From the IMG/VR virus record IMGVR_UViG_3300024346_008609, positions 1 to 41,277 of that record: 41,277 nucleotides of DNA. One strand, 5' to 3'. How positions within the stretch are numbered: the first letter of the stretch is position 1; each line of letters starts with the position of its first letter. Position numbers and translations under genes: made by a program. The DNA is from a virus. Below the pieces are notes generated by a model, which was not told the origin of the DNA, did no database searches, and saw nothing but the letters and a program-made list of their open reading frames with translations. Positions 1 through 41,277 of the stretch are shown one piece after another.

Positions 1-1
1 A

Positions 2-115
2 CAACCACCAACACACTATAAAATTTTAGAAGAAAATATTCCTAATTTTTTAACATTTCACTATATTAAAGATAGGGATACACAAATAAGATATCACAAT
101 CTTTGTAAAGAATGA
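2..115 (+). CDS. C-terminal fragment of an upstream gene, cut by the window edge
   Basis: An open frame runs from the left edge (first full codon at base 2) to a TGA at 113-115, giving a 37-residue tail that ends RYHNLCKE. It overlaps the next start as ATGA, the same junction used by other genes of this cluster, which supports it as real coding sequence. The family cannot be recognised from this piece. Its position in a run of glycosyltransferases suggests a related enzyme, but that is inference only. Confidence 0.6.
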   Translation, partial: QPPTHYKILEENIPNFLTFHYIKDRDTQIRYHNLCKE

Positions 116-807
116 AAAAAAAATATTACATATACCATCACTTAGGTTTAGGTGACCACATTATTGTTAACGGTTTAATTAGAAAGATAATTAAAGACGA
201 TGGTTTGTATTTTTTATTTTGTAAAAAACACAACGTAGATAGTGTAGAGTTCATGTTTAAAGATTTAACAAACTTAAAAATTATTTCAGTAAATAATGAT
301 TTGGATGTTATTAAATTTATTAATGGTAATAACATTACAAATGTAATTAAAATAGGTCACGAAAATTTGGAGTTTATCAAAAGATTCTATAATTGTACTT
401 GGGACGAAGCGTTTTACAAACAACTAAATGTAGATTTTGAAGAAAGATGGGATTCATTTTATTATGAAAGAGATGAGGAGGTTGAAGATTCTTTATTTAA
501 TGAGTGTAATCCTGAAAAAGTACCATACGCTTTAATACACAATTTGGATTCAACAGGTACTGATAGAATTGATTATGGTAAAGTATCACCAACATTAAAA
601 AGAATTTACATCACAAAATCAGATACAATTTTTGACTACGGTAAATTGATTGAAAACGCAAATGAAGTCCATTGTATTGATTCGTCTTTTAAACACATTG
701 TTGATTCAATACCAACCAATGGTGAGTTATTTTACCACAAAAATTATAACTTTAGGTCCACATCATCTGATGACCACCAATATAGAAAAAATTGGAACGT
801 AATATGA
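112..807 (+). CDS. GT9/heptosyltransferase-like protein
   Basis: 231 residues. The N-terminus has the pattern HHLGLGDHIIVNGLIRKI (residues 9-26), which resembles the glycine-rich first strand-helix of GT-B fold GT9 (ADP-heptose type) glycosyltransferases. Near the C-terminus VHCIDSSFKHIVDSI resembles the donor-site segment of that family. The protein is shorter than typical GT9 enzymes (about 320-350 aa), so the middle is reduced. It would transfer a sugar in the cytoplasm; donor and acceptor are unknown. It overlaps both neighbours by ATGA, indicating translational coupling in one operon. Remote similarity only; other GT-B-like roles are possible. Confidence 0.5.
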   Translation: MKKKYYIYHHLGLGDHIIVNGLIRKIIKDDGLYFLFCKKHNVDSVEFMFKDLTNLKIISVNNDLDVIKFINGNNITNVIKIGHENLEFIKRFYNCTWDEAFYKQLNVDFEERWDSFYYERDEEVEDSLFNECNPEKVPYALIHNLDSTGTDRIDYGKVSPTLKRIYITKSDTIFDYGKLIENANEVHCIDSSFKHIVDSIPTNGELFYHKNYNFRSTSSDDHQYRKNWNVI

Positions 808-1586
808 GAAATTATTTTCAAATTAATAAATTATCAGAATTACACGATGGAAAAAATATAATTTTTTGTAAGACTGATTTTATACAACAAGAATTTGAAT
901 ACATTAATACATTAAAAAATGATGTAATTCTTATTACCGGTAATTCTGATTACCCAATAGACCACCATAAATTTAATGTAAGACCAAAAAATATTAAAAA
1001 GTGGTACGCACAAAACGCATTGGTTAACCATGAGGATTTAATTCCAATACCAATTGGTTTAGAAAATAAAATACCATCATTAAGAGAAGGTCACGGTATT
1101 GGTTATTTTGACAGAGTAAAAGAAAAAGAAGAGTTGTTAGATATGAGTATTGGTGTTGTACCACATAAAGAAATTTATGCAAATTTTAATGTTAATACAA
1201 ACCCAAGTCATAGAAATTCAGTTTTAAATACAATAAAAGAGACACCATTTATTGATTGGGAGCCTTGGAACTTATCATTAAAAGATTTTTTTAATAAAAT
1301 ACTTGATTACAAAATGGTTGTTTGTCCTGCCGGTAATGGTGTTGATACACATAGATTGTGGGAAGTATTATATAGTGGTAGAGTTCCAATTACTATTAAG
1401 ACGGGTAATTATAAAATATACGAATTATATAAAAAATTACCTATAATAATTTTGAATGATTTAAACGAATTAAAAAATCAAAATTATATTAATTACCAAT
1501 ATGAAAAGTTAAAAAACAAAAAATTTAACCGTGACTTATTAGATACTGAGTGTTGGTTATCGACCATAAAGAATTTTGTTGTTTAA
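804..1586 (+). CDS. Exostosin-like glycosyltransferase
   Basis: 260 residues from the ATG at 804, which overlaps the previous stop as ATGA; an in-frame TTG at 792 is less likely. The key segment is CPAGNGVDTHRLWEVLYSG (residues 174-192), followed by RVPI. This matches the conserved C-terminal donor-binding part of exostosin/GT47-like and related bacterial glycosyltransferases, where a His/Arg-Glu pair precedes a G-x-x-P-[VI] turn. No signal peptide or membrane segment is visible. Substrate cannot be read from the sequence. It sits between a GT9-like gene and a methyltransferase, consistent with a glycan assembly cluster. Confidence 0.55.
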   Translation: MRNYFQINKLSELHDGKNIIFCKTDFIQQEFEYINTLKNDVILITGNSDYPIDHHKFNVRPKNIKKWYAQNALVNHEDLIPIPIGLENKIPSLREGHGIGYFDRVKEKEELLDMSIGVVPHKEIYANFNVNTNPSHRNSVLNTIKETPFIDWEPWNLSLKDFFNKILDYKMVVCPAGNGVDTHRLWEVLYSGRVPITIKTGNYKIYELYKKLPIIILNDLNELKNQNYINYQYEKLKNKKFNRDLLDTECWLSTIKNFVV

Positions 1587-1640
1587 AAATTTGAATTATC
1601 TATTAGTCTTAAAATAATTCTATAAAAATAAATTAATGAT

Positions 1641-2234
1641 ATGACACAAGGACAGATTACTGAAAATACTGAGAGATGTGAGATAATAAAAAATGTAATT
1701 AATACATATAAACCAAATATAATTTTGGAGATTGGCACTTGGAAAGGGTTAGGGTCTACAAAATGTATAGTAGACTCAATTGGTGATGGGGTGTCATTTT
1801 TATCATTAGAAACTAATAAAAGTTTTTACGACATTGCAGTGGAAAACTTAAAGGGTTATCAAGATAAAGTTAAATTAATTTATGGTAGAATTGTAGAAAA
1901 GGATGAAATATTAAATTTTGTTCAAACAATTAATTTAAATAGATGGGAAGAACAGTGGTTAAGAGAAGATTTAGAAAATGTAGATAAGTCTGAAAACGTT
2001 TTAAATAAAATTCCCGAAAAAATTGATTTACTACTATTAGATGGTGGTGAATTTTCAACATACTCTGAGTGGTTAAAGCTAAAGGATAGGTCGACAATTA
2101 TTATGTTGGATGATACCACAGTAACTAAATGTAAAAAAATAAACGATGAGTTAAAATCATCTGAAAATTACACACTTATTTTTGAAACTTTAGAAGGTCA
2201 TGGATTTAGTGTGTTTAAAAAAATAAATGACTAA
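1641..2234 (+). CDS. Class I SAM-dependent methyltransferase
   Basis: 197 residues. Motif I is ILEIGTWKGLGST (residues 28-40), the glycine-rich SAM-binding loop. An acidic end of strand 2 follows (FLSLETN), then IDLLLLDGGEFSTYSEWLKL and IIMLDDT, which fit the strand 4 and 5 positions of Methyltransf_24-like enzymes. It probably methylates a sugar or small molecule in this cluster; the acceptor is unknown. A 54-bp gap separates it from the previous gene, with AT-rich sequence and no strong Shine-Dalgarno. A second enzyme of similar type lies at 5671-6279. Confidence 0.65.
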   Translation: MTQGQITENTERCEIIKNVINTYKPNIILEIGTWKGLGSTKCIVDSIGDGVSFLSLETNKSFYDIAVENLKGYQDKVKLIYGRIVEKDEILNFVQTINLNRWEEQWLREDLENVDKSENVLNKIPEKIDLLLLDGGEFSTYSEWLKLKDRSTIIMLDDTTVTKCKKINDELKSSENYTLIFETLEGHGFSVFKKIND

Positions 2235-2249
2235 GATATCACTAAATTA

Positions 2250-3032
2250 ATGAAAATATATTTTGTTACATCTTGTAAACCAAATCATGATGAAAAAGTA
2301 AAAACCAGGCAGGTAAATGCTATCAAAAGTTGGAAATGGCTTAATTGCGATAAGGAAATTTTTGTATTTAATAAAAACCCTCAAATTACTGAAATGTGCG
2401 AGGAGTTGGGAGTGACCTTAATTAATGAGTATGAATCCTCAGATAAGTCAGATTTACCCACATGGAGAGCCATGAGAGATTATGCTGCCGAATTAGCTGG
2501 TGATGATGAATATATTATTTGGGTTAATTCAGATATTATTTTTGACGAATCATTACTGAACACCCTGAAGTCTATAGAATCACAAAATTTAAAAAATTTC
2601 ATATTAACCGGTAAACGAATGCCGTGGGATGATTACTACGATTTAAACGATAAGGATATGTTGAAAGATATTCCATTTAAAAATACAGGCGATGTTTGGG
2701 AAATAGACTACTTCGTATTTAAAAAAATTCACTTTTTAAATACCCCAAAATTTTATATTGCGAGAATGAGATTTGATAACTATCTCATGCAAAGAGCAAT
2801 TCATACAGAAGAATTTACCATTGATTGTACACAAACTATAAATGCAATACATCATACTCACGGATATGGAAACGATTCAAAATTAATATGGCATGAATAT
2901 GTTAGTAATAACGGAAACGTAAAAGAAGAAGTTGATGAAAATCAAAGAAGTTGTGGCCACGGTGGAAATATCGAACAATGTAGGTATATAACTAAAAATG
3001 AAGACAACACAATAAAAGTAATAAAAAAATAA
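2250..3032 (+). CDS. GT-A type glycosyltransferase (family uncertain)
   Basis: 260 residues. It starts MKIYFVTSCKPN, typical of the first strand of GT-A-like nucleotide-sugar transferases, and has IIWVNSDIIFD (residues 89-99), where NSDIIFD resembles a DxD-like metal/nucleotide-sugar site. A later segment with W-x-x-DYFVF (near residue 150) and CTQTINAIHHTHGYG (near 200) fits an acceptor/His-containing loop seen in some uncharacterised transferases. The gene starts 15 bp after the methyltransferase stop, so both are likely co-transcribed. Donor and acceptor are unknown. Confidence 0.5.
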   Translation: MKIYFVTSCKPNHDEKVKTRQVNAIKSWKWLNCDKEIFVFNKNPQITEMCEELGVTLINEYESSDKSDLPTWRAMRDYAAELAGDDEYIIWVNSDIIFDESLLNTLKSIESQNLKNFILTGKRMPWDDYYDLNDKDMLKDIPFKNTGDVWEIDYFVFKKIHFLNTPKFYIARMRFDNYLMQRAIHTEEFTIDCTQTINAIHHTHGYGNDSKLIWHEYVSNNGNVKEEVDENQRSCGHGGNIEQCRYITKNEDNTIKVIKK

Positions 3033-3038
3033 TTTATT

Positions 3039-4121
3039 ATGAATAAAAAAATTTCAATTATTGGAGTTGGTAAGTTGGGTTTATGTTTATCATTGAATTT
3101 AGAAAGAATAGGGTATGAGGTAATTGGTGTAGACATATCTCAAGATTATATTGAGTCACTATCCAATAAAACTTTTGAATCCTCTGAGCCCTTTGTAAAC
3201 GATTATTTAAAGGAATCTAAAAACATTTTATTTACTACTGATTTAAAAAAATCTTTAGAAAGTGATATTATATTTTTAGTAGTTAGTACACCATCAACAA
3301 ATGACTTTAAGTACGACCACGGCGCCATTGAAAGAGTCGTTGAGGGTCTTAAAGAATTTGGTGTTCAGGACAAAAGAAAAGAATTAGTAATTAATTGCAC
3401 AACTTTTCCTGGTTATTGTGATGACCTACAAAATCGTATTAACGAATATAATTACAAAGTCTCTTACAATCCTGAGTTTATTGCTCAGGGGTCAATTATT
3501 ATGGACCAAGTAAATGCCGATAATGCATTAATTGGTGAGTATGATGAAGTATCAGGTGATGTTATTGAGAAAATCTACCGTGAACTATGTAACAATAACA
3601 TTACAATTAACCGAATGTCACCGATTGAGGCCGAATTAACTAAACTTTCAGTTAATTGTTTTTTAACTACTAAAATTAGTTATGCAAACATGATAGGGGA
3701 CATTTGTAATCGTTATGGTGCAAACCCAAATAAAGTATTATCTGCAATTGGAACCGACAGTAGAATTGGTTCAAAATATTTGAATTACGGTTTTGGATTT
3801 GGTGGACCATGTTTTCCAAGAGATAATCGAGCATTGGCGAAATGTGCGGAAGAAGTTAACATCGACGCAGTAATATCAAAATCAACTGACGAAATGAACA
3901 AACTTCACTTAAAATACCAAGTTGAAGATTTTTTTACCTCACACCCTGATAAGAATAACCCCGTTGAAATTGATTATGTAACATACAAAAAAGAGAGTAC
4001 ATCAATCGAAGAATCTCAACAATTAAAATATGCGATAGAACTATCAAATTTAGGATACAAAGTAAAAATTAAAGACTTAAGACCTGAGGTAATTAATCAA
4101 ATAAAAAACATACTAAAATAA
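3039..4121 (+). CDS. UDP-glucose/GDP-mannose 6-dehydrogenase family
   Basis: 360 residues. Members oxidise a nucleotide sugar (usually UDP-glucose or GDP-mannose) to its uronate with two NAD+. Visible hallmarks are the Rossmann loop GVGKLG (9-14) after an I-I strand, VSTP near 82, YNPEF near 143-147, the conserved EAELTKLSVN region (198-207) and the catalytic cysteine C258 within GFGFGGPCFPRD (251-262). The C-terminal UDP-binding domain is short (about 60 residues after a linker), so the protein is shorter than the usual 400-450 aa. It overlaps the next gene as TAATG. The adjacent NAD synthetase domain may feed its cofactor demand (inference). Confidence 0.85.
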   Translation: MNKKISIIGVGKLGLCLSLNLERIGYEVIGVDISQDYIESLSNKTFESSEPFVNDYLKESKNILFTTDLKKSLESDIIFLVVSTPSTNDFKYDHGAIERVVEGLKEFGVQDKRKELVINCTTFPGYCDDLQNRINEYNYKVSYNPEFIAQGSIIMDQVNADNALIGEYDEVSGDVIEKIYRELCNNNITINRMSPIEAELTKLSVNCFLTTKISYANMIGDICNRYGANPNKVLSAIGTDSRIGSKYLNYGFGFGGPCFPRDNRALAKCAEEVNIDAVISKSTDEMNKLHLKYQVEDFFTSHPDKNNPVEIDYVTYKKESTSIEESQQLKYAIELSNLGYKVKIKDLRPEVINQIKNILK

Positions 4122-5674
4122 TGTTACATCAAGAAATAATTGATTGGATAAAAACATATAGTGTTAACAATAACAATTTAAAATTAGTTGTTGGTGTGTC
4201 AGGTGGTGTTGACTCCGCATTAGTTTCAACATTATGTGCAATGACCGGTATTGAGACACATGTAGTATCAATGCCGATACATCAAAAAGAAGAACAACTC
4301 ACACTAGCTAAAACACATATTGAATGGTTGAAAAGTACCTTTGAGAATGTGTACTCTCACGAACATGATTTGACTGAGTCATTCGAAAATTACAAATTAA
4401 ATTTAATGTTCTATGACGATAAATTAGGTTGGGCTAACACAAGAAGTAGATTCAGAATGGTAACACTTTATCTCATTGCGAATTTTGTAAAAGGTATTGT
4501 AGTTGGTACAGGGAATAAAATTGAAGATTTTGGGGTTGGATTTTTTACAAAATATGGTGATGGCGGAGTTGATATTTCCCCAATCGCAGATTTAACAAAA
4601 ACAGAAGTTAGAGAAATGGCAAAAAAATTAGGTGTTAGTGAAAGTATTGTTAGTGCAAAACCAACCGATGGATTATGGGAAGACGATAGAACTGATGAGG
4701 ACCAAATAGGTGCGTCTTACGAAGAATTGGAATGGGCTATGGAGTACCTTCAGGATTTAGATGATAGAAAAAAAAAGGTTTTAGAAATTTATAAAAAATT
4801 TAACGAACAAAATACACATAAAATGAACGCAATCCCCGTGTTCAAAAAAAACAAAAATGAAGAAACGGTATTAAATAAAAAGGGAATCTATTTGTTTCAA
4901 GAATTATTTAAAGAAAAAAATCCTGAAAGAGAGAATGAGTATCTTTTTTGTATAAATAAAAATTTATCAAACCCTATCGTCAATAAAATATTTTATGTAT
5001 TGAATGAAGATGAATATAATGAAAACAAAGAATATTTTGACGGACTAAAATCTACACATTTTGTTAGCCCACATAAAGTTGAATTTATAATATCTAAACA
5101 AAAAAGATTCACATTCAATCAGATGGTTGACTTTAGTAAGATTTATGTAGAAGAAAATAGAATTGTTTTGGTTACAAACTTAGACGTGTTTATACCTGAA
5201 AGTGAAGATTGGGAAAATATATATGATGATTTTTTTATGTCGACAGATAAGTCAGTTTGTTTAGCACTTTCACGTACAGAATACTCAGACGAAAAAACTC
5301 AGTGGATAGATAAAATAGCCTGGGGAAATGGTGAATTTGCAGATGCGTGGGGTTTTTTATCACCATTAAAAATTAAATCAGAAACTTTCCCATTTCAAAT
5401 ACCTGTGGGTAATGCACCTTCATGTGATAACTATATGTTTTTATTATTGGGTATGGCTTACGAACACGTATTTAATTGGGCCGATAAATATAAAATATAT
5501 CACTACGACATCTGTAGAAAACCTGAAGTGGTTAGTACACAAAGAAGTAAAATGGTCCAAAATGATAGTAGTGTAACTTTATCTAAAGATTACTTACATA
5601 GTTTTGAATCTTCAAAATATATGATAAAAGCCCATGATGATTGGCAAACACTTTTTAATACTATAAAAAAATGA
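4121..5674 (+). CDS. NH3-dependent NAD synthetase-like domain fused to a putative glycosyltransferase domain
   Basis: 517 residues in two parts. Residues 1 to about 240 match NadE: the PP-loop SGGVDS (27-32), NTRSRFRMVTLYLIAN (106-121), VVGTGNKIEDFGVGFFTKYG (127-146), and KPTDGLWEDDRTDEDQIGASY (180-200), which is the conserved end of the active site. NadE amidates deamido-NAD with ammonia and ATP. Residues about 275-517 look like another enzyme: VTNLDVFI (351-358) resembles the NxDI site of GT-A-like transferases, followed by DAWGFLSP and CDNYMFLLLG. No glutaminase domain is present. The fusion is unusual. It overlaps its neighbours (TAATG and ATGA). NadE part secure; C-terminal role inferred. 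Confidence 0.75.
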   Translation: MLHQEIIDWIKTYSVNNNNLKLVVGVSGGVDSALVSTLCAMTGIETHVVSMPIHQKEEQLTLAKTHIEWLKSTFENVYSHEHDLTESFENYKLNLMFYDDKLGWANTRSRFRMVTLYLIANFVKGIVVGTGNKIEDFGVGFFTKYGDGGVDISPIADLTKTEVREMAKKLGVSESIVSAKPTDGLWEDDRTDEDQIGASYEELEWAMEYLQDLDDRKKKVLEIYKKFNEQNTHKMNAIPVFKKNKNEETVLNKKGIYLFQELFKEKNPERENEYLFCINKNLSNPIVNKIFYVLNEDEYNENKEYFDGLKSTHFVSPHKVEFIISKQKRFTFNQMVDFSKIYVEENRIVLVTNLDVFIPESEDWENIYDDFFMSTDKSVCLALSRTEYSDEKTQWIDKIAWGNGEFADAWGFLSPLKIKSETFPFQIPVGNAPSCDNYMFLLLGMAYEHVFNWADKYKIYHYDICRKPEVVSTQRSKMVQNDSSVTLSKDYLHSFESSKYMIKAHDDWQTLFNTIKK

Positions 5675-6279
5675 ACAAAGGAGCACTAGAAGATAGATAC
5701 GCTAAGATTGAAATTACAAAATTAATTGAGGAATTTTCTATCAAAAGAATTATTGAAACTGGAACATATAAAGGTTGGAGTACAAAAGAATTTGCAACAT
5801 TATGTGATAATATTGACACTATTGAAATTAACTTAGAGTATATTGAGGACGCTTATGAATTTTTAAAAGATGTTAAAAATGTAAAAATACACAATGGTTC
5901 AAGCCCTGAAGTTATGAAAAATATTATTTCAAATGGTGAAAAAGACTTACTTATTTTTTTAGATGCGCATTGGGAAAACTATTGGCCGGTCAAAGATGAA
6001 TTAAATACTTTGATTGAAAAGGATGTACGACCAATTATTTGTATTCACGACTTCTTTGTACCTGGTGGAAATATTTTTGTTGATAAGTATGGTAAACGCA
6101 TACGGTCAAACGACGGTTCAAAATTTGGATATGACCAGTATAACGGAGTTGCTTTGGATTTAAATTATATAACAGAAGAACTTAATAAACTATACCCTGA
6201 AGGGTTTGATTATCACTACTCAAGTCAAGTTAGTGAGGTTGACTCGGGTTTAATATTTATATACCCAAAAAAAACATGA
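5671..6279 (+). CDS. Class I SAM-dependent methyltransferase-like protein
   Basis: 202 residues. Motif I is IIETGTYKGWST (27-38), then IDTIEINLEYIEDAYEFL for the acidic strand 2 and IFLDAHWENYW for strand 4; ICIHDFFVPGG fits the strand 5 loop. This arrangement recalls Methyltransf_24 and cephalosporin-hydroxylase-like proteins. It may modify a sugar in the glycan cluster; the acceptor is unknown. Its start overlaps the upstream stop as ATGA and its stop overlaps the next start as ATGA, so three genes here are translationally coupled. Confidence 0.6.
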   Translation: MNKGALEDRYAKIEITKLIEEFSIKRIIETGTYKGWSTKEFATLCDNIDTIEINLEYIEDAYEFLKDVKNVKIHNGSSPEVMKNIISNGEKDLLIFLDAHWENYWPVKDELNTLIEKDVRPIICIHDFFVPGGNIFVDKYGKRIRSNDGSKFGYDQYNGVALDLNYITEELNKLYPEGFDYHYSSQVSEVDSGLIFIYPKKT

Positions 6280-6923
6280 TAACCTTTAATTATTATTTAG
6301 ACAACAAACAACACCAATATCACTGTTCAAAATATTACGATTTTGACCGTGGTTGGTTTTTAAACGCAGAGGTTAATACAAGAAATTTTGTACAAAATTT
6401 TGTAAAACCTAATTTCACAATTATTGATGCGGGAGCTCAGATTGGTATGTACACAATACTATTCTCTAAATTGGCATATAACGGAAAAGTTTATGCATTT
6501 GAACCTACCGATACTGTCGATTTTTTAAATTTTAACTTGGAACAGAATAACTGTGAAAATGTTGAAGTATTAAAGGTACCATTGTCGGATAAAGTTGAGA
6601 CAAAGTCGGACAAAATTTTTAAAATATGGTCAAAACAAATTATTGACGAACAAGAATATAATTTTGAAACAATCGACAACTTTGTATCCTCAAGAAATAT
6701 TACAGTCGATTTATTAAAAATTGACGTAGATTCATACGATTATGAGGTATTGTTGGGGAGTGAACAAACATTACGTAATCAAAGTCCTTATGTGATAGTT
6801 GAATTAAATCATGCGTTAGGTAAAAGAGGTTTTAATAAAGAACAAGGTATTGAGTTTTTACAATCGCTTGGTTATAAACTACAACATCATTATGACGATG
6901 ATAACTTCCTTTTTTCCAAATAG
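6276..6923 (+). CDS. FkbM-family methyltransferase
   Basis: 215 residues. The order of motifs is that of FkbM-type O-methyltransferases: IIDAGAQIGMYT (49-60, SAM-binding loop), VYAFEPT (72-78), a TIDNFV element, and LLKIDVDSYDYEVLLGSEQT, the family's LKIDVEGxExxVLxG signature, ending in PYVIVELN. These enzymes methylate hydroxyls on sugars or other small molecules. It closes the first run of overlapping genes; 38 AT-rich bases then precede the epimerase gene, with no clear terminator. Confidence 0.8.
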   Translation: MITFNYYLDNKQHQYHCSKYYDFDRGWFLNAEVNTRNFVQNFVKPNFTIIDAGAQIGMYTILFSKLAYNGKVYAFEPTDTVDFLNFNLEQNNCENVEVLKVPLSDKVETKSDKIFKIWSKQIIDEQEYNFETIDNFVSSRNITVDLLKIDVDSYDYEVLLGSEQTLRNQSPYVIVELNHALGKRGFNKEQGIEFLQSLGYKLQHHYDDDNFLFSK

Positions 6924-6961
6924 TAGATTATTATTTGGTTATTATTAAAAACTAATTAATT

Positions 6962-8098
6962 ATGAAAAAAATTGTAGTTCTCGGTGGTGGTGGATTTATT
7001 GGGGGTCACCTCGCAAAAAGATTAAAAAATGATGGGAATTGGGTAAGAGTTTGTGATTTAAAACGACACGAGTATTTTACTCAAGATGAATTTTGTAATG
7101 AATTTATTGTGGGTGATTTAAGAGACCCAAATGTAGTTTCATTAGTTATTGACGATTCAATAGATGAGGTCTATCAATTAGCCGCAGATATGGGTGGTGC
7201 AGGTTACATTTTTACAGGTGATAATGACGCCAATGTAATGCATAACTCATCATTGATTAATCTTAACGTAGTTCATGAATGTGTAAAAAAGAAAGTTGGT
7301 AAAGTGTTTTATTCATCATCGGCATGTATGTATCCTGAACATAACCAATTAGACCCAAATAACCCAAATTGTGAAGAATCTTCAGCATATCCCGCAAATC
7401 CAGACTCAGAATATGGATGGGAAAAATTGTTTTCAGAACGATTGTTTTTAGCCTTTAATAGAAACTATGGTTTGAATGTTAGAATCGCTAGATTCCATAA
7501 CATTTTTGGTCCTCAGGGAACTTGGGAAGGTGGTAAAGAAAAATCACCCGCAGCTATGTGTAGAAAGGCTGCTGAGGTAAATGATTGGGATAAAATTCCA
7601 AATCAGGTAAGACCCACATATGAATTAGAGGTTTGGGGTGACGGACAACAAACACGTTCATTCTTATACGTTGATGAATGTGTTGAGGCAGTATTAAGAC
7701 TAATGGAGAGTGATTTTACAGGTCCTGTTAATATTGGTTCTGAAGAAATGGTAACTATTAATGAATTGGCTCAGTTAGCAATTGATTTATCAGAAAAAGA
7801 TATAAAAATTAAAAACATCGAAGGTACAGAATTTAAAACAAAGTATGGATTTACTTGTCCTGTAGGTGTTAGAGGTAGAAATTCAGACAATAAACTTTAC
7901 AAAGAAAAAGTTGGTTGGGAATCTAAATTTACCTTGAAAGAGGGTATGGAAAAAACATACAAATGGATTAATGAACAAGTTCAAAAAAAAAGAAATGAAC
8001 AGGTTTATATCTATGAAAGTCCCGACAAGGGCAAAACAGTATATCGCAGAGAGTTCATGGATACTAAAACACGTGAACTTGTAACTGATAATTCTTAA
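6962..8098 (+). CDS. GDP-mannose 3,5-epimerase-like (extended SDR)
   Basis: 378 residues. It fits GME, which converts GDP-D-mannose to GDP-L-galactose and GDP-L-gulose. Seen: NAD loop GGGGFIGG (8-15), AADMGGAGYI (75-84), SSSACMYPEH with Cys122 at the position of the plant catalytic cysteine, YGWEK (151-155, catalytic Tyr/Lys), RFHNIFGPQGTWEGGKEKSP (177-196), WGDGQQTRSF and VGVRGRNSDN. The similarity to the plant enzyme as I remember it extends along the whole length. A tail of about 35 residues after the catalytic domain contains YESPDKGKTVYRREF, which the plant enzyme lacks. GDP-L-galactose for glycan synthesis is the likely purpose. Confidence 0.88.
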   Translation: MKKIVVLGGGGFIGGHLAKRLKNDGNWVRVCDLKRHEYFTQDEFCNEFIVGDLRDPNVVSLVIDDSIDEVYQLAADMGGAGYIFTGDNDANVMHNSSLINLNVVHECVKKKVGKVFYSSSACMYPEHNQLDPNNPNCEESSAYPANPDSEYGWEKLFSERLFLAFNRNYGLNVRIARFHNIFGPQGTWEGGKEKSPAAMCRKAAEVNDWDKIPNQVRPTYELEVWGDGQQTRSFLYVDECVEAVLRLMESDFTGPVNIGSEEMVTINELAQLAIDLSEKDIKIKNIEGTEFKTKYGFTCPVGVRGRNSDNKLYKEKVGWESKFTLKEGMEKTYKWINEQVQKKRNEQVYIYESPDKGKTVYRREFMDTKTRELVTDNS

Positions 8099-8108
8099 TA
8101 TAAATTAA

Positions 8109-8834
8109 ATGGCAAATACAAGAACAAGAAAACCAGAGGTTACTCAACAACTGGCAAAAATGACAAAAAAACAAATCATCACTAACATTTTAGATAAACC
8201 ACTCAAAAAGAAATTTTTATCAGAAGGTCAAAGAAAATACTTTGAAATACTATCCAACAAAGAGATTGTTCTTTGTACGGGACCTGCGGGTGTCGGTAAA
8301 TCATATGTCGCTATGAATGCTGCAGTACATTTATTAGCAGACCCAAATAATGGTTATGATAAAATTATTATAGTAAGACCAGCAGTTGAAGCCGAGGAAA
8401 AACTCGGAGCGTTACCTGGTAATGTTGAAGAAAAGTTGGACCCATATATTTTTCCGTCTTATTACCTATTAAACAAAATTATAGGTAAAGAATGTAGAGA
8501 AAAATTAAAAGAATTGGAAGTTATTGAAGTATTTGCCTTGGCATATATGAGAGGTATGAATATAGATAATTCTATTTTGATTTTTGAGGAAGCTCAAAAC
8601 GCAACTCCAAAACAAATGAAATTATTATTGACCAGAATTGGATTTAATTCTAAATTTTTTATTTCAGGAGATTTAGAGCAAAGTGACAGATATAAAGATA
8701 AAACCCATTCAGGTTTGTGGGACGCAATCGAAAAATTTTCAAATCTAAATGAGATAGGTGTGTATAATTTTGATTCGAAGGATATCATTAGGAATCCAAT
8801 TATAACTAAAATATTAGAAAGGTACGAAGAATGA
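8109..8834 (+). CDS. phoH: PhoH-like P-loop ATPase
   Basis: 241 residues. Walker A is GPAGVGKS (58-65), IIVRPAVEAEEKLGALPG (87-104) is the PhoH family signature, Walker B is ILIFEEAQNATPKQM (156-170), and ISGDLEQSD is the later conserved element. The usual DEAQ appears as EEAQ. PhoH is a cytoplasmic ATPase/helicase-like protein common in marine phages; its role in infection is not settled. It lies 10 bp after the epimerase gene and overlaps the next start by ATGA. Confidence 0.9.
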   Translation: MANTRTRKPEVTQQLAKMTKKQIITNILDKPLKKKFLSEGQRKYFEILSNKEIVLCTGPAGVGKSYVAMNAAVHLLADPNNGYDKIIIVRPAVEAEEKLGALPGNVEEKLDPYIFPSYYLLNKIIGKECREKLKELEVIEVFALAYMRGMNIDNSILIFEEAQNATPKQMKLLLTRIGFNSKFFISGDLEQSDRYKDKTHSGLWDAIEKFSNLNEIGVYNFDSKDIIRNPIITKILERYEE

Positions 8835-9442
8835 AAATCTCAATAGATGTAAACGGTGTACTAAGAGATACTTTAGGTAAAGTCGAACAAATTTATCAAA
8901 AATTTTTTATTGATGATTACGTTAAAGAAGAAAATGAAGAAGATTTTGAATATTCAATGAATGTACCGGTAAAATCTATTGATTTAATTGACCATTTCAC
9001 ATTCCCACAAAAAGAAGATTTATTTAATTTCTTATATATAGATTTTCCTATGAATATATTTGGACATGCTGGGTCATCAGAAAATAGTACTTTTCATGTT
9101 CTTAATGACATATATTTAGACCTTAGAGATAACCACGATTTAAATATTATTTCAGATGAAATTGGTAAATCAAAACCCGCAACATTATTTTTCTTGTCAA
9201 AATATGGTTGTCAATTAGAAACAATAAAATTTTATTCAACAATCACTGAAAATTGGGTTTGGGAAAATTCAGATATTATTATAACATCAAACCCTAAATT
9301 ATTAGAGAAAAAAATAGAAGGGAAAGTTTTAATAAAATATGAAACAACATATAACGTTGAATCTTATTCTGACTACACAATTAAAACTTTGGAGGAATTT
9401 AAAGAATTATACAAAACATTAAAACTTAAGCAAGATGATTAA
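8831..9442 (+). CDS. HAD-like protein
   Basis: 203 residues. The N-terminus MKISIDVNGVLRDT resembles HAD motif I (DxDGxLxDT) but with Val-Asn where the second catalytic Asp usually is (DVNG). A lysine in IGKSKPATLFFLSKYG and the DIIITSNPKLLEKK segment could be motifs III and IV. HAD members are phosphatases or nucleotidases. Because the second Asp is absent, activity as a standard phosphatase is uncertain. It sits between phoH and a small unknown gene, overlapping both. Confidence 0.45.
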   Translation: MKISIDVNGVLRDTLGKVEQIYQKFFIDDYVKEENEEDFEYSMNVPVKSIDLIDHFTFPQKEDLFNFLYIDFPMNIFGHAGSSENSTFHVLNDIYLDLRDNHDLNIISDEIGKSKPATLFFLSKYGCQLETIKFYSTITENWVWENSDIIITSNPKLLEKKIEGKVLIKYETTYNVESYSDYTIKTLEEFKELYKTLKLKQDD

Positions 9443-9710
9443 CGTACTTGGACAAAACTATTATTTAGATTTAAACGAATTGGATAATTTCATCCAAATA
9501 AAAAATGAAGAACTGACAGGAAACACTGAAACATTTTCTGTTATCAAATTTGAAGTTGTGAAAACAATGATTGAAGTAATCATGACTGAAAGAGAAGATG
9601 AAATGGATAATAACTTAGGAACGTATAATCAAAACAAACTAAGTATTCCCTTTAAAATTGCTTTTAATACATTATTAATGTATAAAATTATTAAACATTT
9701 AGAATTCTAA
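9435..9710 (+). CDS. Small protein of unknown function
   Basis: 91 residues, beginning MINVLGQNYYLDL. No family recognised. The start overlaps the upstream gene by 8 bases and the next gene begins one base after the stop, so it is part of the operon. The predicted content is mixed, with an acidic middle (MTEREDEMDNN) and a hydrophobic C-terminal helix (IAFNTLLMYKIIKHLEF). No signal peptide. Confidence 0.6.
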   Translation: MINVLGQNYYLDLNELDNFIQIKNEELTGNTETFSVIKFEVVKTMIEVIMTEREDEMDNNLGTYNQNKLSIPFKIAFNTLLMYKIIKHLEF

Positions 9711-9711
9711 A

Positions 9712-10776
9712 ATGGAACAAGAAACTATTTTGAAGATAGAACAATCTATCAAAAACTTGGAAAGTAAAAGTGCAAGAATATATTTCTTAGTACAAGACAC
9801 CAAAGGAAACGCCAAAGCAGGTATTAGATTTATTTACCAAATGGCTAAATCATTAAAAGATAATGGGTTTAACCCAATTATTCTTCACGAAACACAGGCA
9901 TATCAAGGTGTTGCTGAATGGATGGGTGCAGAATACATGGAAATTCCACACAACGCTATTGAGAATCAGAATTTACAAATTTCCCCTGAGGATATTGTAG
10001 TAATTCCTGAAATTTATGGACACGTAATGGAGCAAATTTCTAAATTACCTTGTGGTAAAATAGTTCTATGTCAAGCATACGACCATATGTTAGAAACACT
10101 ATCACCAGGTATATCATGGTCACAATATGGGTTTATGAAATGTATCACTACCAGTGACTTACAAAAAGAACACGTCTCTAAAATCATGAAAAATGTATCA
10201 TTTGACATTGTGGAACCTTTAATTCCTGAGTTATTCAATAAAAAAGAAAAACCAGCAAAACCAATTGTTTGTATTCACACAAGAGAACCAAGAGATACTA
10301 TGAAAATAGTTAAAGAATTTTATTTGAAGTACCCTCAATATAGATGGATTACTTTTCGTGATATGAGAGCTACAAATCAAGAAGAATTCGCAAGATTATT
10401 AAAAGAATCTTATGTTTCTGTTTGGGTTGATGATGTCAGCGCTTTTGGTACTTATCCTATTGAGAGTATGGCTTCAGGTACACCTGTAATTGGTAAAGTA
10501 CCTAACATGAAACCTGATTGGATGACAGACTCAAATGGTGTTTGGACATACGAACAAAACGGATTAGTTGATATCTTAGCTGAGTTCACTCAAAATTGGT
10601 TGGAGGATAATATTTCAGACCAACTTTACGGTACAGGTTTAAGAACGGCCGAAAGATTTAAAGATGCTGAATATTTCACATCTACGGTAGTAAAACATTT
10701 TGACGCATACCTATCAACAAGAAAAAATTCATTCCAAGAACAATTGGATAAATTAAAATTAACAGAAGCAGAATAA
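9712..10776 (+). CDS. GT4-like glycosyltransferase (GT-B fold)
   Basis: 354 residues. After a short N-terminal helix, RIYFLVQDTKGNAKAGIRFI fits the first strand and glycine loop of a GT-B domain. The C-terminal half has PIVCIHTREPRD, a strand for the second domain, and FGTYPIESMASGTPVIG (near residue 245-260), the E-x7-E-like donor-site segment of GT4 retaining transferases. It would use a nucleotide sugar; GDP- or UDP-activated sugars made by the upstream enzymes are candidates, by inference. Followed after one base by a GT2 gene. Confidence 0.75.
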   Translation: MEQETILKIEQSIKNLESKSARIYFLVQDTKGNAKAGIRFIYQMAKSLKDNGFNPIILHETQAYQGVAEWMGAEYMEIPHNAIENQNLQISPEDIVVIPEIYGHVMEQISKLPCGKIVLCQAYDHMLETLSPGISWSQYGFMKCITTSDLQKEHVSKIMKNVSFDIVEPLIPELFNKKEKPAKPIVCIHTREPRDTMKIVKEFYLKYPQYRWITFRDMRATNQEEFARLLKESYVSVWVDDVSAFGTYPIESMASGTPVIGKVPNMKPDWMTDSNGVWTYEQNGLVDILAEFTQNWLEDNISDQLYGTGLRTAERFKDAEYFTSTVVKHFDAYLSTRKNSFQEQLDKLKLTEAE

Positions 10777-10777
10777 C

Positions 10778-11581
10778 ATGGAAAATTTAGATATTTCAGT
10801 AATATTACCAGTAGAGTCATCTAAACATTTGGACTTTGCAGAATACTTTGACAAAGCAATTTTGTCTATACAAAACCAAGTTATTGGTATTAATGAATTG
10901 GTTATCGTTCACTCAGGTGAAGAGTCATTATCAAATTACATTTCAAACTACAATTTTAGTGGTTTGACTGTAAATATTTACCATAATGAAGGTAAAACTG
11001 ATTTTGGTAGTCAGGTTAACTATGGAGTTTCAAAGGCAAAATCTAAATGGATTTCAATCTTAGAATTTGATGATGAGTATGCATCTATTTGGTTTAAAAA
11101 TGTAAAAGTATATATGGATGCATATCCTGAAGTTGATGGTTTTCTACCGATTGTAGTTGACGTTGACGGTAAGGGTGTATTTGCAGGGTTTACTAACGAA
11201 GCAACATTTGCGGCTAGCATGAATACTGAAATTGGTATTCTAAGTAACGATATGTTGTTAAGTTATCAAAACTTCCAAACATCAGGTATAGTTCTAAAAA
11301 AAGAAACTTATGAGGATTTTGGGGGATTTAAACCATCGTTTAAACTTACATTTATTTATGAATTCTTATTAAGATTAACATATAACTCGGCGACATTAAT
11401 GACTATTCCTAAAATTGGTTACAAGCATATCAATTTACGTGAAGGTTCAATTTTCTGGGGTTACAAAAATGGTACACACAGAATTACGGATGACGAAGTT
11501 CGTTTTTGGATTGATTCAGCTAAAAAAGAACATTTCTTCACTGAAGATAGAGGCATAAAATATGAACCAGTCGATGCTTAA
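10778..11581 (+). CDS. GT2-like glycosyltransferase (GT-A fold)
   Basis: 267 residues. The N-terminus DISVILPVESSKHLDF and the FDKAILSIQNQ helix are typical of family 2 transferases. NYGVSKAKSKWISILEFDDEY contains the FDDE acidic site at the DxD position. A later FKPSFKLTFIYEFLLRL segment fits the acceptor region. No membrane segments are visible, so it is probably soluble. The stop overlaps the start of the sigma factor gene as TAATG, linking the glycan genes to the late regulator. Confidence 0.75.
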   Translation: MENLDISVILPVESSKHLDFAEYFDKAILSIQNQVIGINELVIVHSGEESLSNYISNYNFSGLTVNIYHNEGKTDFGSQVNYGVSKAKSKWISILEFDDEYASIWFKNVKVYMDAYPEVDGFLPIVVDVDGKGVFAGFTNEATFAASMNTEIGILSNDMLLSYQNFQTSGIVLKKETYEDFGGFKPSFKLTFIYEFLLRLTYNSATLMTIPKIGYKHINLREGSIFWGYKNGTHRITDDEVRFWIDSAKKEHFFTEDRGIKYEPVDA

Positions 11582-12336
11582 TGTTAGTAACCGAATTGTC
11601 GGGTTCCTCACAAACTCTAACTGAATCGAGAAAGAGGGGTAGAAAACCTACAAATACCAATTATTTTGACGTAAGAGAGGAGACGGCAGTTAGGATGTTC
11701 TTAACTGCCACAACCTATAATGAACGTAATGATATCTATAATGAATTTTTACGTGCACCGTTAGATAAGATGATTGAATCAATCATAAGACGGTACAAAC
11801 TATATAGAAAAGATATGGATTTTATTGAAATCCATAATGATACTCATTCTTTTTTAGTTACAAAAATAGAAAAGTTCAAACCAGATAAAAACAAAAAGGC
11901 ATACTCCTATTTTGGTACTATCTGTAAAAACTATTTAATGGGTCAAATTATTAAAGACCAAAAAGAAACAAATAGAAAAATATCATATGAAGACATTTCA
12001 CTTTCTTTAGAAAATAGACCTGACATGATTTATCACATTGATGGTACTACTATTGAACCTATCGATGTTATTGAAAAATTCATTAAGGAATTAAAAGATT
12101 TTTTAATGGACCCTAATATGAGTGAGAATGAACAAAGATTGGGTAATGCACTTGTCGAACTATTTGAAAATTACGAAAATATTTTTATTGGGAATGATAA
12201 TAATAAATTTAATAAGAATATTATTTTACTTTCACTAAGAGAAATGACAAATCTGTCAACAAAAGAAATTAGAACATCAATGAAAAAATTTAAAAAACTT
12301 TATTTTGATTTGATGAAAAGACTAAATGAATTATAA
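11581..12336 (+). CDS. 55: Late transcription sigma factor, T4 gp55-like
   Basis: 251 residues. The N-terminus carries a basic RKRGRKP stretch (17-23, AT-hook-like). The middle resembles the gp55/sigma region 2 arrangement: a helix with IRRYKLYRKDMD, then KIEKFKPDKNKKAYSYFGTI (95-114) followed by CKNYLMGQIIKDQKETNRK, close in pattern to the F-x-P-x-K-x-x-x-A-x-x-Y-F signature of T4-type late sigma factors. In T4, gp55 directs host RNA polymerase to late promoters with a TATAAATA -10 element. The C-terminal 100 residues look like an extra helical region. Its likely targets here are the TATTTAT elements listed separately (inference). Confidence 0.72.
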   Translation: MLVTELSGSSQTLTESRKRGRKPTNTNYFDVREETAVRMFLTATTYNERNDIYNEFLRAPLDKMIESIIRRYKLYRKDMDFIEIHNDTHSFLVTKIEKFKPDKNKKAYSYFGTICKNYLMGQIIKDQKETNRKISYEDISLSLENRPDMIYHIDGTTIEPIDVIEKFIKELKDFLMDPNMSENEQRLGNALVELFENYENIFIGNDNNKFNKNIILLSLREMTNLSTKEIRTSMKKFKKLYFDLMKRLNEL

Positions 12337-12350
12337 AAACTTAGTTGAAA

Positions 12351-12357
12351 TATTTAT
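12351..12357 (+). promoter_or_regulatory. Candidate late -10 element (TATTTAT)
   Basis: TATTTAT preceded by A, ending 6 bases before the ATG at 12364. It is one of thirteen copies upstream of genes in this window. If it is a -10 element, the transcript would start at or next to the ATG. Confidence 0.5.
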
Positions 12358-12363
12358 AGTATT

Positions 12364-12741
12364 ATGGCAAGACCTAAAAAGAAAGATATTATACTCAGTA
12401 AAGATTCTGTTTTGAGTCTAATGCAAGAAATCTACAATGAACTTGTAGAACAAAGAACGACTGCGGTTAGAATTCAAAATAGATTAATTAGTATGATGAA
12501 AGACCCTAAGGATACTGTTGCCATTTCAAACATGTTGAAGGAACAACAAAAAATTATTAATGATACAATTGAAAAGAAATTGTCTCTTTCAAAACTACAA
12601 TCAACAATTTGGGAAAAATCTCAGAATTCAGGTAATGATGAAGCATTTGACCTTTCTGAAATGGACGAAGATGTATTAAAGGCATTAATCGATAAAGATA
12701 TTGATAATTCGTCTGGTGGGGGTTATAAACTTAATAAGTAA
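12364..12741 (+). CDS. Small helical protein, unknown (terminase small subunit possible)
   Basis: 125 residues. It begins MARPKKKDI, basic, and then a long helical stretch from about 15 to 95 (AVRIQNRLISMMKDPKDTV, EQQKIINDTIEKKLSLSKL) ending in an acidic tail and GGGYKLNK. The size, helical centre and position directly upstream of a large structural gene would suit a small terminase or other DNA-packaging helper, but no diagnostic motif is seen. It has its own TATTTAT element, so it is probably expressed late. Confidence 0.6.
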   Translation: MARPKKKDIILSKDSVLSLMQEIYNELVEQRTTAVRIQNRLISMMKDPKDTVAISNMLKEQQKIINDTIEKKLSLSKLQSTIWEKSQNSGNDEAFDLSEMDEDVLKALIDKDIDNSSGGGYKLNK

Positions 12742-12749
12742 TAACCAAA

Positions 12750-14792
12750 ATGGCTACGGAACCACAAACTAACCCGAGTGAAACAGACCCTCTATTAGAG
12801 AAATACGAAAAGTTTAAAAACAAGGCTCAAGCATTTGAGACTGCAATTGAAACTAAACGGGACCAATTAGATATTATAAGAAAAAAATCAGGTGACCCTT
12901 TTGCACAAGACAAAAAAAGAGCGTTTAGTGCTTTAAATGAATTTGGCGACGACACGAGCACAATTCAAAATGATTTTAAAAAACAATTACAATCATTTAA
13001 AAAAACACAATTAGACCAACTTACTGAAATATTCTTAATAACTAAGAAAAACAACCCTTTAAATACTAAAACAAAATCAGGTAAAACAAAAAGTGTTTTA
13101 AGACAAACTGGTGAAGTTGCAGGTAGAAGAACTATAGATACACTTGTTGACTCTTACAACGATGCTATTTTATCAACAAAGGCACAAATTCCAAGAATAT
13201 GGAAAGAAGAGTTAACTAAAATGTTAGGTTGTTCTGAAGAACAAACATATGACAATAATGTAGATATCTACATTAAATTAGAGTCTATAGATTTTTTTGG
13301 AATACTTAAAGAATCTCCCGATTCTTTACCTGGTGGATTATTTTATGAGACGGGTACAACATACAATGGAAAAGTTCCTTACAACATGAATAAGGAATTG
13401 TACCATAGAACTTTATTTCCCGGTTATAGTTTTATACAAGAATACGGTCAGGATTATTTAGGTGCATCCTCAAATCAACTTTTTAATATTGAATATGTAA
13501 CTCAGGACCAATATGGGAATCCTGGTAATTTTTACAAAGTTCAAATGGAATCAAGAACTAATGACGTAAATAAAGTTACGGACTTTTTGGTTGATTACTA
13601 CGACTCTATTGAAATATTAGATTTTGATACCTTGATTGCTCAAGTATTGGATATGTTAACAGGTGCCTTTTCTTTTTCAGCTTCAGTATCGACTGATAAA
13701 CTTAGAGAACAAAAATGGTTTGAAAAAATACTTCAAAGAATATTAGGGTTATGTTTTGACACTCAACAAGAAATTGATGTTAGTGGTGTTGCTAAATTAT
13801 CAGTTTTAGATAATATAGATGATAGTTTCTTTGAATTGTCACCAAGAGAATACGCCGAAATTGATGATGAAATTATAAACATACAAATGGGTGTTACTGA
13901 GTTTACATCATGTGACAGTGTAAAACTACCTTTAGATGTTAATTCAATGTACGAATATTCTAACAAGGCAAGAGAAGCATCAACACTCACAGACAAATTA
14001 GCATCACTTTCAGAATCTTTAGATGAAATGGGTGAAAACCAAGATTGGAAACTTTTGTTACCAAATGTTGAGTTTTCAGCAGCAATTAAAACTGATTTTT
14101 TAAAGATGATTCCTAAGGCAATATTGTCGGCAATATTATCACCTAAAGTCGTATTGGGTGTTATTCTTTTAGCTAAATCAATTAAGAATCCTATTGTTGA
14201 TGAAATTGAAAATTTAACAGATTTTGTAACAAAACTGAGAGATTTAATTATTTCTGTGATGTCAAGAATTGGGGCAATTTTTGTTGAGACCGTGTTTTTA
14301 AATATTAAAAAAAATATGAACAGATTGATTCAAGACCTTTTAATTGACATTATTCGTGAATCTAAAGATGCTAGAATCAAAATGATTACAAGCCTTATCG
14401 CAACTGCAATTATAGTACAAAGAGGTGTAAGAGATTTTAGGAGGTGTAAATCTGTAATTGATGAGTTGTTAGGGTTGTTTAGAATAATCCAAGCAAACTT
14501 AGGTAATCCTGATTTACCACAAATAGCATTAGCGGCAGCTAGAAGGTTGGACGGTATGAATAAAACTAGGGCATTTACAAAAATAGTTGAGGACCTCCAA
14601 CAAAAAGGTATGCCGACAGGTGCACTACCTAGTGGTTCACCTAACATGATGAACCAAGACAAAAAATCATTCTTAGAAGGGTTCTTTGATGAAATGTATG
14701 AAAACGGTAAAACTGAAATTTTTATTCCACCATTAACTATAACACCCGCAGGATTGACTTTACCTTCCAAGGGTTATGGTAAATCTTATTAA
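12750..14792 (+). CDS. Large putative virion protein, function unknown
   Basis: 680 residues, not recognised. The N-terminal 130 residues are charged and helical (YEKFKNKAQAFETAIETKRD). The middle is mixed. Residues about 450-600 are a helical, hydrophobic region with AILSAILSPKVVLGVILLAK and MITSLIATAIIVQRGV, which could be membrane-interacting or buried coiled helices. The C-terminus is Pro/Gly-rich (IPPLTITPAGLTLPSKGYG). It is followed by a 67-aa protein and a baseplate spike-like protein, so a tail or baseplate role is plausible. The hydrophobic helices could also mean a protein that contacts the cell membrane during injection. Confidence 0.65.
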   Translation: MATEPQTNPSETDPLLEKYEKFKNKAQAFETAIETKRDQLDIIRKKSGDPFAQDKKRAFSALNEFGDDTSTIQNDFKKQLQSFKKTQLDQLTEIFLITKKNNPLNTKTKSGKTKSVLRQTGEVAGRRTIDTLVDSYNDAILSTKAQIPRIWKEELTKMLGCSEEQTYDNNVDIYIKLESIDFFGILKESPDSLPGGLFYETGTTYNGKVPYNMNKELYHRTLFPGYSFIQEYGQDYLGASSNQLFNIEYVTQDQYGNPGNFYKVQMESRTNDVNKVTDFLVDYYDSIEILDFDTLIAQVLDMLTGAFSFSASVSTDKLREQKWFEKILQRILGLCFDTQQEIDVSGVAKLSVLDNIDDSFFELSPREYAEIDDEIINIQMGVTEFTSCDSVKLPLDVNSMYEYSNKAREASTLTDKLASLSESLDEMGENQDWKLLLPNVEFSAAIKTDFLKMIPKAILSAILSPKVVLGVILLAKSIKNPIVDEIENLTDFVTKLRDLIISVMSRIGAIFVETVFLNIKKNMNRLIQDLLIDIIRESKDARIKMITSLIATAIIVQRGVRDFRRCKSVIDELLGLFRIIQANLGNPDLPQIALAAARRLDGMNKTRAFTKIVEDLQQKGMPTGALPSGSPNMMNQDKKSFLEGFFDEMYENGKTEIFIPPLTITPAGLTLPSKGYGKSY

Positions 14793-14793
14793 T

Positions 14794-14997
14794 ATGGAAC
14801 AAGTAGGTAAATTACAAACAATCATATCAGATTACAAAAACAAATCTAACACAGATTTAAAATACGCCATGGATTATCTATCAAATGATTTTGAAGAAAC
14901 AAAAAGTTTATTAATTAGACTTAGTCATCATTTAGATAATACTGAAAAAATATATAACGAAATATATAAAGAATACAAAAAAAGGACTAAAGAATGA
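14794..14997 (+). CDS. Small helical protein, unknown
   Basis: 67 residues from the ATG at 14794, two bases after the upstream stop. An in-frame ATG at 14776 would overlap the previous gene and is less likely. The sequence (MEQVGKLQTIISDYKNKS onward) is almost entirely helical and ends in a basic EIYKEYKKRTKE. The stop overlaps the next start as ATGA, so it is translationally coupled to the baseplate gene and may be its chaperone or a small tail part. Confidence 0.6.
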   Translation: MEQVGKLQTIISDYKNKSNTDLKYAMDYLSNDFEETKSLLIRLSHHLDNTEKIYNEIYKEYKKRTKE

Positions 14998-16559
14998 GTT
15001 TAACTCCTGATGAAAATAGAATAGTCACCGAAGTCTTAAGAAAAGTTAGACCTTTAGTTAAGACATTTAGACCGGCAAAAGTTATTGATAACCAAGACCC
15101 ACAAATGCTTGGGAGAATTCGTTGCGTTCCCGAACAAATAAATGAACAGGATTTACAAGATTCTGTTTATAAATTTAATACAAAAAAAGATAAATGGACT
15201 GAAAAGGACCCATTTGTTTATTTACCATTCTTACCGTATTTTATTTATCAAGTCCCAAAAACTGACGAATATGTACAACTATTATATTCAGACCCTACAG
15301 ACCCTCTTAACACATCAAGATACTACGTTCAAGGACCATTCTCATCTCCAACAACAATTTATAAAGAGAACGTAAATTCAGCCAAAACATTTTTAAACTC
15401 AGGTATCAGAAATAAAAGATACCGAGCACTTAAAAACCAAGACGGTGAAATAGAAAATCCAAACACGGCAGGAGTATATCCCGAACCAGGAGATAACGCC
15501 ATACTTGGAAGATATAATTCAGACGTAATCACCAAAGATGGTGAAATAATTTTTAGAGCTGGTCAACACAAACCGTTTGTAAATGGACAAATTCCTGTAG
15601 CAAATACTGAAAGAGCATTTTTACAACTTAGTGTTTTTGACGAAACTATTCAGACCGCACCAAGGGAGTCTCAAATTAAATTAATACCACAGGATAAAGA
15701 CATTACAAGATTAGTTGAGTACACAATTATTAATCCTGAAAACATGTATAGTGCTCTCACAGGTAATGTTATTATTTATTCTATTACACCAGACAAATCT
15801 AACTCGGGAAATACTTTAGCGGGTAATATTACCCCCACATCTGACTTAGATAGTTACAAATCAATTCAAAAGATTTTACCATTTAGTAATCTGTCATTAG
15901 GTCAAGTAGCCGAATTTATTAATAGTGTTTTAAGTCAGGTTATGGGAGGTAGATTAAGTGATGGAACACCAATCATTAATCAATACCCATTCTATTATAG
16001 GTCATCAACAAACTTATTTAGTCAGGTTATGGATAGTGATTTAACTACTGCCCCTGAGGTGTTGATGAATTTGTTGACTTTATTCCCACTTATTAAACCA
16101 ACAAATTACATTATATCAAATTCAGGTAACGGACTTATCTACGATAAAAAAGGTTCAACTACGGTTCCAAAAACACCAAAACGTGAAAGTTACACACCTA
16201 AGAGAATAATTGCTAAAAACAATACCGTGGCAATTATGGGTGCAAAACAATTGTATTTTTTATCACACGATACAATCAATCCGACAAGGGGTAAAATACA
16301 ATTAGACGGGACAATTTACGGTATTGACCAAAATAGATTGGTAGATGAAATTCAGCCAAAAACATCTTCATTTGTGAGGGGTGAAGAGTTAATACAACTA
16401 TTATCTAAGATTGTTGAAGTCTTAATAACTCACGTACATCCTTATCCTGGTTTACCACCAGATACTGTAACGGTGAGTGGTGCGCAGTTAGATACGTTGA
16501 TTAAAGAGTTAAATGATGCTGGTCAAAAAATATTAAATAAAAATATTCGACTGAACTAA
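14994..16559 (+). CDS. Baseplate hub/spike protein with gp5-like OB domain
   Basis: 521 residues. DPQMLGRIRCVPE (35-47) followed by DPFVYLPFLPYFIYQVPKTD and YVQLLYSD matches the OB-fold of gp5/gpV-type baseplate proteins, where a 'GR(V/I)RV' strand leads into a P-x-x-P loop. Near the C-terminus ELIQLLSKIVEVLITHVHPY followed by PGLPPD is a conserved end seen in T4-like baseplate proteins. No lysozyme domain (present in T4 gp5) can be recognised. It likely sits at the centre of the baseplate above the tail tip. Confidence 0.65.
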   Translation: MSLTPDENRIVTEVLRKVRPLVKTFRPAKVIDNQDPQMLGRIRCVPEQINEQDLQDSVYKFNTKKDKWTEKDPFVYLPFLPYFIYQVPKTDEYVQLLYSDPTDPLNTSRYYVQGPFSSPTTIYKENVNSAKTFLNSGIRNKRYRALKNQDGEIENPNTAGVYPEPGDNAILGRYNSDVITKDGEIIFRAGQHKPFVNGQIPVANTERAFLQLSVFDETIQTAPRESQIKLIPQDKDITRLVEYTIINPENMYSALTGNVIIYSITPDKSNSGNTLAGNITPTSDLDSYKSIQKILPFSNLSLGQVAEFINSVLSQVMGGRLSDGTPIINQYPFYYRSSTNLFSQVMDSDLTTAPEVLMNLLTLFPLIKPTNYIISNSGNGLIYDKKGSTTVPKTPKRESYTPKRIIAKNNTVAIMGAKQLYFLSHDTINPTRGKIQLDGTIYGIDQNRLVDEIQPKTSSFVRGEELIQLLSKIVEVLITHVHPYPGLPPDTVTVSGAQLDTLIKELNDAGQKILNKNIRLN

Positions 16560-16578
16560 GTATTTATAGTAAAATACT
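16559..16578 (+). repeat. Inverted repeat overlapping the late element
   Basis: AGTATTT (16559-16565) and AAATACT (16572-16578) form a perfect 7-bp dyad with a 6-base loop. It starts on the last base of the upstream stop codon and contains the TATTTAT element. It may fold in the upstream mRNA or mark a protein site. Confidence 0.5.
16561..16567 (+). promoter_or_regulatory. Candidate late -10 element (TATTTAT)
   Basis: TATTTAT preceded by G, 14 bases before the ATG at 16582. It lies inside a 7-bp inverted repeat. Confidence 0.5.
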
Positions 16579-16581
16579 CAG

Positions 16582-18087
16582 ATGTCTACAGTAAAATCGT
16601 ATTTTAGTAAAAACGATACATTAATTTATAATTCTTTTACCAATACAGGTAGAAATCCTGTTATTGAATTATTTTACGGTAGAGTGGATAATATTATTCC
16701 ACCTCCAGGTTTTAGCCGTTTAATCTTTGATATTAACTTAGACCTTTTACAAGAACAAGTTGCAGATGGAACCATCTCAACGGGATGTTCTCGTTCAATG
16801 ACTCACGTTCTTAAGATGACAAATACTTCACAGTTTGATGAAGCATTGTTAAATGGGTATTGGTCCGATGGAAGAAGAAGAGCAACATCATTTGATTTAA
16901 TTCTATTTAGAATACCAAAGGTTTCGGGCTCAACAGGTAATCTACAAACATGGGACGAAGGTGTTGGTTATGATTACTATAACTCTGCAGTTCCTCTTAA
17001 TTCGTCAAATGCTCAAAGTGTTACTGAACAATTATTAACAGATAAAACATTCTCAACACGTCCTGTAAACTGGTACCAAAGAACAACAATTGACAATTGG
17101 TCCACACCAGGTTTATACAATAACACAAATTCACTTACATCTTTAACAGGTCTTAACTATTCTGCATTAACCATTGTTGATGTCCAACATTTTGAATTTG
17201 GCAATGAAGATATTGAATTTGATATGACAAATGAAATAAACAATATCTTAACAGGTGCAACTACAGGTCACACAGGTTGGGGTGTTGCGTTTGTTCCTCA
17301 GGTTGAAAACTTAACAGGACTAACAGAAAATTATGCTGTCGGTTTCTTTTCAAGACATACTCAAACATTCTATGAGCCTTATTTAGAAACTACTTACGAT
17401 GACTTAATTACTGATGATAGAAATAACTTCATTGAGGGTCAGACTAATAAGTTGTATTTGTACACCTACGTTAACGGTAACCCAATTAAATTGGACACCC
17501 CACCCGTAGTTACAATCTATGACCAAAATGATGATATTGTTCAATCAGGTATAACTTCTTGTATGATTACAAGGGGGGTTTATGAGATTAGTGTAAGTGG
17601 TATTACTGCAACTACAATACCTTGTATGTTTTATGATGTTTGGTCAGGTTTATCTTATAACGGTATATCAATTGCCAATGTTGAAAATGAATTTGTTTTA
17701 AAAAGTAATTCTAACTATTTCCAAATTGGAACAAGTACACAAACACCTAAGATATACGCATTTAATTTCTTTGGGATAAGACAAAATGAAAAGATAATCA
17801 ACACGGATATTAGAAAAGTGACTTGTATTATTAGACAAGCATATTCTTCTAATGTTGTTTTAAATACTGTAGATGCATATTACAGAGTCTACGTTAGGGA
17901 AGGACAGACAGAAGTTGAGGTTCAGGGTTGGACTCCAATTAACAGAACACCTGATAGTTTTTATTTTGTATTTGATACAAGAGATAAAATTCCAAACGAA
18001 TACTTCATTGACATGAAAGTAGTGACTGACTTAAATGTTGATATTTATAAACAGACATTACAATTCCAAATCGTAAATAGAAAGTAA
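16582..18087 (+). CDS. Beta-rich virion structural protein, unknown
   Basis: 501 residues, not assigned to a family. It is rich in Thr, Asn, Gly and aromatic residues and predicted almost wholly beta, typical of tail fibre, baseplate wedge or decoration proteins. The C-terminal 200 residues contain repeated beta-sandwich-like stretches (VVTIYDQNDDIVQSGITSC, RVYVREGQTEVEVQGWTPIN). No signal peptide. It has its own TATTTAT element and follows the baseplate spike gene, so a tail or receptor-binding role is the best guess. Confidence 0.65.
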   Translation: MSTVKSYFSKNDTLIYNSFTNTGRNPVIELFYGRVDNIIPPPGFSRLIFDINLDLLQEQVADGTISTGCSRSMTHVLKMTNTSQFDEALLNGYWSDGRRRATSFDLILFRIPKVSGSTGNLQTWDEGVGYDYYNSAVPLNSSNAQSVTEQLLTDKTFSTRPVNWYQRTTIDNWSTPGLYNNTNSLTSLTGLNYSALTIVDVQHFEFGNEDIEFDMTNEINNILTGATTGHTGWGVAFVPQVENLTGLTENYAVGFFSRHTQTFYEPYLETTYDDLITDDRNNFIEGQTNKLYLYTYVNGNPIKLDTPPVVTIYDQNDDIVQSGITSCMITRGVYEISVSGITATTIPCMFYDVWSGLSYNGISIANVENEFVLKSNSNYFQIGTSTQTPKIYAFNFFGIRQNEKIINTDIRKVTCIIRQAYSSNVVLNTVDAYYRVYVREGQTEVEVQGWTPINRTPDSFYFVFDTRDKIPNEYFIDMKVVTDLNVDIYKQTLQFQIVNRK

Positions 18088-18088
18088 A

Positions 18089-18559
18089 ATGAACAACACA
18101 AGATATATGTTCTTTCAGAACTTAGAACAAATGAAAAGACAATGTGAGATGCTTCTTCAAATGGATGAATCTATGATTGAATCCCTATTGAACAACGGTC
18201 ACGATTGGGCCGACGACCACATCTCAGAAGCAAAAAATAATATGGACCAAGTATTTGATTTCATTATGAATGAAAAAGATGATACCCACGGTGATGAAAT
18301 GATTATTGATGACGTTATGGAAAACAAAAAAACAATTAGAATCACTGAAGATATGTTAGAGGCAATTATCCGACGTGTAATTAGAGAAAAAGAAAAAGAC
18401 ACAACACTTTGCGAAAGAGGTATTACTGCAGCTAAAGCTAAATATGATGTATACCCATCGGCTTATGCTAATGGATATGCCGTTCAGGTTTGTAAAGGTG
18501 ACATGCCAGATGTTAATGGTGTAAAAAAATGTTCAGGAAAATATTGTTCAGGTAAATAA
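18089..18559 (+). CDS. Phage protein with YPSAYANGYAVQVCKG motif
   Basis: 156 residues. An N-terminal helical, acidic half is followed by ITEDMLEAIIRRVIREK and a C-terminal Cys-containing segment ERGITAAKAKYDVYPSAYAN then GYAVQVCKG and KCSGKYC. From memory, the YPSAYAN segment is a short module found in several proteins of marine T4-like phages and large viruses; its function is not known. The gene starts one base after the previous stop. Four cysteines near the C-terminus could bind a metal or form disulfides. Confidence 0.6.
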   Translation: MNNTRYMFFQNLEQMKRQCEMLLQMDESMIESLLNNGHDWADDHISEAKNNMDQVFDFIMNEKDDTHGDEMIIDDVMENKKTIRITEDMLEAIIRRVIREKEKDTTLCERGITAAKAKYDVYPSAYANGYAVQVCKGDMPDVNGVKKCSGKYCSGK

Positions 18560-18578
18560 ATTGCAATATATTTGCAAT
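18560..18578 (+). repeat. 7-bp inverted repeat upstream of a late gene
   Basis: ATTGCAA (18560-18566) and TTGCAAT (18572-18578), perfect arms with a 5-base spacer, start immediately after the upstream stop codon. It is too AT-rich to be a strong terminator. It could be an operator just upstream of the TATTTAT at 18584. Confidence 0.45.
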
Positions 18579-18583
18579 CTAAA

Positions 18584-18590
18584 TATTTAT
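18584..18590 (+). promoter_or_regulatory. Candidate late -10 element (TATTTAT)
   Basis: TATTTAT preceded by A, 4 bases before the ATG at 18595. This spacing would give a leaderless transcript. Confidence 0.5.
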
Positions 18591-18594
18591 TTGA

Positions 18595-18789
18595 ATGTCT
18601 TACCAAACTTACACCCTAACTAAGGATGATGAACTCATTCTTGAAACTCAAGCAGCAACTGTAGACCGTGCAATTGATTACTTTGCAATCGATTATCCGC
18701 AAATCTTTTCAGTAAGTAGTGGTTATACAATTGGATTGAAACAAAAGGATAAATACCCATCGTTTCAAAAAGAAAAAAGGGACAATTAA
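18595..18789 (+). CDS. Small protein, unknown
   Basis: 64 residues (starts MSYQTYTLTKDDELI). No family recognised; it has an alternating beta-helix look (ETQAATVDRAIDYFAIDYPQ). It is transcribed from its own late-type element and ends inside a bidirectional terminator that also ends the convergent gene, so it is a monocistronic unit. Confidence 0.6.
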   Translation: MSYQTYTLTKDDELILETQAATVDRAIDYFAIDYPQIFSVSSGYTIGLKQKDKYPSFQKEKRDN

Positions 18790-18798
18790 GTCCCTTTT
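18775..18798. terminator. Bidirectional intrinsic terminator
   Basis: AAAAGGGAC (18775-18783) and GTCCCTTTT (18790-18798) pair around a 6-base loop and are flanked by T-runs on both strands. The convergent genes ending at 18789 (+) and 18786 (-) share it, and both stop codons lie in the loop. Confidence 0.8.
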
Positions 18799-19349
18799 CT
18801 TTTTTTATAATATTCTCTAATTGACCACTTATATCCAACATCACCACCCCTTAACAAACTGTTAAGATATAAAACATCTTCATGTGGTTTCCCTTTATAT
18901 GATTCTGATAAAGTAACTTGATTATTAAGTTTGTCAAAAAACTCTTTTATTTGTTTTACATCGTCAATACTTACCTCACCTGAAACAATTCTTTCAGACA
19001 ATCTGTTACTACCACCTCTTTTTTTAAGGTACTTTAAACCTTTCTTAACTACCTCAATAACTTGTTTAGGTACACGTACAGTATCAACATCTTCTGTAAT
19101 ACGTATTTTAAGGTCACTGGAACCCTTAAAAATTCTATGGTAGGTCTCTTTATGTATTTCTATTTTTTGTCCAACAGAGAGTTTCTTTGGTAGTTCATTC
19201 TCCATTTGTAGTAACCAATTATCACCTTCAAGAATTTCAACAATTCTATTTTTCTTATCACGGTGCCAAATTAGCTCTTCCGAGTCCACATCTTTAGAGA
19301 AAACTCGTTCAAAAATATTCTTTTTTATATTTTTCTGTGAATAAACCAT
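18786..19349 (-). CDS. Cupin-like phage protein
   Basis: 187 residues from the ATG at 19349, which overlaps the upstream stop as TAATG; a TTG two codons earlier is less likely. Residues about 25-90 read as a small beta-barrel: ELIWHRDKKNRIVEILEGDN, WLLQMENELP, IEIHKETYHRIFKG. The pattern resembles cupin-like proteins of T4-type phages, and the histidines (WHRD, IHKETYH) could be metal ligands. The C-terminal half is basic and ends GGDVGYKWSIREYYKKRK. The role is unknown. It is co-transcribed with the Cys-rich gene upstream. Confidence 0.6.
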   Translation of the reverse strand: MVYSQKNIKKNIFERVFSKDVDSEELIWHRDKKNRIVEILEGDNWLLQMENELPKKLSVGQKIEIHKETYHRIFKGSSDLKIRITEDVDTVRVPKQVIEVVKKGLKYLKKRGGSNRLSERIVSGEVSIDDVKQIKEFFDKLNNQVTLSESYKGKPHEDVLYLNSLLRGGDVGYKWSIREYYKKRKGT

Positions 19350-20221
19350 TACCAATATCTTCCAGGAACATTATTACCAAAATCTTTGTGTGCTCTACAC
19401 GCCCAATAACCAGGTTTAGTTCTATCTTTCTTTTTTTCACACTGATGTCTTGCCGCAAATGATGCTCTTGCACCTGAGTCGTTCCACTTTGCCGTCATAA
19501 CAGGAGAACCATAAGATACTTTTACTATTTTACCTGATTGTGGATTTTTAACATACACATACCATTTTTTTGGTCCACCTGATTTTGGTTTACCAAGCTC
19601 AACATTTTTTCCTTTGTATTCCGCTTCATTAATCATAGGGTAATCCAATGGTAATCTTTCACCTTCATATATAAAAAATTTTCCTAAATCACTATTCAAA
19701 AGTTCGTTATCAAATTCATTTTCATAAATTCCAATTTTCTTTAATTCTCTTGCTTCATTAATTAAGTTAAAATACTTTTGACTTCCAGGTCTGAATACAT
19801 TCTCACTAACAGGAATATCATTTTCCAAATGATATTGTAATTCTTCAGAAATTAGAGAAGTTTCTTTATATTTTTTTAGTGCCTTTATGATAGATTCTTT
19901 CATTGATTCATTTTTTGGTTTGTATGATGTCATTACGGGTTTTTGACCTTTCCCTGTTTGTGTATCTTTCTTTTCGGCTGCTCTCTTTTGTCTACATGCC
20001 GCTTTTTTTTCGGAGTCACTCATTTTACCAGCAACACCTGCTGCTCTACATTTAGGGTATGCTTTAGAGTCCGCATCAGGTCTACCACACGGTGGATGTT
20101 TACCATCTTTATCCCTACTACATATATTAACCCACGGACCTTTTGGTTGTGAACTACCTTTTGGTTTCTTTTTTTTACCGAACCAAACTGCTAAATCTTC
20201 AGAAAGTAGATACTCATTCAT
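19349..20221 (-). CDS. Cys-rich phage protein with DUF5872-like domain
   Basis: 290 residues from the ATG at 20221; an ATG at 20251 lies inside the promoter palindrome and is less likely. Residues about 28-75 (WVNICSRDKDGKHPPCGRPD, then KAYPKCRAAG and AACRQKRA) resemble, from memory, the short Cys-containing DUF5872 module of phages and giant viruses. The C-terminal 70 residues carry ARASFAARHQCEKKKDRTKP, GYWACRAHKDFG and GRYW, another recurrent phage module. The four N-terminal and two C-terminal cysteines may bind metal. The first residues MNEYLLSE fit the L-x-E pattern of gp21 cleavage sites, so packaging into the head is possible. Confidence 0.6.
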   Translation of the reverse strand: MNEYLLSEDLAVWFGKKKKPKGSSQPKGPWVNICSRDKDGKHPPCGRPDADSKAYPKCRAAGVAGKMSDSEKKAACRQKRAAEKKDTQTGKGQKPVMTSYKPKNESMKESIIKALKKYKETSLISEELQYHLENDIPVSENVFRPGSQKYFNLINEARELKKIGIYENEFDNELLNSDLGKFFIYEGERLPLDYPMINEAEYKGKNVELGKPKSGGPKKWYVYVKNPQSGKIVKVSYGSPVMTAKWNDSGARASFAARHQCEKKKDRTKPGYWACRAHKDFGNNVPGRYW

Positions 20222-20239
20222 ATTGATAAATTTTAAAAA

Positions 20240-20259
20240 ATACTTATACATATAAGTAT
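20240..20259. promoter_or_regulatory. Bidirectional promoter palindrome (TATAAGTAT on both strands)
   Basis: ATACTTATA-CA-TATAAGTAT is a perfect 9-bp inverted repeat lying between divergent genes (starts at 20221 on - and 20274 on +). Each arm read outward is TATAAGTA, one base from the T4 late -10 consensus TATAAATA. The distances to the two ATGs are 19 and 15 bases. Confidence 0.55.
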
Positions 20260-20273
20260 CAAATAAAGTTATT

Positions 20274-20531
20274 ATGTCACAAAATTTTGATGAAGGTTTT
20301 CTATTCGATGCAATTAAGTATCAGAACAATGATGATTTGGGTCGTTTTTTAGAGAAGATGACACCTGACCAAGGGTTATATTGTTTAATTCAGGCAGCTA
20401 AATGTGGATTTACACGTGGAGTTTTTTCTATTGAAGAAACTGAAGTGTTATCAAAAGCAATCCGTCTAATTACACGTGACTCCGATGCTAGTCCAAGTAG
20501 TATCGGTGACCCAGAAGTTCACAAGGCTTAA
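20274..20531 (+). CDS. Small protein, unknown
   Basis: 85 residues (starts MSQNFDEGFLFDAI). It is helical, with ITRDSDASPSSIGDPEVHK at the end. No family recognised. It is a monocistronic + strand gene between two - strand blocks, with a palindromic promoter in front and a bidirectional terminator behind. Confidence 0.6.
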   Translation: MSQNFDEGFLFDAIKYQNNDDLGRFLEKMTPDQGLYCLIQAAKCGFTRGVFSIEETEVLSKAIRLITRDSDASPSSIGDPEVHKA

Positions 20532-20559
20532 TTTTTTTTAAAAAATCTTTAAAACAAAA

Positions 20560-20583
20560 AAAAGGGGACCGAAGTCCCCTTTT
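20560..20583. terminator. Bidirectional intrinsic terminator
   Basis: AAAAGGGGAC (20560-20569), loop CGAA, GTCCCCTTTT (20574-20583). It serves the + strand gene ending at 20531 and the - strand major capsid gene ending at 20603. Confidence 0.85.
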
Positions 20584-20602
20584 CTATTTAGTGTTTTGAG
20601 TA

Positions 20603-22414
20603 TTATCTCAATTCTCTTAAGTCGAATGTTCTAACACCATCAACTGTTACCTTACCGTAGAATCTGTTGTTAACCATCTTCTTAGCGTATCTTGTCATGA
20701 TACCCTTGATAGGAGTGAAGTTGAATGGGTTGTACATAGTTGGAGTCAACTGAAGAGGTACATATGGTGCGTAAACGTAACCTGTATCTAACAAAGAGTT
20801 ACCTTTGTGTCCCAACAATACTGTGTTTGGTGGGAAGTATGGGTCACGATATACTTGATATCTACCTGCTAATGTACCGATTCTTTCGATACCCATGTTG
20901 TACTGGTCCTGCTCAGGAGCTGCGTTTGAAACGTGGAAGTATTCCAAGTCATCAAAAATTGCACTGATTTCAGAAGATACAACAATCCAGTTTGCTCCAC
21001 CTCTTAAAGTAGACTTGTGAATTTGAGCTGAAATTTGGTTGATTGCAGTAATCAACGTTTGGTTCCAGTCTTTCTGAGTGTACTGAGTTAATGGAGTAGC
21101 TGTTGTTCCTCTCTTCCAACCGTTGTAGTCCCATCTTAATGTCCAAGCCGCACCTTTTCTAAGGTCTCTCAAGATTTCTCTGTCGATTTCAGCTGCCACT
21201 TGCTCTGACAATAAAGCTGTTAATTCAGCTTCAGCGTCGATGTTGTGGAATGCTGATACGTCTTGTGCCATTTCAGGTGACCATTGAGCTCTTAACTTTC
21301 TTTCTGTAACAGAAACAGTTACTGCTTCAAGGTCAAAAGAAACTTCACCAATTCTATCTTCGAATTCCATTTCTTTGTAAATTCTGTAAGTTGTGATGAA
21401 CTGTGAACTTGGTGCCACTGAACCGTTAGCCAATGTTGTGTAACCTGAGTAACCGTCAAACGAACCTGCTCCGATAGAACAAGGAACTTGGAAGTCAGCC
21501 TCAAGGTAAATTTTACCGTCAGCGTCACAAATGTTGTCATAAGAACCACCGTTAGCCGTGTTCGAAGAACCGAATGCTGGTGATGATGTTCCACCGTACT
21601 CAACGATACCTTTACCGTATTTCTGTGTTACAACTCTGAACAACAAGTTACCTGTAACTGCTGACCATGGAGATGTACCTGGAGTTGATGTAATAGTCAA
21701 ATCAGAAAGGAATGTTTCTGTGTCGACTGTGTTACCATCAGGACCCATTAACTTACCGTATGAACCTGCGTTAGAGAAACCTGACATAACAAGTAATACT
21801 TTTCTGTATTCACCTGCAGTGTAACCAGATGCTACTAATGAATCACCTACCCATACTACAGTTACGTTTGGTGCAGTTACAGAAGAGAACTGACCTTTAG
21901 AGTAATCGAATAATCCTGGTGGGTCAAGAGCTGGTTCGTTACCTTCGTAGAATCTATCGTAAAGGTCTTTACCGTTGTCTGCTCCATAACCTTGGTTAGG
22001 GTTGTTCTGACCTGAATCAACTGCTTCAGGTGAACCGATTGGTGCGTAGTGTTGTGTGCCGCCAGCGCCACCAACATACTGTTGAATTTTAGGTACGAAG
22101 TAGAACAATTTACCGATAGGTAAGTTCATTGCTTGTACTGATACGATATCGTTAGCCAATAATTTAGAGAATACTCTTCTAACGATAGGGAAAACAACCG
22201 TCTCAAATGAACCTGTGTCAGATGTAGATGATGCTTCGTTGATTAGGTAAGAAGCTTGGTTTTCGTAAAGTTGAGCCACATTTTCTCTCATGTGACCTTT
22301 CAAACCTTCCAAGAAACCTAACTTATCCCATTTGTTGATTGTGTCTTCTTTGATAACTTTCAAGTGCTTAAGACCGATGTTACCAACAAGACCTGATTCT
22401 AATAATGCTCCCAT
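20603..22414 (-). CDS. 23: Major capsid protein, T4 gp23-like
   Basis: 603 residues. The N-terminal segment with LYENQASYLINEASSTSD (49-66) and VVFPIVRRVFSKLLANDIVS (73-92), QAMNLPIGKLFYF is the gp23 signature, and the C-terminus ending NRFYGKVTVDGVRTFDLREL is also typical. It would form the HK97-fold hexamers of the head. LINE followed by A at 57-61 fits the T4 prohead protease site ([IL]-x-E) near the place where T4 gp23 is cut after E65, so residues 1-60 are probably removed. The base composition is visibly richer in G+C than its neighbours, consistent with high expression. A dedicated terminator follows. Confidence 0.95.
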   Translation of the reverse strand: MGALLESGLVGNIGLKHLKVIKEDTINKWDKLGFLEGLKGHMRENVAQLYENQASYLINEASSTSDTGSFETVVFPIVRRVFSKLLANDIVSVQAMNLPIGKLFYFVPKIQQYVGGAGGTQHYAPIGSPEAVDSGQNNPNQGYGADNGKDLYDRFYEGNEPALDPPGLFDYSKGQFSSVTAPNVTVVWVGDSLVASGYTAGEYRKVLLVMSGFSNAGSYGKLMGPDGNTVDTETFLSDLTITSTPGTSPWSAVTGNLLFRVVTQKYGKGIVEYGGTSSPAFGSSNTANGGSYDNICDADGKIYLEADFQVPCSIGAGSFDGYSGYTTLANGSVAPSSQFITTYRIYKEMEFEDRIGEVSFDLEAVTVSVTERKLRAQWSPEMAQDVSAFHNIDAEAELTALLSEQVAAEIDREILRDLRKGAAWTLRWDYNGWKRGTTATPLTQYTQKDWNQTLITAINQISAQIHKSTLRGGANWIVVSSEISAIFDDLEYFHVSNAAPEQDQYNMGIERIGTLAGRYQVYRDPYFPPNTVLLGHKGNSLLDTGYVYAPYVPLQLTPTMYNPFNFTPIKGIMTRYAKKMVNNRFYGKVTVDGVRTFDLRELR

Positions 22415-22448
22415 TTTAGTTTTTATTTAGTTTTGTTTTAGTTTATTT

Positions 22449-23909
22449 TTATTTTTGTAATTTACTCATTAAATCTTTCATTCTTAAGAACTGAGGATTT
22501 TCATAAGTTTTTGACTCAATAAGATTTGTAGAAGCTCCTCTTGATGGAGTCTTAGCAACTTTAGCCTCAACTGATTCAGAAATAGTTGAGGTTTCTTTGC
22601 TTTGATATTCTTCTTTCAAAGTCTTATAAAGAGTCTTTGATTCTTTTAAAGATTCAACAGTGTCAAATCTTCTCAAAATGTTAATTTTTTCTTGTTTTGT
22701 TGTTGTGTGCTCAGTGAACAATCTCGTTGCGTAAGCTAAGTTTGAATTGAAAACAGCTACTTCATTTAATTTTTCTCTGAAAATATTTAATGCTTTTCTG
22801 TATTCTTCATTCTTTGCTCTCAAAGATTCTACTTCTTTAGCCATCTCACTCTCAGATACAGTTCTTACCTTTTGTTTTGGTAAACCGTGTCTTCTTGGGT
22901 CGTTCTTAGAACCATTACCCAAAGTACGAGCAGCTTCAGTTGTTTCAGCTTCTTCTTCCTCCGACATTTCAAATGACTTCTTTTTCAAGTTCATACCAAC
23001 ACCCTTAGGTTTAATAGTCATTGAACCTTCTTTCATTTCACCGTCTTCCATTTCAGAATCTTCCATTTCAGATAGGTCAAATGATTTTTTCTTAAGGTTC
23101 ATTCCCATACCTTTTGGTTTAATAGTCATTGACTCCTCAACCTCACCTTCGAATGCTTTTGTTTTTTTATTCATACCTTTTTTTGTTGTGTAATCTTCAT
23201 CACCTTTATGGGTTTTTGATTTTTCACCCTTTTTCCCGTAGTCACCTTCACTCATTTCTTCGTACTCTTCATCAGAAGATTCATCTTCATAATCTTCCGT
23301 TTCATCTTCGTCTTCAGAAATTTCAATTTCGTAAACTACATCGTCTTCTTCGTACATCTCGTCCATTGTTTCTTCATAGTCTTCACCTTCTGTGTGAATT
23401 TCATATTCAACATCAGAATTAGTATCCTTAAGATGAATTGAATCTTCATCTTTAGAAACAATAATACCATCTTCTTCGCCCATGGCTTTGAAGACTTTTA
23501 AGATTTCATCATCAGACGCAGTTCTAAGGTCTAAAGGTAATAGAACTTCTTCTTCGTCATCTACTTCTAATTCATCACCAGGTAGGTCCAAAGACATAAG
23601 GTCTTCTTCACCTCCTAATGTTTCATCAGAAAATTCATCGTCAGATTCTTCATCATCAGATTCTTCATCGTCCATTTCAAGTTCAGCTTGTTCTTCCATT
23701 TCGTGAGCGTGCTCACCTTCTTCCATTTCTGATACTTCTTTCATAGACTCCGCTTTTTCAACCTCTTCAAGAGATTCCTTTACTAGTTCACTGATTTCTT
23801 CCTTCATAGTAGAAGCAAGTATTCCTTTTGCATTTTGAGTTACGGCTTCTTCCAAATTTTTCATTTGTAAAAGTGCCTCTTCAACTAAAGATTTTTTTTC
23901 GTTTTGCAT
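22449..23909 (-). CDS. 22: Prohead core scaffold, gp22-like
   Basis: 486 residues. An N-terminal helix is followed by a very acidic region (about residues 60-235, Glu/Asp/Ser tracts), a basic interval, and a C-terminal coiled-coil part (AKEVESLRAKNEEYRKALNI, NEVAVFNSNLAYATRLFTEH) that matches gp22-like scaffolds; it ends in FLRMKDLMSKLQK. Scaffold assembles inside the prohead and is digested by the gp21 protease. A 17-residue element (MTIKPKGxGMNLKKKSF) occurs twice. It lies 34 bp upstream of the capsid gene, as in T4, and has a TATTTAT element 34 bases before its start. Confidence 0.85.
   Translation of the reverse strand: MQNEKKSLVEEALLQMKNLEEAVTQNAKGILASTMKEEISELVKESLEEVEKAESMKEVSEMEEGEHAHEMEEQAELEMDDEESDDEESDDEFSDETLGGEEDLMSLDLPGDELEVDDEEEVLLPLDLRTASDDEILKVFKAMGEEDGIIVSKDEDSIHLKDTNSDVEYEIHTEGEDYEETMDEMYEEDDVVYEIEISEDEDETEDYEDESSDEEYEEMSEGDYGKKGEKSKTHKGDEDYTTKKGMNKKTKAFEGEVEESMTIKPKGMGMNLKKKSFDLSEMEDSEMEDGEMKEGSMTIKPKGVGMNLKKKSFEMSEEEEAETTEAARTLGNGSKNDPRRHGLPKQKVRTVSESEMAKEVESLRAKNEEYRKALNIFREKLNEVAVFNSNLAYATRLFTEHTTTKQEKINILRRFDTVESLKESKTLYKTLKEEYQSKETSTISESVEAKVAKTPSRGASTNLIESKTYENPQFLRMKDLMSKLQK
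22971..23130 (-). repeat. Internal duplication in the scaffold gene
   Basis: Two copies of the element MTIKPKGxGMNLKKKSF are coded at about 22971-23022 and 23079-23130, 108 bp apart. Third codon positions differ widely between copies while the peptide is nearly unchanged. Confidence 0.7.
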
Positions 23910-23943
23910 TTTAGTTTTAACAAGAGTTTGTTTATTTTCCTTA

Positions 23944-23950
23944 ATAAATA
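23944..23950 (-). promoter_or_regulatory. Candidate late -10 element (TATTTAT) for scaffold/capsid
   Basis: TATTTAT on the - strand, preceded by A, 34 bases upstream of the scaffold ATG and just downstream of a terminator. It would give scaffold and capsid their own late transcript. Confidence 0.5.
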
Positions 23951-23994
23951 TCTCAGTTTTAAAAAAAGTTTATTTTTTAATGAAATGGCAAAAA

Positions 23995-24018
23995 AAAATC
24001 GGGTTTTAGCCCGATTTT
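23995..24018 (-). terminator. Intrinsic terminator between DUF4494-like gene and scaffold
   Basis: AAAATCGGG (23995-24003) and CCCGATTTT (24010-24018) form a hairpin. On the - strand it is followed by eight T residues, so it ends the transcript of the protease/DUF4494 genes. Confidence 0.8.
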
Positions 24019-24043
24019 AATTTTTAATATTTTAATAAATTTT

Positions 24044-24253
24044 TTATTCGAAAACTTCGTCAATCTTACTTTCACTTACTGAAGTAATTCTCCAATCGTT
24101 TGTAAAACCTTCAAACTTTTTAGTAACTTTAGCTTCAACATCAGTAACACTGAAACCTTTTACCAATTTTTCTTCTCTAATTTTTTTTACTTTGCCAGTG
24201 TCAGTATCGACCAAGTCATACTGAATTTTGGCCACAAAATATTTTTCGTCCAT
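24044..24253 (-). CDS. DUF4494-like small protein
   Basis: 69 residues. The pattern KYFVAKIQYDLVDTDTGK followed by EEKLVKGFSVTDVEAKVTKK and ITSVSESKIDEVF resembles DUF4494, a short beta-alpha-beta family found in Bacteroidota and their phages. Function unknown. It lies between the prohead protease and the scaffold, 15 bp after the protease gene, and is followed by a terminator. The family link supports a Bacteroidota host. Confidence 0.65.
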   Translation of the reverse strand: MDEKYFVAKIQYDLVDTDTGKVKKIREEKLVKGFSVTDVEAKVTKKFEGFTNDWRITSVSESKIDEVFE

Positions 24254-24268
24254 AGTTTTAATTTTTTT

Positions 24269-24979
24269 TTAATAACCTAAATAATCGGAAAGTCTTCTCA
24301 TTAAGTCAACAGACTTATCGTTTTTTGTAATGTTTTCAGGTGATTTTTTTTCTTCCTCTAAGTTTTCTTCGTATTTGTTTTTGTCTTCTTTATTTAAAAA
24401 CAAATAAGCTCCTGGCGTGGATGGTGAAGATACTAAGTCAAAACAAATTAATTCAAAATCATCTTGAACTTCATTTTGTTCTCCTTTCTTAGCTAAAGAA
24501 CCAATACCTCTTGACGATACTCCCATAGTAACCCCTTGTCTCATTAAGTTAGCTGCAACATCACCAGGTGATGAAACTATACCTCTTTCATGGAAACCTG
24601 GTGTAGTTAATAATTTAATCTTACCCATAAGGACATTACCCTCCCACCATACATCAGTAATAAGGTGAGATACTCTTTCCAAATCAATTAGTGAAGATTC
24701 AGGGTGATTTAACTCAGATATAGAAAGACCTTTGTTAATTGCTTTCTTATATTTTTCAACTTCTCTCTTTAATATCCTCTCAGGATAAACTCTACCATTT
24801 CTATTTGGTACACCATATTTCTGAAGTGTAGCGTAAAATTCAAAAGGTTTTGAGTGTTCTAACTGACCATAAGATTCTCTTATTACTTCAGCGTTTCTGA
24901 ATTCGTTAGGTGATACTGTTCCCGCATCCCACTCAACCAATATACCATTTCCTAAATCGTTTGGACCTAATACTCTCAT
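24269..24979 (-). CDS. 21: Prohead core protease, gp21-like
   Basis: 236 residues. Seen: NRNGRVYPERIL (59-70), the catalytic His in ELNHPESS (His92), VWWEGNVLMGKIKLL (110-124), and the catalytic Ser in GVSSRGIGS (153-161), followed by FELICFDLVSSPSTPGA. These are the serine-protease motifs of T4-type prohead proteases (herpesvirus assemblin-like fold). It matures the head by cutting after [IL]-x-E and is itself degraded. The C-terminal 35 residues are charged and dispensable-looking. TATTTAT lies 14 bases before the ATG. Confidence 0.92.
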   Translation of the reverse strand: MRVLGPNDLGNGILVEWDAGTVSPNEFRNAEVIRESYGQLEHSKPFEFYATLQKYGVPNRNGRVYPERILKREVEKYKKAINKGLSISELNHPESSLIDLERVSHLITDVWWEGNVLMGKIKLLTTPGFHERGIVSSPGDVAANLMRQGVTMGVSSRGIGSLAKKGEQNEVQDDFELICFDLVSSPSTPGAYLFLNKEDKNKYEENLEEEKKSPENITKNDKSVDLMRRLSDYLGY

Positions 24980-24993
24980 TGTATTTTTTTATA

Positions 24994-25000
24994 ATAAATA
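24994..25000 (-). promoter_or_regulatory. Candidate late -10 element (TATTTAT)
   Basis: TATTTAT on the - strand, preceded by G, 14 bases upstream of the protease start at 24979. Confidence 0.5.
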
Positions 25001-25010
25001 CTATGGAATA

Positions 25011-25448
25011 TCAAATGTTTTTTGATTTTGATTTTGATAGTTGAAAATATTCCGACCTTAAAAGTTCATCTTGATAAACAGACTTAGCAATTTTTTTAAT
25101 TTTTTCTTTTAAAATTTGTGATTTGAATTCAAGAGAATCTTTTAGAAATAGTGTGATTTCTAAACTCATAAAACTTTTTTTATTTAGTTGTATCCCACTT
25201 GAGCGTAGGTCCAAATCAACAATAGAGTTTTTTTCAAACACATCTTGGTCAATAACCTCTAACAAATTATGTTTAATTTGTCTATTTAAATTTCCCGTTA
25301 CTCTATCCCAATTTTCTACTTCCTTTATTGGTTCAACCCAAGATTGTATGTTTATGTAAAGTGATTTAAAATTTATTGAATCTACAGTTCCGTACACACA
25401 TTTCGCATTATCAAAAATTGATAATTTCGATGTTTTTCCTTTTTTCAT
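25011..25448 (-). CDS. Virion-associated protein, unknown
   Basis: 145 residues (starts MKKGKTSKLSIFDNAKC). No recognised family. The central part (YINIQSWVEPIKEVENWDRV and SFMSLEITLFLKD) looks beta-rich with a helical C-terminus ending SKSKSKNI. It lies between the helical protein near the portal and the prohead protease, so a head or neck role is plausible. It starts at the left side of a 104-bp divergent region shared with the bS21 gene. Confidence 0.6.
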   Translation of the reverse strand: MKKGKTSKLSIFDNAKCVYGTVDSINFKSLYINIQSWVEPIKEVENWDRVTGNLNRQIKHNLLEVIDQDVFEKNSIVDLDLRSSGIQLNKKSFMSLEITLFLKDSLEFKSQILKEKIKKIAKSVYQDELLRSEYFQLSKSKSKNI

Positions 25449-25533
25449 TTATTATTTCATCTAAGAAGTTTTATTGTTTGATATATTATAATCAAAAAAA
25501 AAGTATTTGTCAAAAACTTCCCAAACTCAACTA

Positions 25534-25540
25534 TATTTAT
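25534..25540 (+). promoter_or_regulatory. Candidate late -10 element (TATTTAT) for bS21
   Basis: TATTTAT preceded by A, 12 bases before the ATG at 25553. No Shine-Dalgarno is present in the leader. Confidence 0.5.
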
Positions 25541-25552
25541 TAAGATAGTATT

Positions 25553-25747
25553 ATGATAGTAATAGAAGTACAAAAAGGTGAAAGTATCGAAAAAGCGTTA
25601 AAACGATACAAGTACAAGGTCATTAAGACCAAACAGATTGATATGTTACGTGAAAGACAGGAATTTGTCAAAAAATCGGTAACAAAAAGAATGAAGAAAC
25701 AAAAAGCCAAATACAAACAATATCTTCAACACATAGACACAAAATAA
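25553..25747 (+). CDS. rpsU: Ribosomal protein bS21
   Basis: 64 residues. MIVIEVQKGESIEKALKRYK, then RERQEFVKKSVTKRMKKQ, is the bS21 pattern and resembles Bacteroidota bS21 in length and in its C-terminal part. bS21 binds the 30S platform near the 16S rRNA 3' end. In Flavobacterium, bS21 helps hide the anti-Shine-Dalgarno sequence, and Tyr54, which I recall as a contact residue, is Tyr54 here too. The gene is the only + strand gene inside a - strand head block, with its own late-type element and a strong terminator, so it is an independent unit. It may replace host bS21 in ribosomes during infection. Confidence 0.9.
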   Translation: MIVIEVQKGESIEKALKRYKYKVIKTKQIDMLRERQEFVKKSVTKRMKKQKAKYKQYLQHIDTK

Positions 25748-25773
25748 AAAAGTCCGAATAAATCGGACTTTTT
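25747..25773. terminator. Bidirectional intrinsic terminator
   Basis: AAAAAGTCCGA (25747-25757) pairs with TCGGACTTTTT (25763-25773) around a 5-base loop. It ends both the bS21 gene (+) and the gene at 25776 (-). Confidence 0.85.
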
Positions 25774-25775
25774 CT

Positions 25776-26507
25776 TTATAACCCTTGTTCTAATTGTTTA
25801 AGTTTATATAACGAAATCAAATCAGATTCACTTTCTTGTATTTTTTGAATTGTATTACCAATTTTTTCTTTTAACTCAGAATCATCTGACTCAGCAATTT
25901 TATCTGACAATTTTAATATAACGTTTTCTTTGACTAATTTAATTTCTTCTGAAATTTGTTTTTTATTCAAGGACAATAAAGATTTTAATTCTTTTTTATC
26001 TTCTTCAGAAATATTTGAATATTCTTTATTGAATGTATTTGTAACAATTTTTAACATAGATGAAAGTGGAATGTTCACACTTTCTTGAATGTTTTCTTTT
26101 TTTGTTGAAAGTAAAAGACTTTTAATTTGTGTTTTTGTCTCTAATATTCTTTCAAGATTTGTAATCTTATTTTCGTAAACCACAAAATCAATGTTGGAAT
26201 ATTCATTTTCAACATCACCTTCTAAATTTGTTTTTACCCACTTATATAGTTCATCAATTTTTTTCTGATTAGAAGAAATTAAATCAGATAATCTTTCGAA
26301 CGATTCATTAACGTATTCACCTGCAATATCTTTGTTGATACCTTTTTGCGCTGATAAATCATTATATATAAAGTACATCTCAGAGATGGCTTTGTCGGAT
26401 AAGAAGTTCTTTTTGAACTCTTTTATAACGGTTTTGAAATTTTCTTTACCGTATGATTGAACGATTAGATGGTCTAAATTTGATTTAAATTGTCCGAACT
26501 TATTCAT
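25776..26507 (-). CDS. Helical protein next to portal, unknown
   Basis: 243 residues, almost all helical and rich in Lys, Glu, Ser and Asn (KKIDELYKWVKTNLEGDVEN, NISEEDKKELKSLLSLNKKQ). No family recognised. It follows the portal gene by about 20 bp and has a late-type element 13 bases before its start. The composition and position recall small prohead core proteins such as T4 gp67/gp68, but no motif proves it. Confidence 0.6.
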   Translation of the reverse strand: MNKFGQFKSNLDHLIVQSYGKENFKTVIKEFKKNFLSDKAISEMYFIYNDLSAQKGINKDIAGEYVNESFERLSDLISSNQKKIDELYKWVKTNLEGDVENEYSNIDFVVYENKITNLERILETKTQIKSLLLSTKKENIQESVNIPLSSMLKIVTNTFNKEYSNISEEDKKELKSLLSLNKKQISEEIKLVKENVILKLSDKIAESDDSELKEKIGNTIQKIQESESDLISLYKLKQLEQGL

Positions 26508-26520
26508 AATAATTTTATTA

Positions 26521-26527
26521 ATAAATA
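26521..26527 (-). promoter_or_regulatory. Candidate late -10 element (TATTTAT)
   Basis: TATTTAT on the - strand, preceded by A, 13 bases upstream of the start at 26507; it lies directly after the portal stop codon. Confidence 0.5.
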
Positions 26528-28378
26528 TTACTTATTCAGTAACTCATTAAGTTTATCTTCAATTTCACCCAAAGATTTTCTTCCTTTGGACAAATCAAGT
26601 ATATCTTGACCTCTCAAAATGTCATCCTCAATCAAAAGATTCATATCTCTATCTTTGATTGATTCGGGTGTAACTTCAGCATCACCACCACCTGGTGCTG
26701 GTGCCTCAGGCGTTTCAGGAATTTCAGGAGCTCCCGTTTCTAAAGATGCTGGTTCACCAAATCCACCTAAATCACCAATAGCAGGTTCTGTTGTTTCACC
26801 TGCGGGTTCTTCACCCGGAGCTGGTTGTGTTCCTTTATTACCGTATAACTTATCCAAGTTATCAAATATACCTGTCTTAGTTATTACTTGAGGTGTTTGT
26901 TCAAGTTCAGCGGCTACTGCCTTTTCAATTCTTTGTTGTTGAATATCAAGTTTAATTTCTTCATCTGAAAAACCAAGAATATGTTTTTTAGCCCATGAAG
27001 ATGAAACTGCCTGTATACCATTACCAGGGTCACCAACAGCATCTTTGTAAAGAAGAATTTTTTCTTTCCAAGTTTCTAATTTTAACAAATCAGCTTGTGA
27101 TGACGGGTTTGTTAATCCTAAAACAAAATTGTTTAGCTCATCTTCAAATCCAAGAATGTATAAGTGAATAATTGCAATCTTATTCATTTCTTGAATCATC
27201 GACTTTTGAATTCTGTTAATAGTTCTTGCAAAACGAATATCTTGCAATGATAAATTTTTACCATCACCTACAACATCTTCAAAACCTAAAAATGCTTTAG
27301 GAACACGAAGTGCTGTTAACAATTTCTTTTGAATGTATTCAATGTCCGCAATCTCGGATAAATTTTGAGCTCCAGGTAAAGTGTCAATTGGGTTTGGCGC
27401 ATTTGGGTCACGAACAGGAATAAAAAAGTCTTGGTCTACTGCCATTTGATTAAATCTCAAATCAACATTACCTGTTTGTGGGTCTGAAATTTGGTCCCTT
27501 TTAAACTTATTGGCAACTCTTTGTACATATGGTTCAACATCTTTGTCATCCATATTACCAACAAACACTTTGAACACACGTCTTTCAGGTGCTCTTGAAG
27601 TTCTGTATACTAACATCGCATCTTCTGATAAAATTAACTGTTTCCAAATACGACGGGCTTTTTCTAACATTGAGGTACCGTAAGGTAACTTTCTATCGTC
27701 ACCCAATAATCTAAAGTGAGCTATTTCCCATGTGTTAAATTCTAAACCTTTTTCGTTCCAAATAAATTTCAACGCTTCTGCAGTGGCATCTGTTTGATAT
27801 TTACCTGCAGAAATTTTCATTCCTCTTTCAATCCTTTCAAGTTGAATGTTTGGTAATTGTTGGGAACCCATGATTCCCTTTTCAGGGTCTAATTTTAAAT
27901 AGACAAAATTGTCTCCATACTTGCAAGTATTTCTTGTCCACATAGGTAGATTAGTATTGATATCCAATCTGTTATTGAACAAGTCTGCAAGAATTGATTT
28001 AATTCGTTTACTCTCAGAGTATATCTGTAATATAAATCCATCTTCATTTGCGGTTGTTGATTCTTCGGCATATATGTCAAGTGCTGCAGAAATTTCAGGA
28101 GTATATTCCATACTCTCATAGTCATAATACGCAGCCAATCTTGTTGGTTGATAATAAACGGCTTGAGTATATAAATTACTTTCAACTTTGGTCCATTGTT
28201 GACCCAAATAAAGTGATTGTTGAGCTTGAAGTTTTTCTCTATCGTACTCTTGTTTATCGGTTGTTTTAAGTAATTCTTTTTTGTCGAATTTATAAACAGG
28301 AGCTTGCTGGTCCAAAGTTGAGTCGGGACCAAAAACTTTACCAAGTCTCTGCCAAATCGTTAAATTATTTTCTGCCAT
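26528..28378 (-). CDS. 20: Portal protein, gp20-like
   Basis: 616 residues from the ATG at 28378; the longer frame begins with TTG at 28411. Conserved portal stretches are YYDYESMEYTPEISAALDIY, then AEESTT; LPMWTRNTCKYGDNFVYLKL; RAPERRVFKVFVGNM; and QKKLLTALRVPKAFLGFED. The portal forms the dodecameric ring through which DNA is packaged and to which the neck attaches. The C-terminal 100 residues are Pro/Glu/Gly-rich (PEIPETPEAPAPGGG) and then helical (LIEDDILRGQDILDLSKG), an unordered extension. It lies directly after the terminase gene; in T4 genes 18 and 19 (sheath, tube) come between, and they are absent here. Confidence 0.93.
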   Translation of the reverse strand: MAENNLTIWQRLGKVFGPDSTLDQQAPVYKFDKKELLKTTDKQEYDREKLQAQQSLYLGQQWTKVESNLYTQAVYYQPTRLAAYYDYESMEYTPEISAALDIYAEESTTANEDGFILQIYSESKRIKSILADLFNNRLDINTNLPMWTRNTCKYGDNFVYLKLDPEKGIMGSQQLPNIQLERIERGMKISAGKYQTDATAEALKFIWNEKGLEFNTWEIAHFRLLGDDRKLPYGTSMLEKARRIWKQLILSEDAMLVYRTSRAPERRVFKVFVGNMDDKDVEPYVQRVANKFKRDQISDPQTGNVDLRFNQMAVDQDFFIPVRDPNAPNPIDTLPGAQNLSEIADIEYIQKKLLTALRVPKAFLGFEDVVGDGKNLSLQDIRFARTINRIQKSMIQEMNKIAIIHLYILGFEDELNNFVLGLTNPSSQADLLKLETWKEKILLYKDAVGDPGNGIQAVSSSWAKKHILGFSDEEIKLDIQQQRIEKAVAAELEQTPQVITKTGIFDNLDKLYGNKGTQPAPGEEPAGETTEPAIGDLGGFGEPASLETGAPEIPETPEAPAPGGGDAEVTPESIKDRDMNLLIEDDILRGQDILDLSKGRKSLGEIEDKLNELLNK

Positions 28379-28418
28379 TATACTCTTATTAATAATACGT
28401 TCATTCTTCAATAAAGAA

Positions 28419-28425
28419 ATAAATA
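28419..28425 (-). promoter_or_regulatory. Candidate late -10 element (TATTTAT)
   Basis: TATTTAT on the - strand, preceded by A, 40 bases before the portal ATG at 28378 and just before the terminase stop. Confidence 0.4.
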
Positions 28426-28426
28426 T

Positions 28427-30193
28427 TTATCTACCGAATAACCATAAATACTTCTGATAATCACTTTGTGTAGGTTGACCAAACTTTTGATTGTCCCTTC
28501 CGTAGTTCCCCATCGATATTCCTGGATTGAAGTCTTTCATTGAACCTTTTACCGGTGTTTCATTTACCGTCCAACTTTCTACCATGGCTTTTGTTGTTTC
28601 TGTTACTTTTTCCAATTGTGAGAATGAAGTCTCACCAACATAGATTGCCATCGCACAAGACATGATAAGGTCATCGTGTTGTCCCTTAAGGTGGTCAGGT
28701 CTACCATTCACGTAAACAAAAGTGTTTAATTCATTTAACAAACGACTTGACCTAATATGAAATCCATGTCTTAATGCTTCTTCAAACGCAGCAACAATCT
28801 GAACTCTTTTTGAGTTAAAATTTATTCCCGGAATTTTTTCCATTGCCTTTGGGTCGTATTTCCACTTATCGGCAACATTCACACCATCAACGTATAAATT
28901 TTTATAACCAAGTTCTTGTAATTTTCTTGATGTGGATACACCCATACCACCTGTTATATCAATAACAACAAACGCATTATACATTACAGCCCATTTCATA
29001 GCAACTTCAGCAGCAACATCTGGTGGTATTTTTCCGAGGTATTCTAATACCTGTTCTCTTTCATCAAAATCAATAATGTTAAAAGTGGTAAAGTCTTCAG
29101 AATCACCTCTTGAAACGTCAATACCCATAATGTATTTGTGACCATCTACAGGTTCCTTCCACTGCCATATAGCACCACCCATAAATTTGTTTTCAGGGTT
29201 TTTGATGTCATTTTCTTTCATCCTTTCAACTACATCAGACGGGATTACAGAATCACCTGAACCCAAGAAGTTACATTCCAATTCCTGTGCAATTTTTCTC
29301 CTGTCAAATTTTAACTTTTTTGCCATTGCTTCAAACCAAGATGAATATGGTTTATAACCATCAGCAAACTGTTTTTTTATTTTGTCAAAATCACGGTCAT
29401 ATGGATTAATGTCCGAATAATCAATGGTAATCTCATCATCTTTATATTCTGCACGGTTTAATAGATAATGAACTATATCTTTAACTTTAATTAATTTTAA
29501 ATCTTTAGAATATCGTGGGTCACGATACCAATACATTTCCGTGATTTTGAAATCATTCATACCACGAAGGGCTTGGTCGTAAATGCTGTAATAAATTGGG
29601 TCAAACCCGTTAGGGGTAGAAATAACAATTACTTTACCACCTGTAGACAAAGATGCCATACAGGCAGACCAGAAATCATCATCAGCGTCAATAAAGGCAG
29701 CCTCATCAAAAATAAGAATAGTCGGAGTATAACCACGAAGTGCATCTTTTGAAGTTGCAACTGCTTTTACCTCACAACCATTTGATAACTTAAAATGTTT
29801 TTGTGCATTCTTTTCATTTGAAAACCCGACACCTAACCAAGACGGCCATTGTTCAACAAAGGCTCTAATCTTGTTTGCCATTTCAATAGACGTATCCTGT
29901 TTGTTGGCAATAACAAGAATTTTTTCAGGTTTTGTTTTAGAAGCAAAAACCAAGCGTTTTGAAACCCAAGCAGATGTAATTGTAGATACACCAGCTTGTC
30001 TATATTTTAAAGCAATATTTTCTTCGTGATTATCGTAATCTTCAATTAACCTTATTTGGTCATGAAAAAGGTCTAATGGAACATACTTGGATTGTGTGTT
30101 ATCGTAAGTCTGCAAATATGTCCTAAGTGCGTAAGGTGTATTTTTTACGCATTTAGCATACTCTAAAATTGCTTGTTCTTTCGATAACGCCAT
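28427..30193 (-). CDS. 17: Terminase large subunit, gp17-like
   Basis: 588 residues. ATPase domain: KYRQAGVSTITSAW (63-76) in the Walker A position, Walker B ILIFDEAAF (159-167), and the coupling motif STPNG (192-196). Nuclease domain: MGIDVSRGDSEDFTTF (356-371) with the first catalytic Asp (359), VVIDITGGMGVS, and a later HDDLIMSCAMA with the last acidic residues. The Walker A lysine found in T4 (GKTT) is replaced, as in many phage terminases that use an Arg/Gln-rich loop. It packages DNA through the portal. Confidence 0.95.
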   Translation of the reverse strand: MALSKEQAILEYAKCVKNTPYALRTYLQTYDNTQSKYVPLDLFHDQIRLIEDYDNHEENIALKYRQAGVSTITSAWVSKRLVFASKTKPEKILVIANKQDTSIEMANKIRAFVEQWPSWLGVGFSNEKNAQKHFKLSNGCEVKAVATSKDALRGYTPTILIFDEAAFIDADDDFWSACMASLSTGGKVIVISTPNGFDPIYYSIYDQALRGMNDFKITEMYWYRDPRYSKDLKLIKVKDIVHYLLNRAEYKDDEITIDYSDINPYDRDFDKIKKQFADGYKPYSSWFEAMAKKLKFDRRKIAQELECNFLGSGDSVIPSDVVERMKENDIKNPENKFMGGAIWQWKEPVDGHKYIMGIDVSRGDSEDFTTFNIIDFDEREQVLEYLGKIPPDVAAEVAMKWAVMYNAFVVIDITGGMGVSTSRKLQELGYKNLYVDGVNVADKWKYDPKAMEKIPGINFNSKRVQIVAAFEEALRHGFHIRSSRLLNELNTFVYVNGRPDHLKGQHDDLIMSCAMAIYVGETSFSQLEKVTETTKAMVESWTVNETPVKGSMKDFNPGISMGNYGRDNQKFGQPTQSDYQKYLWLFGR

Positions 30194-30212
30194 TAATCAT
30201 AGTATAAATCAT

Positions 30213-31499
30213 TTATGATAAATCTATACCTAAATCACCCAAAAAGTTTCTGAAGTCATCATCATCTTCTTCGTCCTCATCATTAGAACTAATAGCGTCT
30301 TCGTAGTCGTATTTTTTAAGTTCTTCGATGATTTCATCAACCATTCTTTTTACGATTCGTTTTCCTGCGGGTGTTTTACCCATGATTTCCCTAGCAACTT
30401 GGAAGAATTCTTCAGTACTCAAAGATGAGAATCTCGAGAACAAATAGTTTTGAATTTCTTTCAAATCATCCTCAAATAACTCATCAGGGTATGACGCTAA
30501 GAATCTTTCCCAAATTACAGGACCTAATCTTAAATCCCACATTTCGTATGGTAACGTGTCTTGTGACATCATAACCATCTCGGCAGCTTTAGGGTCATCA
30601 GGTAAACCTTGTGTACCTAATACTTCATATACACCCTTAAGTAACTCGTGAATCAGAATAGGGAAGAATAAACCTTTAACTTTAATAGTTGGGGGGTCTG
30701 TTTTGTCATCAACCTCTTCAGTTCCTTCAACACCTTGACCCGTCTCACCCATCATGTTCATCATTTGTTCTGGCATAATCCAGTACAATAAATCATTGAT
30801 TGACATCAACACACCATAAAGATTCAATAATCTTGGGTCGATTCTATTTAATTCTTCCTCAACTAAGTTGAACATGTAGTGTCCTTTTTTGGATGCTCCT
30901 TGAATCAATGAGTTGATAAATCTTCTTTTTGCCTTTTCTAAGTCAAACTTTTCAAAAGCCTTCATGAAGTTATCTATGTCATCTTCCGCATCATCTTCAG
31001 ATACACCAAATTTTTCTAAAACATCCTCTTCAGATGGTTCTTGAGATTTCTTTGGTAATTTAGATGTATCAACCTGACCCATACCTGATGTTAATTCAAC
31101 ATCAAACTGGAATGCGTTCTCAGGTAATGACATTTCTTTCTTGACCAAATCAACGGCTAAGTTTTCCAAATACTCTTTGTTCTCGTTCTCAATTGACTTA
31201 ACGGTCTGAACCGCCTGAGCCATCATCATCATAAGTTGTTGTAGACCGTTCATTCCCTGAGGAATGTTAGTCAAACCTGTATAACGTTTTACCTTTTCTA
31301 CTACATCTTTAAACCTTTTTGAGGCAATTAATTCTTCAAAAGTTGATACAGTACCATCATCATCTATATCAATATCCAATGCAGGATTGTCCGAAAACGG
31401 AGTATCCTTATCTTCAATACTTTTTTGAATGTCTGGTGACATTCTTTCGGGTCCATCATAACTGATTGGAGCTTCGTTAATTTTAATCCTCGTTTTCAT
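30213..31499 (-). CDS. Virion-associated protein, unknown
   Basis: 428 residues, not recognised. It has an acidic N-terminus, a long helical middle (MNGLQQLMMMMAQAVQTVKS; EKAKRRFINSLIQGASKKGH), hydrophobic helices (GLFFPILIHELLKGVYEVLG) and an acidic tail. The first residues MKTRIKINEAP include INE followed by A, matching the site pattern in the capsid protein, so it may be cut by the prohead protease and packaged. It overlaps the upstream gene by 17 bases and lies 20 bp before terminase. Confidence 0.6.
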   Translation of the reverse strand: MKTRIKINEAPISYDGPERMSPDIQKSIEDKDTPFSDNPALDIDIDDDGTVSTFEELIASKRFKDVVEKVKRYTGLTNIPQGMNGLQQLMMMMAQAVQTVKSIENENKEYLENLAVDLVKKEMSLPENAFQFDVELTSGMGQVDTSKLPKKSQEPSEEDVLEKFGVSEDDAEDDIDNFMKAFEKFDLEKAKRRFINSLIQGASKKGHYMFNLVEEELNRIDPRLLNLYGVLMSINDLLYWIMPEQMMNMMGETGQGVEGTEEVDDKTDPPTIKVKGLFFPILIHELLKGVYEVLGTQGLPDDPKAAEMVMMSQDTLPYEMWDLRLGPVIWERFLASYPDELFEDDLKEIQNYLFSRFSSLSTEEFFQVAREIMGKTPAGKRIVKRMVDEIIEELKKYDYEDAISSNDEDEEDDDDFRNFLGDLGIDLS

Positions 31500-32340
31500 C
31501 TCTGAATTGAATATTTAAGTTTTTAAATTTTAAGAAATCAGGTAATTCAGCTTTTGGTGCTGGCTGATGTTTTGGTTGGTATGGTGACTTCCTATCAGGT
31601 TTTGTTGGTGTTTTAACCGGAGTCTTAACGGGCGCCTCTTTTGTGTCACCAGCTTTTGGTGCTGGTTGATGTTTTGGTTGGTATGGAGATTTTCTGTCAG
31701 GCTTTGTCGGAGTCTTAACCGGAGTCTTAACAGGTGCTTCTTTGGTGTCCGCCTCTAAAATATCTTTCTTTGTCATTTTTTCAGTCATTACATATTTCTG
31801 AATCAAAGATACTAAAGATTCTTCAATCTGTCTAACAACCTTTTGATGATTTTCATTTTGTTGTTTTACATCTCTAACACATCTTTCATATTTATTCATT
31901 TGTTTAGCACTCCATTCACTTCTTTTAGTTGTCTTAAATTCTTTTCCTAATTGACTAGTACAAATTGCCCAAGCATTGTTTTCTTCTTTTTCTTCACCCA
32001 TTGTAGAACGATTATTATCTGAGTCATCGTCCATTCCATCAGGTGCCATATCCTTCTCACCGTGAGGTGTTTCTTGACCCGTATCGGTCTGCATTGCTAA
32101 ATCACCTAATGCGTCATCAGTTTCTATGTTATCTTCTTCAGATGCTATTTTTTTTGCGATTGAATCTACAGTTTGACCCAAACCGGCTAATTCTTCTTTA
32201 GCTTTTTTCGCAGCGTCTGTAATACTTTGTTCAGAGATTAATTTACCATATAAGGTATTGATTTGAGATTCATTCAATTTAGATAATGTTTCAAACCTAA
32301 ATCCTTCTTTCAATAAGGCGATTACTTTGTTAGATTTCAT
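31483..32340 (-). CDS. Protein with two identical Pro/Lys-rich repeats
   Basis: 285 residues. The N-terminal part is helical; residues about 120-170 hold NAWAICTSQLGKEFKTTKRS, then KYERCVRDVK, a short segment that recurs in T4-like phage proteins. Near the C-terminus a 34-residue Pro/Lys-rich unit (EAPVKTPVKTPTKPDRK, then SPYQPKHQPAPKA) is present twice in tandem. The very start, MKSNKVIALLKEG, fits an L-x-E cleavage site. Function unknown; a basic, extended region could bind DNA or capsid. It overlaps both neighbours. Confidence 0.6.
   Translation of the reverse strand: MKSNKVIALLKEGFRFETLSKLNESQINTLYGKLISEQSITDAAKKAKEELAGLGQTVDSIAKKIASEEDNIETDDALGDLAMQTDTGQETPHGEKDMAPDGMDDDSDNNRSTMGEEKEENNAWAICTSQLGKEFKTTKRSEWSAKQMNKYERCVRDVKQQNENHQKVVRQIEESLVSLIQKYVMTEKMTKKDILEADTKEAPVKTPVKTPTKPDRKSPYQPKHQPAPKAGDTKEAPVKTPVKTPTKPDRKSPYQPKHQPAPKAELPDFLKFKNLNIQFRDENED
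31550..31753 (-). repeat. Tandem 102-bp repeat (2 copies)
   Basis: Copy one is 31550-31651 and copy two 31652-31753. The encoded 33-34 residue units are identical apart from the junction residue, yet the DNA differs at about 13 positions, all synonymous by my reading. Confidence 0.85.
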
Positions 32341-32738
32341 AATACTAATGTTTTTTCATAATTTAACACGATGTCTCTTTCGTATAATTTGTCTTCTATA
32401 TTTTTTACAGATTCACCAAAATGAAAAACTAGTCTTTTCATTTTTTCCTCTGTAACGGCATCAGAATCTGAATCTTCCCAAGCTAGTGCAATAACACCCT
32501 CAACCGAATCATAAACTGAAAAAAAATCTGAGTTTTGTATCAGATTTAAATGTAGTCCAGAATTTTTAAGAACTCCTACTTTCTTTATAAAATCAATTTG
32601 GGGTGGAGAGGGTTTACCTGAAGCTGGTTCAGAATCCCACTCATCACCCCAAACATCATCTATATCAGAGAAGATAAACTCGTAAATGTTATCGCCTCTA
32701 AAATTTGGTCCTAACTCATTTACGTAGATTAGCTTCAT
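32337..32738 (-). CDS. Conserved T4-like phage protein, unknown
   Basis: 133 residues. It starts MKLIYVNELGPNFRGDNIYE and includes DVWGDEWDSEPASGKPSPP and IALAWEDSDS, a composition and order I recall from hypothetical proteins of cyanophages and other marine T4-like phages. Mixed alpha/beta and acidic, with no catalytic motif. It overlaps both neighbours by four bases (ATGA type), so it is coupled to them. Confidence 0.65.
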   Translation of the reverse strand: MKLIYVNELGPNFRGDNIYEFIFSDIDDVWGDEWDSEPASGKPSPPQIDFIKKVGVLKNSGLHLNLIQNSDFFSVYDSVEGVIALAWEDSDSDAVTEEKMKRLVFHFGESVKNIEDKLYERDIVLNYEKTLVL

Positions 32739-33955
32739 AAAATTTCACCTTTTCGTGTAATTTTAAGTTGTTGACCTTCGTTTTCAAAAACTAAATTACC
32801 CTTGTTTGTTTTACCTAAGAATTTAATATCCTTATGTTCTTTTACTAAGAAATCAGAAGTTAATTCTTGCTCAATAGTTTCTGAAAGTTCTTTGATTTGT
32901 GATTTAATAGTTACTTTATTTCTAATTTCAGAAATATAGTTATTAACTTTTCTATCTTCTTCAATTTTCTTTTCAGACTCAGTAATTACAAAATACTTTG
33001 AAAGTACTTTATCAACTTTAGATTCTGAAAAAATTTCGTCCATGATTTTATCATATCCAATTTCACCTTCAGCCATTTCTGGTTCTTCTGCAGGTGTCGG
33101 TTCAGTCATTTCAGTATTAGCATCAATATTTAAATCGATTTCATCATCAACACCGTAGTCGATAGTATCTTCTTCACCTTCAAGTTTGTTAAGGATATCG
33201 TCATAATCTTCTTCAGTCAACTTAGATAAATCCATGGCAGAAAAAATGGAATTTATCACGTACTTCATATTCTCTGAAGTCAAACCTTGTTGTTCGTCTA
33301 AAGTTCTTAATTTTTGTGTAATTTTACCTGTAAGTTTTTGAATTGCTTTGAAAGAAACTTCCTCATCACTACCGTCAGCAGTTGGTTCAGTTTCCATATC
33401 AAGACCTAAATCCATTTCTTCAGACCCACCATCAGCAGATGGTTCATCTAAACTTAAATCTAAATCTAATTCATCTGTTGCAGGTGCTTCAGCATCCATA
33501 GGTGCTGCAGGTGCCTCAGTATCTGCAGGTGCAGGTGGTAAGTCAAATGTTGGTTCAGCCGCTGGTGCTTCAGGTTTAGGAGTTTTTAAAACAAATTTCT
33601 TTTCTTCACCAAACAACGAAACACCTTCTTCATTTTCATGAACTCTGTTTAATTCTTTAGCTAATAGATTAAAACTCTTAAGTGCCTGAGAATATGAAGA
33701 ATAGTATTTTCTATTTTTCATTGGCTCCATGTAATCTCCTGTTGATTCGTCTATGCTAGACTTGATAATATAACCATTCTTTTCATTAACGATGTGGTAA
33801 GTTTTTCCATCAGCTAACTGACGGCTATATTCAGTAGTTGATGTTTCTTTAATGTTAGTGCGGTCAACTTCATTAAAACGTGCTATTTCCATAATACGTC
33901 TTATTTTAGCTTCTCCCGTTAACTTTTCACTACCAATTGGTTTTAAATCTGCCAT
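32735..33955 (-). CDS. Virion-associated protein with acidic Pro/Ala-rich linker
   Basis: 406 residues. The N-terminal 110 residues form a compact domain (KLTGEAKIRRIMEIARFNEV, ADGKTYHIVNEKNGYIIKSS), resembling proteins of marine T4-like phages. A Pro/Ala/Asp/Glu linker (about 125-215) follows, then a helical part (IQKLTGKITQKLRTLDEQ; YDKIMDEIFSESKVDKVLSK) and a C-terminal KFLGKTNKGNLVFENEGQQL domain. No enzyme motif is seen. It is the first gene of an overlapping set with 32337 and 31483 and lies upstream of terminase, so it is probably a head component. Confidence 0.6.
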   Translation of the reverse strand: MADLKPIGSEKLTGEAKIRRIMEIARFNEVDRTNIKETSTTEYSRQLADGKTYHIVNEKNGYIIKSSIDESTGDYMEPMKNRKYYSSYSQALKSFNLLAKELNRVHENEEGVSLFGEEKKFVLKTPKPEAPAAEPTFDLPPAPADTEAPAAPMDAEAPATDELDLDLSLDEPSADGGSEEMDLGLDMETEPTADGSDEEVSFKAIQKLTGKITQKLRTLDEQQGLTSENMKYVINSIFSAMDLSKLTEEDYDDILNKLEGEEDTIDYGVDDEIDLNIDANTEMTEPTPAEEPEMAEGEIGYDKIMDEIFSESKVDKVLSKYFVITESEKKIEEDRKVNNYISEIRNKVTIKSQIKELSETIEQELTSDFLVKEHKDIKFLGKTNKGNLVFENEGQQLKITRKGEIL

Positions 33956-33972
33956 TTTTGTATATTTTTTTG

Positions 33973-34170
33973 TTAGTTGTTTAGTCCATTAAACCCGCCC
34001 AATGTAAAGGACTGACATTGGATGGCAATTACCGTAGTTTCTTCATCCTCTGTTGTCCATACTGGATGTGGTAAATCCCACGTTACAATTTCACCAACAG
34101 TTTGACCTGTTCCAGGTACATAACCTGTTAAGACTGCGGTGTAATAAGAAGTACATGCTGTTACTGCCAT
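33973..34170 (-). CDS. Small protein, unknown
   Basis: 65 residues, starting MAVTACTSYYTAVLTGYVPG and ending FTLGGFNGLNN. It is beta-rich, with two cysteines and no family. A TATTTAT element lies 13 bases before the ATG. It could be a small decoration or tail-tip protein. Confidence 0.55.
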   Translation of the reverse strand: MAVTACTSYYTAVLTGYVPGTGQTVGEIVTWDLPHPVWTTEDEETTVIAIQCQSFTLGGFNGLNN

Positions 34171-34183
34171 AATTTTTTTCTAT

Positions 34184-34190
34184 ATAAATA
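34184..34190 (-). promoter_or_regulatory. Candidate late -10 element (TATTTAT)
   Basis: TATTTAT on the - strand, preceded by A, 13 bases upstream of the start at 34170. Confidence 0.5.
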
Positions 34191-34224
34191 TACTGAAATA
34201 TCACATTTTTCAGCGTTTTATAAA

Positions 34225-34977
34225 TTATTCAACAACTTCCTGTTCTAACGAAAGATTTTTGTCTGTTAATTCATTAGCAAAATCAAAAAGTTTTTGTATA
34301 TATCCGTTCCTTCTCAAAAATTTGAATACTAAATTTTCATAAGAATATTCACCTTCTCTCTCAAGTCCGGCACTTCTATAATCTTTCAATCTATCTTTTA
34401 TTTTTTCAATCATTTCAATAGATGATTGAAAATCGTCATTGTCAGAGTCTTCAATAGTCATATCAATAATGTCCATCCACTGTTCAACTTTCTCTTTAAT
34501 CTTTCTTTCATCTATACTTACCTCTTCTAATGATGGTTCATTAATCCATTCATCAAAAAGTACCGAATAAACTCCTGACGATATATGTTGTTCACTACTA
34601 TCTTGAACATATAACTCAACTTCATAACCTTTAACTTGAATGTCGTGAGTTGAATTGAATAATGTTTTTTTCATTTTGAAAAGTTCTTTGTAGATTTCTT
34701 TGAATTCTCCCGCCTCATCAAAATTATACATGATGTGTAAATCAACATCTGAAAAATCAGACCAATTGTAATTGGCTAAAGAACCTGTCATGGTTACGTC
34801 TGATACAAAAATATCAACATTTAAAAATTCAATGAATTCATTAGCAATTGCCAATAAAGCCTCCCTAACTTCAGGATGCATTTTTGATTGCTCTTCATTA
34901 TCAACATTTGTCCAAATTTTAGGATTAAGGGTATCCTTAACTTGGAAACTAGACAATATCTTTTTAAATTCTTCCAT
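34225..34977 (-). CDS. Nucleotidyltransferase-fold protein
   Basis: 250 residues. TMTGSLANYNWSDFSDVDLH (near residues 62-81) is the G-S-x-x-x-x-x-x-S-D-x-D signature of the pol-beta nucleotidyltransferase superfamily, with both acidic metal ligands present and further acidic residues at about 115 (YEVELYVQD). Such enzymes transfer an NMP to a protein, RNA or small molecule; the substrate is unknown. The C-terminal 100 residues are helical (IEMIEKIKDRLKDYRSAG). Similar genes occur in other marine T4-like phages. TATTTAT lies 4 bases before the ATG. Confidence 0.7.
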   Translation of the reverse strand: MEEFKKILSSFQVKDTLNPKIWTNVDNEEQSKMHPEVREALLAIANEFIEFLNVDIFVSDVTMTGSLANYNWSDFSDVDLHIMYNFDEAGEFKEIYKELFKMKKTLFNSTHDIQVKGYEVELYVQDSSEQHISSGVYSVLFDEWINEPSLEEVSIDERKIKEKVEQWMDIIDMTIEDSDNDDFQSSIEMIEKIKDRLKDYRSAGLEREGEYSYENLVFKFLRRNGYIQKLFDFANELTDKNLSLEQEVVE

Positions 34978-34981
34978 TTTT

Positions 34982-34988
34982 ATAAATA
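34982..34988 (-). promoter_or_regulatory. Candidate late -10 element (TATTTAT)
   Basis: TATTTAT on the - strand, preceded by A, 4 bases before the ATG at 34977. It would give a leaderless mRNA. Confidence 0.5.
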
Positions 34989-35597
34989 TTATTCATCAAT
35001 CCATTCTGTTACCTCTAACAAGTTTACAAACTTGTTATACCTTCTAATTACATTTTCCGCAATTTGCATTACTTGATTAGACGTTATTTTATAGGTACCT
35101 TCAGGGTTGAGTTCCTCATCCTCCTCAAAAGGTCTGTTTCCTTGTACCAAGATTTTACCCTCAAAATAATAGTCATCCCAATCTAATGAATCTTGATTTG
35201 TGTACATTACTATCTCCAATTCTGAATCTATATATGATTGTTCACTTACACCATTTGATAATAATTCCAATTTGAAATCTTCATTGATTCTTTTAAATAC
35301 ATTGTATAACACATCACTTTCAGCAATCTCATAACTTAAAACCATACTTTTATATGATAAACCTAAATAAGATGCCGCTTTTGAGAATTGGTCAGGAAAT
35401 GTCGAGATTATACGATTGTATTTTGAATTACCATCAATAAATGTACTTGAATACCTTTCGAGGTCTACGGATACGATTATATAAACTTTTTCAATCCCAT
35501 CAATTTCATCAAATCCAACTATTTTATAATCAACATTAACATCTTTGAATAAGATGTTATCAAATAATTTTTTGAGTGATTGTTCTTTTGGATTCAT
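34989..35597 (-). CDS. Phage protein, unknown
   Basis: 202 residues (starts MNPKEQSLKKLFDNILFKDV). Mixed alpha/beta, with VDYKIVGFDEIDGIEKVYII and DWDDYYFEGKILVQGNRPFE. No family recognised. It follows the KTSC gene on the same strand, separated by 31 bp containing its own late-type element, and precedes the nucleotidyltransferase gene. Confidence 0.6.
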   Translation of the reverse strand: MNPKEQSLKKLFDNILFKDVNVDYKIVGFDEIDGIEKVYIIVSVDLERYSSTFIDGNSKYNRIISTFPDQFSKAASYLGLSYKSMVLSYEIAESDVLYNVFKRINEDFKLELLSNGVSEQSYIDSELEIVMYTNQDSLDWDDYYFEGKILVQGNRPFEEDEELNPEGTYKITSNQVMQIAENVIRRYNKFVNLLEVTEWIDE

Positions 35598-35612
35598 TAG
35601 GTTTATTTCCTA

Positions 35613-35619
35613 ATAAATA
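35613..35619 (-). promoter_or_regulatory. Candidate late -10 element (TATTTAT)
   Basis: TATTTAT on the - strand, preceded by A, 15 bases upstream of the start at 35597. Confidence 0.5.
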
Positions 35620-35628
35620 TCAACCTTA

Positions 35629-35871
35629 CTAAAGTTTTGTAAACTTGTGTTTTTTTGCTATTTCAGTACTGAAATATTTTCCTTGTGATTCAGACATTCT
35701 GAATCTAGTGTATGTCTGATGGGCAACATCTTCATATTCATATTGTAATCCATTCTTAAATGTTACTAACATTTTTTTGGTTGCGGTATCGTATTCGGTT
35801 TTAGATAGATTTGAAGATTCTACTTCATTGATAATTTTTGTCCCGTCAATTTTTTCACTTTTGATTGCCAT
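35629..35871 (-). CDS. KTSC domain protein
   Basis: 80 residues. ESSNLSKTEYDTATKKMLVT followed by FKNGLQYEYEDVAHQTYTRF and RMSESQGKYFSTEIAKKHKF matches the KTSC domain: V-x-S-S at the start, L-x-V-x-F-x-x-G, Y-x-Y-x-x-V, and S-x-G-x-[YF]-F. KTSC domains occur alone or with lysyl-tRNA synthetase and in phages; the function is unknown. Its start lies five bases from the upstream gene's stop, so the two are co-transcribed. Confidence 0.8.
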   Translation of the reverse strand: MAIKSEKIDGTKIINEVESSNLSKTEYDTATKKMLVTFKNGLQYEYEDVAHQTYTRFRMSESQGKYFSTEIAKKHKFTKL

Positions 35872-35875
35872 AATA

Positions 35876-36178
35876 CTAATCTTTTAAAGGTGTTTCTAAG
35901 TCTATTCTAAGTAATTCTTGCTTTAAGTAATCATTAAAATCATGTTCATTTTCAAGTAGACCATACTTTCTTAAAGTTCCTACAATATGAGTTAAATAAC
36001 TTATAATTCTATCCCTGATACGGTACCCTTCAGAAGTTATATTCTCACCTTTTTCAAGGTCACTATTTTTAACGTTACTGTTTTGGAAAAGTATTCTCAT
36101 TTCATAATACGTTTTGAGTAATTTCTCAAAATCATCTTTCAATACAGTGTCCAAAAATTTTTTCCAAGGTGATTCCAT
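35876..36178 (-). CDS. Small helical protein, unknown
   Basis: 100 residues, all helical (MESPWKKFLDTVLKDDFEKL; IRDRIISYLTHIVGTLRKYG). No family recognised. It begins a small - strand unit with the KTSC gene. Upstream is a terminator hairpin and a TATTTAT only 4 bases before the ATG. Confidence 0.6.
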   Translation of the reverse strand: MESPWKKFLDTVLKDDFEKLLKTYYEMRILFQNSNVKNSDLEKGENITSEGYRIRDRIISYLTHIVGTLRKYGLLENEHDFNDYLKQELLRIDLETPLKD

Positions 36179-36182
36179 ACTG

Positions 36183-36189
36183 ATAAATA
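36183..36189 (-). promoter_or_regulatory. Candidate late -10 element (TATTTAT)
   Basis: TATTTAT on the - strand, preceded by A, 4 bases before the ATG at 36178, immediately downstream of a terminator. Confidence 0.5.
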
Positions 36190-36196
36190 TAAGAAA

Positions 36197-36215
36197 CCCC
36201 CACTTTTGGTGGGGG
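36197..36215 (-). terminator. Intrinsic terminator after the UVR protein gene
   Basis: CCCCCAC (36197-36203) and GTGGGGG (36209-36215) form a strong GC stem. The - strand T-tract is short, so its efficiency is less certain. It separates the UVR gene from the next - strand unit. Confidence 0.7.
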
Positions 36216-36221
36216 CTCTAA

Positions 36222-36698
36222 TTAACTCTGATATTTTTTGAGTTGTTCTCTAATTTCTATTGCCTGTTCGAAATCTTGTTTCTCAATACAGTCTTTCAGT
36301 TTGGTCTCAAGTTCCGCAATTAGTTCCTTATTATTTTCAAAGTCCTTAATCATATCACGAATTTTGATTGCCAATAGAAAGTCCTCGTTTTCAACCGCTC
36401 GGTCTAATTCTTTCTTTAGACTTTCAACTTTCGTAGGTCCTTTCTTTTTACTGTCAAATGGTTTCATACCTTCAGAACCGTAAGTTCTTACAATACTTGT
36501 AATTTGGTATGAACCATCTTTTGATGTGAAGGTTTCTTTTGTCCAATCACCATTTTCATCTGTTCCTTTTTCTGTTGATGATTTACCAACAACATAACCA
36601 CCACCCATTGGATTGTAACTTGAACCCAACATTTCTTCTAAATCTTTCATCATCTCATCGAGACTCTTTTTTCTTCCGTTTCCAAAAAAATCAAACAT
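36222..36698 (-). CDS. Protein with two UVR motifs, possible Clp adaptor
   Basis: 158 residues. The N-terminal half is a small domain (YVVGKSSTEKGTDENGDWTK, YQITSIVRTYG). The C-terminal half has two tandem UVR motifs: KKELDRAVENEDFLLAIKIR (95-114) and ETKLKDCIEKQDFEQAIEIR (131-150). UVR motifs are antiparallel helix pairs found in UvrB/UvrC, in ClpC and in the ClpC regulator McsA, where they mediate protein contacts. McsA's zinc-binding cysteines are absent. The gene is divergent from the phage ClpC gene, which has its own UVR motif, so an adaptor role is a reasonable inference. Confidence 0.7.
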   Translation of the reverse strand: MFDFFGNGRKKSLDEMMKDLEEMLGSSYNPMGGGYVVGKSSTEKGTDENGDWTKETFTSKDGSYQITSIVRTYGSEGMKPFDSKKKGPTKVESLKKELDRAVENEDFLLAIKIRDMIKDFENNKELIAELETKLKDCIEKQDFEQAIEIREQLKKYQS

Positions 36699-36772
36699 AG
36701 TTTTTTTTATTTAAGTTTTTTATTTTATCTTTGTAACCACAATAATAAAAAAATGTGCCAACCTATCAATAC

Positions 36773-36816
36773 TGACATTTTGTCACCATCAAAAAATTAA
36801 ATATGACATTTTGACA
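36773..36816. promoter_or_regulatory. Two operator-like sites upstream of the clpC promoter
   Basis: TGACATTTTGTCA (36773-36785, a 5-bp dyad) and TGACATTTTGACA (36804-36816) are spaced 31 bases start to start, about three helical turns, and end 4 bases before the -33 box. They look like tandem repressor or activator sites. Confidence 0.5.
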
Positions 36817-36820
36817 AAAG

Positions 36821-36851
36821 TTTGATACTTTCACAATTATTGTTACCTTTG
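36821..36851 (+). promoter_or_regulatory. Bacteroidota-type sigma-A promoter for clpC
   Basis: TTTG (36821-36824), 19-base spacer, TACCTTTG (36844-36851). This fits the Bacteroidota -33 TTTG and -7 TAnnTTTG consensus. The predicted start is about 13-15 bases before the ATG at 36872. Confidence 0.7.
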
Positions 36852-36871
36852 AACTACAAAACATAAATACT

Positions 36872-38914
36872 ATGATAGAAGAAATGGACCCTAATGAAAA
36901 ATCTGGTCGACGTAATAAAGACCAAAATCCCCAATCCAATACACCCGTGTTGGATAACTTCTCCCGTGACCTAATCAAGTTGGCTGAAAAAGGAAAACTT
37001 GACCCCGTTATTGGTAGGGACCAAGAGATTGCACGGATTGCACAAATCCTATCTCGTAGAAAGAAAAATAATCCAATTATTATTGGTGAACCTGGTTGTG
37101 GTAAAACCGCAATCGTTGAGGGGTTGGCAATGAAAATCTTCCAAGGTGAATGTCCACAAAATCTTTGTGACAAACGTATCGTGTCGTTGGACATGACCTC
37201 GATTGTTGCCGGTACCAAATATCGTGGACAGTTTGAAGAGCGTCTTAAGGTAATTCTTGAGGAACTTAATAATAACCCTGATATCATTGTCTTCATCGAT
37301 GAAATCCATACCATCATCGGAGCGGGTAATTCATCTGGTTCATTGGATGCCTCTAACATCTTTAAACCGGCACTTGCTCGTGGTGAGCTCCAATGTATCG
37401 GAGCAACCACATTGGATGAGTATCGTGAGAACATCGAAAAGGATGGTGCGTTGGAACGTCGTTTCCAAAAAGTACTGGTGGATGCGGCATCACCTGAAGA
37501 AACCCTTCAAATCCTAAACAACATCAAGGACCGTTATGAGGCACACCACAAAGTAGAGTATTCAAAAGAGTCACTTGAGGCATGTGTTTATTTGGCTGAC
37601 CGTTACATCACTGACCGTGAATTCCCCGATAAAGGAATTGACATCATGGATGAAGTCGGTGCTCGCTCTCAAATCAACGTCAAACTCCCTGAAGAGATTG
37701 AGCAACTGAAACTTAAAGCGTCAGACATCAAAGAACAAAAACTTCTTGTGGTAAAAAAACAGAACTACGAAGAAGCCGCTCATCTTCGTGACAAGGAAAA
37801 GAAAATCCTCAAACAACTTGAGGACGCTAAGAAAGATTTTGAACTCAAACAAAATACTCAGCGAAAACTTATCACCGAAGAAATGGTCTACGAGGTTGTT
37901 TCACTTATGACCAAAATCCCAGTGAACAAACTATCACAAAAAGAAATGGAAGGTCTCCTTGAACTTGAGAACAGTCTAAAAATGAATGTTATCGGTCAGG
38001 ACTCCGCTGTAACCAAGATTGCAAAAGCGGTTCGCCGTAACCGTGTGGGTATTAAAGACCCAAATCGTCCAATTGGTTCGTTCATTTTCTTGGGTTCAAC
38101 AGGTATTGGTAAAACACACTTGGCAAAACAATTGGCTAAGGAAATTTTTGGAGCTGAAGATGCTCTTATTCGTGTGGACATGTCAGAATATCAAGAGAAA
38201 CATTCAATGTCTCGATTGATTGGTTCACCTCCAGGTTATGTTGGTTTCAACGAAGGTGGTCAACTTACCGAAGCGGTTAAGAACAAACCATATTCTGTTG
38301 TGTTGTTTGACGAGATTGAAAAGGCAAACAAAGACATCTTCTCTCTTCTTCTCCAAGTGTTGGATGACGGTCACCTGACGGATGGTATGGGTCGTAAGAT
38401 TAACTTCAAGAACTGTATCATCATCATGACATCTAACATTGGTGTTAAAAAACTTCAAGACTTCGGTACTGGTGTTGGATTTGAGACATCATCACGTATG
38501 TCCTCAAACGAAGACTTGAAAGTACAACTTCTTCAAAAAGAACTCAAAAGTTATTTCACTCCTGAGTTCTTGAATCGTCTTGATGAAGTGGTTATGTTTA
38601 GTTCTCTCGGAGAGGTTGAAGTTAAACAAATCGTGAACATTGAACTTTCAAAACTCACGAAGCGTTTGAATCGTCTTGGTTACCACGTTGACTTTGACGA
38701 ATCTCTCCACATGTTCTTGGCAAAAGTTGGATTCGACGAAAAGTACGGTGCCCGTCCTATCAAACGAGCAATCCAAGAAAAAGTGGAAGACTTCATCTCT
38801 GAGGAAGTACTTCGAAGTAACATTAAGATTGGTGGACATTACCAACTTACCGTTACCGACGAAGTGGTAACTCTTACATCAAAAGAAGAGGAAGTAATTA
38901 AGGGGGGAAATTAA
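36872..38914 (+). CDS. clpC: ClpC-like AAA+ unfoldase lacking the N-domain
   Basis: 680 residues, about 130-170 shorter than typical ClpC (810-850). It starts at the D1 linker (VLDNFSRDLIKLAEKGKLDP). D1: Walker A GEPGCGKT (72-79), Walker B FIDEIH (141-146). Middle region with a UVR-like segment (VVKKQNYEEAAHLRDKEKKI, 293-312). D2: Walker A GSTGIGKT (408-415), Walker B VVLFDEIE (476-483). The sequence DFGTGVGF (530-537) occupies the ClpP-docking loop (VGF type). With no N-domain, substrate choice would depend on adaptors or the middle region. Arg codons are mostly CGT, unlike nearby phage genes. Confidence 0.92.
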   Translation: MIEEMDPNEKSGRRNKDQNPQSNTPVLDNFSRDLIKLAEKGKLDPVIGRDQEIARIAQILSRRKKNNPIIIGEPGCGKTAIVEGLAMKIFQGECPQNLCDKRIVSLDMTSIVAGTKYRGQFEERLKVILEELNNNPDIIVFIDEIHTIIGAGNSSGSLDASNIFKPALARGELQCIGATTLDEYRENIEKDGALERRFQKVLVDAASPEETLQILNNIKDRYEAHHKVEYSKESLEACVYLADRYITDREFPDKGIDIMDEVGARSQINVKLPEEIEQLKLKASDIKEQKLLVVKKQNYEEAAHLRDKEKKILKQLEDAKKDFELKQNTQRKLITEEMVYEVVSLMTKIPVNKLSQKEMEGLLELENSLKMNVIGQDSAVTKIAKAVRRNRVGIKDPNRPIGSFIFLGSTGIGKTHLAKQLAKEIFGAEDALIRVDMSEYQEKHSMSRLIGSPPGYVGFNEGGQLTEAVKNKPYSVVLFDEIEKANKDIFSLLLQVLDDGHLTDGMGRKINFKNCIIIMTSNIGVKKLQDFGTGVGFETSSRMSSNEDLKVQLLQKELKSYFTPEFLNRLDEVVMFSSLGEVEVKQIVNIELSKLTKRLNRLGYHVDFDESLHMFLAKVGFDEKYGARPIKRAIQEKVEDFISEEVLRSNIKIGGHYQLTVTDEVVTLTSKEEEVIKGGN

Positions 38915-38929
38915 TCCCCCCTTTTTTTT
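38900..38929 (+). terminator. Intrinsic terminator of clpC
   Basis: AAGGGGGG (38900-38907), an 8-base loop that contains the clpC stop codon, CCCCCCTT (38916-38923), and a T-run to 38929. It separates clpC from the peptidase gene. Confidence 0.85.
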
Positions 38930-38957
38930 GTTTGTTAACAATTTTTTATTATCTTTG
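38927..38957 (+). promoter_or_regulatory. Bacteroidota-type sigma-A promoter for the peptidase
   Basis: TTTG (38927-38930), 19-base spacer, TATCTTTG (38950-38957). The -33 box overlaps the T-tract of the clpC terminator. The predicted start lies within a few bases of the ATG at 38966, so the mRNA is nearly leaderless. Confidence 0.65.
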
Positions 38958-38965
38958 TAGTCACT

Positions 38966-40051
38966 ATGGAAAATAACACCCTCAAACGATTTATGGAACT
39001 ACTTTCGGTTCCAAGCAAAACTTACCGTGAAGACCGTATGGTCAACTACCTTATGGGTGTTATTTCCAAGATGGATGATGTTTCCGTATACAAAGATGAA
39101 CATGGAAACATCTATGCCACCAAGGGTATTTTAGAATCAGGACACTACCCGATGTTTATCGCTCACACGGACACGGTACACGAAATGGTGGAAGAAATTG
39201 TGGTAGTAAAAACTTTGTTACCAAAACCAAATACTTTTGGTATGACTTTCGACCCTACCGTCCAACATAAATCACTTAAGGCAATTACTCCTGATGGAGA
39301 CCCTACCGGAATCGGTGGTGATGATAAGTGTGGAATTTTCATATGTTTGGAACTTCTTGAAAAGCTTGAGTACTGTAAGGTTGGACTTTTTGTGTCTGAA
39401 GAAACAGGTTGTGTTGGTTCATCAAAATGTGATGTAAACTTTTTGAAAGATGTGGGTTATGCTATTCAGTTTGACGCACCTGGTGATGCTCTAATTACCG
39501 AGTTATGCTCGGGAGTTCGTTTGTTTGAACAAAATGGTGAGTTCATTAATCAAGTTCTTCCTGTGATTGAATCCGCCATGGGTACCAAGATGTTCCGTCA
39601 GTCTCACCCTTACACCGACGTATCACAAATTAAGAAGAAAGGTGACTTCTCTTGTATCAATATCTCTTGTGGTTACTACAACATGCACACACCGAATGAG
39701 TTCATTGTTGTTGAGGATGTTGAAAGGGCGATTGATGCAGGTTTGAACATTGTTGAAAAACTCGGTTACAACAAGTTTGAATATGGTTACGAAAAACCGT
39801 CACACTTACAATACGGACTTTTTAATTTGGGGGATACCAGTGATGAAGATGATGATGATATAGATAACCCACCATTTGACACTGATGATTTCGAATTAGA
39901 TATGGATTTCAACAAGGCAATCTACTACGAGGGTTTGTTGAGTATTATCGACAAGGAGACAAATAGTTCTGTTGTCTTGACTGAAACAGAAATTGAAGAC
40001 CTGTATAACCACCTACGTGAAGTTATGACAAGACGGTATTGGGATTATTAA
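38966..40051 (+). CDS. M20-type (PepT-like) zinc aminopeptidase
   Basis: 361 residues. Metal ligands of the M20/M28/M42 clan are all visible: AHTDT (66-70, His67), GIGGDDKCG (115-123, bridging Asp and neighbours), SEETGCVGS (144-152, catalytic and ligand Glu), QFDAPGD (168-174, Asp170), and NMHTPNEF (239-246, His241). The order best fits tripeptidase T-like aminopeptidases, which remove N-terminal residues from small peptides. A C-terminal acidic extension (DTSDEDDDDIDNPPFDTDD) and a helical end are extra. Arg codons are CGT-rich, as in clpC. It shares its stop region with the convergent gene (overlap 40048-40051). Confidence 0.82.
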   Translation: MENNTLKRFMELLSVPSKTYREDRMVNYLMGVISKMDDVSVYKDEHGNIYATKGILESGHYPMFIAHTDTVHEMVEEIVVVKTLLPKPNTFGMTFDPTVQHKSLKAITPDGDPTGIGGDDKCGIFICLELLEKLEYCKVGLFVSEETGCVGSSKCDVNFLKDVGYAIQFDAPGDALITELCSGVRLFEQNGEFINQVLPVIESAMGTKMFRQSHPYTDVSQIKKKGDFSCINISCGYYNMHTPNEFIVVEDVERAIDAGLNIVEKLGYNKFEYGYEKPSHLQYGLFNLGDTSDEDDDDIDNPPFDTDDFELDMDFNKAIYYEGLLSIIDKETNSSVVLTETEIEDLYNHLREVMTRRYWDY

Positions 40052-41142
40052 TCGAAAATATCAAACATTTGATAGTTTGAGAAAAGGTTTTCAAGGTTTT
40101 CAAGACTACTAGTAACGTACTTACTTTGATATGTACCTTTTTTCGAATTACCCACGATATAATAATTGATATCCCCATCAGGAAGTATCTTTCTAAATGA
40201 TATACTGTAGTCTGTATTAGGGATATCAATATTTTTATCCATACCGCCCTTTTTGTTGATGAACTCATATGATTTGGATATGGAATCAATATCGTATTCA
40301 CCCTCTTGGATTTTTTCAAGTACATTATCCAAAATAGTGTCCATTCTACTATCCCACTCACTTCTAAATGCTTCCTCATCTTTTCCTATATTCCAAGCAA
40401 CCTCCTGAGGACTAGTATTAAAGTCATCGATAACATTATCTCTTTCATAATGTTTTTTAATTATGTCAATGATACTCAAGTTAGTTTCACCTCTTTTTGA
40501 GTACATAGCAATAATGTTATCAATTGGAATTGATATTTCTTCACTACCGTAGTAACTATTTTTATATGGTAATTCTTGTTTAATTTTGTCAAAAAGTCTA
40601 TCGGTATATTTTTCCATGGCACTACTTATCGCATAGTCCTCGGCCGTACAATAAAGTTCCTCAGTTAAGTCCCTAAAGTCTTCAAGTTTTCCCAATTCTT
40701 CAGTTATTTTTTCTACACAATCGGATGTTATACTACTTTTGTTTTCTCCAAAACATTTTATCAGTTCAGGACTAACATAACTTATAATTTCTTTAATTTT
40801 CAATACCTGTTCTTCAGTAAACGCATATGGAAATATATAACCGTTATCCCAATCTTCTTTAGTGTTGTAACAATCATACCAATCATAACTATATGGTTGG
40901 TGCCACGCCCACATCCAACTCGAAACATTACCTTCACTATCGTCAAAAATGTCTTCTAAAAAATTAGTATATGAATCGTATTTTAAGTATACATTAGTAT
41001 CGTCAACATCGTCTATCTTATCACCATCAAGAAATGTTGCGTCAGAAGGGTCGATTTTCTTTAACTTAACTTTCATAAGTGTTAAAAAATCGTTTGTACT
41101 CTGTTCAGACAAAATAAGTTTCTTGAGTTTTAACTTTGACAT
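40048..41142 (-). CDS. Large phage protein, unknown
   Basis: 364 residues from the ATG at 41142; an ATG two codons earlier abuts the TATTTAT element and is less likely. No family recognised. The N-terminus MSKLKLKKLILSEQ is basic and then has an L-x-E pattern that could be cut by the prohead protease. Tryptophan-rich SSWMWAWHQPYSYDWYDCYN (near residues 75-95) and acidic, helical remaining parts are notable. It is convergent with the peptidase gene and shares its stop codon region. A late-type TATTTAT suggests late expression. Confidence 0.6.
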   Translation of the reverse strand: MSKLKLKKLILSEQSTNDFLTLMKVKLKKIDPSDATFLDGDKIDDVDDTNVYLKYDSYTNFLEDIFDDSEGNVSSWMWAWHQPYSYDWYDCYNTKEDWDNGYIFPYAFTEEQVLKIKEIISYVSPELIKCFGENKSSITSDCVEKITEELGKLEDFRDLTEELYCTAEDYAISSAMEKYTDRLFDKIKQELPYKNSYYGSEEISIPIDNIIAMYSKRGETNLSIIDIIKKHYERDNVIDDFNTSPQEVAWNIGKDEEAFRSEWDSRMDTILDNVLEKIQEGEYDIDSISKSYEFINKKGGMDKNIDIPNTDYSISFRKILPDGDINYYIVGNSKKGTYQSKYVTSSLENLENLFSNYQMFDIFD

Positions 41143-41148
41143 ATTCAT

Positions 41149-41155
41149 ATAAATA
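41149..41155 (-). promoter_or_regulatory. Candidate late -10 element (TATTTAT)
   Basis: TATTTAT on the - strand, preceded by G, 6 bases before the ATG at 41142. The neighbouring + strand promoter begins at 41157. Confidence 0.5.
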
Positions 41156-41156
41156 C

Positions 41157-41187
41157 TTGTTTATAATAAAAATGATATTTATATTTG
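41157..41187 (+). promoter_or_regulatory. Bacteroidota-type sigma-A promoter upstream of RNA gene
   Basis: TTG (41157-41159), 20-base spacer, TATATTTG (41180-41187). It matches the -33 TTG and -7 TAnnTTTG consensus and points towards the window end, where no protein gene begins. Confidence 0.55.
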
Positions 41188-41211
41188 TAGTATTGAAATC
41201 ACAGGTGGCTC

Positions 41212-41254
41212 CCTTAATAGTTAAGGCTGACCTTAAGCATCTTCCCGAAAGGGA
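41212..41254 (+). other. Two small hairpins in the leader of the RNA gene
   Basis: CCTTAA-TAG-TTAAGG (41212-41226) and TCCC-GAAA-GGGA (41243-41254, a GNRA-type tetraloop) fold locally. They could be part of a 5' leader that is processed off, or of an uncharacterised RNA. Confidence 0.5.
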
Positions 41255-41260
41255 TATACA

Positions 41261-41277
41261 GGGGGCGAAAGTGATTT
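41261..41277 (+). ncRNA. ssrA: Possible 5' end of tmRNA, cut by the window edge
   Basis: The last 17 bases, GGGGGCGAAAGTGATTT, fit the conserved tmRNA 5' end, which has the form GGGG-N-G-x-x-x-GGxTTCGAC. The sequence stops just before the expected CGAC. A host-type promoter lies 74 bases upstream and no coding frame begins here. The tag frame and 3' half are outside the window, so this rests on the 5' pattern and context only. Confidence 0.4.

Follow-up and report, generated by a model that had tools for sequence, protein, structure and literature searches.

An NAD synthetase domain joined to a GT-A glycosyltransferase-like domain in a phage gene among sugar genes

The fusion gene and its neighbours

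In this work, we have analysed a virus fragment of 41,277 bases (the window), in which the phage head, portal and terminase genes lie on the strand opposite to the genes described here. The frame at 4121-5674 on the + strand is open from its ATG to its stop and codes for 517 aa; it is a real gene, and it belongs to the phage. The A of its ATG is also the last base of the preceding gene's stop codon, and its 3' end overlaps the ATG of the gene at 5671, so that it is part of a densely packed stretch of sugar genes. The features are as follows:

792-1586, + strand: GT47/exostosin-like glycosyltransferase, a gene by itself, related to the domain that precedes NadE in the fusions of contigs L296 and L325 (profile match to 8q8i, 8avq and 8asa)
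3039-4121, + strand: nucleotide-sugar dehydrogenase, UDP-glucose dehydrogenase type (PF03721, PF00984; TIGR03026 over cut-off, 238.9 bits)
4121-5674, + strand: NadE–glycosyltransferase fusion gene, a single open frame of 517 aa
4121-4855, + strand: NadE domain, ammonia-dependent NAD synthetase (residues 1-245; PF02540, TIGR00552; cellular invariants kept)
4844-4891, + strand: junction and linker, opening with an A8 run (4844-4851) and stopping before a possible TTG start (4892)
4886-5515, + strand: GT-A glycosyltransferase-like domain (residues ~256-465; family alignment with 22 invariant columns, fold of the family member L039)
5516-5671, + strand: C-terminal tail (residues ~466-517), present in L033 too and missing from the short family members; low model confidence
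5671-6279, + strand: methyltransferase-like protein (PF01596, E 4e-5, barely over cut-off), with the same position directly after NadE in contigs L293 and L327
6276-6923, + strand: FkbM-type methyltransferase (PF05050, E 2e-13)
6962-8098, + strand: NAD-dependent nucleotide-sugar epimerase/dehydratase (PF01370, E 1e-41; phrog_540)

The sequence-only reading of this DNA had described a NadE fused to a GT-A-type transferase beside a nucleotide-sugar dehydrogenase, and the domain matches, the family alignment and the TIGR03026 score agree with that description.

The two domains of the protein

Residues 1-242 match NAD synthetase along the entire domain and are of the ammonia-type NadE (Pfam NAD_synthase, PF02540, E 5e-47, residues 4-237; TIGR00552 at 178.5 bits, where the cut-off is 63.65, covering model positions 6-244 of 251; PDB NadE chains with E values as low as 1e-32). 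The complete motifs that had been read in the N-terminal ~240 residues are all four present, namely SGGVDS (27-32), GTGNKIED (129-136), FTKYGDGGVD (142-151) and HK (233-234). Every position that is at least 97% invariant among 80 cellular NadEs is kept in the fusion. G25, the S27-S32 loop, R110, T130, E135, K144, D151, K160, T182, H233 and K234, which we take to be the ATP, Mg and NaAD sites by UniProt annotation, show 100% conservation among viral and cellular NadEs alike, a conservation that within the stretches RTDEDQ, MPIHQK, TGNKxED, GFxTKYG and HKM is partly the product of selection, because patterns inside these stretches were used to fetch some of the loci; none of the patterns covers R110, D151, K160 or T182. 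Identity to the 80 nearest cellular relatives, mostly of Bacteroidota and marine archaea, is 52–59%. In each of the eight Flavobacteria genomes that were tested, no other NadE than the relative scores over the cut-off, and the relative is therefore the housekeeping enzyme. The NadE proteins of Bacteroidota and of phages P-TIM68, HTVC008M and S-SSM7 share with the fusion the synthetase domain, the near-invariant residues and the HKMxxIP C-terminus. Judged by its residues, the domain is most likely a working ammonia-dependent NAD synthetase.

In the two-domain NAD synthetases known so far, the additional domain is a glutaminase (nitrilase-like; PMC3376133). The fusion resembles them in being a multi-domain protein built on a NadE synthetase core. 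In the glutaminase type, however, the extra domain, of another fold, supplies ammonia, whereas the chain described here holds only the NadE match and the C-terminal GT-A-like domain, and the glutaminase domain is absent from it.

The C-terminal domain (residues ~256-465) has no credible match in Pfam, PHROGs or NCBIfam and is not a known NadE extension, and a PDB sequence search with it gave nothing significant. The domain belongs to a viral family. In an alignment of 28 sequences (the fusion domain and 27 relatives) there are 22 invariant columns, all kept in the fusion, which include N353, D355, R385, D408, W410, C435-D436-N437 and H461. The NxDV site (N353-L-D355-V356) and the CDN element noticed earlier are thus both present, with N, D and CDN invariant against the 27 relatives; the NxD pair differs from the canonical DxD. 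These columns, with the NxD, ALSR, D..W and CDN elements, are common to an unnamed viral GT-A family to which S-SKS1 gp36 and BFVD entries of Cedratvirus and pithovirus belong, the latter named glycosyltransferase or nucleotide-diphospho-sugar transferase. The S-SKS1 copy (gene SWZG_00036) is standalone, 27% identical and adjoins a nucleotide-sugar epimerase. The closest relative, 45% identical, is the middle domain of a 606-aa HAD–GT-A–FkbM methyltransferase protein in a related phage (L033:7638-9458). A scan with these two copies retrieved 48 viral loci of the family, while a scan of eight Flavobacteria genomes, run without a positive control, found no member. The relatives occur by themselves or in fusions with HAD, methyltransferase or other domains; the copy described here, in contrast, is joined to NadE, and both its insertion and its tail are longer. 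This is a GT-A family without a catalogue entry, which viruses use in fusions.

The fold was approached through a standalone family member, L039, whose model is confident (pLDDT 91.5, pTM 0.90) and resembles chondroitin synthase, B4GalT1 and GlcAT-P in the PDB (best E 8e-6, TMq 0.5–0.6) and the glycosyltransferases of Cedratvirus (E 2e-20) and a pithovirus (E 5e-17). The model of the fusion's own C-terminal domain, for which the sequence-only reading had proposed a structure prediction (residues 250-517), is weak (pLDDT 59.5), with GT-A enzymes and nucleotidyltransferases as best matches. By its predicted fold the C-terminal domain is a GT-A glycosyltransferase, and it would be expected to transfer a sugar. 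The gene at 2250-3032 has no family match, and its NSDIIFDE motif resembles the NxD site of this family. We considered it as a further relative and rejected it, as the 39 columns that align, at a probability of 61%, are not enough.

Phage NadE genes, sugar genes and recurrent fusions

A nucleotide-sugar dehydrogenase lies within 3 kb and on the same strand in 115 of the 147 viral NadE loci, against none of the 79 cellular loci. The order dehydrogenase then NadE is common to L169, L180, L227, L294, L299 and L302, among others, and in L293 the two genes overlap. The NadE genes of phages P-TIM68 and HTVC008M also adjoin such a dehydrogenase, as the fusion gene does, whereas the cellular homologues fetched neither lie beside one nor carry a C-terminal extension. 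In snow viruses, nadE and UDP-glucose dehydrogenase are both listed, with no link drawn between them, among the abundant genes (PMC11097641), and for such glycosyltransferase-rich regions in pelagimyophages it has been proposed that they change the O-chain of the host and thereby prevent coinfection (PMC7029224).

The sequence-only reading had regarded the fusion as unusual and had asked whether it recurs. The exact architecture was not found elsewhere in the viral contigs, which were searched with the whole protein, its C-terminal half, family alignments and motif patterns; none of 149 distinct other viral NadE frames has a C-terminal extension, and among these contigs only L033 has the close C-terminal subfamily. 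However, NadE–glycosyltransferase fusions of other kinds do recur in related phages: in three contigs NadE is fused behind an unrelated N-terminal glycosyltransferase (GT47-like in two, GT2-like in one), each followed by a nucleotide-sugar dehydrogenase-like gene:

L296, 3041-4792: GT47-like–NadE fusion
L325, 2193-3926: GT47-like–NadE fusion
L347, 3293-4729: GT2-like–NadE fusion

These proteins share with the product of 4121-5674 a NadE and a glycosyltransferase in one chain, with the dehydrogenase gene after or beside them; they differ in that their glycosyltransferases are N-terminal and of unrelated families. In L296 and L325 a domain of ~320 aa is joined to NadE, and its profile matches exostosin GT47-type structures (8q8i, 8avq, 8asa; E 3e-40). 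Since these two proteins share 48% identity over their full length, the GT47-like–NadE fusion is old and has been maintained. The frame in L347 (478 aa) joins NadE to a GT2 domain (PF00535; scanned alone, the domain scores 25.7 bits, the cut-off being 23.3). How such fusions can form is shown by L295 and the 642-kb phage LR756502, where a GT47-like gene and NadE are separate neighbours. LR756502 had looked like a complete GT47–NadE fusion by tblastn, an impression that its ORFs, two separate adjacent genes, do not bear out. At L369:3034-4987 in this genome (LR756502.1), two tandem GT47-like genes directly precede NadE and a nucleotide-sugar dehydrogenase.

The order dehydrogenase–NadE–methyltransferase is found in L293 and L327, where the transferase is absent and NadE directly adjoins the methyltransferase gene. 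Because these loci are otherwise syntenic with ours, the glycosyltransferase was probably added at the 3' end of NadE. Both domains are of known kinds; neither a NadE–glycosyltransferase fusion nor a linkage of NadE to the dehydrogenase or to glycan genes was found described in the literature searched.

Possible roles of the fusion protein

We propose, with slightly better than even confidence, that 4121-5674 codes for a bifunctional NAD synthetase/glycosyltransferase, a genuine fusion within a tailed-phage surface-glycan cassette. The proposal builds on what the analysis shows: the domain identities, their conservation, the synteny and the recurrence of NadE–glycosyltransferase fusions. The NadE domain would use ATP to adenylate NaAD at its nicotinate carboxylate, and NAD+ would then be released by ammonia; the upstream gene product (3039-4121) would oxidise a nucleotide sugar with NAD+, and the GT-A domain would move a sugar from a nucleotide-sugar donor by means of its NxD metal/nucleotide site. 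NadE may thereby keep NAD+ available for the dehydrogenase and the NAD-dependent epimerase while the glycan is built or modified. The fusion, formed when the glycosyltransferase gene came in frame at the 3' end of NadE, would secure co-expression and co-location, not the passing of an intermediate between the two sites. A nucleotide-sugar dehydrogenase reduces NAD+ and does not consume it, so a role in NAD supply accounts only loosely for the linkage to this enzyme, and it offers no compelling ground for fusing NadE to glycosyltransferases. We also count against the bifunctional reading that its exact architecture is seen in one contig, that an A8 run marks the junction and that the model of its own C-terminal domain is weak.

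The genetics would fit well with another role, in which NadE now serves to amidate a uronic acid: the adjacent dehydrogenase would make a nucleotide-hexuronate, NadE would adenylate and amidate it to a uronamide, and the fused glycosyltransferase would transfer the product. The dehydrogenase linkage seen in viral and not in cellular loci, the gene order dehydrogenase–NadE–GT and the fusion of NadE to three unrelated glycosyltransferase types all favour it; uronamides occur in bacterial O-antigens (a paper on galacturonamide and the Francisella capsule is PMC2897883), and the structure of an LPS sugar amidotransferase, NASAT, has been solved (PMC10607449). If true, uronate amidation would give the NAD synthetase fold a biochemical function that is new for it. 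However, the active-site and NaAD-site positions are fully conserved, and the comparison for changed NaAD-site residues found no cellular invariant altered in the fusion's NadE, which also lacks the F137Y and S153A shifts of most dehydrogenase-linked phage NadEs; its nearest cellular relatives, where tested, are sole housekeeping enzymes at the identity given above. Because the NaAD site is unchanged, we consider amidation less likely than NAD synthesis, and as an explanation of this gene unlikely; the wider claim, that NadE in such phage cassettes makes amidated sugars from the dehydrogenase's nucleotide-hexuronate for delivery by the fused glycosyltransferase, is a shade more doubtful still. 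A role in counter-defence had also been suggested; on this reading the phage NadE would restore NAD+ depleted by host defences, and we add that the fusion would then be neutral, having come about by accident among closely packed genes. The sequence of NadE is that of an intact enzyme, genes in this fragment overlap by a few bases, which eases accidental fusion, and the rebuilding of NAD+ by phages is an active topic, as in a preprint on RyR-domain proteins fuelling NAD+ synthesis. Our results lend this role no support: NadE alone uses NaAD, which comes from the host, and has no route to NAD+ from nicotinamide or ADP-ribose; no partner gene for salvage (NAMPT, NMNAT, NadR or similar) was recognised among the ORFs scanned on the 41-kb fragment; and the linkage of NadE is with sugar dehydrogenases, in a neighbourhood of sugar metabolism. 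With no means of starting from the breakdown products and no partner seen, it is the weakest of the readings and highly improbable.

The A8 run at 4844-4851, which coincides with the usual NadE end, leaves room for a frameshift despite the single open frame. With one A fewer NadE would end in IPVFKKTKMKKRY and a stop, with one more in IPVFKKKQK and a stop, and relatives end alike (IPIFKKTK in L180); the TTG at 4892, with AAGGGA upstream, could then start the transferase, and the exact architecture is found in this contig only. Against two genes separated by a one-base error stand the ATG starts of all 14 genes checked on the fragment, the position of the TTG, a start at which would cost the transferase domain the beginning of its conserved first strand, and the fact that the domain's sole upstream start codons lie within NadE. 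In addition, NadE–glycosyltransferase fusions with no A run at the junction exist (L296, L347), and L033 carries the same GT domain in a fusion. We regard such an artefact as quite improbable.

The A8 run is read in frame as AAA AAA AAC, which contains the heptamer A AAA AAC, where slippage like that of dnaX would set NadE free by itself. We considered programmed frameshifting at this site and rejected it, there being no supporting stem-loop; a slippage of this kind may occur but has no support.

The usual label for phage nadE genes is that of auxiliary metabolic genes that boost NAD. Their linkage to the dehydrogenase and their recurrent fusion with glycosyltransferases of unrelated types assign many of them to glycan synthesis instead, and raise the question of whether phage NadE supplies NAD+ for sugar oxidation or amidates sugar acids. 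Phage NadEs that lack a neighbouring dehydrogenase lie in other settings, for example with radical-SAM and phosphoribosyltransferase genes, a chaperonin or AAA_28. They form a second set (L183, L188, L214, L241 and L174), of which some sit by genes of these kinds and perhaps serve NAD or cofactor pathways.
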